From: Roseiflexus sp.
Lineage (GTDB): Bacteria; Chloroflexota; Chloroflexia; Chloroflexales; Roseiflexaceae
Direction of reading: 5' to 3'
Assembly: GCA_017743475.1 (NCBI GenBank)
Contig: JAGHYV010000016.1
Span: 1-63,230, forward strand
DNA length: 63,230 nucleotides
Shown piece after piece: positions 1-63,230 of this stretch. Position 1 is the stretch's first letter. Each line of letters starts with the position of its first letter. The position numbers were made by a program, and so were the translations under genes. Below the pieces are notes generated by a model. That model did no database searches, was not told where the DNA came from, and saw only the letters and a program-made list of their open reading frames with translations.

Positions 1-457
1 TCGATTGAAACGCAAAAAGTATTCAGAAAATCAAGATGAACCTTGATAAAGTCTAATGTATAGTAGAGAGATCCTTACCGACACCCCACACGATTCAGAT
101 GCGCAACGTCGCCCTTTATTCAATTCTGGTAGAATATGTTGCGCGTTTTTCCGGTGTGCGTTCACCATCCGAGCTGGCTGCCATGAAGCGCGGGCAGGAC
201 GCTCTCACGGCGCAATCGAAGGCAAGATGCTCGCGCTCTCGCAATGGATCACATCGTTGCATGCAGGCGAGACCCCCGCACTCCCAGGCGTTGCAGCGAC
301 GCGCACCGTTCCAGCACGCTAGAATGTATTCTGATCATCAAGATTTGATACCAGGTGCGTCAACTGCTCCGATGACCATGATGAGTCTACCGAAGCCACA
401 TCACCTGATAAGTTGTGTAACGGTGTGTTGATTGCAGAAGAAAGCGCCGGTGCAATC
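1..457. other. Left-edge stretch without a convincing gene
   Basis: Several short overlapping reading frames run through this stretch on both strands, but none has a ribosome binding site, recognisable domain or plausible composition. The DNA holds GC-rich segments of the kind that recur between genes of this genome. I see no RNA gene and no clear promoter. The downstream end of the minus-strand EI24 gene lies at its right border. Confidence 0.6.
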
Positions 458-1207
458 TTATGCGCCGCAATGATCGGCGCTCCAGTCGCAGTAGAAGAGG
501 GTGCCAGCAGTAATGCAAAGTGGGACAGCGAACAGATTGAAGAAGGGAATACTGACCAGCCCCAGACAGACCAGGCCAAACCCGGCAGTGGCAGGCAAGC
601 CCCGCCGGATGAATCTCAGTTTCTCGCGAAACCGCAACCGCCGCCGTTCGAGCGGCGGGTCAAAGAAGTCGAGGCACGAAATGGTTGCACCAAGCGCAAT
701 GCTGCCCGCCGTCGCCAGCACTGTACCAATGCCCGGTATCAGGTTCAGGAGCAGGGTTGGCGCGCCAATGATCAGCGCCAGTATCAACTTCTTGAGCTCA
801 AACAGGATCGCGCGGGCAATATCGCGCGTCACATTGCCCACCGTTGGCGGCGGAGCATCGAAAGCGACACCGGTGCAGTACTCTTCGAGCCGTTCTGACA
901 GACGGCTGTAGAATGGCGACCCGATGATGACTCCAAAACGCACTAGCAGGTATCCGGTCGCGATCAGGAGCGCGACAACCAGCAACGCACGCAACAGCCA
1001 GGCGATCACCATTCCCCATTCGGGCAGACTGGCGATCAATGCATCGATGCTGCGAAATCCGGCAAAAAGCAAACTAGCGTACAGGGTTGCACCAATCAAC
1101 ACATTCAGCAGAACGGGAACGATGATGTACTTCCATAGTGCCGGATGACGGCTGAGCACACCTAAAGCGCGCAGTGGGTACGAAGCACCGGTAAAAAACG
1201 TTGTCAT
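458..1207 (-). CDS. EI24/CysZ-like integral membrane protein
   Basis: The 249-residue product has the EI24 (CysZ-like) layout: several long hydrophobic segments, a loop with SPFYSRLSERLEEY, a second hydrophobic block with LNLIPGIGTVLA, and a basic stretch (RFREKLRFIRRG) before the last membrane helices. CysZ family members move sulfate or act as small membrane channels in other bacteria; the substrate here is unknown and no cysteine genes are adjacent. The frame stays open further upstream, but those 27 codons are a translated heptamer repeat, so I start at the ATG at 1207 (MTTFFTG). No Shine-Dalgarno precedes it. A terminator lies between this gene and the upstream Trm112-like gene, so it probably has its own promoter, which would have to sit in or near the repeat. 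Confidence 0.8.
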   Translation of the reverse strand: MTTFFTGASYPLRALGVLSRHPALWKYIIVPVLLNVLIGATLYASLLFAGFRSIDALIASLPEWGMVIAWLLRALLVVALLIATGYLLVRFGVIIGSPFYSRLSERLEEYCTGVAFDAPPPTVGNVTRDIARAILFELKKLILALIIGAPTLLLNLIPGIGTVLATAGSIALGATISCLDFFDPPLERRRLRFREKLRFIRRGLPATAGFGLVCLGLVSIPFFNLFAVPLCITAGTLFYCDWSADHCGA

Positions 1208-1210
1208 TGC

Positions 1211-1286
1211 TGAGAACTGAGAACCGAGGACTAAGAACTGAGAACTAAGAGCCAGGAATGAGAACCGAGAGCTAAGAACCGAGAAC
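1211..1286. repeat. Heptamer repeat array (GTTCTCA type) touching a start codon
   Basis: Read on the minus strand, the DNA is about eleven copies of a 7-base unit of the form GTTCTCA / GTTCTTA / GTTCTCG, with one copy a base short. The array ends three bases before the ATG of the EI24 gene. Similar arrays lie at 19437-19485 and 33410-33458. Confidence 0.9.
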
Positions 1287-1290
1287 AAAA

Positions 1291-1334
1291 CCAGAGAGCC
1301 GGGAAGGGAGACTGCTGTTCCCTGCGCTCTCTGG
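1291..1334 (-). terminator. Intrinsic terminator downstream of the Trm112-like gene
   Basis: CCAGAGAGC (1291-1299) pairs perfectly with GCTCTCTGG (1326-1334), with an inner GGGAA/TTCCC stem. On the minus strand the hairpin is followed by TTTTGTTCT. It closes the minus-strand unit that ends with the Trm112-like gene. Confidence 0.75.
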
Positions 1335-1369
1335 CGTCTGGAAGACGATACCGAACAGTTCGGTCAGCG

Positions 1370-1729
1370 TTACTCCTGCCTGATGATCAGGCTCTCGTCG
1401 CGGTTCTTCTCTCCCTCTTCAAGTAGCATGATCGGAATGCCATCCTCGATCGGGTAGCGATACCCGTTGCGGCGGTTGACCAGCCACTCCTTTCCTTCGC
1501 TGTCTTTCATCAACTCGACCGGTCCCTTATCGCCTGGATCGGCAAGAATCGCCAGCAATTCCGGGCTGATGCTGCGCGGCTCGCTACTTGACGATGACGA
1601 TGACTGTGGTTGCGGATTGGATCCCAGATCGAACACGCTGTCTTCACGATACTGGCGAACGGCGCGGTAGATGATCACTCCCAACGCAATCAGTGCCGCC
1701 ACGCCAAGGAGACGAAGGATAAGTTTCAT
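1370..1729 (-). CDS. Membrane-anchored Trm112/UPF0434-like protein
   Basis: The 119-residue protein begins with one membrane helix (about residues 4-22), then a Ser-rich linker, then a Trm112-like fold (about 55-110) with LLAILADP, KEWLVNRRNGYRYPIEDG and IPIMLLEE. Family members often carry a zinc-binding CPxC pair; here the position reads ADPG, so metal binding is lost. Trm112 proteins serve as activating partners of methyltransferases, but a membrane-tethered, cysteine-free version could have another role. The start at 1729 is chosen because GGAGGT lies just upstream at proper spacing; the frame is open 25 codons further without support. It sits 75 bp downstream of the metallophosphoesterase gene, probably in one transcript. 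Confidence 0.75.
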   Translation of the reverse strand: MKLILRLLGVAALIALGVIIYRAVRQYREDSVFDLGSNPQPQSSSSSSSEPRSISPELLAILADPGDKGPVELMKDSEGKEWLVNRRNGYRYPIEDGIPIMLLEEGEKNRDESLIIRQE

Positions 1730-1803
1730 GGTGATAACCTCCTCAGTTCCAGATACCCGGTTCCTGATACAACGAACACTGGCTTCCAAAGAACTACGTT
1801 CCA

Positions 1804-3186
1804 TTATACCGGGTCTTCGACCTTTTCCAACAGCGATGCATGCTCATCGCGCCAGAGATGTGGGAGCCTGCCTGCCTCCTGCCATACCAGCAAGCGCCAT
1901 TCAGGCGGCGCTCCCTTCACCGGGTATGTTATTTCAAGATAAGGGAAGCGCTGCTGCTGACGCCGCGACGCAGCAACATCGACAATCACATCGATCCAGG
2001 TGCCGGTGTTGATATACGTCTGTCGCTCATTCAACGGTACGATCTGTGCCAGGTGCGTATGCCCGCAGATAAAGAGGCTGACTGATCGACGGCGTGGATC
2101 GTGCGCGACACGTGCCATGCCGCGGATCGAGGCGTTCCGAAATGCGCGAATGGACTGACACATCTGCTGTTCGGCAGCGCGCTGAAATGCTGCTTCGGAA
2201 AAGACGCCGGATTGCCGGCGAACACCTGCAGCACGTGCCAGAAGTGTCGCCGCCAGCGTCATCTGATGGTATGCCGGTTTCCACGATAGACGCGGTGAAA
2301 CGCGCCCGCTGTCGCCATGATCGACAACATATGTGGTGTTGCGGATCAGAACGTTAATCAGCAACACCAATCCGCGTGCAACCAGGCGACGTGTAGCGCG
2401 ATTGCGTAATGTCGGTAGAGAGAGAGCATACCAGAAAATTGCTGACAGCGGCTTGATATTGTCAACCAAGGTTGCAATATCAACCGGTTCATCCTCCAGC
2501 AGGTTGATCGCCTCACGGATCAGGCGTGTGCCAAACACAACTTCGAACGGCTCACAAATGCCGTCGAAGTGGACAAATCGATTCCATCGGTCAAATTGGT
2601 TGCCATGCACCAGAAAGATACCGTCGCCCTCGTAGCGCACGCCAAACCGCAGGCGCGGATCATTGGGCTCCAGCCCAAGTGCCTGACGCAGCACCTGTTT
2701 GGCGCTGGCGTAGTGTAACTCGAAATCGTGGTTGCCGATAAGCACGGTCACTTGATTGTCGCGCCGTGCAAGAAAAGTGCGCAATGCAGCAACCGGCGCC
2801 GCATGCGCCTGCAGGATTGTTTCAAGGCGACGCGCTGCTGCGCGTGACGACCATTCAAGATCGGGGACATCTGGCAGACAAACCTGCAAGAATTCGAAGG
2901 TGTCACCTGCCAGGATCAACTCGGTCGGTTCCGGATCGGTAGCGTAATGATGCAGCAAGGCTGCGAGTTCGGCATCGGCAGTGAAATCATCAAGGCGGTC
3001 GCCCGCGCCAAGGTGCAGATCGCTCAGCACTAGCCGACGCATCCCGACCTGAATGTCGTTTACTTCGATTGGTGGCGTCGTTTCTGTGGTCGGGTGCAGA
3101 CGTATCGGATGCAGGCGCCGCTGTAGAACTGGTAAAAGAATCACGCTGGCAAGCGCCAGCGGCAGCAGGCGAAGGGTTTGCACCAT
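1804..3186 (-). CDS. Membrane-anchored metallophosphoesterase
   Basis: This 460-residue protein has an N-terminal hydrophobic anchor (about residues 5-21) followed by a calcineurin-like phosphoesterase domain. All metal-ligand blocks are visible: SDLHLG (D56, H58), AGDTFEF (D95), GNHD (151-154), VHGNQFD and the C-terminal GHTH. The long middle segment and the metal set resemble the UDP-2,3-diacylglucosamine hydrolase-like branch of the superfamily, but the substrate cannot be read from sequence. It starts eight bases after the trpF stop, so the two are probably cotranscribed. The anchor places the catalytic domain at the membrane. Confidence 0.85.
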   Translation of the reverse strand: MVQTLRLLPLALASVILLPVLQRRLHPIRLHPTTETTPPIEVNDIQVGMRRLVLSDLHLGAGDRLDDFTADAELAALLHHYATDPEPTELILAGDTFEFLQVCLPDVPDLEWSSRAAARRLETILQAHAAPVAALRTFLARRDNQVTVLIGNHDFELHYASAKQVLRQALGLEPNDPRLRFGVRYEGDGIFLVHGNQFDRWNRFVHFDGICEPFEVVFGTRLIREAINLLEDEPVDIATLVDNIKPLSAIFWYALSLPTLRNRATRRLVARGLVLLINVLIRNTTYVVDHGDSGRVSPRLSWKPAYHQMTLAATLLARAAGVRRQSGVFSEAAFQRAAEQQMCQSIRAFRNASIRGMARVAHDPRRRSVSLFICGHTHLAQIVPLNERQTYINTGTWIDVIVDVAASRRQQQRFPYLEITYPVKGAPPEWRLLVWQEAGRLPHLWRDEHASLLEKVEDPV

Positions 3187-3194
3187 AGTGTTTA

Positions 3195-3857
3195 CTAGAC
3201 AGCGGCGCGCGCGGCTGCAACGAATGCGCGTATCTTCTGGTGGTCCTTCACGCCATTGCTTTCGACACCACTGCTAACATCGACACCCCAAGGACGGACG
3301 CGCTGAATGGCTGCAGCAACATTCTCAGGCGTCAGACCACCAGCCAGTAACAGCGGTCGCTGCCGCGCCAGGTCAGCAGCGCGATCCCAATCGGCAACCA
3401 CGCCAGCGCCGCCGTAACTGCCAGGCACGTGCGCATCGACCAGCAAGCGCACATGCGCCCACTCCTCGTTCAACCAGTCGCGCTCGTGCGCAGAGTTGTC
3501 GAAGCGAATTGCCTTAATAACCAGAAATGGCGCGAGATCTGTGGCGTATGCAACCGGCTCATCACCGCTCAGCTGAATGCCATCAAGACTACACAACGCT
3601 GCGATCTCACGAATGCGCGTCACATCTTCGTTGACGAACACGCCGATCAGGGAAACCAGACGGCGACGATCGTCAGCGGCGGCGCGCACTGCTTCTGCGA
3701 TCACGGCAGCATCAGCAGGATCGATCCGGCGACGCGACGGCGCAAAGACCAATCCGATCATATCAGCGCCAGCATCGACCGCCGTCAATGCATGGTCGCA
3801 TGTGCGTACACCACAAATTTTGACGTTGATCATCGCATACCCGAAGTACGAAATCAT
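3195..3857 (-). CDS. trpF: Phosphoribosylanthranilate isomerase
   Basis: TrpF performs the Amadori rearrangement of phosphoribosylanthranilate in tryptophan synthesis. The product shows the family hallmarks on a TIM barrel: the catalytic cysteine in KICGVRT, GADMIGLVFAPSRRRI, a barrel strand ending in LLVDAHVPGSYGGAG, LLAGGLTPENV and GVDVSSGVESNGVKD. The first ATG overlaps the stop codon of the NYN gene as ATGA, which favours translational coupling. A second ATG at 3833 (MINVKICG) gives the usual family length and could be the true start. No other trp gene is in the window. Confidence 0.95.
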   Translation of the reverse strand: MISYFGYAMINVKICGVRTCDHALTAVDAGADMIGLVFAPSRRRIDPADAAVIAEAVRAAADDRRRLVSLIGVFVNEDVTRIREIAALCSLDGIQLSGDEPVAYATDLAPFLVIKAIRFDNSAHERDWLNEEWAHVRLLVDAHVPGSYGGAGVVADWDRAADLARQRPLLLAGGLTPENVAAAIQRVRPWGVDVSSGVESNGVKDHQKIRAFVAAARAAV

Positions 3858-6238
3858 GCCACCGACGTATCTTCGGTCACCTCACGACCCTGCTGCTCGA
3901 CCGCTTTTCGACGGCGTGGAGCGCGCGGCGTTGCATCTGCCGCTTCGGTAGCAGTTTTCCGCCGCGAACGCCTGGGTGACGACTCCGTCGCAACATCTGC
4001 TGCACTTGTGTCCGCCTGGACATTCACCGATCCATCGTTAGTTTCCGTCTTCACACGTGACACACGCCGGCGACGTGGTTTGGGTTGTTCCTCAACAGTT
4101 GTAACAGTCGGAGCGCCTTCACCAGCTTCGGTCTCCTGTACCGTTACCGCACTCTCTGCTATCGTCGTCATCAGCGCTTCAGCAACACCTGTCGCGCTCA
4201 CATCCTCCTCAGCACCCGCTGCCGTCGCCATCGTCGCTGCTGGCGCTGCCGCGAACCCGGACGCCTCTCCTTCCGGCGTGCTAACGCGCTCCTCCTCAGC
4301 ACCCGTTGCCATCGCTGTTGTCGCTGCTGGCGCTGCCACGAACCCAGACGCCTCTCCTTCTGACATTCTGGCATGCTCCTCTTCAGTGCCAGTTGCCGCT
4401 GCCATCGTCGCTGCTGGCGCTGCTGCGAACCCGGACGCCTCTCCTTCCGGCGCAAAAACGACCCCGGTTTCAACTGCATACGCAACGACCGAGACCTCAG
4501 AAAGCGGATTGGGCATGGCATCGGATGGTCGTTCCGCATGTTCGAGTGACTCCTGAGGCACAAGGTGATACACAATACGGGCGCCTTTCCCGCTGCGGCG
4601 GAGCATGCCGCTATTGATTGCCTGCTTGATCAGTGAGCGCAGCTCCTCATTAGTGCGGAAGATGCCAGCCTTGTTGCGCGCCTCACGCAGCAGATCATGG
4701 ATCTGCGCAAATGTCAGCGGACGACCGGCTGCTGCCACCACATCGCGCAGCATCTGCCATTCAGCCTCTGTAAAGGGGCGCGCTTCCGCACTGCGCGCAA
4801 CCGTGTCACTAACCGGCGGCTCGACTGACTCAAACGGCTCTGGTGGTTCGACTGGCGTATCGACGATAATCATCTGATCTGCGAGATCAGGCGCTTCTAG
4901 CTGCAGATCGCGTTCTGGTTCTTCTTCCAGATCGGGCAGTTCGTCGAACGTTGACGACGTATCGGGCGCCAGCATATCGAAAGAAGCGAGCGCCTCCTGT
5001 CGTTCACGCTCGGCTTCCAGGCGGTCGAGCAGTTCCTCGAACATCTCATCTGATGGCGCTTCTTGACCATTTGCCACCTCGTGCAGCGCCTCGTTCATCA
5101 GCTCGTCGTCCACGTCACCAGTCAACCCGACGTTCTGTGACGGAGCAACGGACGTTTCGGCGACCTGGGGGCGCGTGGTGCTACCGCGTCGACGACGGCG
5201 ACGGCGACTCGTCGAGACCGGACGACCATCAATATGTGCATCGACGTTGATCGGCGTTTCAGGTGTGCTGACCGGCGGCTCCTCTTTGAGATCCTGCGCG
5301 AATTGCGAGAGTTTGTACGGGTCCTCGCCTGGCAGGAATACTTCGACGATTGTACCGCTGGTGAAGACCTGCACTTTGCCACGCCGTTCCGCTTCGAGTG
5401 CAAAATCTTTGAATTTTGCAAACGGTCTGCCGTTCGAGTCGCGGTATTTGCTCTCTTTGAACTCGCCGCCCATCAACTCCTTCATCACCAGTTTGAGCGA
5501 TCCAAAGGAGCAGACATACCCGCGTTCGCGCGCGAGATGCACCGCCTGCACCAGCATATCGTAGATATCGGGTTCCTCGCGGGCAGGTTCGGGTGCTGGC
5601 GATTGTGCACGCTCTGCTGGTTGAGATTCAGCACGCTGACGCGGCGCTGGCGCAGGCTCTTCCACATCAAAGACATCGCGCCCCCGCTCAGCCATGCGAA
5701 TACGTGGAATGTCGGCTTGCAGCGGTTGCGGCTTTTTGCCCAGCAACTGCTCGTAGAAGATGAACTCATCGGCGCTCTGCGCCAGATGCCCGGAAGCGGC
5801 ACCGCCTACGCCAATAATGATCACTTCCTTGCCGTGCTGACGAATGGCATTCACCAGCGGAATAAAATCGCGATCACCCGTCGCGAGCACGAATTTGGCG
5901 ATATTCGGATTAGTATACAGAGTTTTCATCGCGTCGATACAAAGGTTCATATCGACGCTGTTCTTGATAGCGCGTCCCGTGCGGCCCAGATCGCGATCGT
6001 AGTAGTACGTCGGTACATACATCGGCTCAATGCCGTTAGCGTACAACGCGCTGGTAACGCGCGGATACCGGTACCAGTCGGCATAGGCGCGCGCGATCAC
6101 CACCCGGCCCAGGTCCGCGACGCGATCCATAATAATTTCGAAGTTCGGGTTGACGTCGAGCTTGTCGCGAACGCTAACGTAGACATTCTCGAAGTCAATA
6201 AACAAAGCGACATCGAGACGCGAATTGTCAGTAGCCAT
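3854..6238 (-). CDS. NYN-domain RNase-like protein with LOTUS/OST-HTH domain
   Basis: The 794-residue protein starts with an NYN (PIN-like) domain: LFIDFENVYVSV at the N-terminus, then SVDMNLCIDAM, FVLATGDRDFIPLV and a final acidic position in SADEF, matching the acidic metal-binding set of LabA/NYN nucleases. A LOTUS/OST-HTH-like module follows (about residues 220-310, GYVCSFGSLKLVMKE), then a long acidic, disordered stretch, a second winged-helix-like module (AEWQMLRDVVAAAGRPLTF), three 29-residue repeats and a basic RRRR-rich tail. RNA binding and cleavage are inferred. I start at the ATG at 6238 because AGGAGA lies upstream and homology begins there; 94 more codons are open upstream but Cys-rich and unlike protein. 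Confidence 0.85.
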   Translation of the reverse strand: MATDNSRLDVALFIDFENVYVSVRDKLDVNPNFEIIMDRVADLGRVVIARAYADWYRYPRVTSALYANGIEPMYVPTYYYDRDLGRTGRAIKNSVDMNLCIDAMKTLYTNPNIAKFVLATGDRDFIPLVNAIRQHGKEVIIIGVGGAASGHLAQSADEFIFYEQLLGKKPQPLQADIPRIRMAERGRDVFDVEEPAPAPRQRAESQPAERAQSPAPEPAREEPDIYDMLVQAVHLARERGYVCSFGSLKLVMKELMGGEFKESKYRDSNGRPFAKFKDFALEAERRGKVQVFTSGTIVEVFLPGEDPYKLSQFAQDLKEEPPVSTPETPINVDAHIDGRPVSTSRRRRRRRGSTTRPQVAETSVAPSQNVGLTGDVDDELMNEALHEVANGQEAPSDEMFEELLDRLEAERERQEALASFDMLAPDTSSTFDELPDLEEEPERDLQLEAPDLADQMIIVDTPVEPPEPFESVEPPVSDTVARSAEARPFTEAEWQMLRDVVAAAGRPLTFAQIHDLLREARNKAGIFRTNEELRSLIKQAINSGMLRRSGKGARIVYHLVPQESLEHAERPSDAMPNPLSEVSVVAYAVETGVVFAPEGEASGFAAAPAATMAAATGTEEEHARMSEGEASGFVAAPAATTAMATGAEEERVSTPEGEASGFAAAPAATMATAAGAEEDVSATGVAEALMTTIAESAVTVQETEAGEGAPTVTTVEEQPKPRRRRVSRVKTETNDGSVNVQADTSAADVATESSPRRSRRKTATEAADATPRAPRRRKAVEQQGREVTEDTSVA
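4211..4471. repeat. Three 87-bp tandem repeats inside the NYN gene
   Basis: The unit starts at 4211, 4298 and 4385, exactly 87 bp apart, and encodes a 29-residue unit beginning EGEASGF and rich in Ala/Thr/Met. The copies differ by a few substitutions, and the reading frame is preserved. This is a likely site of copy-number change between strains. Confidence 0.9.
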
Positions 6239-6771
6239 GGGTCGTTCAATCTTCTCCTGATTTGTGAGGTCGGCAAGCATCGACTCCACAAAACAGACGC
6301 AAGCCAGGCGCCTTCCACAGCAGGGCGCCAAAACGTTCCATTGCGTCAGGCGCAGACGCGCGACAGCATCGATCGGCGAAGCACCTGTATACAGAGTGTT
6401 ACGCTTCTGGTTGCAATGCCATCGCGCATCATCTGCTGTTGGAGAGCCAGAGCCTGCGAACGTACGGCAACAATCTGCGGCATCGATAGTACACCAGACT
6501 GAGCAGTCATTGCTGAACAACCGCTCGTTCTATCCAAAAGAAAGAACTGCCATAGTCGCTTTTGAAATCATTGCGTCGTTCGAGGAGCCGATCACTTGTC
6601 AACGTGCAAACAGATAACCATACTTGAGACAGGCACAGGTATTGGCTTCCAACGCCTGACTCTCCGTTATACTCTAACTATAGCATTGCCGCAACTAAAG
6701 CGCAACCGCTCGCGCCGCCCAATGAGGGCGCATGTGTATGAGCCTTGCATTTTGTGACAGGTGCGTCCCAA
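6239..6771. other. Long leader region upstream of the NYN gene
   Basis: No gene is supported here. The stretch lies between the photolyase stop and the NYN start, both on the minus strand. It contains a good minus-strand promoter at 6666-6694, which would give an untranslated leader of about 420 nt. I could not identify a known riboswitch in it. Confidence 0.5.
6666..6694 (-). promoter_or_regulatory. Sigma70-type promoter for the NYN-trpF unit
   Basis: On the minus strand TTGCGG (6689-6694) and TATAAC (6666-6671) are separated by 17 bases. It is the only good match found upstream of the NYN gene. Confidence 0.5.
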
Positions 6772-8247
6772 TCAGCGAGAAGATACGGCGCGATAGAGCG
6801 CAAGCGCACGCACCCGCCGTTCAGCATGGTCTACAACCGGCGCCGGGTAGTCCCGCCCAATAATCACGCCGCAACGCTGCTGTTCGGCATACGGCATTGT
6901 CCAGGGCGCATGAATGTAGCGGTCTGGAACCGCTTCCAGTTCTGGCAGATAACGCCGCACATACGCACCCTTTGGATCGAACGTTTGCCCCTGACTGACA
7001 GGATTGAAGATGCGGAAGTAGGGTTGTGCGTCGGTACCGGTTCCTGCGCTCCACTGCCATCCGCCGTTGTTGGCAGCGTGATCGCCATCAACCAGTTGTT
7101 GCATGAAATAGTGTTCGCCCCAGCGCCAGTCGATTAGCAGGTCTTTCGTTAGAAACGACGCCACGATCATGCGCGCCCGGTTATGCATCCAGGCTTCCTG
7201 GTTTAACTGACGCATTGCAGCATCGACAACCGGGTAGCCAGTGCGTCCTTCTTTCCAGGCATCGAACAGGGCGGGGTCATTTTCCCACTCCAGGGCGTTG
7301 TACTGCGGCTTGAACGCGCTGTGCAACACATGCGGATGATGCCAGAGAATCTGGTAGTAGAAGTCCCGCCAGGCAAGTTCGCCGATCCAGGTTTCGATTG
7401 ACCTGGTGAGCATCGTGGCGCGTTCGGCGTCCTGTTCTTCACCCGCCCGATCGAGGAGGTTCAATGCAGCGCGCAAGGCGGCGCGCGGTGCAACGCAACC
7501 GAATCGTAGATAGGGGGACAAACGCGAGGTTGCTGGTTCAGCCAGAAGGTTGCGTCTATCAGCATACCCTGCGATTCCGTAAGTGGCGTGCGGATCGAGG
7601 AACGCTGCCAGGCGCGCAGTTCCAGCCGTTTCACCGCCAGCTGGGATCTGCTGTATGACTGACATGTTGGGATCAGGATTATCGGGAATGGGAAGATCCG
7701 CCACACCATCGGGAACCGGTTGCAACACCGGCGGCTTGTACGCACGCAACACATCGTCGCGGCGCTGTTCCACCAGCGCGCGCCAGCGCCGCCAGTACGG
7801 CGTGTAGACGGTGTACGGTCGTCCGTCATCGGTGCGCACGTCGTCAGGTTCCATAATGACAGCGTCGGCGGCAATGAGCGTTGCGACGTTCAGATCGCGC
7901 AGCATTGCCTCAATATGCTGATCGCGCTGGCGCGCAAACGGGGTGTAGTCGCGGTTCCACGAGACACCGACAGCGCCTGTCGCACGCACCAGATCGCGCA
8001 GTACATCGGATGGTCGTCCACGTCGCACCACCAGGCGACTGCCGCGCGCGCGCAGGCTGGCGTCGAGGTCGCGCAGCGCTGCGATCATGAACGCCACACG
8101 CGCCGCCCCGGTGCGCGGCGCGCGCAGGATGGCGTCATCGAGAATGAACAACGGAATGACTCGCCCGCCACTGCGGGCAGCCGCACCGGAGAGCGCCGGA
8201 TTGTCGCGCAGGCGCAGGTCGCGGCGAAACCAGTGAATCCACAGCAT
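6772..8247 (-). CDS. phr: Deoxyribodipyrimidine photo-lyase (cryptochrome/photolyase family)
   Basis: The 491-residue product is a full-length class I photolyase: an N-terminal antenna-binding domain beginning with LWIHWFRRDLRLRDN and a C-terminal FAD domain with GELAWRDFYYQILWHHP, AAMRQLNQEAWMHNRARM, DWRWGEHYFMQQLVDGD, NNGGWQWSAGTGTD and RIFNP. These are the conserved FAD- and DNA-binding blocks of CPD photolyases. It would repair UV pyrimidine dimers with light, a sensible function in a mat-dwelling phototroph. The antenna chromophore cannot be told from sequence. The ATG at 8247 gives the expected N-terminus, although its ribosome binding site is weak. Confidence 0.93.
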   Translation of the reverse strand: MLWIHWFRRDLRLRDNPALSGAAARSGGRVIPLFILDDAILRAPRTGAARVAFMIAALRDLDASLRARGSRLVVRRGRPSDVLRDLVRATGAVGVSWNRDYTPFARQRDQHIEAMLRDLNVATLIAADAVIMEPDDVRTDDGRPYTVYTPYWRRWRALVEQRRDDVLRAYKPPVLQPVPDGVADLPIPDNPDPNMSVIQQIPAGGETAGTARLAAFLDPHATYGIAGYADRRNLLAEPATSRLSPYLRFGCVAPRAALRAALNLLDRAGEEQDAERATMLTRSIETWIGELAWRDFYYQILWHHPHVLHSAFKPQYNALEWENDPALFDAWKEGRTGYPVVDAAMRQLNQEAWMHNRARMIVASFLTKDLLIDWRWGEHYFMQQLVDGDHAANNGGWQWSAGTGTDAQPYFRIFNPVSQGQTFDPKGAYVRRYLPELEAVPDRYIHAPWTMPYAEQQRCGVIIGRDYPAPVVDHAERRVRALALYRAVSSR

Positions 8248-8381
8248 ATACTTACCGTTAGCGCTTCACCCGCATCCTGCTCAGGATGCGCAGGCATCGG
8301 CGCCTGCGAACAGTATCCTCACGTAATCATACTGCGGACTTCGAGATTCCTGAAATGCGATTGTTTGGGGTTTTGGCACTC

Positions 8382-8702
8382 TCATGGCTCCTCAGGCGGC
8401 ACCAGCGGCTCGACCATCTCGATCAACGCTGGCACATCGTGTTGAACAATCTCCCATATTCTCATCAGATCGAGGTACAAATAATTGTGGGCGATCCAAT
8501 GGCGCAGGCCAATGATCTGAGACCAGGGGATCTGGGGATGTGCGGCTCCTGTCTCATCAGACACCTTGCGCGCTGCTTCACTAATGTTCTCCAGAGCTTT
8601 GGCGATAGCGTGTTGGTGCAGGGAACTCCGCTGGAACTCTTCCCAGGTCAGTCCCTCACTGAACTGACGGACGTCTCGAGAGGCGATCAGCATATCGAGC
8701 AA
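8382..8702 (-). CDS. HepT-like HEPN toxin
   Basis: The 106-residue protein belongs to the HEPN/DUF86 HepT family. Its diagnostic RX4HXY motif is intact as RHWIAHNY, following GLRHW. In characterised HepT/MntA systems this toxin is silenced by polyAMPylation of the motif tyrosine by the nucleotidyltransferase partner. The partner gene lies ten bases upstream on the same strand, but carries a frameshift near its start. If the antitoxin is dead, the toxin must be weakly expressed, inactive for another reason, or controlled by another MntA. Confidence 0.85.
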
Positions 8703-8712
8703 AAGCGATGCG

Positions 8713-9023
8713 TCACGCCAGATAGATACGCTCCAGATGACTCAGGATGTGTTTGCGGCGAATGTAGTTCCTGCTCTGCTCGACCAGACACCGTTCGACC
8801 AGGTCTACCTTGCGACCAAACAGGGACTCCAGTTCGCGGGTCATCTCCAACTGGTGATGAAACCCCCAGCAGGAGTCTGGCTCAAAGGTGACCAACACAT
8901 CTACATCGCTGTCGGGGCGGAAGTCCTCGCGCAACGCTGAACCAAAGATGGCGAACTCCTTATACGCCAGCGGCGACAAAAGTCGGCAATCGCTTCATGT
9001 GGCAGATCAATGCGCAGAGCCAT
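8713..9023 (-). pseudogene. MntA-type nucleotidyltransferase antitoxin, frameshifted near its N-terminus
   Basis: The ancestral gene starts at the ATG at 9023, preceded by AGAGGTG, and reads [21 protein letters not shown] before the frame is lost at about 8957. The rest of the family sequence continues in another frame: [19 protein letters not shown] with the GSX10DXD catalytic motif intact, then an ordinary C-terminus. The junction reads ATAAGGAG where ATAAAGGAG would restore the frame, so one A is missing. A shorter product from a TTG at 8979 is possible, but it lacks the first helix and has no ribosome binding site. A sequencing error at this A run must be excluded. Confidence 0.75.
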
Positions 9024-9338
9024 GGCTACACCTCTACTGGCGCAAACATGTGCACCCTTAACAATCCGTCCAACGAACGTGCATTTGTATGAGTTACTGT
9101 ATACGCAGACGCCATCTGAGCCTTCAGCTAACTTCTGTTTCACCGCAAAGTTGAGATCACGGCGGGGGTCCTCCCTCGCCAGTCTTTGGTCTCGCGCCAG
9201 ATCCAAATGGCGATACGACCATTGTGCAGCATGCCGCGATAGACCAGTAATGGACCTTACCCTCAACTCGTTCAAGCAAGGACAGCCAACACCCTATCCA
9301 CCGCGACGATCATCCCCACCAGCAGAAGCGCGTCCGGG
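9024..9338. other. Intergenic region upstream of mntA
   Basis: No gene is supported. The stretch separates the stop of the TPR gene from the start of mntA, both on the minus strand. An open frame runs through it in phase with the first part of mntA, but its composition is unlike protein. The mntA ribosome binding site lies at its left border. Confidence 0.5.
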
Positions 9339-10412
9339 TTACGCTTCAGACGGACCTTCAAGCCGTTCACGGCAGGCGGCGATCCCGGCTGCGCTTTCGG
9401 GGGAGGGATCGAGGGCGTGCGCGTGCATCAGCGCATCGCGCGCTTCGGCGTAGCGCCCCAGCATGTAGAGCGCCTTGCCGCGATTGAGCCAGTACACCGC
9501 TTTCACTGTCGAAACCGGCGCCGCCAGATCGATGGCGCGCTCGAAACACTGGAGCGCTGCTTCCAGACGCCCCAACTCCATCAGCAGCGAACCCTTGTTG
9601 TTCCACATACCGGCACTCTCCGGTTCCAGCGCCAACGCCCGGTCGTAGCTGGCGAGCGCCTCATCGAAACGACCGAGGTCAGTCAGCGCCATTGCACGCC
9701 AGAGCCAGGCGCTCTGATTGGCGTCCCACGCTGCGATCGCCGCCTCGAAACGCTCCAGAGCCTCCTGGGGACGCCCCTGACGCAGCAAGATCTGCCCCTG
9801 ATCGCAGAGCATGCGGCTTTCCCGCTCAACGCTTGCACGCTTATCTGCCGCAGCGTGTCCACCTTCAAGCATGTGCGTCACCTGATCACGCAGACGGTCC
9901 TCGGTCATCTGCAACCGCCGCTCGTCGTCAACCCATCCGGCATCGGCGATCAGGCGCCGCGCCTGTTCGCAGATCAACAGGGCGGTTTCGAGCGACTCGT
10001 AGTTGCCTAACACGCGCGCAACGTCGGCAAGCCAGAAGGCAAACGATACAATCGCACGACGAGCAACGGAACGTTCGCTACTTGCCAGCTCACCAGCACG
10101 GGTATAGGCGGCAACTGCTTTAGCGGCATAGGTCTGACTAAGCGTATTACCCTGAACAACCAGACGCGCACACAGATCACCAATTGCAAAGTAATCATTC
10201 GCCTGCGGCGGGCGGCGCGAGCGCGCAGCGCGCCCCAGAGCGCGCACCTCCGGGTTCGCGTCATTGGCGAATGCATCAAATGTGCCACTCAGGTCACGGA
10301 ATACGGTTAGCAGTTGCGCCCATAGACCAATCGGCTCTTCGCGAACATGCTCTGTCAATGTGCGACCAGTCTGAGGCGGGGGTGGAATGTTGGGATCAAG
10401 AGGTGCAGTCAT
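9339..10412 (-). CDS. TPR-repeat protein
   Basis: The 357-residue soluble protein has a Pro-rich N-terminus, an alpha-helical middle part, and at least three clear tetratricopeptide repeats in the C-terminal half: GQILLRQGRPQEALERFEAA, ALTDLGRFDEALASYDRALA and GSLLMELGRLEAALQCFERA, with a further one around ALYMLGRYAEARDALMHA. TPR arrays bind partner proteins; no partner is evident. An AGAGG lies just before the ATG. It begins 80 bases after the end of the ECF ATPase gene on the same strand and may be the last gene of that transcript. Confidence 0.85.
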   Translation of the reverse strand: MTAPLDPNIPPPPQTGRTLTEHVREEPIGLWAQLLTVFRDLSGTFDAFANDANPEVRALGRAARSRRPPQANDYFAIGDLCARLVVQGNTLSQTYAAKAVAAYTRAGELASSERSVARRAIVSFAFWLADVARVLGNYESLETALLICEQARRLIADAGWVDDERRLQMTEDRLRDQVTHMLEGGHAAADKRASVERESRMLCDQGQILLRQGRPQEALERFEAAIAAWDANQSAWLWRAMALTDLGRFDEALASYDRALALEPESAGMWNNKGSLLMELGRLEAALQCFERAIDLAAPVSTVKAVYWLNRGKALYMLGRYAEARDALMHAHALDPSPESAAGIAACRERLEGPSEA

Positions 10413-10492
10413 ACACGCCTCTCTGCGTTACAGATCGTGGGAGAATTGTACACTATTCTTGCTCGTGGTGAAACTGCCGACGTGACAGATTG

Positions 10493-12226
10493 TTATACGT
10501 TGACGTAGCGCAGACGCAACTCAATTGGCAAACCGACGTCGGCGCGAAGCGCTGCTGCTTCTGTGTAATCCAGCCTGGCGAAATGGGTATCGAGCGCAAC
10601 TCGACCATCACGCAGCAGAATGACGCGATCCAGCGTTTCGTAGCAAAAATCGAGATCATGGCTCACGATTAGGACACTCCGCTGCCGCTGCGCAAGATCG
10701 GCGATAAGACGCGCCAGGAGCGCAATGGCGGCATTGTCCAGCCCGGCTGTCGGCTCATCGAGCGCCAGCAGTGGCGTATCCATCGCCAGCACTGCTGCAA
10801 TCGCAACCAGACGACGGCGGGCAGGCGGCAGGTCATACGGATGTTCATCAATGACATCCCACAGTTCCAGCGCATCGATGGCTGCTTCTGTCAGGGCATC
10901 GATGCGGTCAGGCGCAAAGCCCAGATTACGCGGTCCGAAACGAATCTCTTCACGCACGGTGCGGGCGAAGAGTTGATTACGCACATCTTGAAAGACGATC
11001 CCGACATGTCGGGCGCAACGCGCCACTGTTGTTGTGCGCGTGTCCACGCCTCCAACCAACACGCGACCGTGCGACGGACGCAGCAAACCGTTCAGATGGC
11101 GCATCAGGGTGCTTTTGCCCGCGCCATTCCGACCGACCAGCGCAATGCGTTCGCCGCGTCGCACCGTGAGCGACACGTCATGCAACGCCTCAACGCCATT
11201 CGGATATGTGAACCCAACCTTATCGAGCACAACGATTGGATTGGCTTCCGTAGTACGAACTGGCATCGTTGGATTGCGCACGCCTGCGGTATTGTTCGTT
11301 GGACGGATTACCGGTGAATCTGCAGCGCCATCCTCATGGGCGATATGTCGTTCATCTACCGTATTATCACACAAACCTTCAACCAGATCGGCGAGTGTGA
11401 TCGGCAGCGGACGCTCTGGCGGCCAGCGACCTTCAGTGCGCGCACGAGCAGCAATCCGTGTCGGTCGAGGCCACCCGATATCAACCTCGCACAGGCGTGG
11501 ATCGGTCAACACGTCAACCGGTGCACCGTCAGCAATGATCGTCCCCTGATCCAGCGCCACCACCCGATCCGCCACGTCGGCAACCCATTCAAGGCGATGC
11601 TCAGCCACCAGAATCGTGATGCCCTGCTGAGCCAGCGAACGAAGCACGGCGCTCAATTCCATCATCGCGGGCGGGTCGAGCTGCATCGTTGGTTCATCGA
11701 GCACTAGAACCGGCGGACGCATCGCCAGCGCGGCGGCAATAACCATGCGCTGCTGTTGACCGCCGGAGAGCGCATAGGGTGAACGATCGCGCAACTGCTC
11801 AATACCAAGCGCGCGGAGCGCCCATTCAACACGCTCGATCATCTCGAGGCGCGGCACTCCCAGGTTTTCCAGACCAAACCCTACCTCATCATACACGGTG
11901 AACCGCGCGCCGGATATCTGACTGAAGGCATTACTGCCAACCAGCGCGACATGGCGTACCAGTTCGGCGATCGGGTGATCGGCAATCGACACGCCATCAA
12001 CGATCACATCACCGCTGAGCCGCCCTCGAAAGAAATGCGGCACAAACCCGGCACATAGCGCACAGAGCGTGCTTTTGCCTGCCCCTGCCTTGCCGATGAT
12101 TGCACAGATCTGACCGGCAGGCACAGCCAGTGTGACTGCGCGCAGGGCCGGTCGGGAAGCGCCAGCATAGGTAAACGTGGCGTCGCGCAGCATGATGATC
12201 GGATCTGATGGAGAGAAGTTTGGCAT
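10493..12226 (-). CDS. ECF transporter double ATPase (fused EcfA-EcfA')
   Basis: Two ABC ATPase modules are fused in one chain. The first has Walker A GKAGAGKST, signature LSGGQQQR, Walker B VLVLDEP and the H-loop AEHR. The second has GRNGAGKST, Walker B LLALDEP and H-loop SHD, but its signature block is LPPARRR instead of LSGG. The linker is about 90 residues. Such pairs energise energy-coupling-factor importers together with EcfT and an S component, both encoded upstream on the same strand. I use the ATG at 12226; a GTG at 12253 is also possible, and neither has a strong ribosome binding site. Confidence 0.88.
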   Translation of the reverse strand: MPNFSPSDPIIMLRDATFTYAGASRPALRAVTLAVPAGQICAIIGKAGAGKSTLCALCAGFVPHFFRGRLSGDVIVDGVSIADHPIAELVRHVALVGSNAFSQISGARFTVYDEVGFGLENLGVPRLEMIERVEWALRALGIEQLRDRSPYALSGGQQQRMVIAAALAMRPPVLVLDEPTMQLDPPAMMELSAVLRSLAQQGITILVAEHRLEWVADVADRVVALDQGTIIADGAPVDVLTDPRLCEVDIGWPRPTRIAARARTEGRWPPERPLPITLADLVEGLCDNTVDERHIAHEDGAADSPVIRPTNNTAGVRNPTMPVRTTEANPIVVLDKVGFTYPNGVEALHDVSLTVRRGERIALVGRNGAGKSTLMRHLNGLLRPSHGRVLVGGVDTRTTTVARCARHVGIVFQDVRNQLFARTVREEIRFGPRNLGFAPDRIDALTEAAIDALELWDVIDEHPYDLPPARRRLVAIAAVLAMDTPLLALDEPTAGLDNAAIALLARLIADLAQRQRSVLIVSHDLDFCYETLDRVILLRDGRVALDTHFARLDYTEAAALRADVGLPIELRLRYVNV

Positions 12227-12261
12227 ACACGAATCTGTTGCAGCAACTATCACATCGAACG

Positions 12262-13815
12262 CTACTGCACTATCTCACAACGCACATAGATCACCATGCG
12301 GTCTTCGCGAAACGCCTCGCACCAACCAGGCGTATTCGACAACAGGCGCGCCAGAGCTTCCTGATTATGGAGATCGAGAAGCAGATGCGAAATATCCCAG
12401 CGGTTGATCACATCGAGGCTCTGACGATCACCGCGTGCAATTGCAAAGTACTCCTCCCAGACTTTTGCGGGAAACAATTCAACCCGCAGATCGGCAAAGA
12501 CCTGCTTTTCCGGCAACCTCCAGATAGTGTAACTGGAAAATGACATATCCGTCCAGAAGCGACCGGGAAAACTACGCTGCGCCAGCCACTCTGACGCAGC
12601 GACCGGTGTGTTGCTGTCAAGGAGCAAGCGATACGGACCAGCAGTTGCAAAGTTTGCTTCTGCCGCAGGACCCAGATAGCGAATGGGCATAAACCAGGGC
12701 AACGTGGTGATGACCAGAACGATCAAACCTGCGACAATGCTCATCGTTGCTATAGGCGACACTGACAAACGTTTGCGCACCGGTACAAGCACGGCAATAC
12801 GCTCTGCCAGGAGTGGTGTCAGAAACAGTGCAAACCACATCACGTAGCGGATGCCATCAAAGCAGAGCCAGGACAGTCCGCAATACCAGAGCAGATCACT
12901 GCCGGATGGACGACGCCTGCCCACTGCCATGAGCGTTGCTATCAGTAACACCAGAAAGAAAAACCAGAAGCCAGCATTCCGCAGATCGAGATTGGCCACC
13001 GGCGGTTGCCATTCAATGAACCACCGTTGCAGCGACTCGTTTGCAAGCATCATGCGCACATAGTTATAAATATCCCAGCCCAGCGGATTGAGCAGGGTTG
13101 CCGTGATTACTGACAACAAGGTCACGGTCAGCATACGCACCTGCTCCCGGCGCGGGCGATCAATATCGTTACGCAGCGTATCAAGCAGCGTCCCCAGCCA
13201 AGACAAACCTATCAGCGCTGGCGCAAGCACGAATGAACCATGCATGTTGACCCAGAGGAGTGTAAGTGCGGGCAGAGCCATTAACCAGCGACTACTCAGG
13301 CGACCAGCCAGATATTCTCCTAGAATGACAATGGATGCACTCCCCGGTAGCAATGCCAGCGTTTGTGGGCGCAGCGTCCAGTTGCCCCATCCAGCCATCA
13401 TTGCACAGAACAGCGCAAGACCGACGGCCATGCCGTTCATACTGCGACGCAAGGCATGCCACGCAACCAATCCATAACTTATAACAACGGCGAGGGTGCG
13501 ACTGAGGGAGAGCAACGGCTCACGCCCTAACTGATAGAGCGCATACAGGAGTATTTCACTCAACCAGCTCTGATAGACATACGGGGTATCTGCGGGCAGC
13601 GAGTACGCCCAGCGATTTGTCGTCAGCAAGGAGCGTTCTTCGACCATTGTGCGCCCTGCAGCCATATGCCACCAGAGATCATTGGCAGGCAGTGGCGCCA
13701 GACTCAGAAAAAGCCAGATCAATCCCAACGATGCCAGTATCCAAATATGATCCAGACTCAGACGCAAACCGAATATGCGTTGCCATAACCGCCCGTGTTC
13801 AAACAGCAATCCCAT
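12262..13815 (-). CDS. Polytopic membrane protein, glycosyltransferase-C-like, function unknown
   Basis: The 517-residue protein has about ten to twelve membrane helices and a C-terminal extracytoplasmic part of about 120 residues. The first loop carries APLPANDLWWHMAAGR, an acidic and aromatic loop reminiscent of GT-C (PMT/ArnT-like) glycosyltransferases, and further loops contain RPQTLAL and LLWVNMHGSF. I cannot assign a substrate. It lies six bases after EcfT and nine before the ECF ATPase frame, so it is embedded in the transporter operon. It could be an unrelated passenger, or part of a system that uses the imported compound. Confidence 0.7.
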   Translation of the reverse strand: MGLLFEHGRLWQRIFGLRLSLDHIWILASLGLIWLFLSLAPLPANDLWWHMAAGRTMVEERSLLTTNRWAYSLPADTPYVYQSWLSEILLYALYQLGREPLLSLSRTLAVVISYGLVAWHALRRSMNGMAVGLALFCAMMAGWGNWTLRPQTLALLPGSASIVILGEYLAGRLSSRWLMALPALTLLWVNMHGSFVLAPALIGLSWLGTLLDTLRNDIDRPRREQVRMLTVTLLSVITATLLNPLGWDIYNYVRMMLANESLQRWFIEWQPPVANLDLRNAGFWFFFLVLLIATLMAVGRRRPSGSDLLWYCGLSWLCFDGIRYVMWFALFLTPLLAERIAVLVPVRKRLSVSPIATMSIVAGLIVLVITTLPWFMPIRYLGPAAEANFATAGPYRLLLDSNTPVAASEWLAQRSFPGRFWTDMSFSSYTIWRLPEKQVFADLRVELFPAKVWEEYFAIARGDRQSLDVINRWDISHLLLDLHNQEALARLLSNTPGWCEAFREDRMVIYVRCEIVQ

Positions 13816-13821
13816 AGACAG

Positions 13822-14604
13822 TCATCCCAAAACCGCTGCAACCACACGCCACACCACAAGCGTTCCCAGCATCCCCAGCAGCACCATCCGTGAAATGCGT
13901 TCCACTGGCGGATCGGGAATATCACGGATCCAGGTCTTGGGTCCGGGAGCATTGAACGCGCGCGACTCGATGGCGATTGCACGTTCCTCTGCTTCGATTA
14001 GTGCGCCGACGATTAATGGACTGACCAGCGGAACAACCCCGCGGATGCGTTGCAGCATACTGCCCTCGGTTTCCAGCCCACGCGCCCGCTGCGCTTCAGC
14101 CACACCCACGGCGCGCTCGATAATCGCCGGAATAAGTTGCAGCGCCACCAGCAAGATATACCCGACCGAACGCGGCATGCCACTTTGCGTGAGTGCCTGT
14201 ACCAGCACACCCGGATGCGTGGTTTGGAATAACAACAACGGCGCCCCGACGACAATCAGCAGCCGACTACCGGTATTGAGTGCAAACTCAAGCCCGGCGC
14301 GACGAAACAGCAGCGGCCCGACCGCAACCGTCGTCGGATCGGGACTGGGAAAGAATAACCCCTGAACCAGCACGAGCGAGATTAGCACCGGCAGCAACGT
14401 CTTCAGCAGGACCTCCAGGAATCGCCACCCAACCGCCGATGCGAACGCCAGGGGAAGTAGGGTTCCAATCAGTAGTGCAATCCCTGTCAGCGGCGCGGGA
14501 AGCAGGAACGTTGCACCAACCAAGAGCACTACGCCGGTTCCTTTCGTCAGCGGGTTCCGGCGCTGGAGAAAACCGGCGCGATCAATGAAAAGACCGGTGC
14601 GGTG
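13822..14604 (-). CDS. ECF transporter transmembrane component EcfT
   Basis: The 260-residue membrane protein has the two coupling-helix signatures of EcfT, AEAQRARGLE and EEERAIAIESRAF-like (IEAEERAIAIESRAF), which contact the ATPases. Membrane helices precede and follow them. It links the S component to the ATPase pair. The frame is open upstream into the S gene; I start at the ATG at 14604 (MHRTGLF), 14 bases after the S-component stop, as this gives a normal N-terminus. The ribosome binding site is poor, so coupling to the upstream gene is likely. Confidence 0.88.
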   Translation of the reverse strand, partial: HRTGLFIDRAGFLQRRNPLTKGTGVVLLVGATFLLPAPLTGIALLIGTLLPLAFASAVGWRFLEVLLKTLLPVLISLVLVQGLFFPSPDPTTVAVGPLLFRRAGLEFALNTGSRLLIVVGAPLLLFQTTHPGVLVQALTQSGMPRSVGYILLVALQLIPAIIERAVGVAEAQRARGLETEGSMLQRIRGVVPLVSPLIVGALIEAEERAIAIESRAFNAPGPKTWIRDIPDPPVERISRMVLLGMLGTLVVWRVVAAVLG

Positions 14605-14618
14605 CATGGAATCGAAAA

Positions 14619-15215
14619 CTACTGTTGCGGGATATTGCTGAATCGTGCCAGCAACCGTTTGGGCAACGCGCTGATGATTGCCCACACGACAAGGTACGTG
14701 ATAGTTTTGTCAAGCGGATCGGAAACAGCGCCCTGGGCAAACGACGCACCCAGCACACTTGCACCAAGGCTCTGGAACATGGCTACCAGCACATCCGTGC
14801 CCCCGCCAGTCACACCGCCAAACACATATGTTGCAATCGGCGCCGAGATCGCCGCTGCCACAATTCCGGTCAGCACCCCGAAGAGCGCCATTTTCCACCA
14901 TGACTGCGCAGCGCCATACTGCCCGGCATACCCGGCGATCAAGCCGATCACTGCTGCAACCGCGGCAAATGGCAATGCAGCTGGTGCCAGCGTCAATCCC
15001 CAAATAATATTGGCGAGCAAACCGGTGATTGCTCCCGCAAGCGGTCCCAGCAGAATCCCCACTAGTACGGTGCCGATCGAATCGAGATAGATCGGCAGCT
15101 TCAGAACACTCTGCACCAGCTGGCCCAATGCTACGTTAATCGCAATCGCAATCGGGATCAATGCTAGCGCAGTGCTGCTCAATCCGCCACGCCGCGATGT
15201 TGTTGAGGTAGCCAT
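14619..15215 (-). CDS. ECF transporter substrate-binding S component
   Basis: The 198-residue, six-helix membrane protein has the S-component style: a basic N-terminus, an Ala-rich helix 1, and YLDSIGTVLVGILLGPLAG followed by ITGLLANIIWGL. The substrate is not known; S components bind vitamins, nucleobases or metals, and nothing in the neighbourhood names it. The start at 15215 is set by GAGGAG upstream; the frame is open 39 codons further, but those codons run through the promoter. It is the first gene of the operon S-T-membrane protein-ATPase. Confidence 0.85.
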   Translation of the reverse strand: MATSTTSRRGGLSSTALALIPIAIAINVALGQLVQSVLKLPIYLDSIGTVLVGILLGPLAGAITGLLANIIWGLTLAPAALPFAAVAAVIGLIAGYAGQYGAAQSWWKMALFGVLTGIVAAAISAPIATYVFGGVTGGGTDVLVAMFQSLGASVLGASFAQGAVSDPLDKTITYLVVWAIISALPKRLLARFSNIPQQ

Positions 15216-15292
15216 TGTCTCCTCACTTTGTTTCAAATGCTGCTTATTTTCACGCCGTGCCATAGGGTGTGTTGTCAATCTGACACTAAAAC

Positions 15293-15320
15293 AGTATAGC
15301 ACATCGCTTTCAAGCGTCAA
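15293..15320 (-). promoter_or_regulatory. Sigma70-type promoter of the ECF operon
   Basis: On the minus strand TTGACG (15315-15320) and TATACT (15293-15298) are 16 bases apart, about 80 bases before the S-component start. The short leader shows no riboswitch that I recognise. Confidence 0.7.
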
Positions 15321-16396
15321 CTGACCATGCATGCGCAGATTTCCTGCAATACTGTGATGGCGCCACCGACGAATGCATCTTTGAGCAACTGTTCACATCT
15401 GGGTAACACACACTCCTGGACGCGGGGGCGACCCGCCCTCGCCGCGTTTACGATAAGATGCCCCTGCTCCCCGAAGAGGTGCGAACGCTTACACGCAGTA
15501 ACAAGGTCATCTCTTTGCAGCGGCGTAGTGGACGCAACGCGCGATTGATGGAAAACTCCGTGCACCTGGCATCTCAGCGGCTTGTTTTTGCAGAGGGATC
15601 ACCCTTCTGGCGCCTATTGAACCTGTGCTATGATGGGCGGCATATCATACTGGTTCCATTACATACCGAGAAGTCGGCTCTATTCGTCCAGGGAGGTTGG
15701 GAAGGTCACGAGCCAAAGCAGTGCATCGATATTTTTTGCGCCACTGCTGCGTGCCGAAGGGTCCGAGATCACGATCAGCGATACGCTCGATTTGCACCTT
15801 GACTGTGAACGTATGCACTCCTATAGCCCTATCGTTCAGGTCTACACTATGGCGACGATCACGCAAAAGGGGCTTCTGGATGCGATCGCAAGCGGGGTCG
15901 GATTCGCCGGATGGCAAGGCGGTATGGCTGACACATTCTGCCAGAGCTTCTATTGTAGAAGCAGAAAAGATCGCTGCGTTGAATGGCAAGGCGGTATGGC
16001 TGACACATTCCGCCGGAGCACCGACCGTCAGTTCATTGGTCGGCGGTCAGTAGGTCGCGCACCCTGGCAATATCATCTATATGGTGAACATCACTAACTC
16101 CAGTTACCCTATTACTTCCGGATTGAACGATTTTCGCATGCACTCCAAGCAGCACTACATGCACGTCGATCCGGCAACCATGTGCTGAACGACAACGTTC
16201 AGCGGTGGGCACTGCCCCTGGATCGCAGGCGTGGTCATGCTAGTGGTCTGAACAAAGATATGGGGGATAAGGTCGTGTCGCGTACCGCTCACTCGGTCAC
16301 GTGACACGCAATTTCGACGTACTTGAAGCGCGCGAACTGGTGCGGCGTGGTATGCTCTGGGCAAGCCAGGTTACAGATTGAATGCGAGGAGTCATC
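15321..16396. other. Decayed region without an intact gene
   Basis: About 1.1 kb holds only broken frames. Around 15880-16054 one frame reads like the serine-nucleophile region of an alpha/beta hydrolase ([13 protein letters not shown]), duplicated by a 72-bp tandem repeat and ending in a stop. Other pieces cannot be joined into a gene. A TGGTATGCT extended -10-like sequence lies near 16350, upstream of the oxidoreductase gene. The stretch is probably an old pseudogene area. Confidence 0.5.
15911..16054. repeat. 72-bp tandem duplication in a decayed hydrolase-like frame
   Basis: The sequence from 15911 repeats from 15983. The first 28 bases of each copy are identical, and the rest diverges. 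In one frame each copy reads [10 protein letters not shown] followed by a short variable part. The period is a whole number of codons (24). Confidence 0.75.
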
Positions 16397-17506
16397 ATGA
16401 TGATCGCTCCTGTCTGCGTTGGCATCATCGGCTGTGGGAATATTAGCGGCATCTATCTGGAAAACAGCAAAATCTTCGACGCGATCAATGTTGTTGCGGT
16501 CGCGGACATCGACCCGGATCGGGCACAGGATCGCGCAACACAGTACGGGATCCCGAAAGCGTGCAGCGTTGAGGAATTGCTCGCCGATCTCGACATCGAT
16601 CTGGTCATCAACCTGACCACACCTGACGCCCACGGACCTGTGGCGCAGGCGGCTCTGAACGCCGGCAAGCATGTCTACAACGAAAAACCGCTTGCCGTCA
16701 CGCGCGACGAAGCCTGCGCGCTGATCGATCTCGCTGCGCAGAAAGGCTTGCGTGTCGGGTGCGCTCCCGATACGTTCCTCGGCGGTGGATTGCAAACCTG
16801 TCGCAAGTTGATCGACGATGGCTGGATTGGAGAGCCAGTCGGAGCAACTGCGTTCATGATGAGTCGTGGTCCCGAAAGCTGGCACTCAAACCCGACCTTC
16901 TTCTACCAGCCTGGCGGCGGTCCGATGTTCGATATGGGTCCCTACTACCTTACTGCCCTATGCGTGTTGCTTGGTCCAGTGCAGCGTGTGACCGGATCGG
17001 CGCGCATTTCCTTCGCTGAACGAACAATCACCAATGAGTACAACTATGGCGAAAAGATCCAGGTCAACACTCCCACGTATGTCGTTGGTACACTCGATTT
17101 TGCTTCTGGCGTGATCGCAACAATCATTACCAGTTTCGATGTCTGGGCATCGCAACTACCACGCATCGAGATCTACGGTTCGCACGGCACACTGAGCGTA
17201 CCAGATCCGAACACCTTCGACGGACCGGTGTGGTTGCGCCGGGCAGGTGCACGTGAATGGTCATCCATCCCGCTGACGCACGGTTTCACTCGCAACAGTC
17301 GCGGTATCGGCGTAGCTGATATGGCAACTGCAATCCGTTTGGGTCGACCACACCGTGCCTCCAGTGAACTGGCGTACCACGTGCTCGACATTATGCACGC
17401 CATTCACGAAGCCTCTCGTGAGGGGCGTCACATCACCCTGCATAGCACGATGACCCGTCCGGCGCCGCTGCCGATCGGTCTTGGCGAACGGGGCATAGAC
17501 GCATAG
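16397..17506 (+). CDS. Gfo/Idh/MocA-family NAD(P)-dependent oxidoreductase
   Basis: The 369-residue protein has an N-terminal Rossmann fold with [10 protein letters not shown], an aspartate at the end of strand 2 (VADIDPDRA), and the family's NEKPLAVT motif with the catalytic lysine. The C-terminal GFO_IDH_MocA domain follows, with [16 protein letters not shown]. Members oxidise or reduce sugars and cyclitols; the substrate is not evident. GAGGAG lies just before two consecutive ATGs at 16397/16400, favouring this start over the ATG at 16382. It is followed 11 bases later by a ruined PfkB sugar kinase, so the two were once a sugar-processing pair. Confidence 0.92.
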
Positions 17507-17517
17507 AGGAGAAGCCT

Positions 17518-18494
17518 ATGATCGACGTTGTCTCGATGGGTGAACTGCTGGTGGAGTTTGTGGCGATCGTCCCAAATATGCCGCTCGCCGACGTGCCTGG
17601 CCTTATCAAGGCATCCGGCGGTGCTCCCACGAATGTTGCCGTCGGTCTGCAACGCTGGAACTCCAGGCGCGCTGCGTCGGCAAGGTCGGTGACGATCCGT
17701 TTGGCATGATGTATCTGCGCGACAGCCTGGCGCGCGAAGGGGTCGATACGCGCTTCCTGCTGGTCGACTGCACCGTGCGCACGACCGCTGTCTTTGCTGC
17801 GGTATGGGACGATGGACGCAAGGATCTCTGCTTCTACCGCAGCCCCGGCGCCGATATGCTCCTCTCGCCGAATGAGATCGACGAGCGCATATTCGACGGC
17901 GCGCGCTGCTTCCACTTCGGTTCGATCAGGTTCATTGACGAACCATGTGCCTCAGCGCAGCGTCGCACGCTCGACATTGCCTGCGCGCAGGTTGATGATC
18001 ACCTGTGATCCTAACTATCGCCCAGCTCTCTGGTGCAATGCCAGCGTTGCACGCAGCGTCATCCAGGGACATACTCCAGTATTGCCATCTTGCCAAAATT
18101 AGTAAAAGAGGAGTAGGAAATCGCGACCGGCACGCGCGACCCTGATGCTGGAATTGCAGCAGTGCTGGCACGCGGCGTCGAACTGCTCGTGATCACATGG
18201 AGATTACGCGGCGCCATTGCGACCAATGGCGACTACCGTATCGAACTGGACCCACCAACAGTGCCGGTCGTGGAGACGACTGGCATAGGTTCCATAGCGG
18301 CAATGATCACACACCTACTGCCAGAACGTAAACGTCTTGGATCGGTGACGCGAGTTGATTGCGACATCGTGCGTGAGGCATCAACATCCGCCAATGCTGT
18401 CGGCGCGTTGACCTGCACCAAACCAGGGACGATCCCCGCATTGCTGACGCACGCCGAAGTCGAACAGTCCATGGCGCGGCAGGGGGAAGGTTGA
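17518..18494 (+). pseudogene. PfkB-family carbohydrate kinase, degraded
   Basis: A near full-length ribokinase/fructokinase can be followed across three frames: VVSMGELLVEFVA and SGGAPTNVAVGLQR at the start, VGDDPFGMMYLRDSLAREGV, then DPNYRPALW, then LDPPTVPVVETTG and a normal C-terminus. The frame breaks at about 17655, 17990, 18062 and 18105, and there is an in-frame TAG at 18114-18116. The catalytic motif normally reading GAGDAF is replaced by GIGSI and is two codons short, so the aspartate base is gone. The damage cannot be explained by one read error. It follows the oxidoreductase at 11 bases. Confidence 0.9.
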
Positions 18495-18531
18495 ACGTTG
18501 CACGTGAAGACGGTGCAGCGCAACGTCTCTT

Positions 18532-19167
18532 CTATATGCCAGCAATGCCTAGCCGCTGTGCATCGGCGCGCAATCCTTCAATAACATGCCCAATGACCTC
18601 ATCAAGCGGCATACCGAGCGCTTCCGCATTGTGAACGATCTCATCACGGCTCACGGCACGCGCGAATGCTTTGTCCTTCATCTTTTTCCGCACCGCTGTC
18701 ACGTCCACCTCAAACACACTCTTCGTCGGACGAACGAGCGCAACCGCAACCACGAAACTCGACAGTTCATCAACCGCCGCCAGCGTCTTCTCCAGCAGCG
18801 TTTCGCGCCCGACACCGCTATAATTCGCGTGCGACAGAATAGCGCGACACACCTCTAGTGACCAGCCATTCAGACGCAAATACGTGACACCGACGAACGG
18901 ATGCATCTGCAACGGCGGCTCGGTAACCTGCCCAGACAGGATGGCTTCAGACGCTGCAGTTGTACGCTCACCAGGCGGGGGCATCTGCGGATAGCGCTCG
19001 AAATCTATATCGTGCAGCAGCCCGATCGCCCCCCACAGATCGGGATCGCCGCCGCTGAGATGCGCAAAGTGACGCATCGACGCAGCAACGGCATAACAGT
19101 GCTTCCGCAGTTGTTCCCCTTGCACCCACTCATGCAGGATTGCTAATGCGCGATCAGTGTACGTCAC
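18532..19167 (-). CDS. HD-domain hydrolase
   Basis: The roughly 211-residue protein has an HD phosphohydrolase core: a first histidine in LRKHCYAVA, the HD pair in GLLHDIDFERYP, a histidine in AILSHANYSG, and an aspartate in AAVDELSSFV. Such proteins often hydrolyse nucleotide phosphates. The C-terminal half has a basic KKMKDKAFAR stretch and a helical tail. The frame has an ATG at 19179, but GGAGGG sits immediately after it and four bases before a GTG at 19167, so I take the GTG. It ends about 40 bases from the end of the convergent kinase pseudogene. Confidence 0.82.
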   Translation of the reverse strand: MTYTDRALAILHEWVQGEQLRKHCYAVAASMRHFAHLSGGDPDLWGAIGLLHDIDFERYPQMPPPGERTTAASEAILSGQVTEPPLQMHPFVGVTYLRLNGWSLEVCRAILSHANYSGVGRETLLEKTLAAVDELSSFVVAVALVRPTKSVFEVDVTAVRKKMKDKAFARAVSRDEIVHNAEALGMPLDEVIGHVIEGLRADAQRLGIAGI

Positions 19168-19436
19168 ACGTCCCTCCATTCCGACGAATTGGCAGGCTCC
19201 AGCATATGCACCAGTCTAGCTTACGCAATGTCGGTACCAGAAAGTCAATACACTTTGCTCATCGGCATCGCCGCGTGTTACAGAGCCGAACACGCACACA
19301 TCCCGCGCACCGTGCTTTGCCGCAAGCGTCAGAATCTCAACGCACTTTTCTCTGACAGTTCCGCCAGCGTCGTTGCCATTACCGCCTTCCCATTATTCTC
19401 CACACCACACGTATTACTGCTCGTATCAATTCAATC

Positions 19437-19485
19437 GTTCTCAGTTCTCAGTTCTTGGTTCTCGGTTCTTGGTTCTCAGTTCTCC
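19437..19485. repeat. Heptamer repeat array at the 3' end of rlmB
   Basis: Seven perfect-length 7-base units on the plus strand: GTTCTCA, GTTCTCA, GTTCTTG, GTTCTCG, GTTCTTG, GTTCTCA, GTTCTCC. The array runs into the coding region of rlmB and encodes its last residues (TENQEPRTKN). Confidence 0.95.
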
Positions 19486-20233
19486 TCCATGCCCGCTCCC
19501 GCACCCGCCACGCATGGTATAACACAATACTCCCAGCGACGGCGACGTTCAGCGACGCAATCTGCCCGCGCATCGGCAGCCGGACGAGAAAATCACAGCG
19601 TTCACGTGTCAGACGCGCCAGCCCTGAACCTTCCGCGCCAAGCACCAGCGCCAGCGGCAGATCAAGATCGACCCGATCATACTCATATGCGCGTTCGTCA
19701 TCCTCAACCCCCACAACCCACACGCCAGCGTGCTGAATCTGCTCAATTGTTGCAGCCAGATTCGTGACAATCGCAATCCGCAGATGTTCAACGGCACCGG
19801 ACGACGCATTCACCACTGCTGGCGTCACTTCTGCCGCGCGTCTGCCAGGCATCACCACCCCATGTACGCCGACAACCTCGGCAGTACGCAGTAATGTGCC
19901 GACATTCTGCGGGTCCTGAAGATGATCGAGCAACAGCAGGAACGCCGGTTCACCGCGTTCCTCTGCGAGCGCCAGGCAGTCGTTGAGATCTACATACGGA
20001 TAATCACTGCACTCCAGCGCCACACCCTGGTGATTCGCATCACGCAACCGCCGGTCGAGTTCGCGTCGGTCAATGCGCTCAACTGGCACGCCTGCTTCCC
20101 CGGCAATTCGGACGATGTCGCCGAGCGTGCCGGTTTCCTGCGCACCTGCTGAAACCAGCAAGCGTTGAAACGTGCGTCGTCGGGCGCGCAATGCTTCGCG
20201 CACCGCATTGCGACCGTAGAGCAGATCGGGCAT
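19448..20233 (-). CDS. rlmB: SpoU/TrmH-family rRNA 2'-O-methyltransferase (RlmB type)
   Basis: The 261-residue protein has a substrate-binding N-terminus (LLYGRNAVREAL) and a SPOUT methyltransferase domain with LLDHLQDPQNVGTLLRTAE, LVLGAEGSGLARL and LPMRGQIASLNVAVAGSI. These motifs are typical of 23S rRNA Gm2251 methyltransferase RlmB. The ATG at 20233 has GGAG at nine bases. It starts 17 bases after dnaJ and so belongs to the heat-shock operon. The C-terminal tail is encoded by a heptamer repeat array and so is probably not conserved. Confidence 0.92.
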   Translation of the reverse strand: MPDLLYGRNAVREALRARRRTFQRLLVSAGAQETGTLGDIVRIAGEAGVPVERIDRRELDRRLRDANHQGVALECSDYPYVDLNDCLALAEERGEPAFLLLLDHLQDPQNVGTLLRTAEVVGVHGVVMPGRRAAEVTPAVVNASSGAVEHLRIAIVTNLAATIEQIQHAGVWVVGVEDDERAYEYDRVDLDLPLALVLGAEGSGLARLTRERCDFLVRLPMRGQIASLNVAVAGSIVLYHAWRVRERAWRRTENQEPRTKN

Positions 20234-20250
20234 GTCGGAAGGCTCCAATG

Positions 20251-21363
<1,113 letters not shown>

Positions 21364-21404
21364 ATGCCGCCTCAGCAACGCTCAAGAGGTAATGTTCTGA
21401 GCAT

Positions 21405-23188
21405 TCAATGTGCACGACCCGCTTCCTCGTCCCGATCACTGCGCGCAGCAGTGATTTGCACCAGTTGCTGCAGCGCAACCGTATGTTTTGCCATCCGATT
21501 GCGTATCTCATTATTGTCGTCACCCTTGATCGCCAGGCGCACAGCTATGATCCGTTCCTGAATATGGACACGCACTGTCTCGTCCAATGTCTCGCTGGCT
21601 TCGCACAATCCACGCTCAGCATTGTAGACAACGCCATCTGCGGCGTTGCGCGCTGCGATCAGGTCCACGACGCTACCGAAATCCTCTTTGGCATATTGAT
21701 CCGCCTCTGCAATCATCCGCTGAATCTCGTTCTCTGGAAAGACCAGACGATAATGTGCTGCGCAACCCTCGTTCGCTTATCGATTGCCGAGACATTCAGA
21801 ATGCCGTCTGGATCAATATCGGACGTAATCTCAATCCGAGATACGCCACGCGGCGCTGACGGGATGCCATCGAGCACGAAGCGACCGAGGGATTTACTGG
21901 CGCGCTCGCCCTGCAGCACATATTGACGCTGCCCTGATTATTTGAAGCCGTTGAGAAAACCTGACTCTTGCGAGTTGGAATAGTCGTATTGCGCTTGATC
22001 AGCGGCGTCATGACGCTGCCGGGCGTTTCGATGCCGAGTGTCAGCGGCGTCACATCGAGCAGCACCACGTTTCCGATCTCCCCCGCCAGAACGCCTGCCC
22101 AAATTGCGGCGCCAACTGCCACGACCTCGTTCGGATTCGTACTTTGATGCGGCTCACGGTTGAAGAAACGCCGCACCATCTCCTGCACTGCTGGCATCTG
22201 CGTCTGCCCTACCTCCAACGCCACCACATCAATGTCGTTGGGACGCATCCCAGCATCAACAGGCGCCTGACGCATAGGACCGACTGTGCGCTCGATCAGA
22301 TCAACCGTCAACCGCTCCAGGCAAGCGCGGGTGAGCATCAGGTTCAAATACCGCGGACCATAGGCGTCAGCGGTGATGAACGGCAGACTGACGCTGGTTT
22401 GCAGCACGGTTGAGAGTTCCTGCTTGGCTTTTTCGGCGGACTCCTTCAGGCGTTGCGGCGCCGTCCGATCAGTATGCAGATTGAACTCAGTCTCCATCCA
22501 ATCTATGATTTGCTGATCGAAATCATCGCCGCCCAGGTGAGTATTGCCGTTCGTTGCCCTTACCTCGAAGACACCGTCGCCAGGTTCAAGAATCGAAACA
22601 TTGAACGTCTCGCTGCCGAGATCGTACACTACGAAATAATGATACCTGTTCTGATCGAGAGTGTACGCAAGTGCCAGAGCAGTCGGCTCATTAATGCGCA
22701 CCACACCCGGCTCGACGATTTGACCGGCGTCGCGCGTTGCCTGATGTTGTCTATCGGTAAAGCAGGCAGAAACCGCAATAACCGCCTGCGTCACTGGTTC
22801 GCCAGGGTACACCTCAGTGTCAGCTTCGAGTTTTTGCAGTACAAACGACGAGATCTCCTGCGGGCTATGGTCACGCCCAGCCAGATGCACCCAGGCATCG
22901 CCGTTTGGCGTCTCCACCAGGCGATACGGCATTAGTGACCTGCTCCTCCATACCGCCAGGTCGGACAGTTTGCATCCAAGTGGATCGCGTTAGTATACCT
23001 CGGGTCGATTGCTGCCTAATGCCCGGCAACCTGCCCGACCAAGCGTTCCCTTGCCTTATTGATCGCCAACCCCGAAGGAGTAAGGCGGCTTCCCTCGACA
23101 TTGGCAATAACCACCGGTTCGCCGCCTGCCATCGTCGCGACGACAGAGCTAGTCGTGCCAAGGTCGATGCCAAATATTATTTACTCAT
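21405..23188 (-). pseudogene. dnaK: Chaperone DnaK, degraded
   Basis: Hsp70 sequence is recognisable over nearly the whole length, but in at least four pieces. The ATG overlaps the grpE stop, and the frame is lost within four codons (AAATAATA where AAAATAATA is expected). GIDLGTTSS and [13 protein letters not shown] follow in another frame, ending in a TAG. The main piece (to about 21930) carries [18 protein letters not shown] and [11 protein letters not shown]. Two further shifts separate the substrate-binding parts near 21930 and 21730. Conserved ATPase residues are also changed: DLGSETFN for DLGGGTFD, and VSACFTDRQ for VPAYFNDSQ. Loss of function is near certain. Confidence 0.92.
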
Positions 23189-23795
23189 GCGGCGTCTCTG
23201 AGTCTGACGATTGCTTCTTCCCCTGGCTGACCTTCACCATCGCCGGGCGCAACACGCGATCATGCAGCAGATAACCGTGCTGCAACTCGGCAATCACTTT
23301 GCCATCCTCACCGTCCTCTGAGGGCTCATAAATAATTGCCTCATGCCGGTTTGGATCAAATGGCTCCCCCACCGTCTGCATGCGGGAAACCCCCTCGCTT
23401 TCGAGAATCGCCTGCAACTTCTGCGGAATAAGCTTAAACCCACTATACCAGGGGGTTTCAGCAACCTCGGGCGTAACACCTGCCATCGCCCGTTCGAGGT
23501 CATCCATCACTGGCAGCAGCTTAAGGATCAGCGCGGCGCTAGCGCTGCGGATCAACTCAGCACGCTCCTGGTCGGTGCGCCGCTTGAAGTTTTTATAATC
23601 CGCCACTGCACGCAACCAGTTGTCGCGCAGTTCGGCATTTTCACGCTCTAGTTCAGCAATCCGCGCCTGTAACGCCTCGACGCTCGGAGGCGCAGCACTC
23701 TCTTCGATGGGAGCTGCAGTTGTCGTCGCCTCCTGACCGTCAGTCGTCGTTTCAGGCTGCTCTTCGTGCGGTATTGGTTGCAATTGTTCCGACAT
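23181..23795 (-). CDS. grpE: Nucleotide exchange factor GrpE
   Basis: The 204-residue protein has an acidic N-terminal tail, a long coiled coil (EALQARIAELERENAELRD) and the GrpE head with ADYKNFKRRTDQE, LLPVMDDLERAM, GVSRMQTVGEPFDPNRHEAI and a C-terminus with GYLLHDRVLRPAMVKVS. GrpE exchanges ADP on DnaK. The ATG at 23795 follows GGGGAGGT at good spacing, so the open frame further upstream is discarded. It lies 37 bases after hrcA and overlaps the start of the dnaK pseudogene. GrpE and DnaJ remain intact although the partner between them does not. Confidence 0.96.
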   Translation of the reverse strand: MSEQLQPIPHEEQPETTTDGQEATTTAAPIEESAAPPSVEALQARIAELERENAELRDNWLRAVADYKNFKRRTDQERAELIRSASAALILKLLPVMDDLERAMAGVTPEVAETPWYSGFKLIPQKLQAILESEGVSRMQTVGEPFDPNRHEAIIYEPSEDGEDGKVIAELQHGYLLHDRVLRPAMVKVSQGKKQSSDSETPHE

Positions 23796-23832
23796 GCGGA
23801 TCAACCTCCCCTCACAGGGCTGATAATCATGA

Positions 23833-24912
23833 TCATGGTTCACCACTCAAGCGGTTTGCACCCTCGATGCCGTAGAGTTCCGCCAGCAGATCACTCATCA
23901 CTGCCGAGATATAGCGCACTGCCGATATGGCACGCGGGTACGCCATACGTGTCGGACCGATCACACCGAGCACGCCGACAATTTCGCCACCGCCATAGCG
24001 TGAGAGCACGACACTATACTCACGCATTTCATCATAACTATGTTCGCCGCCGATCACCACCTGAACACCGCTGCTGGAGAGCGCACGCGGTATCAGCGTC
24101 CCAAGCGCCCGACCGCTCTGCAGGATCTCGACCATCCGACGCACCCGCTCGACACGCGAGAACTCAGGCTGGTTCAGGATTTCAATCAAGCCATCGCTGT
24201 GAATATCGCTGCTGATATGCTCGTTGAACTGATGCATCGCTTTCACGACCAGATCGAGCACCTGACAGACGAGTGCGTTGCCGCCGGGCGGTTCCTGCGC
24301 CCGTTCCTGCTTCAACACCTCCTCGATCCGCTCGACCGGCGCGTCACAGCAACGCTCATTGATCTGCGCAGCACAGCGACTCAACTCCTCCTGCGTCATT
24401 GCCATATCGAGCGTTAGCGTTTGTTGCCGGATTGTGCCATCGTGCAGCACCAGCACCATGAGCGCCGTTGTATCGTGGATCGAGATCAACTCCAGATGCT
24501 TCAGGCGCGCCTGTTGCGCACGCGGCGGCGTCACAACCGATGCGTTCTGGGCGGTGCGCGCCAGCACCGCACCCGCCAGCTGGATCCACTGGTCGAGCTC
24601 GCTGCGCACCTGATAGAACTGGTGACGGATCGTGCGTTGCTCCGTCACCGAAAGCGGCGTGCGATCCATCAGGTTCTCGACAAAATAGCGGTATCCTGCA
24701 TCAGTCGGTACGCGCCCGGCCGATGTGTGCAGATGTGTCAGATATCCGAGATCCTCCAGCGCCGCCAGCTCGTTTCGCACGGTTGCAGGCGATACATTGA
24801 GCCTGTATTTGCGCACCAGCAGTTCCGAGGCTACCGGCTGCGAACTCTCAATGAACTCCTGGATCGCCAGTTTCAGGATCAGCCGGCGGCGATCGGTTAG
24901 ATCGGTCGTCAT
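23833..24912 (-). CDS. hrcA: Heat-inducible transcription repressor HrcA
   Basis: HrcA represses heat-shock operons by binding CIRCE operators. The 359-residue protein has the N-terminal winged helix ([53 protein letters not shown]) and the C-terminal GAF-like part with [20 protein letters not shown] and [17 protein letters not shown]. The start at 24912 follows AGAGGA; the frame continues upstream for 37 codons without support. A perfect-spacing CIRCE lies 150 bases upstream, so the operon is autoregulated. Confidence 0.96.
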
Positions 24913-25061
24913 AGACTGTTCCTCTGGCACGTCATATGCGGCAGAAGCCCGTGCGCGCCCGCCTGTCACCGCCAGGAAGGGATCTGGCGTCCCTTTGAGA
25001 GTCGCTCCTGACCGCTGAGTCACGCATCCCTTTCCACACTTCTGTGCTGCTTCTCAGCCTT

Positions 25062-25088
25062 TTAGCACTCTCAATCATCGAGTGCTAG
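25062..25088 (-). promoter_or_regulatory. CIRCE operator of the hrcA operon
   Basis: TTAGCACTC (25062-25070), nine bases, GAGTGCTAG (25080-25088). Eight of nine arm positions match the canonical inverted repeat bound by HrcA. It lies between the candidate promoter and hrcA. Confidence 0.95.
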
Positions 25089-25137
25089 CATCGCGGGCTA
25101 AACGATTGGCGTGCCTTCGCACGCCATCGCGCGTTGT

Positions 25138-25167
25138 ATTGTATCATACTTCCTGCTCGCTCTGCAA
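25138..25167 (-). promoter_or_regulatory. Candidate promoter of the heat-shock operon
   Basis: On the minus strand TTGCAG (25162-25167) and TACAAT (25138-25143) are 18 bases apart. The start of transcription would fall about 45 bases upstream of the CIRCE, which then lies in the leader. A TATGAT overlaps the -10 as an alternative. Confidence 0.45.
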
Positions 25168-25306
25168 CGATTGATCGAAAGGTAAATGTTCACATTTCTC
25201 TTGGGAGCGAGGGCATATCGCTCTCGTAGACGCGACGAAAGCGGAACACTCTTGTTCCCAGGCGCGTATGTTACCCCCTGTGTAAACAGTTACATTAAAA
25301 GGAGAA

Positions 25307-25453
25307 ATGCGCTTGGAGTCGCTCATTGTCATTCTTGCCGCCGCAATTGCGGTGTACGTCGTTTTCAAGATCGTGACCGGCATTCTTCGCTTCATTATCT
25401 CCCTGGCAATCATTGGTGCCGTCGTCTTTCTGCTGATACAGTTTCTCTCCTGA
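25307..25453 (+). CDS. Small membrane protein, 48 residues
   Basis: The ATG at 25307 follows a strong AAAAGGAG. The 48-residue product begins MRLESLIVILAAAIAVYVVF and is hydrophobic over two segments separated by KIVTGILR, so it probably spans the membrane twice. I do not recognise a family. It lies between the divergent heat-shock operon promoter and a structured RNA. The ribosome binding site, clean stop and membrane-like pattern support a real gene despite its size. Confidence 0.65.
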   Translation: MRLESLIVILAAAIAVYVVFKIVTGILRFIISLAIIGAVVFLLIQFLS

Positions 25454-25469
25454 ACGAACAGTGACAGAA

Positions 25470-25498
25470 TTGCACGTCATCTGCAAGGCTGATATAAT
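25470..25498 (+). promoter_or_regulatory. Strong sigma70-type promoter of the structured RNA
   Basis: TTGCAC (25470-25475) and a perfect TATAAT (25493-25498) are 17 bases apart. Transcription would start near 25505, shortly after the stop of the small membrane protein gene. Confidence 0.8.
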
Positions 25499-25504
25499 AA
25501 CAAC

Positions 25505-25748
25505 CGCGATGGAGACGACTCAGGGGGAAACCGACAATTAGTGAGCTACCGGTCGGTGCTAGGCAGTTGCGGCTCATACGCTAAGCTCCTTCTGACTCCC
25601 ACAGGCAAAGGCCGCCTGCCCTGACCAGCGTTGGAAGCGCCCGTTATTGCGCATTCATTGTGGCTGCATCTATACAGATGCGGCGAATGTATGAAGGTAG
25701 CGCTACGGGATGGAAAACTCCTCGTCCTTCGCGGACGCGGGGTTTTTT
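25505..25748 (+). ncRNA. Unidentified structured RNA, or leader of the Nudix gene
   Basis: A roughly 245-nt transcript is bounded by a consensus promoter and an intrinsic terminator and contains no plausible reading frame. Visible hairpins include ACCGAC/GTCGGT, CAGGC/GCCTG, GCGC/GCGC and a nine-pair stem around GCTGCATCT with an ATAC loop. I could not match it to RNase P, tmRNA, SRP RNA or common riboswitch cores by eye. The next gene starts only 17 bases after the T run, so the RNA may be a cis-acting attenuator. If it is a free RNA, 6S RNA is one candidate I cannot exclude. Confidence 0.65.
25714..25748 (+). terminator. Intrinsic terminator ending the structured RNA
   Basis: AAAACTCC and CGTCC pair with GGACG and GGGGTTTT with a single mismatch and a five-base loop, giving a 13-pair stem that runs into six T residues. 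It is followed directly by the Nudix gene. Confidence 0.88.
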
Positions 25749-25764
25749 ATTGAACGATGGTCGT

Positions 25765-26253
25765 ATGCAACAACGCCTGGCAAATGCTGCACTGATGGCG
25801 CTTTATAGCATCGCCCACACGGCGCGCGATCTGATCTGGAGCGTCGCGCGTCCTTCGCTCCTTGGCGTGCGTGCGCTTGTCCTGCGTAACAGTGAAGTGC
25901 TGCTCGTGCGCCATCGTAGCGGCGCCACGCCATGGAGATTGCCCGGCGGCGCGGTCGATCCACATGAGCGGCTGGAAGAGGCAGCACGGCGCGAGATCTA
26001 TGAGGAATCAGGCGTGCCTGCCGAATTTCGGCGCGTCCTCGGAGTGTACGACGCCTTTCGCTTTACTTTCGTTAACTACATCGTCGTCTTTGTCTTCGAG
26101 GCGCAGGGTAATCCGGCTGCACCACGTTCAATCGAGATAGCTGAAGCACGCTTTTTTCCGCTTGATGCCCTGCCCGACGGTATCGATCCCGGGTCGCGCC
26201 GCCGGATCGAGGAATATCGTTCAGGCGCAGCCGGGATTTCAGCACTGTGGTAG
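25765..26253 (+). CDS. Nudix hydrolase
   Basis: The 162-residue protein carries a complete Nudix box (about residues 70-92: GGAVDPHERLEEAARR then EIYEESGV), matching GX5EX7REUXEEXGU. A hydrophobic helix of about 25 residues precedes the domain. Nudix enzymes cleave nucleoside diphosphates linked to another moiety; the substrate is open. I start at the ATG at 25765, as the frame upstream runs through the terminator. There is no good ribosome binding site and no separate promoter, so expression may depend on readthrough of the upstream terminator. Confidence 0.85.
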   Translation: MQQRLANAALMALYSIAHTARDLIWSVARPSLLGVRALVLRNSEVLLVRHRSGATPWRLPGGAVDPHERLEEAARREIYEESGVPAEFRRVLGVYDAFRFTFVNYIVVFVFEAQGNPAAPRSIEIAEARFFPLDALPDGIDPGSRRRIEEYRSGAAGISALW

Positions 26254-26289
26254 GATACGATACACTGTGTACGTCGATCTGGAGTGATT

Positions 26290-26781
26290 ATGCCTGCATA
26301 CACGCCTATTCTGGCAACACTCGGCTACGTCATGTCGCCCGATGGTGCATCGGTGCTGATGGTGCATCGTAACGCCCGCCCGGATGATGTCCATTATGGT
26401 AAGTACAACGGTCTGGGCGGCAAACTGCATTCCCACGAGGATGTTGTGAGTGGCATGAAACGCGAGATCCGCGAGGAAGCTGGCATTGAGGCGGAAGACC
26501 TGGTGCTGCGCGGCGTTCTTAACTGGCCCGGATTTGGCAAGAATGAAGAGGACTGGTTCGCCTTTGTCTTTCGCATCGACCGCTGGAGCGGAACACCGTT
26601 CACCAGCAATCCCGAAGGCGACCTGGAGTGGGTGCCGGTTGCGCGCCTGCACGAACTCAACCTGTGGGACAATGATCGCCTGTGGATCGATATGGTCTTT
26701 GCGCGTGATCATCGGACATTCTTCGGCGTCGCACCCTACAAGAACGGCAAAATGGTGTCGTGGAGCTATGTACTGCTCTGA
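26290..26781 (+). CDS. Nudix hydrolase, MutT-like (8-oxo-dGTP diphosphatase type)
   Basis: The 163-residue protein has the Nudix box GGKLHSHEDVVSGMKR followed by EIREEAGI, and the family block NWPGFGKNEEDWFAFVF, which is seen in MutT/NUDT1-like 8-oxo-dGTP diphosphatases. It would remove oxidised nucleotides from the pool. The ATG at 26290 has GGAG at the correct distance; the one two codons upstream does not. It follows another Nudix gene by 36 bases and precedes serS by 12, so the three may be cotranscribed. Confidence 0.88.
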   Translation: MPAYTPILATLGYVMSPDGASVLMVHRNARPDDVHYGKYNGLGGKLHSHEDVVSGMKREIREEAGIEAEDLVLRGVLNWPGFGKNEEDWFAFVFRIDRWSGTPFTSNPEGDLEWVPVARLHELNLWDNDRLWIDMVFARDHRTFFGVAPYKNGKMVSWSYVLL

Positions 26782-26793
26782 AAGGAATCGCCA

Positions 26794-28068
26794 ATGCTGG
26801 ACATTCGACTGATCCGTGAGCAACCCGATCTGGTCAAAGCGGCGCTTGGACGGACTGGCGTCGATCCGGCGCAGGTCGACACAGTGCTGATATACGACGA
26901 GCAACGCCGCACGCTGCTGCGTGAAGTGGAGCAACTGAAAGCGTTGCGGAACGCAGTCTCGAAAGAGATCGGTAAAATGAGCGATGCTGCCGCACGCGAA
27001 GCGAAGATTGCCGAAATGCGCGCCGTTGGTGATCGCATTGCCGAACTGGACCGGGAACTTGCAGCGGTTGAAGAACAGCAGCACGCTGCGCTCATGGAAC
27101 TGCGCAACCTGCCACACCCCTCTGTTCCTGATGGACCCGACGAAACGCACAACGTGGTGATTGCGCAGGAAGGCGAACCACGTACCTTCGATTTCACTCC
27201 CAAACCACACTGGGAATTGGGTGAGACGCTCGATATCATCGACTTCGAGCGAGGCGTCAAACTGTCGGGATCGCGCTTCTACGTGCTTAAGGGTCTGGGC
27301 GCCCGCCTGCAACGCGCTCTCATCCAGTGGATGCTCGATCTCCACATTCAACAGGGATACTACGAGGTTTATACGCCGTTTGTGGTGAAAGAGCAGTGCA
27401 TGTGGGGAGCGCGTCAGTTGCCCAAGTTTCGCGACAACCTCTACCGCGACGTGGAAGATGACCTGTGGCTGGTGCCAACTGCTGAGGTGCCGATAACCAA
27501 TCTGCACCGCGATGAAATCCTCGACGCTGACCAGCTGCCATTGCGCTATTGTGCATATACCCCCTGCTTTCGTCGTGAAAAGATGAGCGCCGGGCGTGAC
27601 GTACGCGGTATTAAGCGCGGGCATCAATTCGACAAGGTCGAAATGTACATGTTCGTTCGCCCAGAGACCAGTTACGATGAACTTGAAAAACTGCGCGCTG
27701 ACGCCGAGGAAACCTGTCGCCTTTTGGGATTGCCCTTTCGCACCAAAGAACTCTGCACCGGCGACCTGGGTTTTGCCGCCACCCGCACCTACGACATTGA
27801 AGTCTGGGCGCCGGGACAGGGCGAGTGGCTTGAAGTCAGTTCATGTTCAAACGTCGAAGCTTTTCAGGCGCGTGCAGCGAATATCCGCTACCGTCCGGAA
27901 CCTGGCGCGCGTCCCGAATATGTTCACACGCTGAATGGCTCAGGATTGGGCTTGCCACGCACCCTCATCGCCATTCTCGAAAACTATCAACAGGCGGACG
28001 GCAGCGTCGTCATCCCCGAGGTGCTGCGCCCGTACATGGGTGGCATCGATGTCATTCGCCGGTCATAA
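26794..28068 (+). CDS. serS: Seryl-tRNA synthetase
   Basis: SerS charges tRNA-Ser and tRNA-Sec. The 424-residue chain has the N-terminal two-helix tRNA-binding coiled coil (residues about 30-100) and the class II catalytic domain with motif 1 ([14 protein letters not shown]), motif 2 ([29 protein letters not shown]) and motif 3 ([18 protein letters not shown]). The length is normal. AAAGGA precedes the ATG. The 12-base gap from the Nudix gene suggests a shared transcript. Confidence 0.97.
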
Positions 28069-28436
28069 CAGGGTTGCGTAAAGCGAACAGGTGTGCTATT
28101 ATTTCAACACGAATATCGCCTGTTGTACGCGATGATCTGCTCGTGATCACGCTATCAGCAAGGTGCAAAAGGCGAAAGATGCGAAGATTGTCAGGCAATT
28201 TTCGGTGATGCGGCATGCAACGCACTGCCGAGACGCCGGGAGCGCAGAGCGAAAAGAAACAACTCCGCTGCACCTCTGCAGTGCAACACGCAACGCAATG
28301 AGCTGCAGAGACGTCAAGAGCGCAGAGCAAAAACATGACCTCTGTTCTCTGCATCCCGGCAGTGATCCCACACGACGTAAAGGCATCGCTCCGGGCAGGC
28401 TGGACAGAGAACGTTGCTGGCAGCAGGAGGATCACA
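28069..28436. repeat. Intergenic region with dispersed GCAGAGACG..GCGCAGAG repeats
   Basis: Two related copies at about 28218-28256 and 28284-28336 contain CGCACTGCCGAGACGCC then GAGCGCAGAGC with a purine run. The same pattern reappears at 44641-44678 and 44801-44848. No gene is supported in this stretch. It belongs to a dispersed, low-complexity family without an evident coding function. Confidence 0.6.
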
Positions 28437-29363
28437 GTGACACGTGTTGAAGAAAAGGTGCGACGCGGTTTCGATCTGGTACGGCGCGCAGGAGACGATA
28501 GTGACCTGCTCGGTGCGGCGCTCCTAGCGTTCCACAGCGCCCTGTCCGATCACCTGGACGCCGAACTGCGCCGCAGCCCCTTGTTGAGCGATGCCGAGCG
28601 CAAGGCAATAGACGAAGGAACCCTGGGATGGGCGACGCGCGCAATGCTAGCGCAGCGCGCCGGGCTGCTCACTGAAAAGCAGCGTGATTGCGTGCTCGAA
28701 ATCAACCGGGTACGCGCCGGTTTTGCCCGTGGTGAAGGTTTTGCAGGCAGCGCGCGAAGCGTCGCCGCCTATGGCGAATTTGTTGCCGACCTGTGCGGGC
28801 TGACGCAGATCTACGCATCACCGTCTCAGCGTACTACTGCGGCACATCGAACGTCAACCGGCGCATTCCGGGAAGCAAGCGATGCGCCAACACGACCGAT
28901 GGCAGCATCGGGATTCCGCGCACGCGTGCAAGAGCGAAAGGTGCGCCAGGCAGGATGGTCGCTCGAAAGCCAGTCGTTCCATTTGGCACTGGTAGCTCTG
29001 GCGGTACTGGTGCTCGTTTTCCTGGCGATCGGCGGGTTGCAGCGTCTGCTGACACCTTCGCCCCCCTCAATTGCTGGAGCACCGCCAACCGCCCTTTCGG
29101 CAGCAATCATCTTGCCGCCAACCAATACCCTCACGCCGAAGAAGGCGCGCATTGTCAACCTGCCGCCTGGCGGACCGGGATGGTTGCGCACAACTCCGAG
29201 TTTCCGCGCGCCAACCCAACCGGTCCCCTTGAGCGAAGGGCTGGAAGTGACCCTGCTCGAACGCAATCCGGTCGATGCGGAAGGAACACGCTGGCGCTTT
29301 GTAAGCGTCGGCGGGTACGACGGCTGGTGCCCGGAGCACAACCTGGCAATGGACGGCAACTGA
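28437..29363 (+). CDS. Membrane protein with C-terminal SH3-like domain
   Basis: The 308-residue protein has a helical cytoplasmic part of about 190 residues, one membrane helix (LALVALAVLVLVFLAIGGL), a Pro/Thr linker and an extracytoplasmic SH3b-like domain with GWLRTTPSFRAP, LEVTLLERNPV and WRFVSVGGYDGWCPEHNL. SH3b domains often bind cell-wall or protein ligands. The N-terminal part is not recognised. The GTG at 28437 is selected because AGGAGG lies six bases before it; the ATG at 28335 falls in a repeat. The C-terminus is 9 bases from the convergent fabF. Confidence 0.8.
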   Translation: MTRVEEKVRRGFDLVRRAGDDSDLLGAALLAFHSALSDHLDAELRRSPLLSDAERKAIDEGTLGWATRAMLAQRAGLLTEKQRDCVLEINRVRAGFARGEGFAGSARSVAAYGEFVADLCGLTQIYASPSQRTTAAHRTSTGAFREASDAPTRPMAASGFRARVQERKVRQAGWSLESQSFHLALVALAVLVLVFLAIGGLQRLLTPSPPSIAGAPPTALSAAIILPPTNTLTPKKARIVNLPPGGPGWLRTTPSFRAPTQPVPLSEGLEVTLLERNPVDAEGTRWRFVSVGGYDGWCPEHNLAMDGN

Positions 29364-29372
29364 TTGACGGGT

Positions 29373-30620
29373 TCACCCCTCGAAGCGGCGTATCAATAGC
29401 GCAGAATTGTGACCACCCAACCCGATCGAGTTTGACAGCGCCACGCGCACATCGGCCACACGCGCAACGTTTGGCACGTAGTCCAGATCGCAGTCGGGGT
29501 CTGGCTCTTCGAGGTTAATCGTCGGCGGCAGGCGACCGTCACGAACAGCAAGCGCGCAGATCAGCGCCTCGACCGCACCGGCTGCACCCATCATATGACC
29601 CAGCATTGATTTGGTGGAACTGACTGCCAGACGGTATGCATGACTCCCAAACACCGACTTGATCGCACGGGTTTCGGCAAGATCGTTGAGCGGCGTTCCA
29701 GTTCCATGGGCATTGATATAATCGACGGCATCGGGCGGCAAGCCAGATTTGCGTAGTGCCATCGCCATCGCGCGCGCCGCACCCCTCCCCTGATCGTCGG
29801 CGGCGATCATATCGCCTGCATCACAACTGTTGCCATACCCAACGATCTCGGCGATGATCGGCGCACCGCGCGCCAGCGCATGTTCCAGGCTTTCCAGCAC
29901 CAGCGCACCCGCGCCTTCCGATAGAATGAACCCGTCCCGACGGGCATCGAACGGCTTACATGCGCGCTCAGGATTGAGGTTATCTTCTGCCAGGCCGCGC
30001 ATATTCGAGAACGATGCCACAATGGTCGGATGGATTGGCGCCTCGCTGCCACCTGCAATAACCACCGCTGCATCACCCCGGCGGATCAGTTCATACGCTT
30101 CGCCAACGTTATGTCCACCAGTAGAGCATGCCGCAACGACTGCCATATTCGGACCCCGCGCCCCCAACTGAATCGCGATATAGCCGCTCGCTGCATCTGG
30201 GATCATATTGGCGATCAACGTCGGAGACACACGCCGGGGACCGCGTTCGCGCAGTACATCATGATTGTCGAAGATCAGATCGAGACCGCCAGCGCCGCTT
30301 CCGAAAACCACTCCTACCTGCTCCGGGTCTTCGCGCGTCATATCAAGGCGCGCATCACGCACTGCTTCAAGCACCGCATTGAGGGCATACCGGACATTCA
30401 GCGGCATGCGACGCGCCTCACGCGGATCGATAGCAGGATCGAGCGAAAACCCCCGCACCTCGCCAGCGATCCGAATGGCAAAACCAGAAGCATCGAAGCG
30501 CGTAATCGGTCCTATCCCGCTACGTCCGGCAAGGAGCGCCTCCCACATCGAAGGAACCGACATGCCGCAGGGGGTAACCGCTCCCAATCCTGTAATCACA
30601 ACCCGCCGCGCAGTACTCAT
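29373..30620 (-). CDS. fabF: 3-oxoacyl-[acyl-carrier-protein] synthase II
   Basis: FabF condenses malonyl-ACP with acyl-ACP in fatty-acid elongation. The 415-residue protein has the catalytic triad in standard contexts: the cysteine in VAACSTGGHN, the histidine in NAHGTGTPLND and the histidine in KSMLGHMMGAAGA. The N-terminal RRVVITGLGAVTPCG and C-terminal SNSIGLGGHN are typical. It lies 86 bases downstream of fabD on the same strand. No acpP lies between them. Confidence 0.96.
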   Translation of the reverse strand: MSTARRVVITGLGAVTPCGMSVPSMWEALLAGRSGIGPITRFDASGFAIRIAGEVRGFSLDPAIDPREARRMPLNVRYALNAVLEAVRDARLDMTREDPEQVGVVFGSGAGGLDLIFDNHDVLRERGPRRVSPTLIANMIPDAASGYIAIQLGARGPNMAVVAACSTGGHNVGEAYELIRRGDAAVVIAGGSEAPIHPTIVASFSNMRGLAEDNLNPERACKPFDARRDGFILSEGAGALVLESLEHALARGAPIIAEIVGYGNSCDAGDMIAADDQGRGAARAMAMALRKSGLPPDAVDYINAHGTGTPLNDLAETRAIKSVFGSHAYRLAVSSTKSMLGHMMGAAGAVEALICALAVRDGRLPPTINLEEPDPDCDLDYVPNVARVADVRVALSNSIGLGGHNSALLIRRFEG

Positions 30621-30706
30621 AGGCCGCGCCTTTCTAACTGCAAGGTGGAACAGCGATCAGCGGCAGACTCTACCGGGTGGCAATCACTTCCCTTTCTGCA
30701 GTAGCA

Positions 30707-31699
30707 TCAAATGCCAGTGCCTTCCTCTTCACTCGTCGTCTGAGCTACCAGTCTGGCAACCTCGCTATCGGTAAGCGGCACCGGTTTGGCATGCGGTGTA
30801 ATACGCTTGATCAACCCCGATAGCACCTGACGCGGACCAACCTCGACGATGGTATCGACTCCGTGCGACACCATTTCCTGCACCGAGCGCGTCCACTGCA
30901 CCGGGCGTGTCAACTGCTGCGATAATTCCTGCCGCAACTCTTCAACGGTTGTCAGGGCGCGACCGCTGATATTGGCAATGAGTGGCACTTTCGGCGGCCG
31001 CAACTGGAACCGATCAAGCAGTTCGTCGAACCGAGCTGATGCACTTTGCATCAATGGCGAATGCGCCGCAATACTTACCTGCAGGCGCTGAACCAGCCTC
31101 GCACCGCGCGCCTTCGCCAGTTCCATCGCGCGCTGCAACGCACGATGCTCGCCAGAAATCACCGTTTGCCCTGGCGAGTTCGCATTGGCGACCGAAACGA
31201 CACCCTCCGCCTGCGCTTCCTGAACAACTTCCTCGAGTGTTTTGTCATCGAGACCGACGACCGCCGCCATGCCGCCAGGACGTTGCTCCCCGCTTTCCTT
31301 CATTAATCGCCCGCGTTCGCGTACCAGTTTGAGCGCATCCTCGAAATCAAGCACGCCAGCTGCGACCAGTGCAGTAAACTCACCCAGGCTATGACCGGCG
31401 ACGAGTGAAGGCGCCCCCAGGTAGCCGAAGGGTCCAAAGCGCTCCTTCAGCGCTTCCAGACAAGCAATACTGACCGTAAGAATGGCTGGCTGGGCGTTGA
31501 CGGTATCGTCGAGCTCCTCCTGAGGACCTTCGAAGCAGAGTTTCGAGAGTTCGAAGCCTAACACCCGATCAGCCTGATCGAAAATGCGACGCGCAGCAGG
31601 CGATGCTTCGTACAACTCCTTGCCCATGCCCACGTACTGCGAACCCTGCCCTGGAAAAACCAGCGCGATTCGCTTTTTCATGTCATTGAAGGTATTCAA
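30707..31699 (-). CDS. fabD: Malonyl-CoA:ACP transacylase
   Basis: FabD loads malonyl groups on acyl carrier protein. Present are VFPGQGSQYVGMGKEL, the nucleophile serine in GHSLGEFTALV, the arginine-containing RERGRLMKE, a histidine in AAHSPLMQ, and the C-terminal EVGPRQVLSGLIKRI. The ATG at 31681 has its only AGGAGG 24 bases away, whereas a TTG at 31699 lies six bases after it; I therefore choose the TTG, which adds six residues. The promoter at 31826-31854 serves fabD-fabF. No fabH or fabG is in the window. Confidence 0.94.
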   Translation of the reverse strand: MNTFNDMKKRIALVFPGQGSQYVGMGKELYEASPAARRIFDQADRVLGFELSKLCFEGPQEELDDTVNAQPAILTVSIACLEALKERFGPFGYLGAPSLVAGHSLGEFTALVAAGVLDFEDALKLVRERGRLMKESGEQRPGGMAAVVGLDDKTLEEVVQEAQAEGVVSVANANSPGQTVISGEHRALQRAMELAKARGARLVQRLQVSIAAHSPLMQSASARFDELLDRFQLRPPKVPLIANISGRALTTVEELRQELSQQLTRPVQWTRSVQEMVSHGVDTIVEVGPRQVLSGLIKRITPHAKPVPLTDSEVARLVAQTTSEEEGTGI

Positions 31700-31825
31700 C
31701 TGAATCCTCCTGACAAAGAGTGAGAGCTTGCGTACCGAATCGTTGTACAACGCTTCGCGACAATGCGACGGGTCTGATCAAAACGTGACGGTCTCTTCTC
31801 TGTAACCGCACAAAAACGACTCAGG

Positions 31826-31854
31826 AGTATATCAACGAGTGCCAGGATTGTCAA
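31826..31854 (-). promoter_or_regulatory. Near-consensus promoter of fabD-fabF
   Basis: On the minus strand a perfect TTGACA (31849-31854) and TATACT (31826-31831) are separated by exactly 17 bases, about 125 bases upstream of fabD. This is one of the strongest promoters of the window. Confidence 0.85.
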
Positions 31855-31897
31855 ACGTTTGCGCATTGCTTCACAATCGTGCGGACGTGAATGTATC

Positions 31898-31906
31898 TGG
31901 TATAAT
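31898..31906 (+). promoter_or_regulatory. Extended -10 promoter of the DarA-like gene
   Basis: TGGTATAAT gives a TGn extension plus a perfect -10, 35 bases before the start codon, with no good -35. The same 13-base string, TGGTATAATGCAC, occurs before the gene at 43294. Confidence 0.65.
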
Positions 31907-31941
31907 GCACGCTACACTGGTACCCGGCATAAGGAGCGCCC

Positions 31942-32184
31942 ATGAAGTTGCTGATCTTCGTCACCGATGATAGTGTCGCTGATGCGACAGTCGATGCGCT
32001 AGTCGAGCAAGGGTTTCGCGTAACCCGGCTGGCATCAACTGGCGGTTTTCTCCGCAAAGGGAGAACGACGCTGCTAGTTGGTGTGGAAGACGCTGCTGTC
32101 GATCACGCACTGAATCTGGTACGCAGCACAGCGCCTGGTACGCTCTCTATCACGCTGGATCTGGAACGCTACGAGCGCCTGTGA
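31942..32184 (+). CDS. Cyclic-di-AMP receptor-like protein (DarA/PstA family), short form
   Basis: The 80-residue PII-like protein matches the c-di-AMP receptor family: MKLLIFVTDDS, FRVTRLASTGGFLRKGRTTL and LLVGVEDAAVDHAL. The TGGFL block forms part of the nucleotide site. The usual members are about 109 residues long, with a long B-loop between the last strands; here that loop is missing, so ligand binding may differ. AAGGAG precedes the ATG. The stop overlaps the GTG of the next glycosyltransferase gene as GTGA, indicating translational coupling. Confidence 0.82.
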   Translation: MKLLIFVTDDSVADATVDALVEQGFRVTRLASTGGFLRKGRTTLLVGVEDAAVDHALNLVRSTAPGTLSITLDLERYERL

Positions 32185-33353
32185 ATATTCTCTACGTCGC
32201 CAGCGGCATCCCGGTCCCCGGTACGCTCGGCGGCTCAGTCCATACCCTTGAGGTTGCACGCGGGCTTGCACAGCGCGGGCATACGGTCGATGTCGTCGCC
32301 TGCGCTCACTCTGCCGCCTTCGATATTGCCACGCTGATGCGTCCAGTCTCGTCGCGCTGCGATCGGTTCCGTTTACACCACATCAATGTGCCCAAAACAC
32401 TCGCGCTGATCTCCGCGCCTGTCATCATGCGCCTAGCGCGCGCCCTGAAACCGGACATTATCATCGAGCGGTACTACAATTTCGCCGGCGCCGGCATCCT
32501 GGCAGCCCGTGGTCTCGGTGTGCCGTCGATCCTCGAAGTCAATGCGTTAATTGTTGACCCGCCGGTTGTGCTGAAACGGCGTCTCGACGACCTGCTTGGC
32601 GGACCAATGCGGCGCTGGGCGGTTGCGCAGTGCCGCATGGCAGACCGGATTGTCACACCGTTGCACACAACTGTGCCGCCTGACATTCCGCGTTCCCGCA
32701 TTGTTGAACTGCCCTGGGGCGCCAATGTGGAGCGCTTCCGCATTGATCGTTCGCAGGAAGGCGCGACACCTGCCTCGCCAACCGTCGTTTTTCTCGGTTC
32801 GTTCCGCGCCTGGCATGGCGCGCTCGATGCAGTGCGCGCAGGGGGATTCCTTGTCGAACAGGGGCGCGCCTGCCATTTCCTCTTCATTGGCGATGGTCCG
32901 CAACGCGCTGCCGCAGTGCGCCTGGCGGCGCGCTGGCAGGGACATTTCACCTTCACCGGCACCGTTCCATACGACGATGTGCCATCACTCCTGGCGCAGG
33001 CATCAATCGCGGTTGCACCGTTCGACACCGCAGCTCATCCAGCGCTGCGCGCTGCCGGATTCTTCTGGTCGCCGTTGAAGGTCTTCGAGTATATGGCGGC
33101 GGCACTGCCGGTGGTAACTATCGACATCCCGCCGCTCAATCAGATCGTACGTCACGGAAGCGAAGGGTTGCTCTACCCCGAAGGCGACGTTGACGCACTG
33201 GCAGAGGCAATCGCATATCTGATCGACCATCCCGACGAAGCGCGCGCCATGGGAGAGCGCGGACGTGCGCGCGTCACAGCGCACTTTTCATGGTCGCGGC
33301 ACTGCGAAGCGCTGGAACGAGTGATGGAGGAGATATTGAACGTTGTACGCTGA
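32181..33353 (+). CDS. Glycosyltransferase family 4 protein
   Basis: The 390-residue GT-B enzyme has an N-terminal acceptor domain (NILYVASGIPVPGTLGGSVH, EVARGLAQRGHTV), a middle strand beginning VVFLGSF, and the C-terminal donor-binding domain with FIGDGPQ, FTGTVPYDDVP and SPLKVFEYMAAALPVV. The conserved KxFEYMA motif is the nucleotide-sugar-binding block. Donor and acceptor are unknown. Its GTG overlaps the stop of the DarA-like gene. Confidence 0.9.
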   Translation: MNILYVASGIPVPGTLGGSVHTLEVARGLAQRGHTVDVVACAHSAAFDIATLMRPVSSRCDRFRLHHINVPKTLALISAPVIMRLARALKPDIIIERYYNFAGAGILAARGLGVPSILEVNALIVDPPVVLKRRLDDLLGGPMRRWAVAQCRMADRIVTPLHTTVPPDIPRSRIVELPWGANVERFRIDRSQEGATPASPTVVFLGSFRAWHGALDAVRAGGFLVEQGRACHFLFIGDGPQRAAAVRLAARWQGHFTFTGTVPYDDVPSLLAQASIAVAPFDTAAHPALRAAGFFWSPLKVFEYMAAALPVVTIDIPPLNQIVRHGSEGLLYPEGDVDALAEAIAYLIDHPDEARAMGERGRARVTAHFSWSRHCEALERVMEEILNVVR

Positions 33354-33409
33354 AGGTTAGGACGTCGAAGGTTGGAGGCTGGAAGGTTGAATGGCGCACG
33401 TTGAAGGTC

Positions 33410-33458
33410 GTTCTCAGTTCTTAGTTTTCAGTTCTCAATTCTTAGTTCTCAGTTCTGA
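33410..33458. repeat. Heptamer repeat array abutting a start codon
   Basis: Seven 7-base units: GTTCTCA, GTTCTTA, GTTTTCA, GTTCTCA, ATTCTTA, GTTCTCA, GTTCTGA. The last base of the array touches the ATG at 33459. A degenerate GAAGGTTG-rich stretch lies just upstream. Confidence 0.93.
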
Positions 33459-34718
33459 ATGAACATCCTGCTCCCAACAGACGTTTTCCCTCCGCGCTGC
33501 GGCGGCGCTGGCTGGAGCGCGCATGCACTGGCGCTGGCGTTGATTGCGCGCGGTCACACGGTCACTGCCATTGTTCCGCGTGAAGGACAGGAGGGAATAA
33601 GCACCGGTGAAACCCTTGGCGTGCCGACAGTGTTTGCCAGTTATCGCGCACCGCGCATCCCATTCTTGCGCAACTATGTACGCAACGAACGGTTATGGCC
33701 CCGTCTGGCGCGGGTGATCGTCGAGACCAGCACATCGCCTCCCCCTCTTCATCCGGCAACAATCATCCATGCCCAGCACGTCCAGGTGGCGCCATCCGCC
33801 GTCATCGCCGGGCAACGCATTGGCGCACCGGTTGTCATCAGCGTACGCGATCACTGGCCCTGGGACTATTTTGCGACTGGACTGCACGGCGACCGCATTC
33901 CCTACTCGCGACAAACATGGGCATCACTTGCAACCGATCTACCAGCGCGGTTGGGTCCGCTGCGCGGCGCAGTTGCGTTGCCCGCCATTCCGTACATGCT
34001 GGCGCATCTTGCGCATCGCCGCGCCGCACTGCGCCAGGCAAGTGCGGTAATCGCCGGAAGCCGTTACATCGCCGACCGCCTGACAGAGCTGGTCGAACCG
34101 ACACGGCTGCACGTCATTCCCAATATTGTCGATCTCACGGCTATCGACGCCATTACCGCCACCCCGCCAACATCCGTACCTCCCAATGAGCCATTTGTGC
34201 TCTTCGTTGGCAAACTGGAGCGCAACAAGGGCGCCCACCTGCTGAATGATATCGTCCGTGCGGCGCGTGACGCACTGCATCGCCATACGCTAGTCATTGC
34301 TGGCGCCGGACCACTGAAGAATGATCTTGATCAGGCGATGCGCACAGCACAGGTGCGCACTCATTTCCTTGACTGGATTGATCATGATGAGGCGCTGCGG
34401 TTAATGGCGCGCTGCGACCTGCTTCTCTTTCCTTCGGTATGGGGGGAGCCGCTAAGTCGCGTCCTGCTGGAAGCATGCGCCTGTGGCACACCCATCCTAG
34501 CAATGCCCACTGGCGGCACGCCTGATATTATTGTTGATGGCGAAAATGGCGCTCTGGCGACAACAGTTCCCGCTTTTGCACATCGAATGGTGGAACTGAT
34601 CAACCGGCCCGAGGAGCGGCGTGCGCTAGGAGTAGAGGCGCGTCGCCGGGCAGAACAACGTTTTGCGCCTGATGTGGTCGCAGCACAGGTGGAAGCGCTC
34701 TACCAGTCGCTGCTGTGA
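33459..34718 (+). CDS. Glycosyltransferase family 4 protein
   Basis: The 419-residue GT-B enzyme begins NILLPTDVFPPRCGGAGWSA with ALALIARGHTV, and has the donor-domain blocks FVGKLERNKGAHLL, VIAGAGPLKNDLD and the key EPLSRVLLEACACGTPILA with the conserved glutamates, followed by GGTPDIIVDGENG. It differs from the gene upstream in its donor block. There is no Shine-Dalgarno: a heptamer repeat reaches the start codon, so initiation is unusual or the start is elsewhere, although the N-terminus fits the family exactly. Confidence 0.9.
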   Translation: MNILLPTDVFPPRCGGAGWSAHALALALIARGHTVTAIVPREGQEGISTGETLGVPTVFASYRAPRIPFLRNYVRNERLWPRLARVIVETSTSPPPLHPATIIHAQHVQVAPSAVIAGQRIGAPVVISVRDHWPWDYFATGLHGDRIPYSRQTWASLATDLPARLGPLRGAVALPAIPYMLAHLAHRRAALRQASAVIAGSRYIADRLTELVEPTRLHVIPNIVDLTAIDAITATPPTSVPPNEPFVLFVGKLERNKGAHLLNDIVRAARDALHRHTLVIAGAGPLKNDLDQAMRTAQVRTHFLDWIDHDEALRLMARCDLLLFPSVWGEPLSRVLLEACACGTPILAMPTGGTPDIIVDGENGALATTVPAFAHRMVELINRPEERRALGVEARRRAEQRFAPDVVAAQVEALYQSLL

Positions 34719-34844
34719 TAGGTTGGCCGTTGCGTAATGCTACCTGCAGCTACGGCATCGGGCGCAACACACGACGATCAGCGCCAGTATTGCTGCGGAT
34801 ATGTTTCAATCCCCAGAACCTGCTTGAGGCGCTCAAACCTTTCT

Positions 34845-36524
34845 TCAACGCTCGCTTGTCAGACTGCGCTCAGCAGACAAGCACCGCCGGGCCGCCATCC
34901 ACCCGACGCTGCCAGCCGTCAGCGCCGCGCCAGCCCATACCATGCGTTGACGGCGCATATCCCCCAACACAACACGCGCAGTATTATAGCCGCTCGCGGC
35001 AAAGACGCCGCCGCCAGGATGCGTACTTGCACCAGTCAGGTACAACCCGCGGATCGGCGTGCGGTACTTCGCCAGTTCCGGCAGCGGACGGAAGAAAAAC
35101 ATCTGATCGAACGACATTTCAACATGCATCACATTGCCACGCAACAAGCCCAGGCGTCGCTCCAGGTCGAGTGGCGACTGGATGAAGCGGTCAATAATCT
35201 TGCCGCGCATATTTGGCGCGTGGCGGTAGAGCACTTCAAGAATGCTATCTGCTACTTCTTCGCGAATATCATCCCAGTGGCGACCATTGGCAAGTTCATA
35301 AGGAAAGTACTGCGCCCAGAGAAAGACTGTATGCTTCCCCTCCGGTGCAATGGTCGGATCGATGGCGGAGAAGGTCATACTAATGACCGCTGGCTCACGC
35401 GCTGGCAATCCACGCTGGTAATCGGCAAAGGCGTTGCGTAGGTACTGAAGCGAAGGGCACAACATCTGCAACCCATGATGGCTCCAGTGCGGCTTGCCGC
35501 CCGACGGTGCGCTGGGATAGTCAGGCAATGCTTCCGCAGCGCAACGCACCGTCATCCCAAACCCATTGCCGATGCGAATGGTGCGCACCCGCTCCGCCAG
35601 ACCCGGCGGCAGATAGTCGGCGCCAACCAGGTCAAGCAGCGTGGTAACGACGTGCGCATTCGATACGACCAGCGGGGCGCTGATGCGCTCACCGCTCTGC
35701 AATTCGACCCCCTGCACCCGACCGCCCTGCACCAGAATGCGTTTCACCGGCGCATCGAGCCGCACCTCGCCGCCAGCTGCTATCAGCGAACGCGCCATCG
35801 CCTGCGTCAGCATGCCACTCCCGCCCTTTGGATGCTTTGCGCCGCTAAGGTGCATCATGGCATACCAGCCAAAATGGTCGCCAGAACCGATCTCATCCGG
35901 TGGTGGACCGGACTGTGCACCAAGCCACGCCATAAACGCGCGCATCGGCTCGCTCTCGAACTGCTCGACAATCAGTTGACCGTAGGATGTAAACAGACGC
36001 CGCACGGTTTCGAGCGTGCCATCCCACTTTCCAATCCTCAATTGAGCCTTGATCATGCTCCCGAATAACCTAGTCACCGTTGGCGGGTTGAGAAACGTCT
36101 CGAACACTGCCTCATTAATTGGACGCCAGAAGGCAAGGAAACGCCGGTACGCTTCAGCATCACGCGGCGATACGCTGGCAATCGATTCGCAGGTTTTATC
36201 CACATCACGGTAGAGCGCAATCGCACCAGAGCCATCAGGAATAGGGTAGAACGCAAACGGATCCATATCGCAGTATTCAAGCCCGTAGCGTTCAAGTTCC
36301 AGATCACGAATGACCGGCGTCAGATGGATCATGATGTGCGCCGACGATCCGACATCGATCTTGTAGCCAGGGATGACTTCCTCAGTGCAGACTGCACCGC
36401 CGACGATCGGGCGACGTTCGAGCACCAGTGTGCGCAATCCGGCGCGCTGGAGATACCCGGCGCAGGTCAGCCCGTTGTGCCCGCCGCCAACAACAATGGC
36501 GTCATAGTCATATTTCCGAGGCAT
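34845..36524 (-). CDS. CrtO-type carotene ketolase / phytoene desaturase-like FAD oxidoreductase
   Basis: The 559-residue flavoprotein has an N-terminal FAD-binding motif (DAIVVGGGHNGLTCAGYL), the VLERRPIVGGAVCTEE second block, and a C-terminal LYLTGASTHPGGGVFAASGYN block seen in CrtI/CrtO-like enzymes. Its length and the preserved GGG motif near the N-terminus fit the CrtO branch, which adds 4-keto groups to carotenes; retinol saturase-like enzymes are the main alternative. Keto-carotenoids are known in Roseiflexus, which makes CrtO plausible (inference). The ATG at 36524 follows AGAGGAGAT. Confidence 0.82.
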   Translation of the reverse strand: MPRKYDYDAIVVGGGHNGLTCAGYLQRAGLRTLVLERRPIVGGAVCTEEVIPGYKIDVGSSAHIMIHLTPVIRDLELERYGLEYCDMDPFAFYPIPDGSGAIALYRDVDKTCESIASVSPRDAEAYRRFLAFWRPINEAVFETFLNPPTVTRLFGSMIKAQLRIGKWDGTLETVRRLFTSYGQLIVEQFESEPMRAFMAWLGAQSGPPPDEIGSGDHFGWYAMMHLSGAKHPKGGSGMLTQAMARSLIAAGGEVRLDAPVKRILVQGGRVQGVELQSGERISAPLVVSNAHVVTTLLDLVGADYLPPGLAERVRTIRIGNGFGMTVRCAAEALPDYPSAPSGGKPHWSHHGLQMLCPSLQYLRNAFADYQRGLPAREPAVISMTFSAIDPTIAPEGKHTVFLWAQYFPYELANGRHWDDIREEVADSILEVLYRHAPNMRGKIIDRFIQSPLDLERRLGLLRGNVMHVEMSFDQMFFFRPLPELAKYRTPIRGLYLTGASTHPGGGVFAASGYNTARVVLGDMRRQRMVWAGAALTAGSVGWMAARRCLSAERSLTSER

Positions 36525-36831
36525 GGCAATCTCCTCTGAAGCATACAGGGCAGAAAACAACCTCGAATGCTGATACTGAATGATATGGGGCGAGTCTCTT
36601 GCATCCCAACGCGAATTTCTGTATACTCAACCGCACTATTCGCCGGATAAACCGCGACCGTCGGCGAATGACCGCTTCCCCATTATCGAGCAATTGACAG
36701 CGCGTGTACCTGATACAAAACTCATCGTCGCTCATATATGTGCTATAGACTGACGCTATACCCGCAAGGATTCAGTATACATCAGGATACCGGCTGCAAT
36801 GTGAAAACGCCTGGCGAAAAAGGAGGGAGCG
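36525..36831. promoter_or_regulatory. Divergent intergenic region between crtO-like and STAS genes
   Basis: No gene is present. For the minus-strand gene a candidate promoter is TTGGGA (36604-36609) and TATCAT (36580-36585) with an 18-base spacer. For the plus-strand gene a TTGACA occurs near 36697, but no -10 at proper distance. Confidence 0.35.
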
Positions 36832-37974
36832 ATGGACGCACAACCTGCGAGCTGGCTGGAACGTCTGCCATATGATTCGCCGCTGGCGTACCGGCAGGCG
36901 CTCGTCTTGCAGTATCTTGCGCTGTTCATTGCCGGTGGCGCGGTGGTCGGTATCGGTCTCGCGCCCTTCGCCAATCAAAACCTGGAAGGTTTGATCTCCG
37001 CTCTTGCGATCTACACAGTCGCACTGCTCGGCGTGCTGAGTGCAATCTGGCTCTTGCGCCGGGGATCTCTGCGCGCAGCTGGCATCACCATCGTGCTGGT
37101 CATTCTGGCTGCGACCGGCGCTGCTATGGCGCTTTACGGGAGGAGCCATATTCAGTTTACCCTGCCCAGTCTGGCAATTCCGGTTGTGCTGGCGGGGATG
37201 CTTCTGGGGCGGCGGACGTTGTGGCTCACCACCGCACTGGCTGTTGCCATCGTTGCAGTCACCTCGCTTGGCATGGTCTATGCTCCGCAATGGTTCGGAA
37301 CATTGCGCGTACCTGAAGCGCATCCGCTGGTGTTCACTGCTGGCTTCGCCCTCGTCATTGTCATTTTAACTCTGATCCTCGACCGTTTTAGCGGTCTGTT
37401 GCGCCAGGCGCTCGAACAGGCGCGCGCGCGCGAAGCGGAACTCGAAGCGTTGCGTGCATCGCTGGAGCGCACTGTGGCGGAGCGCACGGCTGTCCTCCAG
37501 CAGAAAGTCGATGAACTGCGCACAGCGCACGACACGGTGCGTATGCTTAGTGTTCCAGCCCTGCCGGTATTGCCTAGCGTGCTGGTGTTGCCGCTGATCG
37601 GCGCCTTCGATAGCCGCCGGATCGCCGATCTGCACCGCACCACCCTGAACGCCGTCGAGCAACGTCGCGCAAAGTCGGTCATTTTCGATGTCACGGGCAT
37701 TCCATCTATGGATACCCACACGGCGCAGGCGCTGTTGCAGACGGCGGCAGCGGTGCGTCTGCTTGGCGCCCAACCATGGCTGGTTGGGTTGCGCGCTGAA
37801 GTGGCGCAAACAATTGTGGAACTTGGGATAGATCTGCGCGCATTTCGCACATCTGCCAGCCTTGAGGGCGCGATCAGCATGCTCGCTGAACATGCGGACG
37901 CAAAGCCACCAACACCGCGCTCCCACCTGCCAGAGCTGCACCTGGACGGCGATGGCGCCCGGCATAGAAACTAA
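36832..37974 (+). CDS. Membrane-bound STAS-domain protein (RsbR-like)
   Basis: The 380-residue protein has about six membrane helices (residues about 25-180), a Glu/Arg-rich coiled coil (about 190-235) and a C-terminal STAS domain that opens with VLVLPLIGAFDSRRI, contains VIFDVTGIPSMDTHTAQALL and ends near RTSASLEGAI. The DVTG...T stretch is the position of the regulatory phosphorylated residue in RsbR/SpoIIAA-type domains. A membrane sensor controlling a partner-switching or stressosome-like pathway is the likely role. No anti-sigma factor or kinase is adjacent. It overlaps the convergent gatD stop by four bases. Confidence 0.82.
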   Translation: MDAQPASWLERLPYDSPLAYRQALVLQYLALFIAGGAVVGIGLAPFANQNLEGLISALAIYTVALLGVLSAIWLLRRGSLRAAGITIVLVILAATGAAMALYGRSHIQFTLPSLAIPVVLAGMLLGRRTLWLTTALAVAIVAVTSLGMVYAPQWFGTLRVPEAHPLVFTAGFALVIVILTLILDRFSGLLRQALEQARAREAELEALRASLERTVAERTAVLQQKVDELRTAHDTVRMLSVPALPVLPSVLVLPLIGAFDSRRIADLHRTTLNAVEQRRAKSVIFDVTGIPSMDTHTAQALLQTAAAVRLLGAQPWLVGLRAEVAQTIVELGIDLRAFRTSASLEGAISMLAEHADAKPPTPRSHLPELHLDGDGARHRN

Positions 37975-38723
37975 TTGCGAAGCAGCATTCGTTCCACCAT
38001 GATCCGCTGCGCCGCCAGTTCCAGCGTGTCGTCAAGGGGGGCAAGGGCAGAGACATCACCATAGCGCCGTTGCAACGCCACGGCAATCAGGTGATCGGCA
38101 AGTTGCGGGTTCTTCGGCAGCAACGAGCCGTGCAGATAGCATCCAATCGTGTTGCGATACACTGCTCCCTCAGTATGGTCTTCGCCATTGTTGCCATGCC
38201 CAACAAGCACTCGACCCAGCGGACGAACACCCGCACCCAGATAGGTACGCCCGGAATGATTCTCAAACCCGACGAGTCGCAGTGGTGTACCACACAGCGT
38301 TGGTTCCGTCTCGATAACGACATTGCCGATCAGACGCTCTTTTCCGCCGACAGTATACACATCAAGCGCGCCAATGCCGGGTAACCGCTGCCCGGTGTGT
38401 GTCAGAAAGTAATGCCCCAGCAACTGATATCCGCCACAGATCGCCAGCATCACTAACCCGTCGTCAATCGCAGCGCGCAGCGCCGGTCCCTGACGCTTCA
38501 GGAAATCCTCTGCAATCAGCGCCTGACCACTATCCTGCCCACCGCCGAAGAAAGCAATGTCGATTGCCGACCAATCGACGGTTGCACCAGGACCGACTGG
38601 CAGCACGTCGCAGGCGATGCCACGCCAGAGGCACCGTTGCTGCAACGCAACGATGTTGCCGCGGTCGCCATAGATGTTCATATGGTCAGGGTAGAGATGA
38701 GCAATTCGGATCCGTCGGGTCAT
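37971..38723 (-). CDS. gatD: Type 1 glutamine amidotransferase (GatD-like, lipid II amidation)
   Basis: The 250-residue protein is a CobB/CobQ-type glutaminase: IRIAHLYPDHMNIYGDRGNI at the start, FFGGGQDSGQ, the nucleophile cysteine in AICGGYQLLG, and the histidine in CYLHGSLLPKNP. This matches GatD, which with MurT amidates the D-glutamate of lipid II. MurT is not seen next to it. The start at 38723 follows GAGG; the open frame beyond it runs through a decamer repeat and is not coding. Confidence 0.85.
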   Translation of the reverse strand: MTRRIRIAHLYPDHMNIYGDRGNIVALQQRCLWRGIACDVLPVGPGATVDWSAIDIAFFGGGQDSGQALIAEDFLKRQGPALRAAIDDGLVMLAICGGYQLLGHYFLTHTGQRLPGIGALDVYTVGGKERLIGNVVIETEPTLCGTPLRLVGFENHSGRTYLGAGVRPLGRVLVGHGNNGEDHTEGAVYRNTIGCYLHGSLLPKNPQLADHLIAVALQRRYGDVSALAPLDDTLELAAQRIMVERMLLRN

Positions 38724-39163
38724 ACCGCGCCTCATACGCATCTTACACACATTATCCCAAACATATCCCACATTATCCCACATTATCCCACAGACTTTTC
38801 CCACACCGGCGCGCCAGACGCCAGATCATACGTTCTGCCGATTGTCAATCCTTTCGCCACAGGACTGGCAACAGTTTTTAGCATGTTTGTTCTTATACTA
38901 CCTGTCGGTGGTGCATGATCTTCACGGCGCGCGCACCGGGGTAACGCTCATGCGCCAGGGGCTGGCGCCATTCGCCCCAATCCTCGGAAGGATCTTCCGT
39001 TGTTTCAACGCCCTCGCACCCCTCATTCCCCCAAACCCCCTTCTCCCACAAGGGGAGAAGGGGGAAGTTAGGATCCTGATGCCCAAAGCAGGAGACGCAA
39101 GGGGTTGTCGGAAGAACCCATCCTGGAAGATCCTCAACACCTGACACACGACGGCATCAGACG
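38724..39163. other. Low-complexity intergenic region
   Basis: No gene. A tandem ACATTATCCC-type decamer repeat lies at about 38750-38795 and runs up to the gatD start. At 39036-39064 CCCCTTCTCCC pairs with GGGAGAAGGGG around a short loop, a palindrome of the kind often dispersed in such genomes. Confidence 0.6.
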
Positions 39164-39955
39164 CTACTGCGTCACCGCCAGCGCCACGAAATTGATCGTC
39201 AACACCACATCGTCGCTGACATTTGCCACAAACGGCACGCTCGGAATCTGGAGATTGTAGTCGCTTCTTTTGACCGTTGTCGTGGCTGCGCCCACCAGCC
39301 GCTCAGCCGACTCGGCGCGCACCGTTGCTTCAAAAACAACCGGACGTGTGATGTCGCGAATGGTCAGATTGCCCCGGATAGTGAAGGTGAACGGTTGATC
39401 AAGCGCACCGCTGCCGCTTAAGCCTTCGATGGCTGTTGGAGTGAATGTAATAAACTCATACCGGTCAGTGTTGAGAATAAAATTGCGGATTGCGCGATCA
39501 CGGTTGCTGCTGTCAGTGGTGAAGGTGCGGGCATTCACCTGGATTACGCCGATCTGCGCCGTGGTCAGATCACTTGGATTCACCGCGATCTCACCAGCAA
39601 CCTGGTTCGTTGTGCCAACTGCTTCAACCCGCTGACCACGCAGGTCCTCAGCAATCCGAAAACTGACCGTCGATTCGTCAGAGACAATCTGATAGCGGAT
39701 CACCTTATTCGGCGGCGTTTCTGCTAATGGCACCGTCGGCGCTTCCCTTGGTGGTTGAGCGGTCGCTGCGGGTGTCGCCGACATTGACTCAGCCGTTGGA
39801 TCCGGCATGCTAGTGGGCTGTGCTGCAACAGGAATAGCTGTCATCGGACCGCTGGCGGGTTGAGTATCCCCGAGCACGCTGTTGAAAATCCAGAATCCTG
39901 CGCCAACAACGAGCAGTGCAGCAATGGCTATGATCACGATACGGTTGCGGTTCAT
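39164..39955 (-). CDS. Membrane-anchored YceI-family protein
   Basis: The 263-residue protein has an N-terminal membrane anchor (IVIIAIAALLVVGAGFWIF), a Pro/Ala/Thr linker, and a YceI beta-barrel (about residues 85-260) with YQIVSDESTVSFRIAEDL, FTTDSSNRDRAIRNFILNTD, LTIRDITRPVVFEATV and TTVKRSDYNLQIPSVPFVA. YceI proteins bind isoprenoid lipids in a lipocalin-like barrel. The start at 39955 has an AAGGAG 12 bases away. Its 5' side faces a divergent, AT-rich region shared with the GH3 gene. Confidence 0.9.
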   Translation of the reverse strand: MNRNRIVIIAIAALLVVGAGFWIFNSVLGDTQPASGPMTAIPVAAQPTSMPDPTAESMSATPAATAQPPREAPTVPLAETPPNKVIRYQIVSDESTVSFRIAEDLRGQRVEAVGTTNQVAGEIAVNPSDLTTAQIGVIQVNARTFTTDSSNRDRAIRNFILNTDRYEFITFTPTAIEGLSGSGALDQPFTFTIRGNLTIRDITRPVVFEATVRAESAERLVGAATTTVKRSDYNLQIPSVPFVANVSDDVVLTINFVALAVTQ

Positions 39956-40121
39956 AAGGTATGGCGTCTCCTTACTGATCCTGAGAGCATATACTCGTAT
40001 CAAAGCATAGGGTATGATATATTCAGAATATATAAACAAAAATTGAGAATCTGATGAGAGTCACGCGGTTGCTAGCCTATAGCGATCAGCGTCATGTGCA
40101 ATATAGAAGGAGAAACATATC

Positions 40122-42869
40122 ATGAACGACACCGGAGTCGCTCTCACCAGAGAGAGAGAAGCGCGTATCGACGCCCTTCTGCAACAGATGACGCTGGCGG
40201 AGAAAGTCGCGCTGCTGGCGGGATCGAGTATGTGGACAACCACCCCTATCGAGCGCCTGGGCATTCCCGCCATCAAAGTCACGGACGGACCGAACGGCGC
40301 GCGCGGCGCGGGCGGGTTCGTTGGCGGCACCGTCACCGCAGCGTGCTTTCCGGTCGGCATTGCGCTGGCAGCGACATGGAACACCACGCTGCTAGAAGCC
40401 ATCGGTGAAGCGCTGGCGGAAGAGGCGCAATCCAAAGGCGCGCATCTCCTGCTTGCGCCAACTGTCAACATTCACCGCTCGCCACTCAATGGACGCAACT
40501 TCGAGTGCTATTCCGAAGACCCATATCTCTCTGCACGCATGGCGGTCGCCTATATCACTGGTCTGCAACGACGGGGCGTTGGCGCAACGGTCAAGCACTA
40601 TGTCTGCAATGACTCAGAGTTCGAGCGCAACACCATCAGTTCCGAGGTCGATGAGCGCACCCTGCGCGAAATCTACCTGCCGCCATTTCGCGCAGCTGTG
40701 CAGGAAGCCGGAGCATGGGCGGTTATGGCGGCGTACAACCGCGTCAACGGCATCTATGCCAGCGAGCATCCGATGCTCCTGATCGATATTCTCAAGCGAG
40801 AGTGGGGGTTCGACGGCATTGTTATGTCCGACTGGTTCGGTACGAAGAGCGTCGTCGAGGCCGCTGCCAACGGTCTGGACCTCGAAATGCCGGGACCGAC
40901 ACGCTGGCGCGGTGAGCGATTACTCGCTGCCGTTGAACAGGGACAGGTGAGCATGGCAGCCATCGACGAGTCCGCGCGCCGGATGTTGCGCACCATTGCC
41001 CGCGCAGGCGCCTTTGAGAACCCGCATATTCGCCCTGAACAGGCAATCGACCGCCCTGCACATCGCGCGCTCATCCGTCGCGCCGCCGCCGAGGGGATGG
41101 TGCTGCTCAAGAACGAAGGTGGCATTCTGCCGCTTGACCTTGCCAGCCTCTCATCCATTGCCATTATCGGACCCAACGCAAAAACGGCGCAGATCATGGG
41201 GGGTGGGAGCGCCCAGGTCAATGCGCATTACGCGATCTCGCCATACGACGGCATTGCAGCGCGGGTGGGCGATCAGGCGACCCTGGGATACGAGATCGGG
41301 TGCACCAACCATCGACAACTTCCCCGCATGGATGGAAAACTGGTCGAGGCGAGCGACGGTAGCGGTCGTGGGTTCACGATTGTCTACTATAACTCGCCAG
41401 ACCTGACCGGTGATCCGGTGTATCGGACGACGGTCGAGACTGGCGAGCAGGTCTGGCTCGGCGAGGTCGCACCTGGCGTCGATCCACGCCAGTTCTCGGC
41501 GCGCCTCACCGCACGCTTCACGCCGACTGAAAGCGGCGTCCACACGTTTAGCCTGATCAGCGCGGGGGTGAGTCGCCTGTTTGTAAATGACACTCTGCTG
41601 GTGGACAACTGGACAAACCCGGCACGTGGCGACGCCTATTTTGGCGCTGGCAGCACCGAAGTCACCGCACCGATCGCACTCGAAGCCGGTTGTACCTGCG
41701 ATCTGCGTCTGGAATACAGCAACCAGGGCACGGCCATGCTTGCTGCGGTGCGCCTGGGATACCTGCCGCCAATTCCGGAAGATGCGATTGAACGGGCTGC
41801 AGCGCTGGCGGCACGCTCTGATGTTGCGCTGGTCTTCGTCGGACTGAACGCCGATTGGGAAAGCGAGGGGCATGATCGTCCCCATATGGATCTGGTCGGC
41901 AGGCAGGTTGAACTGATCGAGCATGTGGCAAACGCCAACCCGCGCACTGTGGTGGTATTGCAAACTGGCTCACCGGTGACGATGCCCTGGCTAGAGAAGG
42001 TAGCCGGGGTTATCCAGGCATGGTACCCTGGTCAGGAATGTGGCAACGCTATCGCCGATGTCCTGTTCGGCGATGTCAACCCGTCAGGTCGGCTCCCGCA
42101 AACTTTCCCGGCGCGGCTTGAAGACAACCCGGCATACATCAACTATCCGGGTGAGAATGGGCGGGTTCGCTACGGTGAAGGTATCTTTGTTGGGTACCGC
42201 TACTACGAGAAGAAAAAAATCGCGCCGCTCTTCCCATTCGGCTTCGGTTTGTCGTATACCACCTTCCGCTACGACAATCTCTACCTGAGCACCGACACCC
42301 TTGCGCCTGATGAGCGTCTCACTGTTCAGGTGGACATCACCAACACCGGAAACGTTGCCGGGCAGGAAGTTGTCCAGCTCTACGTTCGTGACAGCGCGGC
42401 GCGTGTCGCGCGACCAGAGAAGGAACTGAAAGGATTCGTCAAAGTCGCGCTGCGACCAGGCGAAACGCAAACCGCGACGCTGCACCTCGATCGCGAAGCG
42501 CTGGCATACTGGGATGACGCGCAGCATGCCTGGGTTGCGGAAGCAGGCGAGTTCGAGGTGCTGATTGGCAGTTCCTCGCAGGACATCCGGGCACGCGCAA
42601 CTTTCCGCCTGAGTGAGACAGTGTCCTTTGGTGGACCGGCAAAACCGCCGGTGAAACTGAGTGTCGATTCACCCGTCAAAGTACTGCTCGAACACAAAGG
42701 AGCACGTCATGTACTGGAACGCCATCTGCCCGGATTCGCAGATCAGGCTGGCGTCGGAGTTATGATGGGGCTGACGCTGGCACAGATGGCAGGGTTTGCG
42801 CCAGACAGAATCACGCCGGAACGCCTGGCAGCGATTGCCGCCGATCTGGCGCAACTGCGTGACCAGTAA
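40122..42869 (+). CDS. Beta-glucosidase, glycoside hydrolase family 3 with PA14 insert
   Basis: The 915-residue enzyme has the GH3 N-terminal barrel with LAPTVNIHRSPLNGRNFECY, VKHYVCNDSE and the nucleophile aspartate in GIVMSDWFGT, then the GH3 C-terminal domain (GMVLLKNEGGILPL, VFVGLNADWESEGHDR), which is interrupted by a PA14 domain (about residues 415-550, with TPTESGVHTFSLISAG), and a C-terminal fibronectin-III-like domain (NTGNVAGQEVVQLYV). PA14 inserts are known in bacterial and fungal beta-glucosidases and shape the sugar specificity. No signal peptide is present, so it acts inside the cell. AAGGAG lies nine bases before the ATG. Confidence 0.93.
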   Translation: MNDTGVALTREREARIDALLQQMTLAEKVALLAGSSMWTTTPIERLGIPAIKVTDGPNGARGAGGFVGGTVTAACFPVGIALAATWNTTLLEAIGEALAEEAQSKGAHLLLAPTVNIHRSPLNGRNFECYSEDPYLSARMAVAYITGLQRRGVGATVKHYVCNDSEFERNTISSEVDERTLREIYLPPFRAAVQEAGAWAVMAAYNRVNGIYASEHPMLLIDILKREWGFDGIVMSDWFGTKSVVEAAANGLDLEMPGPTRWRGERLLAAVEQGQVSMAAIDESARRMLRTIARAGAFENPHIRPEQAIDRPAHRALIRRAAAEGMVLLKNEGGILPLDLASLSSIAIIGPNAKTAQIMGGGSAQVNAHYAISPYDGIAARVGDQATLGYEIGCTNHRQLPRMDGKLVEASDGSGRGFTIVYYNSPDLTGDPVYRTTVETGEQVWLGEVAPGVDPRQFSARLTARFTPTESGVHTFSLISAGVSRLFVNDTLLVDNWTNPARGDAYFGAGSTEVTAPIALEAGCTCDLRLEYSNQGTAMLAAVRLGYLPPIPEDAIERAAALAARSDVALVFVGLNADWESEGHDRPHMDLVGRQVELIEHVANANPRTVVVLQTGSPVTMPWLEKVAGVIQAWYPGQECGNAIADVLFGDVNPSGRLPQTFPARLEDNPAYINYPGENGRVRYGEGIFVGYRYYEKKKIAPLFPFGFGLSYTTFRYDNLYLSTDTLAPDERLTVQVDITNTGNVAGQEVVQLYVRDSAARVARPEKELKGFVKVALRPGETQTATLHLDREALAYWDDAQHAWVAEAGEFEVLIGSSSQDIRARATFRLSETVSFGGPAKPPVKLSVDSPVKVLLEHKGARHVLERHLPGFADQAGVGVMMGLTLAQMAGFAPDRITPERLAAIAADLAQLRDQ

Positions 42870-43293
42870 TGCGTCGTTGGAGGTGGACAAAGGCAGTGTC
42901 TTTCGCGGGAAGACAAGGGCCAGCGCCTTTGCTCACCTTCTTTCTCAGATACGTTGACCATCGTTCGCGTCTGCCGTATCGCACGAAGTGCCTGCTTCTG
43001 GCAGAGCGTTCAACTTGTCTAACGGGGCTAACTTTTGTGAGAACTGTGATTTGCCGAAATTCGGCCCGCTTCTCTCGTAGAGCGAAATTCCTCTCGGTCA
43101 CCGCGTGGCACGTGCGACGTTCATTGCAGTCGCCTAGTATGGGGTGTTCATGCGGATCACCGATGCCGAAATACGGTTCGGCATACTTCTCCTACGGTTT
43201 TGCCCGGTCATTCACCCCACACCGATCAAGATTTGATATGAACTGCCTGGCAAACCTGGCTTGCGCAGGAACTTTGTGGTATAATGCACAATC
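42870..43293. other. Intergenic region between GH3 and a small membrane protein gene
   Basis: I see no gene or RNA here. The only feature is the extended -10 promoter at its right end. Confidence 0.5.
43277..43285 (+). promoter_or_regulatory. Extended -10 promoter, probably giving a near-leaderless mRNA
   Basis: TGGTATAAT ends eight bases before the ATG at 43294, so transcription would start within a base or two of the start codon. No -35 element at 17 bases is evident. Confidence 0.65.
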
Positions 43294-43755
43294 ATGGAGG
43301 GTGTTACAGTACAGGCGCAAGGTCTGATCAGCGCAAGACCCCGTGATCTGGTGCGAACAGAATCGGCACCAGCGCCGCTCCGTATCCTTTTTCCAGCGAT
43401 AATAGCGCTAATTCTAGGAATCCTCAACCCTGCGCTTTGCATCCTCCACTGCACCATCAGTGAGGATCAGACATACCGCCAGGTATCTCCTGGCACAGTT
43501 CACTTTGTGTGCCATCTCTATGGAGCGGCGGCTACCCAACCTGATGTACAGACCGACATGCACGACCAGCAAACGACAATGCCGCGTGCCTTCTATGAGG
43601 GTGTTATCACACCACTCGTCCTGATCATCGCGCTTGCGCTGATCTCACTGCTGCCGCTACATACCCAGTTGCACTGCTACGGCGATGCACCGCAGCCGCC
43701 TATTCCACCCCCTAAATCACTGCACCATTGCCTATCCTGCGCTTTGTCTCGCTGA
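43294..43755 (+). CDS. Hypothetical membrane protein, two helices
   Basis: The 153-residue product has two membrane segments (ILFPAIIALILGILNPALCI and ITPLVLIIALALISLLPL) with paired Cys and His in LHC, HFVCHLYG and HTQLHCYG, which might bind metal. I know no family. It is followed 116 bases later by a PCuAC copper chaperone on the same strand, so a role in copper handling is possible. No ribosome binding site exists and the start lies at the predicted transcription start. The C-terminus is Pro-rich. This is a moderate-confidence gene. Confidence 0.5.
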   Translation: MEGVTVQAQGLISARPRDLVRTESAPAPLRILFPAIIALILGILNPALCILHCTISEDQTYRQVSPGTVHFVCHLYGAAATQPDVQTDMHDQQTTMPRAFYEGVITPLVLIIALALISLLPLHTQLHCYGDAPQPPIPPPKSLHHCLSCALSR

Positions 43756-43765
43756 TTTCCGCTTT

Positions 43766-43853
43766 GCGGTTCCTGGTTCTGGCTTCTCAGAACACAGCTA
43801 TTTGCATATGCGGTTCTTGGCTCTGGTTTCTCAGAACACAATTATTCGCATCG
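43766..43853. repeat. 44-bp tandem duplication upstream of the copper chaperone gene
   Basis: A unit that begins GCGGTTC and contains TTCTCAGAACACA occurs at 43766 and again at 43810. The copies differ at several positions. GTTCT-type heptads can be seen inside. Confidence 0.75.
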
Positions 43854-43871
43854 AACAGGAAAAAGGAGCAT

Positions 43872-44486
43872 ATGATGAACCTGTACCGATATTGCTTCGT
43901 TCTGGCGGGCGCCCTTGCGCTTGCCGCATGCACCGCAACATCACCAACCACGCCAGCTGCACCAGCGAACACTGGCGCCACCAGCAGCGTGACGATCCAG
44001 ATCAGCGATCCGTGGGCGCGCGCAATGAAGATGGAAGGCGGCACGATGGGCAGCATGGAGCAACCCACAATGGTGCCAGCATCTGGTAGCGGGTACGGCG
44101 GCATGGAGCCAACCAAAGCGCCAGAGCAGGGCATGGCGCATGGCGGTCATGGCAGCATGGAGATGGGTGGCGCAAATAGCGCGGCATATATGATTATCCG
44201 CAATACTGGCAGCGAACCCGACAAACTGATCGCAGCGAGCAGCGATGTCGCCAAAACCATTGAACTGCATACCGTTGTCGAAGAAGGCGGCGTCATGCGT
44301 ATGCGACAGGTCGAGGGCGGTATCGACATCCCTGCCAATGGGCAGGTCGAACTAAAGCCAGGCGGCTTCCATGTGATGCTCATTGGGTTAACCCGCGACC
44401 TGAATGTCGGCGATAGCGTGCAACTGACCCTGACATTCGAGAAGGCGGGACAGATCCCGGTCACTGCACAGGTGCGCCAGCCGTAG
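43872..44486 (+). CDS. PCuAC-type copper chaperone lipoprotein
   Basis: The 204-residue lipoprotein has a signal peptide with lipobox LAAC (cysteine at residue 20) and a PCuAC (DUF461) domain: SDPWARAM, SAAYMIIRNTGSEPDKLI, a histidine in IELHTVVEEGG, then VMRMRQVEGG and FHVMLIGL. These His and Met residues form the copper site in the family, which delivers copper to cytochrome oxidase. Between the first strand and the core lies an added Met/His/Gly-rich segment (about residues 55-98), which is rich in possible copper ligands. Start is set by AAAAGGAG. The nearby membrane protein may be a partner. Confidence 0.9.
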   Translation: MMNLYRYCFVLAGALALAACTATSPTTPAAPANTGATSSVTIQISDPWARAMKMEGGTMGSMEQPTMVPASGSGYGGMEPTKAPEQGMAHGGHGSMEMGGANSAAYMIIRNTGSEPDKLIAASSDVAKTIELHTVVEEGGVMRMRQVEGGIDIPANGQVELKPGGFHVMLIGLTRDLNVGDSVQLTLTFEKAGQIPVTAQVRQP

Positions 44487-44496
44487 AGATTGGCAC

Positions 44497-44534
44497 TGCG
44501 TCGGAGGGGTTGCGGACAACGCCTCTCCGACGCA
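44497..44534 (+). terminator. Hairpin terminator after the copper chaperone gene
   Basis: TGCGTCGGAG pairs with CTCCGACGCA, with an inner GTTG/CAAC stem; it starts 10 bases after the stop codon. The downstream sequence is only moderately T-rich. Confidence 0.6.
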
Positions 44535-45021
44535 TTCGTTATGTTCTCCCCCCTTTGATCCACCACTCCGCAACCCAAACAATTTCCCCACGCTCTCTTC
44601 ACAATCTCTGAAGAACTCCTCGCTACGCATGACTTCGCTGCAAAAACGCACTGCTGAGACGCCAAGGGCGCAGAGAACCCTACAAACGAACCATGATGGA
44701 TGCCTGGCACAGCACGCAGGTGCGTGACTCGCTATAGAATCCGCCTCTGCGAACGCTGCGCTTCAGCGGTGACCTACCCTTTTTGCAGTGGACTCATACA
44801 TGACTTCAGAGCAAAAACGCACCGCAGAGACGCTGGGCGTGCAGCGTTTTCCATCGGCGGTGACTTGATCTTTTTGCGGTGGACTCACGCATTCAACTCG
44901 CATCATAGCGAGGTATATTGATGAACATTGATATTTCCGGCGCTCGACGACGCACCATACTCAATCTGGCACTCGATGGCGCACTGTTCGTTTCCCGGCG
45001 CGCAAAAGCAAAACCTGCGGT
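44535..45021. repeat. Intergenic region with dispersed and duplicated repeats
   Basis: No gene is supported. Copies of the GCAGAGACG..GCGCAGAG repeat lie at 44641-44678 and 44801-44848. In addition, CGGTGAC followed by CTTTTTGC(A/G)GTGGACTCA is present at about 44767-44801 and 44854-44892. Confidence 0.6.
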
Positions 45022-45734
45022 ATGAGCACCATTCTGGTTGTTGATGATGAGCCAGCGCTACGTGATATGCTCCGGCTCTATCTCGAACAGGAAGGGTTTC
45101 ATGTCGTTGAAGCCAGCGACGGGCGACGTGCATTATACGTCGCGCGCGTCGAAAAACCTGATCTGGTTGTCCTCGACCTGATGATGCCGGAGATGGGCGG
45201 GCACGAGTTCCTCCGCGCTTTCGCAAAGGAGTCGCGCACGCCGGTCATCGTGCTGACGGCGAAGATCGAAGATACCGATAAGATCCTGGGGCTGGAACTC
45301 GGCGCGGATGATTATGTCACTAAACCGTTCAATGTGCGTGAACTGATCGCCCGCATCCGCGCAGTGCTTCGCCGCACTCAACAGACACCCCTGGAACCGG
45401 ATGTGCTGCGCGCTGCCAACATCGTGCTTGATCGCACCGGTCACACTGTGTGCGTCGGTGGGCGTTATGTCGATCTGACACTATCGGAGTTCGCTATTCT
45501 GGCGACACTCATGGCTGCGCCAGGGCAGGTGTTCTCCTGCCTGGATCTGCTCGACCGCGTTTCCGGCGATGCATTCGAAGGCTCAGAACGCACCATTGAT
45601 GTCCATATTCGCAATCTGCGCGCCAAGATCGAGGCAGACCCGCGCCATCCCAAATATATTGAAACTAGGTGTCCGGCATGGGGTATCGTTTTGCGTTGCC
45701 GCGCACATCGAACCCCACAGCGACAGGCGTTTGA
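45022..45734 (+). pseudogene. OmpR/PhoB-family response regulator, frameshifted at its C-terminus
   Basis: The receiver domain is intact, with the acidic pair in VVDDEPAL, the phosphorylated aspartate in VVLDLMMPEMGG, threonine in VLTAK and lysine in YVTKPFN. The winged helix runs normally through GSERTIDVHIRNLRAKIEAD and KYIET, then the frame is lost at about 45665-45671. The expected ending GMGYRFALPRTS lies in another frame and stops at 45732-45734, two bases before the kinase ATG. As it stands, the frame reads on to 45843 and yields a 273-residue protein with a false tail. The wing hairpin is lost, but dimerisation and the recognition helix remain. Confidence 0.75.
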
Positions 45735-45736
45735 CG

Positions 45737-47156
45737 ATGCGATCACTGACCCTCAAACTGACGCTGGCATTTCTTCTGGTCGGACTGATCGGATCGCTCA
45801 TGGTGGCGCTGATTGTCGGGCTGCGCACCCGTTCGGAGGTTGATCTCTTTCTCTCCCTCCGTGATCGGACTATTCTTCTCAATTGCGTTGCGCTCGTACT
45901 ATCAGACAAACAGCGGCTGGCAGGGAGTCGAGCAGGTGCTGGAACGAACGGCGCTGCTCGATTTTTACAGCCGGAACCTGGTGCTGGCAGGCACCAATGG
46001 CGTTGTGGTTTACGGGCGCAGACCATACCGACCCAGACGACAACTGGCATCTGGAATGATCGCGCGAGCTGCGACCCTGCGATCTAATGGTAAGGTCATC
46101 GGCTGTTTCTTCTTCGTTAGTCGTCCCCCGCTCCCTCTGCTCAGTGATCCACGCTGGGCAGCCGAAGCAGCCCTGCTGCAACGCCTTGCTATGGCGACTG
46201 TTCTGAGCGCAGTCGCCGCCACCATTGTCGCCCTGGTGGTCGGCGTCGTTCTGGCGCGCACACTGACCCGTCCTATCCACGAACTGACGGCAGCGACGCG
46301 CGCAATGGCGCGCAGGCATTTTGATCAGCGCGTAGTTGTGCGTTCACGCGATGAAATCGGCGAGCTAGCACAGGCGTTCAATCAGATGAGCACCGATCTG
46401 AGCAAAGCGATCCAGGCGCGACACCAGATGACTGCCGACCTTGCGCACGATCTGCGCACACTGCTGAGCATTCTGCGTGGCTACACCGAAGGATTGCAGG
46501 AAGGTCGCATCAGCAGCTCGCCGACTATCTATCAGATCATGCATAGGGAGGTCGATCACTTGCAACGCCTGATTGACGACCCGCGCCTGCTCTCGCCGGC
46601 AGATGCTGGCGCCCTGTCGCTGAACCGTCGTCCCGTCGATCCGCGCGCCTTGCTTGAACGCGCAGCTCTGGCGCATATGGTGCAGGCAGAGCAGCAGAGA
46701 TTGACCATCCGCGTCGAAGCTCCTAAAACGCTGCCGTCGGTCGCAGTCGATACCGACCGCATGGCGCAGGTGCTGAACAATCTGGTGGCGAATGCGCTGC
46801 GCCATACGTCGCATGGCGAGATTGTGCTGACTGCACGTGAAGAAGGCGCTCAGCGCATTATTCTGGAGGTGCATGATACTGGCAGCGGTATTGCACTGGA
46901 GGATCTGCCACGCATCTTTGATCGCTTCTACCGCGCCGATCCGTCACGCAGCCGCGAAGGCGGACATCAAAGCACTGGTTTAGGTCTGGCAATCGCAAAA
47001 GCGATCATCGACGCCCACGACGGCACAATCAGTGTTGCATCACGTCGTGTTGGTGAGGGCGCAACCTTTACGATCACCCTCCCCATTGTTTGGGAACAGA
47101 AAGGCAGATCGGCGCCTCAGGAAACGCCAGTGACTGTCAGAGCAGGAAAGAGGTAG
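45737..47156 (+). pseudogene. Sensor histidine kinase, frameshifted in the sensor part
   Basis: The gene starts at 45737 with MRSLTLKLTLAFLLVGLIG, a first membrane helix, and continues to RDRTILLN; then at about 45881-45886 an extra base breaks the frame. The rest, with ALRSYYQTNSGWQGVEQ, a second membrane helix, HAMP, H-box (ADLAHDLRTLLSILRGY), N-box (NLVANALRHT), G1 (DTGSGIALEDL) and G2 (TGLGLAIAKAII), lies in another frame to 47156. The usual proline after the phosphorylated histidine (HDLRTP) is Leu. The cytoplasmic catalytic part could be made from an internal start, but without the first membrane helix. Confidence 0.78.
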
Positions 47157-47248
47157 GTTTTTCTGGCAAGCCCTTGTGATTCATCTCCTATTTCAGGCAT
47201 CAGGACGCCAGAATTTCCTTCTCGCGACAGAGTACGCAACCGATGAAA

Positions 47249-47286
47249 CTCCCCTGCTCCGCATATGGGTAACGGGAGCAGGGGAG
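47249..47286. terminator. Bidirectional hairpin between the kinase and citrate synthase genes
   Basis: CTCCCCTGCTCC (47249-47260) and GGAGCAGGGGAG (47275-47286) form a perfect 12-pair stem with a 14-base loop, placed between two convergent genes. Confidence 0.7.
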
Positions 47287-47303
47287 ATGAGGAATACAGA
47301 CAG

Positions 47304-48590
47304 TTACCGTTGATCAACCGGCACATAATCACGCCGCGGATGCCCCAGATAAATCTGCCGCGGACGCGTAATCTTTTGCTCCGGATCACTGAGCATCTCA
47401 AGCCACTGTGCCAGCCACCCTGATGCGCGCGGAATGGCGAAGAGGCAGGGGAAATACTCGATTGGGAAGCGCAGCGCCTGATAGATTAATCCGCTGTAGA
47501 AATCCACATTCGGGTACAGTCTGCGTGAAATAAAATACTCATCCTCCAGCGCGATCCGCTCAAGTTCCATAGCCACGTCGAGCAGCGGATTCGCCGACGT
47601 CGCATAGAAGACCTCGTGAGCAATTTTCCGAATGATCCTAGCGCGCGGGTCGTAATTCTTATACACCCGATGCCCGAAGCCCATTAAACGCATCTCGCCC
47701 TTCTTCACACGCTCGATGAACGCCGGAACATTCTTCGGATGCCCGATCTCCTGGAGCATTCGAAGCACTGCCTCGTTCGCGCCGCCATGCAGCGGCCCAT
47801 ACAGCGCTGCAGCCGCAGCTGAAAGTGCACAGTACGGATCGGAATGACTCGAACCAACGCTGCGCATAACTGAGGTCGAGCAGTTCTGCTCATGGTCGGC
47901 GTGGAGAATAAAGAGCACATCCAACGCTTTCGCCAGCACCGGGTTGACCTCATAATTTCGCTGGTTCATATAGTCCATCATATAGAGCAGATTGGCAGTA
48001 TAACTGAGCGAACTATCGGGCTGATTGAATGGGCGCCCGATGCGATGGCGATAGGCGAATGCGGCAATCGTCGGAATCATACCCAGAATACGCCAGATCT
48101 GCTTCTCGCGGACATTCGGATCGTGGATGTTCTTCGCCTCTGGATAGAGCGTCGACATTGCCGCAACTGAACTGATCAGAATGCCCATCGGATGGGCATC
48201 ATAGCGGAACGCCTGGATCAGTTGCACCAGACTGTTGTGAATAAAGCGGTGGCGGCTGATGCGATACTCCCACCATTCGAGACGTTCTTTCGATGGCAAC
48301 TCACCGTACAATAGCAGATATGCAACCTCCAGATACGAACTCTGTTCCGCAAGCTGCTCGATCGGATACCCACGATACTCTAGGACGCCTTTGTCGCCAT
48401 CGATGTAGGTAATGCGACTGATGCATGACGCAGTGTTCATGAACGCCGGGTCATACGACATCAGCCCTGGATCACCGGGACCTGCCTTGATCTGACGCAG
48501 ATCGACAGCGCGGATTGTGTTGTGTTCGATAGGAATCTCGTAGGTTTTGCCAGTCCGATTGTCAATGATTGTGAGGGTGTTTTTGATCAT
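47304..48590 (-). CDS. gltA: Citrate synthase (type II-like)
   Basis: The enzyme condenses acetyl-CoA with oxaloacetate. The 428-residue protein has the active-site histidines in LHADHEQNCS and GFGHRVYKNYDPRA, the LYGPLHGGANEAV block, and the catalytic aspartate in YPNVDFYSGLIY. The N-terminal beta region (TLTIIDNRTGKTYEIPI) corresponds to the type II, hexameric, branch. A weak TTGGTACAAT extended -10-like site lies at about 48740-48749 on the minus strand. The gene is monocistronic, between a terminator and a divergent peptidase. Confidence 0.96.
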   Translation of the reverse strand: MIKNTLTIIDNRTGKTYEIPIEHNTIRAVDLRQIKAGPGDPGLMSYDPAFMNTASCISRITYIDGDKGVLEYRGYPIEQLAEQSSYLEVAYLLLYGELPSKERLEWWEYRISRHRFIHNSLVQLIQAFRYDAHPMGILISSVAAMSTLYPEAKNIHDPNVREKQIWRILGMIPTIAAFAYRHRIGRPFNQPDSSLSYTANLLYMMDYMNQRNYEVNPVLAKALDVLFILHADHEQNCSTSVMRSVGSSHSDPYCALSAAAAALYGPLHGGANEAVLRMLQEIGHPKNVPAFIERVKKGEMRLMGFGHRVYKNYDPRARIIRKIAHEVFYATSANPLLDVAMELERIALEDEYFISRRLYPNVDFYSGLIYQALRFPIEYFPCLFAIPRASGWLAQWLEMLSDPEQKITRPRQIYLGHPRRDYVPVDQR

Positions 48591-48941
48591 AGCAAGGCTC
48601 TTTCATCGTCGACGCGACTGGCAGATGTGCCGGTCGCTCATCCGCCAGCCATGAGCGGAACAGCGAGGCATAATCACTCGCTAACAACTCTGCAACGCCT
48701 CAACGCTGAGGCGGAGTTGCGCGACATTTTCTTGCTCTTATTGTACCAAAAGTTGTTACATCTGGCACACTCTGCGTCCAAACCAACACGGTACTGCTGA
48801 TTTGACAAAAAACCAACCATATGGTACCTGAGCAGCCATACAGGAACTGTGCCAGACCAGGATCGAACCGGCGCACCATATCGATGCGCGCCAGGTTCGT
48901 TGTGTATCGAACGACCCTGTCTGTCGTTTTAGAGGAGCGCC
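48591..48941. other. Divergent intergenic region upstream of citrate synthase
   Basis: No gene. A candidate minus-strand -10 (TACAAT, 48740-48745) with a TG extension lies about 150 bases before citrate synthase. The plus-strand peptidase gene has AGAGGAG as a ribosome binding site at the right end. A tRNA-like GGTTCGATCC string near 48850 was examined and rejected. Confidence 0.4.
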
Positions 48942-49925
48942 ATGGCGCGTCTCACAACCGTTGTTGTAACCCTTGCTCTTCTGGCGTCTTCCGTTGCCGG
49001 ATTTGCCGCTCAACCACCAGACGCCCATTTCAGCGAACCCCAGGTGCACTTGTCACGGGTGTTCCATATCGAACCTGTCGCGCCTCCCCCAATCCGATCA
49101 GCGCCTCAACTGATCCGATTCCCGGTTGCCACGGTTAGGGCAATTTCCATTCCAGAGGTGACCATCGTTGCTGAGACGCCTCCAGCGCCCGAAGCGACCG
49201 TTCCACCACCTTTCATTGCTGGCGAGGGTCCATGGATGCGCGGCACACGCGTGGCGCAGACTGGGCGCGTGGATGTGTATGTCGGAATGCGTACCTTCAC
49301 ACCAGAACAGGTGAGAGCGATCGCGCCGCGTCTGGAAGAACTCCTGCGCGGCAATGAGGAACGCTTTGGATTCCAGCTGAACCGACGCGTATCGCTAGCG
49401 TTCTACCGCCCGGCGCTGGCGCCATCAACGGATACGCGCGGCATTGCATATACCGAAGAAGGACGCGCTGCGGTCTTTTACCATCCTCATGAGGACATCG
49501 AACGCGCGCTAGTGGTTGCCTCGCACGAACTCGCTCATCATCTCCAGGCGCAACGCTACGGAGACGATGCTCAAAAGCGCGCTGACATCGTCCTGCTGGA
49601 AGGATTGGCGACCTGGATCACCGGTCCTCCCTGGCTGGCGCGGTACGACACCAGCAGCTGGAAACAACGGGCGCGCCAGATCCGTGACATGGGCATACCG
49701 CTGCGACTGCTTGGCGTGCAACGGTACGGTGACAACATCGCTTACGAAGTGTGGGCATCGTTTGTCGATTTTCTGATCGAGCGCTATGGCATGGAGAAAC
49801 TGCACACACTGTACGAAAGCGGGCGCGGACGGGAACCCGGTTCTGCCGATTATCGTGGCGTTTATGGAATATCCCTCAATGAACTCGCCGCTGAGTGGCG
49901 CGCATGGGTGGAGACAAAAGATTGA
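48942..49925 (+). CDS. Secreted HExxH metallopeptidase (peptidase MA-like)
   Basis: The 327-residue protein has a signal peptide (TTVVVTLALLASSVAGFAA), a Pro-rich segment of about 70 residues and a gluzincin-like domain with the zinc motif HELAH in VASHELAHHLQAQ and a downstream glutamate in LLEGLATWI, where the third ligand is expected. The peptidase MA-like superfamily is the best match; the substrate is unknown. AGAGGAG precedes the ATG. The C-terminus (ISLNELAAEWRAWVE) is typical of the family, which closes with a Trp-rich helix. Confidence 0.85.
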   Translation: MARLTTVVVTLALLASSVAGFAAQPPDAHFSEPQVHLSRVFHIEPVAPPPIRSAPQLIRFPVATVRAISIPEVTIVAETPPAPEATVPPPFIAGEGPWMRGTRVAQTGRVDVYVGMRTFTPEQVRAIAPRLEELLRGNEERFGFQLNRRVSLAFYRPALAPSTDTRGIAYTEEGRAAVFYHPHEDIERALVVASHELAHHLQAQRYGDDAQKRADIVLLEGLATWITGPPWLARYDTSSWKQRARQIRDMGIPLRLLGVQRYGDNIAYEVWASFVDFLIERYGMEKLHTLYESGRGREPGSADYRGVYGISLNELAAEWRAWVETKD

Positions 49926-49932
49926 GCGCGGA

Positions 49933-49963
49933 AGACGGGGTGAACATCAGGATCACCCCGTCT
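49933..49963. terminator. Bidirectional terminator between convergent genes
   Basis: AGACGGGGTGA (49933-49943) pairs perfectly with TCACCCCGTCT (49953-49963) around a nine-base loop, eight bases after the peptidase stop and 18 bases from the end of the convergent aldehyde dehydrogenase gene. Confidence 0.75.
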
Positions 49964-49981
49964 GGTTGACCATACCAGGGA

Positions 49982-51415
49982 TCAACCGACATTCACCACC
50001 AGCAACTTCCGCTCAGTCATCTCCTCAATCGCGTAGCGCAACCCTTCACGCCCGAAGCCGGACTGCTTGACGCCGCCGTAGGGCATCGGATCAAGCCGCC
50101 ACGTCGGAACATCGTTGATGATCACTCCACCGACCTCCAGTTCCTCATACGCCTGGAAGATCCGCCCGACATCACGGGTGAACACGCCAGCCTGCAAGCC
50201 AAACTCGCTGTTGTTGACCGCTGCAAGCGCCTCCTCGAAGGTGGTGTACGGCTGAACGGTGACCACCGGTGCAAAGATTTCCTGGCAGTTCACCCGTAGC
50301 TCCGGCGCAGCGCGCGTGACTATCGTCGGCGCAACGACCCCGCCTTCCACAATGCCACCGGTGACGAACTCCGCGCCTGCGCTGCGCGCCTCATCGAGCC
50401 AGGCGGAAACGCGCGCCGCCTCCGATGGGCTGATCAGTGCGCTCAAGTCGCTCGCCTCATCGAGCGGATGCCCGACCTTCAACGCGCGCACCTGCGGGAC
50501 GAACAGGTCCATAAACGCATCGTACACCGGTGCATGCACAAAAATACGCTGAACGCTGATACAACTCTGACCGGCGTAGGAGAACCCGCCCACAACGCAG
50601 CGCGCTGCCGCAAACGCGAGATCGGCGTCGGAATGAATGATCACGCCCGCATTGCCGCCAAGTTCCAGTGTCACCCGCTTCCGTCCGGCGCGGCGTTTCA
50701 TCTCCCACCCGACGGCTGGCGAACCGGTGAACGTCAGCAATCCGAAGCGTTCATCTTCAACCAGCGGCGCAGCGTCGTGGCTAGCGAGCGGCAGGACGCT
50801 CAGCGCCTCCGGGATCCATCCAGACGACGCGATGATCTCTGCCAGTTTGAGTGCAGTGATCGGCGTCTGCGACGCAGGTTTGAGCACGACAGAACAACCA
50901 GCGGCAATCGCTGGCGCCACCTTATGCGCCACCAGGTTGAGCGGGAAATTGAACGGCGTAATGGCCGCCACCGGTCCTACCGGAAAGCGGCGCACAATTG
51001 CCTGCCGCCCCTCGCCGCCGGGGGCGGCGTCAAGGCGCAGCGCTTCATCGTTTGAGCGCGTCGCCTCATCGGCGGCGGTCGAGAAGGTCACGATGCTGCG
51101 CGCAACTTCGATACGCGCCTGTTTGATCGGTTTTCCCGCCTCCAGCGCAATAGTGCGGGCAAGTTCTTCGGCGCGCGCTTCGATACCTGCGGCGATAGCG
51201 CGCAATGCAGCAGCACGGCGGTGCAATGGCGTGCTGCGCGTCGTCTTGAACGCAGCGACTGCAGCCTGAATCGCCCGCTCCAGGTCGGCTGGCGCCGCGC
51301 GATGGACGACGGCAACCGATGCGCCATCATAGGGGCAGGCGACCATATAGGGCGCGCCGGTGCGCCACTCGCCTGCCAGGTAGAAACGATACTCCGGTGT
51401 GTCGCTGTCTATCAT
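49982..51415 (-). CDS. NAD(P)-dependent aldehyde dehydrogenase
   Basis: The 477-residue protein is a full-length ALDH: ITPFNFPLNLVAHKVAPA, a LTFTGSPAVGWEM glycine motif, the general base in LELGGNAG, the nucleophile cysteine in GQSCISVQRI, and the EIFAPVVTVQPY block near the C-terminus. The substrate cannot be assigned. The ATG at 51415 follows GAGG at good spacing, while two upstream ATGs in the frame have no ribosome binding site and would add an unlike-protein tail. Confidence 0.92.
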   Translation of the reverse strand: MIDSDTPEYRFYLAGEWRTGAPYMVACPYDGASVAVVHRAAPADLERAIQAAVAAFKTTRSTPLHRRAAALRAIAAGIEARAEELARTIALEAGKPIKQARIEVARSIVTFSTAADEATRSNDEALRLDAAPGGEGRQAIVRRFPVGPVAAITPFNFPLNLVAHKVAPAIAAGCSVVLKPASQTPITALKLAEIIASSGWIPEALSVLPLASHDAAPLVEDERFGLLTFTGSPAVGWEMKRRAGRKRVTLELGGNAGVIIHSDADLAFAAARCVVGGFSYAGQSCISVQRIFVHAPVYDAFMDLFVPQVRALKVGHPLDEASDLSALISPSEAARVSAWLDEARSAGAEFVTGGIVEGGVVAPTIVTRAAPELRVNCQEIFAPVVTVQPYTTFEEALAAVNNSEFGLQAGVFTRDVGRIFQAYEELEVGGVIINDVPTWRLDPMPYGGVKQSGFGREGLRYAIEEMTERKLLVVNVG

Positions 51416-51950
51416 ACTTCCATCCTCTGCCATGACACAGATGACCCGGCGATTGCCTGCATCGTGCTCCGCACGACCGCGCAATCGCCGCAACCCCGCA
51501 TTCGAGTCCAGGCAACCGAGCCGGACTTCGATCACGAGTCAGATCGGCATCATCACCAAATCTGACGTTCCTGTTCATCAAAACAGGAGACCCGGCTCAT
51601 TATGTACGCCATCCGGATCCACAATGGCGCGATCCACAACCGTCCCCGCGCATCTGGCGCCACTGTGCGACACAGTGCAGGCTGTCATTACGATTGCGTC
51701 CACATCCACACGCGCGCCACATCCCCGAAGAGCGCCATCATATCGAAACCTTGCACCATCAATGGTCAGATAGTGCAACACCTCGTCGATGACCGCTATC
51801 GCACGCCAGACAGATGGCGCTGATATTGTAGCACGTCGGCGCAGGAAGCACACCATATCACCCTCAAAAGTAACGTACTGCGCCGGATACCCGTGCAATT
51901 ATGGCAACATTGCCATTGTGGAAAGTGCACAGAGAGGTGTATAAATAAAT
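51416..51950. other. Intergenic region between aldehyde dehydrogenase and the IS
   Basis: No gene I trust. A 106-codon frame on the minus strand (51578-51898) has no domain, no ribosome binding site and an odd composition. The last bases before the IS are AT-rich and contain the target site ATAGT. Confidence 0.5.
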
Positions 51951-51955
51951 ATAGT

Positions 51956-52868
51956 ACCTTGATTGCTAGTTGACGACCACCGACACCTCTGGCACGATCG
52001 CGGTTGCCCAACCAACATCGTCGCCAGGAGGAGCCGACGGTCGCTCGCCACATAATAGCCGCTTTCATCGTGATTGACACGCTGATGGAACGTCTGGGGC
52101 ATCGCAGTGATGTGCGAGCGCACGTCCCCGACTCTGAGATTCTGACGATTGCGGTCGTCGCCGCCACGTATGTTGGCCGTCATCACGAACGGGCGGCGCC
52201 TCACAGGCACGGGTGCGGTTATCTGTCGGGGCGGATCAGCGTCTCGCGCTTCAATCGTCGCCTCCATCAGCTCGCCGGTGGGATGGTCTGGATTCCCGCG
52301 AACGTCAGGGAAGCGTCGCCACGGGCGACGTGGTTATCATCGATAGCCTCCCCGCGCTGGCGTTTGTTCGCCGCCGGGCGCGCGCCCGGCGCTGTCGGAA
52401 GGCGCCCGGTCGCAGACCCGACGGGTGGTGCGTCGCCAAACAGGAGACGTTCTTTGGATGGCGCGTGCATCTCGTCTGCCGACCGGATGGCGTGCCCGTG
52501 CGCGTTCAGATGCTGCCCGCAGGGGTGCACGACCTGACCACCTCCCCCGCGCGTGGGGGGATTGGGGGGGTGCGTCTGGCCTGCCTGCCAGGGCGCGGCT
52601 GTCGGGCGATAAAGCCGACAACAGCGCCGCTGATGCGGCGCGCATCCTGGCGGAGACGGGGGCGCTGTTCGTCGTGCGACCAGGGGCGACCGTGCGTCCG
52701 CACTGCTGGTGTATGGACGCCATCGAATTGCGATTGAGACAGTCAACAGTCAACTGGAAAAGATGGATATTGAGCGGCTCCACGCCCGCACCAATGCCGG
52801 ATTTGAACTGAAGGTGCACGCAACGCTTGTGGCACTCATCTGTACGAACACGAACTAGCAATCAAGGT
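51956..52868. mobile_element. Insertion sequence with perfect 16-bp ends, inactive (IS982-like)
   Basis: The element of 913 bp is bounded by ACCTTGATTGCTAGTT (51956-51971) and its perfect inverted copy (52853-52868). The direct repeat ATAGT lies outside both ends (51951-51955 and 52869-52873), a 5-bp target duplication. Ends that start with ACC and the transposase style point to the IS982 family; the IS5 group is the main alternative. The transposase is a pseudogene, so the element can only move if another copy supplies the enzyme. Confidence 0.9.
52004..52858 (+). pseudogene. Transposase, broken in several frames
   Basis: A DDE transposase can be followed across three frames: FIVIDTLMERLGHRSDVRAH and LTIAVVAATY in the first, GDVVIIDSLPA (first acidic residue), FGWRVHLVCRPDGVPVRVQ in the second, and GDKADNSAADAA then VNSQLEKMDIERLHARTNAG (third acidic residue) towards the end. 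The stop lies in the right inverted repeat. Frame breaks occur at about 52280, 52560 and 52740. A short GC-rich palindromic insertion at about 52540-52580 (CCCCC..GGGGGG) interrupts the region between the first two acidic residues. Confidence 0.85.
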
Positions 52869-52910
52869 ATAGTGTTGGCAACAGAGCGCCGGAAAGCAAT
52901 CACAACAGCG

Positions 52911-53999
52911 ATGCCATCTGCAGAACCCAAATACTCCAGCGACTGGGGCGTTGCGTCGGTCAGGCACGATGAGCATATCGTGCAGACCTGCATTCCGCTG
53001 CTGCTGCACCCCGATGAACAGGTGCAGCGGCAGGCGACGCTCCTCCTGTTGACCCTATATGGCACCCATGCATTTACACTGCTGCGGCGGCGGTTGAGCG
53101 ACGAAAAGCCGTATGTGCGCCATGAAGCCGAACAGGCGTTACGTGTGCTGGGACGGCAGAGCGGGCATCCGGTCGATTTCCGACCCTTTCGCGGCATGCA
53201 CATTGAATGTCTCGGCACGCTGCGCGTGTATATTGGCAACCAGGAAATCCTCTCCCACGAGTGGGCGCAGTCCAACGTCAGTCGCGCCGGGCGGCGCAAA
53301 GTGCAGGCAGTGCTAGCGTATCTCGTGCACCGCGGGCGCAGCGGCGCCTCGGCAGACGAGATTCGGGCTGCAGTCTGGGGAGATGCTGGCGCAACTGGCG
53401 CACTGGGGCGCACGCTGACTGCGCTACGCCAGACCATTGAGCACTTTGGCGGAACCAGCATGGCAGAGAGCCTCCTGATCTCCAGCAATCAACGCTACAT
53501 CCTGACACCGGATGCCTATACCACTGATGTGCGCTCATTCGAGCATACCATCCGCGTTGCCGAGCAGACCGAACACGACCGCGACCTGACGGCAGCCGCG
53601 CCGGTCTACCACCATGCCTGCGAACTGTATGGCGGACCCTATCTGGCGGACGTCGATATTCTTACCGACGAGATCGAAGAACGCCGGACTGAACTGCTCA
53701 ATGCATATTTGACTGCACTGGAACGACTAGCGGAATATGCTTATCAACAGGGAGACGACGAGCAGTGCCTGGCACTCTGTCGTCGCGGCATTCGCTTTGA
53801 TCCCACCGATGAGCGCCTCACACTCTGGATGCTACGCTGCTATGCGCGCCAGCGCAACGAGGGCGAGATTGCGCGCGTGTTCCGGCGTTATCTGCGCTCC
53901 TTTGCCAGTCCGCCCGATCAGGGAGACGCAGTGGTGCGCTGGATGCGAATGCGATCAGGCACAGGCAACGAAACCGGAACAGTAAACATCGCAACATAA
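52911..53999 (+). CDS. BTAD-domain (SARP-like) regulator with N-terminal HEAT-like part
   Basis: The 362-residue protein begins with a HEAT-like helical segment (about residues 20-90: LLLHPDEQVQRQATLLLL, DEKPYVRHEAEQALRVLG), then a winged-helix region from ECLGTLRVYIGNQEIL with SADEIRAAVWGD, then a bacterial transcriptional activation domain (about 200-340, with YGGPYLADVD and TPR-like helices). SARP-type proteins activate neighbouring genes; a target is unknown. The IS ends 43 bases before the ATG, so the original promoter may be displaced. A GTG at 52872 in frame, at the very end of the IS, is an alternative start. Confidence 0.8.
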   Translation: MPSAEPKYSSDWGVASVRHDEHIVQTCIPLLLHPDEQVQRQATLLLLTLYGTHAFTLLRRRLSDEKPYVRHEAEQALRVLGRQSGHPVDFRPFRGMHIECLGTLRVYIGNQEILSHEWAQSNVSRAGRRKVQAVLAYLVHRGRSGASADEIRAAVWGDAGATGALGRTLTALRQTIEHFGGTSMAESLLISSNQRYILTPDAYTTDVRSFEHTIRVAEQTEHDRDLTAAAPVYHHACELYGGPYLADVDILTDEIEERRTELLNAYLTALERLAEYAYQQGDDEQCLALCRRGIRFDPTDERLTLWMLRCYARQRNEGEIARVFRRYLRSFASPPDQGDAVVRWMRMRSGTGNETGTVNIAT

Positions 54000-54858
54000 C
54001 GCCAGCCTTCTCCTGAGAATCGCGCATCTTCTTTTGGCACAGCACCCTGTGACAAACAGTCGGGCAAGCCTTGCAAGTCGGCTCAACCGATGCACCTTCT
54101 GCCGGGATAGTCATTCCAAATACGTTTGCGCCATCTCCCTCAATCCGATCCCGTTCTTGGGAGATGATGGAACTCATCCTGGCGCTTCGGCGGCGTGATC
54201 GACAGGCATCGCTGATCGTTATTGGGTCTCATGCATCGTCACAACGACAAGACGTCGACGCACTGTCATTGCCCGTCGGAGTACGGCATGCCGCGCTTCA
54301 ACGGCTCCGCTTCGGCGTGATATCGCCGCAATCCGGTACCGTGGCGATCACCAGGTGATCACGTCATGCTGCATCCGGGTGCGCCAAGGCGCCTTCGCGT
54401 CGACACAACGAGCAGGAGCAGTGAGAACGCTGCATCGGGTTTCATGCTTGTCCCCGCAGGCTTGGTGATCCTCTAAGATAATTCAAATTCCGGTACAGCC
54501 CGCACAGGCGGACTTCGCCCCGCACAGCCGAGGGCTTCACCACGGCAAGGGGCGAATACCAGTTTATTTTATGTTCTTAACTTTCATGCAGTCTGCAGGA
54601 GAGTGGAATGCTGGCGGGGATTCACGGGTATTTCACACATTAAGTTTCTTCAAGTTCATCAGGCATCCCGCGATACCATCCTGGTGTCTGATGATAAGTT
54701 CTAAATATCATTATGACAAGTTAACCGAAAAAAAACCGAAAACCGGCATGTAGAATAGTGATGGGAGGTTTGCAGGTGCCGGGCAATGTTCTGACACGCC
54801 CGACCTTCAATGCCGTCACCAGTATCGCATCGTTCTTGCCTGTTGAGGAACATTGCAC
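54000..54858. other. Intergenic region upstream of the type VII-like locus
   Basis: About 860 bp without an intact gene. A frame at about 54071-54358 includes ELILALRRRDRQASLIVIGSHA, which looks like the middle of a receiver domain and may be a remnant. A GC-rich imperfect direct repeat containing CCCGCACAG and CTTC lies at about 54497-54545. AT-rich DNA with an A tract at 54724-54740 lies before the first gene of the secretion locus; I see no certain promoter. Confidence 0.45.
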
Positions 54859-55554
54859 ATGGCCATCGAATTCGATGTATCGTGGGCACCTTCCGAGCAC
54901 AAGACAGTCTCTCGCGAACCTGATAAGACCATTCGTGAGGTCGTCCAGAGTCTGGTTGTGCAACTGAACCTGCCAGAGTACGATCCGCAGGGACGGCGGA
55001 TCGTCTACGGGTTATACCGCGAGCACGACGGCGAACGGGAACGTCTCCAGGAGACGCGCACGCTGCAAAGCGCGCGCATCCAGGCGCAAACGGTCTACAT
55101 TGCGAATGTAGCTGCACCCTGGTGGCAGTCGAACGCTGCACCGCCTGCGCCAAAACCAAATCCCCCCCCTCCGACAAAGCCGCTGCCGCGACGACTCTCG
55201 TCGCCTGCATCCTGTCGGCTCAAACTGGCGCCTGATTGCACCGTTGTCGTTCAGGGCGATTATCTTGAACTCGACCGCGCCTACCTGTCGAGCAAACTGC
55301 CCCAGGCGGTCGTCCTGGCGGAAAAAGCGCGCATCTTCAGCGGGTTCGACTCGCGTCTGATGCACGTCAGCCGCAAGAACCACTGCGCCATCATTCGCCA
55401 GGGTGATCACTGGCTGTTGCGCGCATATAAACCCACCTACGTCAACGGCAAATTACTCAACAATGGTCAGACGGCGACAATTCAGCCGCCAGGAGCAGAG
55501 GTTGTTCTTGGAAACGGCGGATGGCCCATCACCATTGAACTGTTTGAGGCATAG
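54859..55554 (+). CDS. Ubiquitin-like (YukD/EsaB-type) and FHA-domain protein
   Basis: The 231-residue cytoplasmic protein has two parts. Residues 1-80 resemble the YukD/EsaB ubiquitin fold (EFDVSWAPSEHKTVSREPD, VQSLVVQLNLPEYDPQ, YGLYREHDGER), and after a Pro-rich linker (about 90-110) comes an FHA-like domain (about 150-230) with ILSRxHC-like MHVSRKNHCAIIRQG, WLLRAYKPTYVNGKLL and PGAEVVLGNG. YukD/EsaB proteins are standard small components of Firmicutes type VII systems. FHA binds phosphothreonine peptides. The ATG at 54859 follows GAGGA at nine bases. This is the first gene of the locus. Confidence 0.8.
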   Translation: MAIEFDVSWAPSEHKTVSREPDKTIREVVQSLVVQLNLPEYDPQGRRIVYGLYREHDGERERLQETRTLQSARIQAQTVYIANVAAPWWQSNAAPPAPKPNPPPPTKPLPRRLSSPASCRLKLAPDCTVVVQGDYLELDRAYLSSKLPQAVVLAEKARIFSGFDSRLMHVSRKNHCAIIRQGDHWLLRAYKPTYVNGKLLNNGQTATIQPPGAEVVLGNGGWPITIELFEA

Positions 55555-55634
55555 CACCTTCCCGGCGCCTGTGCGCAATGGTCGTCATACCCACAATCAC
55601 GCGAAGAACCATGTGAAAGGAGGATCAACGACGT

Positions 55635-55913
55635 ATGCCGCCAATCAGTCTAGACCCGCAGCAGGCTCGTGCGACCGCATCGGTGTTCGATGGAGGCAAA
55701 GGTTCCATCGAAGGCGAGTTGAGTCGCATGATGAGTTCGGTCAACGAAGTGATGTCCACCTGGGCTGGTCAGAGCCGACAGCAGTTTGAGTCGCGCTGGG
55801 AAGAGTGGAGTCAGCGACTGCGCACCATGATGGACGAGTTGCAGAATCTGGCGAACGGACTGCGCCGCGAGGCGGAGGAATTTGAGTCTGTTGATCGGTC
55901 ATTCAATGCATAA
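55635..55913 (+). CDS. WXG100-family protein (ESAT-6-like)
   Basis: The 92-residue protein shows the WXG100 layout: two helices joined by the turn WAG (residues 43-45, in STWAGQS), with a conserved hydrophobic heptad pattern and a C-terminal helix ending in EEFESVDRSF. The usual YxxxD/E export signal is replaced by FESVD. Such proteins are dimeric substrates and partners of type VII secretion. AGGAGG lies 11 bases before the ATG. It is paired with the next gene, which is its paralog. Confidence 0.9.
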   Translation: MPPISLDPQQARATASVFDGGKGSIEGELSRMMSSVNEVMSTWAGQSRQQFESRWEEWSQRLRTMMDELQNLANGLRREAEEFESVDRSFNA

Positions 55914-55951
55914 GGACGCCCTGAACAGGAACAGCGAATAAGGAGGATGCC

Positions 55952-56233
55952 ATGCCCATGATCAGTCTTGACACCGATGCAGCACGCTCGGCTTCCGCAA
56001 CGTTAGCTGCAAGCAAAAGTTCTATCGAAGGCGAACTGGGCCGCATGATGAGTTCGGCAAATGAGGTCATGTCGACCTGGTCTGGCACGAGTCGGCAGCA
56101 GTTCGAGTTGCAGTGGGAGCAGTGGTGCCAGAAACTGCGAACGATGATGGAAGAATTGCAGAGCCTCTCGAACGGGTTGCGCCGCGAGGCAGAGGAGTTC
56201 GAGGCGGTTGATCGATCATTCCTGGCTGCCTGA
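55952..56233 (+). CDS. WXG100-family protein, paralog of the preceding gene
   Basis: The 93-residue protein is closely related to the gene before it, sharing ISLD, GSIEGEL-like (SSIEGELGRMMSS), NEVMSTW and the C-terminal LRREAEEFE. Its turn is WSG (residues 43-45), and the tail has FEAVDRSF. The two probably form a heterodimer as in ESAT-6/CFP-10 (inference). AAGGAGGATGCC precedes the ATG, the best ribosome binding site of the locus. The 38-base gap shows they are cotranscribed. Confidence 0.9.
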   Translation: MPMISLDTDAARSASATLAASKSSIEGELGRMMSSANEVMSTWSGTSRQQFELQWEQWCQKLRTMMEELQSLSNGLRREAEEFEAVDRSFLAA

Positions 56234-56245
56234 AGTGTGAATGTC

Positions 56246-56275
56246 AGACCCCGGAGGACGCTGCCTCTGGGGTCT
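56246..56275 (+). terminator. Hairpin between the WXG100 genes and the secretion ATPase gene
   Basis: AGACCCC (56246-56252) pairs with GGGGTCT (56269-56275), with an inner GAGG/CCTC stem, beginning 12 bases after the stop. It is not followed by a T run, so it may act as a partial terminator or protect the upstream mRNA. Confidence 0.55.
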
Positions 56276-56289
56276 CTTCCCCAACGACA

Positions 56290-59200
56290 ATGACAGTGAC
56301 TGATACCAATCCGACCAAAGCGCCAGCAATCGATGCGCCGGAGTCGTTCAACCGACCGCCGCGTATCCTGCGCAAGTTGCCAACCGATGAGATCGAGATT
56401 CCGGCACCGCCTGGCGCTCCAACACTGTCGTTGCCAGCGCGCCTTGGGTTCATCCTGCTTCCGGCGATAACCGGCATCTTCTACCTGATCGCCCTGATTG
56501 CACGTGGCGGTCAGGGAGGGAGCATCTGGCTGTCGTTGCCGATCGTGCTCATTTCATTCGCCAGCGTCGGGATCGGGATCTGGACCTATATCTCGCAACG
56601 TCGCGCCCAGGAGCAGGCTCGTCAGGAGTACGAGAATGCCTACGCCGAAACGCTTGAACGGGTTCGCTCCCATCTCCGTTTCCTTGATGCAGAACAGCGC
56701 AACGTGCGTGAGGCGAATGACCCTGAACCGACCACGCTAATGAAGATTGTTGAGGGTGATGGCGACCTGCCTGAACCGCGTCTCTGGGAACGACGCTTAA
56801 ACGACGAGGACTTTCTTCGCCTGCGCATTGGGCGCGGCGACCTGCCCACCAGCGTCGCCATCAAGCCGCCGCGTGCCAATCAGTTCCAGTATACGCCGGA
56901 ACTGCGGCGGGCGCTTGACCTGGCGCGCGAGTTCGCCATTGTGCGCGATGTTCCGATAACGCTCGCGCTCCGCCAGTGCGGTTCGATCGGCATTGCCGGC
57001 AATGACGCTGCTGTCGTCCAGTTTGTCTATGCGCTTATATGGCAGATCGTCGTTCATCATTCGCCGGATGAGGTGCGCCTAGCGGCGTTCTGGTCGGCAC
57101 ATTTCGATACAACATGGTCATGGTTGCGGTGGCTTCCGCATACGCGCGCTTTTGACGAAGAATCGTACCGTTTACTTGCACGCTATGACGGCGATCCCGA
57201 TCACTTCACCCAGGTTGTTGAAAGTCTCCTGCGCGAACTGCGTCAGCGGATCGAGCATGGCGCCGCCAATCGTCCGCATGTTGTTATCGTGCTCGACAGT
57301 TATCCGACATTCGGCGCTCAGCACGACGTCTTTCTCGATCTGATGAGACGCGGGCGCTCGCTGGGCTTCAGCGTGCTGTTTCTTGTTTCCGAAGCGCGGC
57401 AGACGCCGGGCGAGTGCGGCGGCTACATTGAACTAACGCCGCGCACGCTGCTGGCCCTGGCGGGCGCCGAAGGAGGATACACCCCATTTTCTCCCGACAG
57501 TGTCGCGCGCGCTGAGAGTGAACGCCTGGCGCGCTCCCTGGCGCGCATCGCAGATGTCTCCTTCGACCAGCAACGTGAACTGCCGCGCAATGTGCGTTTC
57601 TCGACCATTCTGGACCTAGGAGAAGTTAAGACCTACGATCCAGAGCAGTTCTGGAAAGATCCCTCCGATAGCTGGCATCCGGCGCCTATCGGTATGACGG
57701 GACCCGACGCTCACCATGATCGCTTTGTGATCAATCTCAACGAAGGTTTTCACGGCGTCCATGGCATCGTCGCCGGAACCACCGGTTCGGGCAAGAGCGA
57801 ATTTCTGCTTACCTTCCTGATGTCGCTGGCAGTGCTGCACAGCCCGGATCGCCTGAACCTCATGCTGATCGACTTCAAAGGCGGCGCAACGTTCAAAGAC
57901 CTGGAACGTTTGCCGCACACGGTCGGTATGGTGACCGATCTGGCAGGGTACGAGGCGGAACGGGCGCTGATTGCGATCAACAGCGAACTCGACCGGCGCA
58001 AACAGCGATTGCAGCGCGCCAATGTCGCCAATATTCGCGAATATCGCCGCAGTATGGCACGCAATCCTTCCCTTGCGCCATTGCCAAACCTGATGATCGT
58101 GATCGATGAATTCGATGAAATGGTGCGCGACTACCCGGAGTTCGTACCCGAACTGATCCGGGTCGCCAAACAGGGGCGCAGCCTTGGCGTGCATCTGCTC
58201 TTTGCCACTCAGCAACCATCACAGGTCAAAGAAGGGTTGCTCCGCAACCTGACCTACTGGATAGCCCTCCGGGTTACCTCGACCGAGGACAGCAAGACGA
58301 TGGTCACCATCCCCGATGCGGCATATCTGACGACCGAAACGCCGGGACGCGGCTACTTTCGGGTAAACAAACAGATCGTCGCCTTTCAATCGGCGCGTGT
58401 GACCGTGCCCTACCAGCCGTTTGAACGGAGCGACTCATTCGGCGAGGTCGATGTGACCGGACGGCGAAAGGTGATCAGCGCCCACGAACTGGGCATCGAG
58501 CGTTTTGTGGATGATGTGCTTCGCCTGTGTGAACAGTATCGCGCTGAACCACGCGCTCCGGAGATCATCACGCCACAGGTGGCATACCGGTACGCTTCGG
58601 CGGTTGCGCGCCGCGAACTGCCTGCGCCGGTCAACCCCGGCGAGCCGCAGGCGATCATCCTTCAGACGTTGAAACGCTACTTTGAGCAGACCGGCGAAGA
58701 CGCAACCGAAGCTGGCAGGCGGATCATCCACGATATGGTTGCGCAACTCGAAGGCAAGCGCGATGTCGAGACCGAGCTGGCGCTGATTGTGGAAGCCATG
58801 GCGCGGGCGCGCGGACCGCAGTATGCCTCTGCAAAGTATCGGGTGTGGATGCCGCCGTTGCCTGATGCCATCCCGCTGGTCGATCTGCTCGATAGAATGC
58901 CGCACGCTCCAGACGCCTGGATGCAGGCGCCGATAGGTTTGCTCGACTACCCGACGCGCGCCGAGCAACTCCCGCTGGTCCTTGACCTGGCGGGCAAACA
59001 CGGTAATCTGCTGGTTGTCGGCGGGTCGCGGTCGGGGAAAACCGTGCTGGTGCGCACCCTCATGCTGGCGCTCGCTATGGCGCACTCGCCCGCAGACTTG
59101 TGGATGTACACGATTGATGCCGGTGGTCGCGGGTGCGGCATGGCGCTGCCGCCTGTTGCAGATGTCGACGCGAGTGACAGGGTGCTGCCGCATCTGGCGG

Positions 59201-60900
59201 ACATGCTGACACCGCAGGACAGTGTGCGCATCGAGCGGTTGCTGGTCGAACTCGAATTAGCCATCGAAGAGCGCCGCAGCCTACTGCGCACCCACGGCGT
59301 CGATACCCTCGGCGAGTACCGGCGCCTGCATCAGCGCAACCCATCGTTACCGCCGCCACCGCCGGGCATCCTGGTTGTGATTGACAACCTGGCTGATCTG
59401 GTCGGCGCACAACCGGAAACAACCATAGAAGCGCTCATAGCGCTGATCCGCGAAGCGCGTCCATTTGGTATCGTCTTCGTGGTAACGGCTGGACTGGCAA
59501 AGGACGTAAGCCGCTGGCAGGGGTTGTTCGAGACGCGCATTGTGTTGCGGGTCAATGATGAAAACGACTCGGATACGCTGCTCGGCAAAAAGGCTGCATC
59601 CCGCATCCGCGCCGATCAACCCGGACGCGCGTTCCTGCGCACCGGCGAAGGACCGGTGGAACTGCACATTGCGCTGCCGATCCTGCGCGATCTGCGACGC
59701 CGTGAAGGGCGCAGCGCCGACGATGCGCTGCTGTCCGGCGATATGCAGAGCGAACTTGAATACTCGCTGCGGATTGCTGCACGCCGCAATCGGTTCACGC
59801 CCGAACACGCTCGCCCGCGTCCGCTGCGCCTGCTGCCGCCGCGGATCGACCTGCACGACCTGCTGGGCGAAGTTCCGGCACCCGGCATCCCCTTTGCGCG
59901 CGATAGCCTGACGCTGCGTCCGGTGACTCTCGATTTTGACGGCGGTATGAGCCATCTGCTGATCGCCGGCGGTCCGGATAGCGGCAAATCAGAGACGTTG
60001 CGCACCATCCTTGCCGCGCTGATGCTGCGTTCCACGCCGGACGAGACGCAGTTCGTGCTGGTCGATTATCGCCGCCGCACGTTCCAGGACATCCTGGACA
60101 CGCCGTTCGTGCCTGCCTGGTCGATCCAGGTTCCCCACGATCCCGTCCCAATGCCGTCGTCGTTTGCAACTGTCAAATATGACCAGCGCGACATCAACCT
60201 TGCCGTCACCGAAGGCGAACTAGCAGGGCTGTGCATGAAGCTGCGCGAGCGGTTGAATGAGCGGGTGCACCTGGGAGTATCCAGACCACGATTGATTCTG
60301 GCAGTCAACGACCTTGACCTGATGATCGGCAGAGAACAGGAGTATCTGGCGCAACTGGCGTCGCTGGCGATGCGTGGCAGCGATATTGGCTTCCACGTCA
60401 TTCTCACGGCAACTGACTTTTCATCGTGGCAGAGCAATCAACTCATCAAAGCCATCCGCACGGAACGCTGCGGTCTCTTCCTAGGCAAACCGGCTGAACC
60501 CGGTAGTGACACGCCAAACATCGCAGGTGTCGGCGTCCGGTGGTCGAAAACACTGGCGAAAGCGCAATTTCCGCCAGGACGGGGGCTGGCGCTGCTGCGC
60601 GGTCAGCAGATGCTGGTACAGGTCGCCTATGCCGGTTCCGCGATGCTCGACGAGATCCGGCAGCGTTACCGGACAGCAGCGCAGATCGACGGGCAGAACG
60701 GCGCTCTCGACACCAACATCGGGCAGGTCGCCCCAGAGCGCAGCGCCGATGCGGAGCAGAACGGTGCCGACATCGGGCAGGTCGCCCCAGAGCGCAGCGC
60801 CGATGCGGAGCAGAACGGCTCTGACCGCGACACAGCACCTGTTTCCGTCAATGTATTGGCAAACCCGGTCCATGAGACAACCGGAGGTCGCAATGACTGA
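56290..60900 (+). CDS. FtsK/SpoIIIE-type secretion ATPase (EssC/EccC-like)
   Basis: The 1536-residue protein has two membrane helices near the N-terminus (about residues 50-105), a linking region, and three FtsK/SpoIIIE ATPase domains. Walker A motifs are GTTGSGKSE (about 497), GGSRSGKTV (about 910) and GGPDSGKSE (about 1226). The first domain has a canonical Walker B (IVIDEFDE, about 601); the other two have VIDNLAD and AVNDLDL, without the catalytic glutamate. This matches EccC/EssC, in which the first ATPase is the working one. There is no N-terminal FHA pair as in EssC. The C-terminus has an 18-residue tandem repeat. The core of a type VII-like machine. Confidence 0.93.
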   Translation: MTVTDTNPTKAPAIDAPESFNRPPRILRKLPTDEIEIPAPPGAPTLSLPARLGFILLPAITGIFYLIALIARGGQGGSIWLSLPIVLISFASVGIGIWTYISQRRAQEQARQEYENAYAETLERVRSHLRFLDAEQRNVREANDPEPTTLMKIVEGDGDLPEPRLWERRLNDEDFLRLRIGRGDLPTSVAIKPPRANQFQYTPELRRALDLAREFAIVRDVPITLALRQCGSIGIAGNDAAVVQFVYALIWQIVVHHSPDEVRLAAFWSAHFDTTWSWLRWLPHTRAFDEESYRLLARYDGDPDHFTQVVESLLRELRQRIEHGAANRPHVVIVLDSYPTFGAQHDVFLDLMRRGRSLGFSVLFLVSEARQTPGECGGYIELTPRTLLALAGAEGGYTPFSPDSVARAESERLARSLARIADVSFDQQRELPRNVRFSTILDLGEVKTYDPEQFWKDPSDSWHPAPIGMTGPDAHHDRFVINLNEGFHGVHGIVAGTTGSGKSEFLLTFLMSLAVLHSPDRLNLMLIDFKGGATFKDLERLPHTVGMVTDLAGYEAERALIAINSELDRRKQRLQRANVANIREYRRSMARNPSLAPLPNLMIVIDEFDEMVRDYPEFVPELIRVAKQGRSLGVHLLFATQQPSQVKEGLLRNLTYWIALRVTSTEDSKTMVTIPDAAYLTTETPGRGYFRVNKQIVAFQSARVTVPYQPFERSDSFGEVDVTGRRKVISAHELGIERFVDDVLRLCEQYRAEPRAPEIITPQVAYRYASAVARRELPAPVNPGEPQAIILQTLKRYFEQTGEDATEAGRRIIHDMVAQLEGKRDVETELALIVEAMARARGPQYASAKYRVWMPPLPDAIPLVDLLDRMPHAPDAWMQAPIGLLDYPTRAEQLPLVLDLAGKHGNLLVVGGSRSGKTVLVRTLMLALAMAHSPADLWMYTIDAGGRGCGMALPPVADVDASDRVLPHLADMLTPQDSVRIERLLVELELAIEERRSLLRTHGVDTLGEYRRLHQRNPSLPPPPPGILVVIDNLADLVGAQPETTIEALIALIREARPFGIVFVVTAGLAKDVSRWQGLFETRIVLRVNDENDSDTLLGKKAASRIRADQPGRAFLRTGEGPVELHIALPILRDLRRREGRSADDALLSGDMQSELEYSLRIAARRNRFTPEHARPRPLRLLPPRIDLHDLLGEVPAPGIPFARDSLTLRPVTLDFDGGMSHLLIAGGPDSGKSETLRTILAALMLRSTPDETQFVLVDYRRRTFQDILDTPFVPAWSIQVPHDPVPMPSSFATVKYDQRDINLAVTEGELAGLCMKLRERLNERVHLGVSRPRLILAVNDLDLMIGREQEYLAQLASLAMRGSDIGFHVILTATDFSSWQSNQLIKAIRTERCGLFLGKPAEPGSDTPNIAGVGVRWSKTLAKAQFPPGRGLALLRGQQMLVQVAYAGSAMLDEIRQRYRTAAQIDGQNGALDTNIGQVAPERSADAEQNGADIGQVAPERSADAEQNGSDRDTAPVSVNVLANPVHETTGGRND
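60718..60818. repeat. 54-bp tandem repeat at the 3' end of the ATPase gene
   Basis: A 47-base block beginning ATCGGGCAGGTCGCCCC occurs at 60718 and is repeated without a mismatch at 60772. It encodes IGQVAPERSADAEQNG twice. The identity at DNA level indicates recent duplication. Confidence 0.92.
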
Positions 60901-61744
60901 GTACGAACTGTGGCGCTACTTCGAGCAGTATGCTCAAATGAGCAACGCATGGTGGTATTCGGTTGCCGTATTGCCGGCGACGATTATTTCCGCATGCGCC
61001 TACTTCCTGATGTGGCTGGCGCTGCGACGAACCAGGCAGTTGCCCAAGATGTTTCTCTGGCTCTGCGTTGGCAGCATTCCGGTGATCCTGATCCTACCAT
61101 CGTTCTATGTCAGCATCAATCTGACCGACGCTCTGGCGCGTGTCGGGTTTGTCGCTCCGGCGAACGAGCAGCAGATGAGCCGCGCTGTAGCGCTCCAGAT
61201 CGGTGCGTACCTGAGTCAGATCGCCACCCTAGGCATCATCGGGGCATCGCTGGCAGTTGTCATTCTCATTGCTGCCATTCTGATCGGCGGCTATGCACCG
61301 CAGCAGATTATGCAAACCGTCCAGTCGCTGTCACAGAGTTTCTCTAAGGCAATGACGCGCGCCTTCGGACCGCCGCGGACAGCGCGGGTCGCCGCCAGCT
61401 CGAAGTACGGCATCATCAAGGTCATGCGCGCTGGTGCGCAACAGGGCGCGCAGTTCGGCGTGACCAACGGCGCAATCATCGGCAAGAGCGACGCGACAAT
61501 GGTCATTACGGACGATATCGTGTCACGCCGTCACGCGCGTTTTGAAATCCGTAACGACTCGGTCTTTTTGATCGATATGAACAGCACAAATGGAACCTAT
61601 GTCCGGCGCAACCAGCGCGACGAGGAACTCAACGGCGATCCGTTTGAATTGCGCCATGGCGACATCATTTATCTCGGCTCACCCTCAGAACCGGAATCGG
61701 TTGAGTTGCGGTATGAGCGCACCCCATCAGGAGGACAGTCATGA
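60893..61744 (+). CDS. Membrane protein with C-terminal FHA domain
   Basis: The 283-residue protein has an N-terminal membrane region with three helices (PATIISACAYFLMWLAL, SIPVILILPSFYVSI, LGIIGASLAVVILIAAILI) and an FHA domain (about residues 185-280) with GAIIGKSDATMVITDD, VSRRHARFEIRND, LIDMNSTNGTYVRR and LRHGDIIYLG. All key phosphothreonine-binding residues (Arg, Ser, His, Asn) are present. The ATG lies within the last codons of the ATPase gene, with GGAGGT just upstream; the gene's stop overlaps the next ATG. It is probably a docking protein at the membrane for a phosphorylated partner. Confidence 0.88.
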   Translation: MTEYELWRYFEQYAQMSNAWWYSVAVLPATIISACAYFLMWLALRRTRQLPKMFLWLCVGSIPVILILPSFYVSINLTDALARVGFVAPANEQQMSRAVALQIGAYLSQIATLGIIGASLAVVILIAAILIGGYAPQQIMQTVQSLSQSFSKAMTRAFGPPRTARVAASSKYGIIKVMRAGAQQGAQFGVTNGAIIGKSDATMVITDDIVSRRHARFEIRNDSVFLIDMNSTNGTYVRRNQRDEELNGDPFELRHGDIIYLGSPSEPESVELRYERTPSGGQS

Positions 61745-62967
61745 AGCGGATCGGTATCATCACAACCCTTCTCGTCGCCCTGCTCCTGGTTGCTCCGGCA
61801 CACGCGCAAAGTCCCGCCTGCCAGGGGTTAGAGGTTCATGCTGCGCAACTCACGTTTCCAACCGTTGCCATTCAGTTCAGTGTCTGTGACGCCCAAGGGA
61901 ACCAGATCACCACGCTGGACAGGAGCGCCGTCCGCATCATCGAAGATGGAACTCCGATCACCAGTTTCACCCTGGAATCGCAGACAGCGCACGATGGACA
62001 ACCGGTTCAAACTGTGCCCCTGGTGAACGGCGGTACATTCACACTGGTGACGACCGGCGCAAGTATCGGGATTGTGTTCGACGCTTCGCAACTGCTCAAC
62101 GGCACCGGTGCCGATGCTGGCGATCATCTCGGCGCGGCACGCGCCGCTATCGAAGCGTTTCTCCTTGAGCCGGGCGACCCGCCGCCGCCACGCACCCGAT
62201 CGCCGGGCAATATGGAGCGTGTCGCGCTCTTCATCCCGGCGGATCAACCAGCGCAGGCGTTGCAGCCGGACGGGTTGCCGGGGTTCACTCAGGATCGGTA
62301 TGCGGTGATCAATACCCTGCGCCAGAACCTGCCAGTCCGTCAGGGGAAGACCAGCCTGAATGCCGCCATTCAGGCCGCCATCGACGCCACTGCCCGCGAT
62401 GCGCAGGAAAACGGCGGCAAAGCAGTGGTGCTGGTGGTGAGCGACGGTGGCGACGCGCTGACCGGCGACTCGTTCAATAGTTTGATCAGCCAGGCGTCGC
62501 AGAAACAGGTACAGATTGTCGCGTTCGGCGTCGGAACGGATAAAGCGCTGAAGAATAACGGCTTTCGGCTGAAACAACTCGCCGAAGCGACCGGCGGCAT
62601 CTATCTTGAACGACCGGACGCGAACGGCGCTGGCAGCGCCTTCCAGCGCGTGGTGCAATCACAACCGGCTGCGATCTATACCGTGCGCTACGATACCCGG
62701 ATCATCGACGATGGCAAATCGCACACGGCGGTTCTGGAGGTGGTTACTCCTTCAGGAACGCGGAGCTATCCGTTTCCGCTCACCTATGCCGGTGTGACAA
62801 CCGGCGTTACGCTCGCGCCGTTAGGAGACGTGCTGCTGCGGCAGTATTTCATGTTCGCCATTCCAATTGCCGTCATGCTCTCACTGCTGTTGACCCTGAT
62901 GAGCGGTGTTATCTTCTGGGTAAGCAGCGCTTCGTCCGGCATAACACGCGGAAAGACACGACACTGA
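61741..62967 (+). CDS. Secreted, membrane-anchored VWA-domain protein
   Basis: The 408-residue protein has a signal peptide (RIGIITTLLVALLLVAPAHA), a VWA domain (about residues 100-300, GIVFDASQL in place of the DxSxS metal motif, VVLVVSDGGDALTG, and VQIVAFGVGTD) and a C-terminal membrane helix (FAIPIAVMLSLLLTLMSGV). The MIDAS-like site has DASQL and so lacks the last serine. The domain faces outside. Its ATG overlaps the FHA gene stop as ATGA. It resembles VWA proteins that accompany secretion or chaperone-like machines, and its function is unknown. Confidence 0.85.
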   Translation: MKRIGIITTLLVALLLVAPAHAQSPACQGLEVHAAQLTFPTVAIQFSVCDAQGNQITTLDRSAVRIIEDGTPITSFTLESQTAHDGQPVQTVPLVNGGTFTLVTTGASIGIVFDASQLLNGTGADAGDHLGAARAAIEAFLLEPGDPPPPRTRSPGNMERVALFIPADQPAQALQPDGLPGFTQDRYAVINTLRQNLPVRQGKTSLNAAIQAAIDATARDAQENGGKAVVLVVSDGGDALTGDSFNSLISQASQKQVQIVAFGVGTDKALKNNGFRLKQLAEATGGIYLERPDANGAGSAFQRVVQSQPAAIYTVRYDTRIIDDGKSHTAVLEVVTPSGTRSYPFPLTYAGVTTGVTLAPLGDVLLRQYFMFAIPIAVMLSLLLTLMSGVIFWVSSASSGITRGKTRH

Positions 62968-62983
62968 GCGCCAGAGGTGGATC

Positions 62984-63230
62984 ATGCCTGAAATCCCAAT
63001 TCCGTCACGGCTGGGCAATTTTGAGATACTCGACCTGATTGGCGTCGGACTGAGCGGCGAGGTCTACAAGGCGCGCTACCACGATGGCACGATGGTGGCG
63101 CTCAAGGTGCTTGCCGCGAAACATCATAAAAATCCGACGGTGTTTGGATATTTCACTAATGAGCAACTGTTGCTCCGCGAAGTGGCGCAGCACCGGCGCC
63201 ACCCGCATATCGTCGAATATCTCACCAGTA
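62984..63230 (+). CDS. Ser/Thr protein kinase, N-terminal part (runs off the window)
   Basis: The 82 visible codons begin MPEIPIPSRLGNFEILDLIG and hold the glycine-rich loop GVGLSGEVYKARY and the ATP-binding lysine in MVALKVLAAK, followed by a helix with an acidic residue (EQLLLREVAQ) and HPHIVEYLTS. This is the start of an eukaryotic-like (Hanks-type) kinase. AGAGGTGG precedes the ATG, which lies 17 bases after the VWA gene. It probably phosphorylates a partner read by the FHA proteins of the locus (inference). The catalytic loop lies beyond the window. Confidence 0.88.
   Translation, partial: MPEIPIPSRLGNFEILDLIGVGLSGEVYKARYHDGTMVALKVLAAKHHKNPTVFGYFTNEQLLLREVAQHRRHPHIVEYLTS

What the first reader, a model, noticed from the sequence alone, without database searches (positions are those of the whole stretch)
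54859..63230. Type VII secretion-like locus in a Chloroflexota genome with its own phospho-signalling parts
Seven genes in one direction, most with overlaps or short gaps: ubiquitin-like/FHA, two WXG100 proteins, an EssC/EccC-like ATPase, a membrane FHA protein, a secreted VWA protein and a Ser/Thr kinase. The WXG100 turns and three Walker A motifs are visible in the sequence. The combination differs from the Firmicutes (EssA/EssB/EsaA) and Actinobacteria (EccB/D/E, mycosin) sets, none of whose other parts can be seen here. Whether this is a secretion system of its own type is inference; the right edge of the window hides more genes.
Basis: partly seen in the sequence, partly recalled or inferred. 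Interest (0 to 1): 0.8.

Follow-up and report, generated by a model that had tools for sequence, protein, structure and literature searches.

The report
Chloroflexales type VII secretion locus, phospho-regulated
These seven genes, plus at least four more on the neighbouring contig, encode a bacterial protein-export machine of the type VII family in a relative of Roseiflexus; its part list resembles a subtype described in 2024 from Bacillota, but its motor forms a separate Chloroflexales lineage with its own kinase, phosphatase and phospho-reader proteins, in a phylum where I found no published description of such a machine.

Summary
Seven co-directional genes at 54859-63230 encode Ubl-FHA, two WXG100 proteins, an EccC/EssC ATPase, a membrane FHA protein, a membrane-anchored VWA protein and the start of a Ser/Thr kinase. 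The window is a whole contig. Its end overlaps another contig of the same genome by 55 identical bases; there the operon continues: rest of kinase (TM, SH3), PP2C phosphatase (TM, PASTA), Ubl-TM protein, long WXG100 protein, EspG-like chaperone. The order is the same, up to the long WXG100 genes, in the complete genome of the same genus. The core families recur in three further Chloroflexota genomes, and in a fourth without a detected WXG100 gene. The ATPase belongs to the T7SS EccC/EssC family, not FtsK. No EccB, EccE, EssB, EsaA or full EccD was found. WXG100 domains fused to CHAP or cutinase-like domains are likely substrates. The part list matches T7SSc (Bacillota, 2024), but the ATPase is a separate Chloroflexales clade (grouping with T7SSc rejected, p-AU 5e-40), and several parts are built differently, so I do not file it as T7SSc. 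New variant of a known kind; secretion itself is inferred, not shown.

The parts
54859..55554 (+). Ubl-FHA adaptor (N-terminal ubiquitin/YukD-like domain, C-terminal degenerate FHA), no TM
   Evidence: FHA E=0.011; YukD and FHA hits in orthologues L062, L048, L050, L039; ubiquitin fold of the N-terminal ~86 residues, Foldseek prob 1.00; 92% aa identical in G163
55635..55913 (+). WXG100 protein 1 (W-A-G turn, C-terminal FxxxD)
   Evidence: PF06013 2.5e-19, TIGR03930 over cut-off
55952..56233 (+). WXG100 protein 2 (W-S-G turn, C-terminal FxxxD), near-paralogue of the first (64 of 93 positions identical)
   Evidence: PF06013 1.2e-15, TIGR03930 over cut-off
56290..60900 (+). EccC/EssC-type T7SS ATPase, two N-terminal TM helices, three P-loop ATPase domains, no FHA
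   Evidence: EccCa 520.8 bits (cut-off 509), EccCb 370.1 (346.6), EssC 625.3 (778), FtsK 72; Walker motifs and TM; trees; best PDB matches TcEccC 4nh0, YukB 9qks, EccC5 7np7
60893..61744 (+). FHA membrane protein: three TM helices, then an FHA domain with the SRRH and NG core residues kept
   Evidence: PF00498 3.3e-16; TM; orthologues in L036, L039, L051, L055, L076
61741..62967 (+). VWA protein with signal-peptide-like N-terminus and C-terminal TM helix
   Evidence: PF00092 4.8e-6; TM; orthologues in L036, L039, L051, L055, L076
62984..63230 (+). first 82 residues of a 463-aa Ser/Thr kinase (kinase-TM-SH3_3); continues on contig C183 through a 55-base identical overlap

Best explanation
A type VII secretion operon of a Chloroflexales-specific lineage, functionally most like T7SSc. 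Proposed working: the EccC/EssC protein forms a membrane-anchored hexameric motor powered by its first ATPase domain, with domains 2 and 3 serving substrate recognition. WXG100 dimers, and proteins with an N-terminal WXG100 domain fused to envelope-active enzymes (CHAP, cutinase-like), are the cargo. An EspG-fold chaperone keeps a particular long WXG100 substrate soluble and is inherited with it. The TM kinase (outside SH3 domain) and TM PP2C phosphatase (outside PASTA domain) read the cell wall and set threonine phosphorylation inside, which the FHA membrane protein reads to gate or assemble the motor; the Ubl domains dock on the first ATPase domain as the EccD Ubl does in ESX-5. Shown: gene content, families, folds of the Ubl part and (on a relative) of the EspG-like part, constraint, recurrence across genomes, ATPase phylogeny. 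Inferred: secretion, the phospho-switch, wall sensing, the docking.
For: Family scores of the ATPase, its closest solved relatives and trees; WXG100 scores; continuation on C183 and same order in G163 up to the long WXG100 genes; the same core families in L039, L055 and L076, and without a detected WXG100 gene in L051; EspG fold in relative L079, VIA Z 10.3 against 2.4 for the first unrelated row, PF14011 8.5e-5 nearly full length in the L055 orthologue; WXG100-CHAP in G163 with the same N-terminus as its neighbour but another C-terminus, WXG100-cutinase-like in L055; the EspG-like gene sits beside the same long WXG100 type in G000 and G131, while G163 has no detectable EspG-like gene and no match to that C-terminal type in the stretch searched; constraint; neighbour counts.
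Against: No experiment known to me shows secretion by this system. No channel protein of the EccB/EccD/EsaA kind was found, so how cargo crosses the envelope is unknown. The C-terminal WXG100 pattern is FxxxD, not the classical YxxxD/E, and the last hydrophobic position of the extended pattern is missing. FHA binding of phosphothreonine is untested, and the FHA in the Ubl-FHA protein is degenerate. No WXG100 gene was detected next to the G067 copy of the cluster.
Confidence: 0.72

Rival explanations
1. It is simply T7SSc (Garrett 2024) found in another phylum, by descent or transfer, and deserves no separate place.
For: Same functional set; Paenibacillus loci fetched here show Ubl-like, ATPase, EspG-like, WXG100, kinase, VWA-like and PP2C genes in one run, and the Chloroflexota EspG-like profile hits the gene after the ATPase there (9e-5 to 6e-4).
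Against: The ATPases form separate, well supported clades and holding them together is rejected (p-AU 5e-40); Ubl fused to FHA, VWA with signal peptide and TM, PP2C with TM and PASTA, two WXG100 genes and an extra FHA-TM protein differ from the published T7SSc layout (PMC11217815).
Confidence: 0.15
2. An envelope-maintenance machine: kinase, phosphatase, VWA and FHA parts control cell-wall remodelling, with the T7SS motor exporting wall hydrolases for growth or gliding of the filaments rather than for competition with other bacteria. (Compatible with the best explanation on mechanism, different on purpose.)
For: SH3_3 and PASTA outside domains, WXG100-CHAP cargo, a CAP protein beside the locus.
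Against: Variable C-termini on a near-identical N-terminus look like polymorphic effectors; another Chloroflexota locus has a WXG100 protein with an HNH-like end (weak). Immunity genes were not looked for.
Confidence: 0.35
3. DNA-transfer or chromosome-segregation FtsK-like locus, not protein secretion.
For: FtsK/SpoIIIE P-loop family membership.
Against: EccCa and EccCb cut-offs met, FtsK 72 bits, plasmid TraB 19 bits; the cellular FtsK sits on a very long branch outside; two WXG100 genes directly upstream.
Confidence: 0.02

Closest known systems
T7SSc (TscA-TscG) of Paenibacillus, Brevibacillus, B. anthracis (Garrett, Higginson and Palmer 2024, PMC11217815)
   Same: WXG100, ubiquitin-like part, ATPase without FHA, TM kinase with intact active site, vWA protein, PPM phosphatase, EspG-fold chaperone, no EccB/EccE/EssB/EsaA
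   Different: ATPase in another clade; Ubl fused to FHA or TM; VWA secreted and anchored; PP2C membrane-bound with PASTA; separate FHA membrane protein; two WXG100 genes; phylum Chloroflexota
T7SSa (ESX) of Actinomycetota
   Same: EccC-type ATPase without FHA, two WXG100 genes, EspG-fold chaperone, a Ubl domain in a membrane protein
   Different: no EccB, EccE or full EccD; mycosin-like subtilases all below the family cut-off; kinase, phosphatase, FHA and VWA proteins instead
T7SSb (Ess/Yuk) of Bacillota
   Same: WXG100, Ubl part, kinase-fold TM protein (EssB is a pseudokinase)
   Different: ATPase has no FHA; no EssB or EsaA; the kinase keeps its catalytic residues
T7SSe (Bacillota; kinase, PPM, TseJ FHA protein, two WXG100)
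   Same: kinase, phosphatase, separate FHA protein, two WXG100 proteins
   Different: TseC carries N-terminal FHA domains, here absent; TseI, TseH and TseK were not looked for here

Membership tests
T7SS (whole class) | EccC/EssC-family ATPase | tested here: met
   EccCa and EccCb NCBIfam cut-offs met; trees
T7SS (whole class) | WXG100 protein(s) at the locus | tested here: met
   two, over cut-off
T7SS (whole class) | ATPase-dependent export of WXG100 cargo | not testable with these tools
   needs experiment
T7SSc | ATPase without N-terminal FHA | tested here: met
   no FHA in the Pfam scan of the ATPase
T7SSc | ATPase belongs to the T7SSc clade | tested here: not met
   separate Chloroflexales clade; joint clade rejected p-AU 4.9e-40, with Paenibacillus rows standing for T7SSc (published: two clades)
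T7SSc | TM Ser/Thr kinase with intact active site | tested here: met
   Pkinase 1.9e-33 in the G163 orthologue; VALK, HRD, DFS motifs and TM 324-342 in the joined protein
T7SSc | vWA protein without signal peptide or TM | tested here: not met
   VWA present but with signal-like N-terminus and C-terminal TM
T7SSc | cytoplasmic PPM phosphatase | tested here: not met
   PP2C domain present (1.7e-14) but followed by TM and PASTA
T7SSc | EspG-fold chaperone TscG | tested here: met
   EspG fold in relative L079; the C183 gene is a homologue of that family; located on C183, outside the window
T7SSc | small discrete Ubl protein | tested here: not met
   Ubl is fused to FHA in one protein and to TM in another
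T7SSc | single WXG100 gene in the core cluster | tested here: not met
   two adjacent, 64 of 93 positions identical
T7SSa | EccB | tested here: not met
   0 of 20 Chloroflexota genomes incl. G000 and G163; the same model rings in three actinobacteria
T7SSa | EccD with multi-TM part | tested here: not met
   none in G000, G163, G131, G067, G253; the model rings over cut-off in another Chloroflexota, G226
T7SSa | EccE | tested here: not met
   none in G000, G163, G131, G067, G253; the model rings over cut-off in G226 only, no actinobacterial control was run
T7SSa | mycosin | tested here: inconclusive
   subtilases exist elsewhere in the genome, best 247.5 bits against cut-off 278.75; none on C141 or C183 in that list
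T7SSb | EssB/YukC | tested here: not met
   0 of 20, B. subtilis control rings
T7SSb | EsaA | tested here: not met
   0 of 20, one control over cut-off
T7SSb | EssA | not tested

The most novel reading that the evidence does not exclude
A distinct T7SS subtype of Chloroflexales in which export is switched by an operon-encoded phosphorylation circuit: a wall-sensing kinase and a wall-sensing phosphatase with opposite action, read by an FHA membrane protein and a Ubl-FHA adaptor that dock on the motor, with WXG100-enzyme fusions as cargo.
Probability: 0.45. Interest if true: 0.75.

Novelty: new variant of a known kind. Interest (0 to 1): 0.6.

Why it matters
T7SS types have been catalogued in Actinomycetota and Bacillota; for Chloroflexota the papers found here only note WXG100 genes or predicted ESX systems (PMC3935865, PMC4010439, PMC10765036). 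A whole operon in a third phylum shows which parts recur across lineages (ATPase, WXG100, Ubl, EspG-like chaperone) and which are swapped, and shows that the kinase-phosphatase-vWA set accompanies more than one ATPase lineage. That makes the question whether phosphorylation gates T7SS assembly directly testable, in an operon where sensor, writer, eraser and reader lie side by side.

Tried and rejected
FtsK/conjugation reading: rejected on family scores and tree. T7SSa or T7SSb membership: rejected for lack of EccB, EccE and full EccD, and of EssB and EsaA. T7SSc membership: composition fits, but the ATPase clade test and four architectures do not. Laying the whole genome in the Python box was not possible. 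No WXG100 gene was detected by the family model beside the G067 copy of the cluster (L051). The CAP protein and the upstream BTAD regulator are not claimed as parts. One scan of Paenibacillus neighbours failed on wrong coordinates and was replaced by reading the ORFs.
Full report
What is there. The window is the whole contig C141 of a 4.97-Mb genome. Its genus-mate G163 is a single contig of 5,801,598 bases. G049:C65 and G267:C265 of the same order have the lengths of contigs titled 'uncultured Chloroflexus sp.' and 'Chloroflexota bacterium', so the genome belongs to Chloroflexales; from genome size I take it for a Roseiflexus species (inference). The seven genes of the finding are all present, in one direction, with gaps of 80, 38 and 56 bases, then overlaps, then a gap of 16 bases.

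The right edge. The last 55 bases of the window are identical to one end of contig C183, and the joined frame gives a 463-residue kinase. Reading on: PP2C phosphatase with TM and PASTA (546 aa), a Ubl protein with one TM (435 aa; its Ubl part shown only by similarity to the Ubl-FHA family), a WXG100 protein of 302 aa, an EspG-like protein of 272 aa, then a CAP protein after a wider gap. G163 shows the same order without a break from the Ubl-FHA gene to the first long WXG100 gene, which supports the join. In G163 two long WXG100 genes follow, and no EspG-like gene is found in that genome.

What the parts are. The ATPase passes NCBIfam's EccCa and EccCb cut-offs, falls below the Firmicutes EssC one and is far from FtsK; its best solved relatives are TcEccC, YukB and EccC5. 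It has two N-terminal TM helices, three Walker A motifs, and an intact Walker B acid pair only in domain 1; in all rows of that alignment, T7SSa, b and c included, domain 1 keeps the DE pair. The two WXG100 proteins are close paralogues (64 of 93 positions) with W-x-G turns and FxxxD near the C-terminus. The Ubl part of the first gene is shown by fold and by YukD hits of orthologues. The EspG-like family is shown by fold on a relative, by a nearly full-length PF14011 hit of the L055 orthologue below the curated cut-off, and by its profile hitting the gene next to the ATPase in Paenibacillus loci. Candidate cargo: G163 has two neighbouring genes with near-identical WXG100 N-termini and different C-termini, one of them CHAP; G253 has WXG100 followed by a cutinase-like hydrolase (weak Pfam hit, 0.005); other Chloroflexota have WXG100 with HNH-like or LysM ends.

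Conservation. The cluster with Ubl-FHA, WXG100, ATPase, FHA-TM, VWA, kinase and PP2C recurs in G131 (L039), G253 (L055) and AL-N1 (L076, rearranged); L051 of G067 has it without a detected WXG100 gene. Against 20 random 20-kb stretches, WXG100, Ubl, kinase, FHA-TM and EspG-like genes are enriched near Chloroflexota EssC genes; PP2C weakly and VWA not significantly across the whole set, as they mark the window's own branch and some others. The models used were seeded from these loci and iterated on EssC loci, so this comparison favours them; the independent support is the Pfam and fold results above. Substitution between window and G163 is constrained, dN/dS 0.02-0.30.

Place in the family. In a 67-row tree the window ATPase lies in a clade of Chloroflexales and one unplaced Chloroflexota MAG (19 rows, SH-aLRT 99), apart from T7SSa, T7SSb, T7SSc and other groups. 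In a 27-row tree forcing that group and T7SSc together costs 141 log-likelihood units, p-AU 5e-40. Only Paenibacillus rows stood for T7SSc, and Garrett et al. report two T7SSc clades, so this is a test against what was sampled. EccB, EccE, EssB, EsaA and full EccD were not found in the window genome or its relatives with the cluster; mycosin-like subtilases are present but below cut-off.

Reading. A T7SS whose part list equals T7SSc in function but differs in ATPase lineage and in how the parts are built. The phospho-circuit and wall sensing are inference from domain content and topology; topology is from a hydropathy scan only. Published accounts found here mention Chloroflexota T7SS only as WXG100 genes or predicted ESX systems or as WXG-linked toxin tables, and Garrett et al. 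do not mention the phylum; my paper search covers open-licence papers only.

Noticed in passing
L073:7357-16233 (G107), L160:4371-13160 (G012), L161:3126-11816 (G239); long frames of the same kind in G031, G040, G058, G075, G099, G274, G035: Giant T7SS ATPases of about 2,900-2,960 residues; in L073 and L160 seven FtsK-type ATPase domains in the order D1-D2, D1-D2, D1-D2, D3. In L073 flanked by WXG100 genes, a long WXG100 gene and an EspG-like gene; the three D1 Walker A motifs look intact.
   Followed up: partly
L037:1815-2849 and 2904-3743 (G163): Two adjacent genes with near-identical WXG100 N-termini and unrelated C-termini (one CHAP), an arrangement like polymorphic effectors.
   Followed up: partly
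G131:C1:811500-812291 and G000:C183:45332-46147: The EspG-like gene lies beside the same long WXG100 type in G000 and G131 and was not found in G163, whose locus lacks that type: suggests a dedicated chaperone rather than a core part.
   Followed up: partly
L039:579-1627 (G131): A WXG100 gene and a 122-aa ORF read as the two halves of one G163-type protein: a frameshift or sequencing error.
   Followed up: no
G226:C26:22608-23903: Another Chloroflexota family holds an EccD over cut-off beside an EssC whose ATPase groups with actinobacterial EccC, but no EccB was found: a T7SSa-like branch without EccB.
   Followed up: partly
window 52827-53999: BTAD/HEAT transcriptional-activator-like gene upstream of the locus, also upstream in G163; possible regulator.
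   Followed up: no
L090, L095, L125, L149, L150, L155: Streptomyces and relatives carry a separate FtsK/EccC-like lineage, most with WXG100-like neighbours, that is not the classical EccC branch.
   Followed up: no
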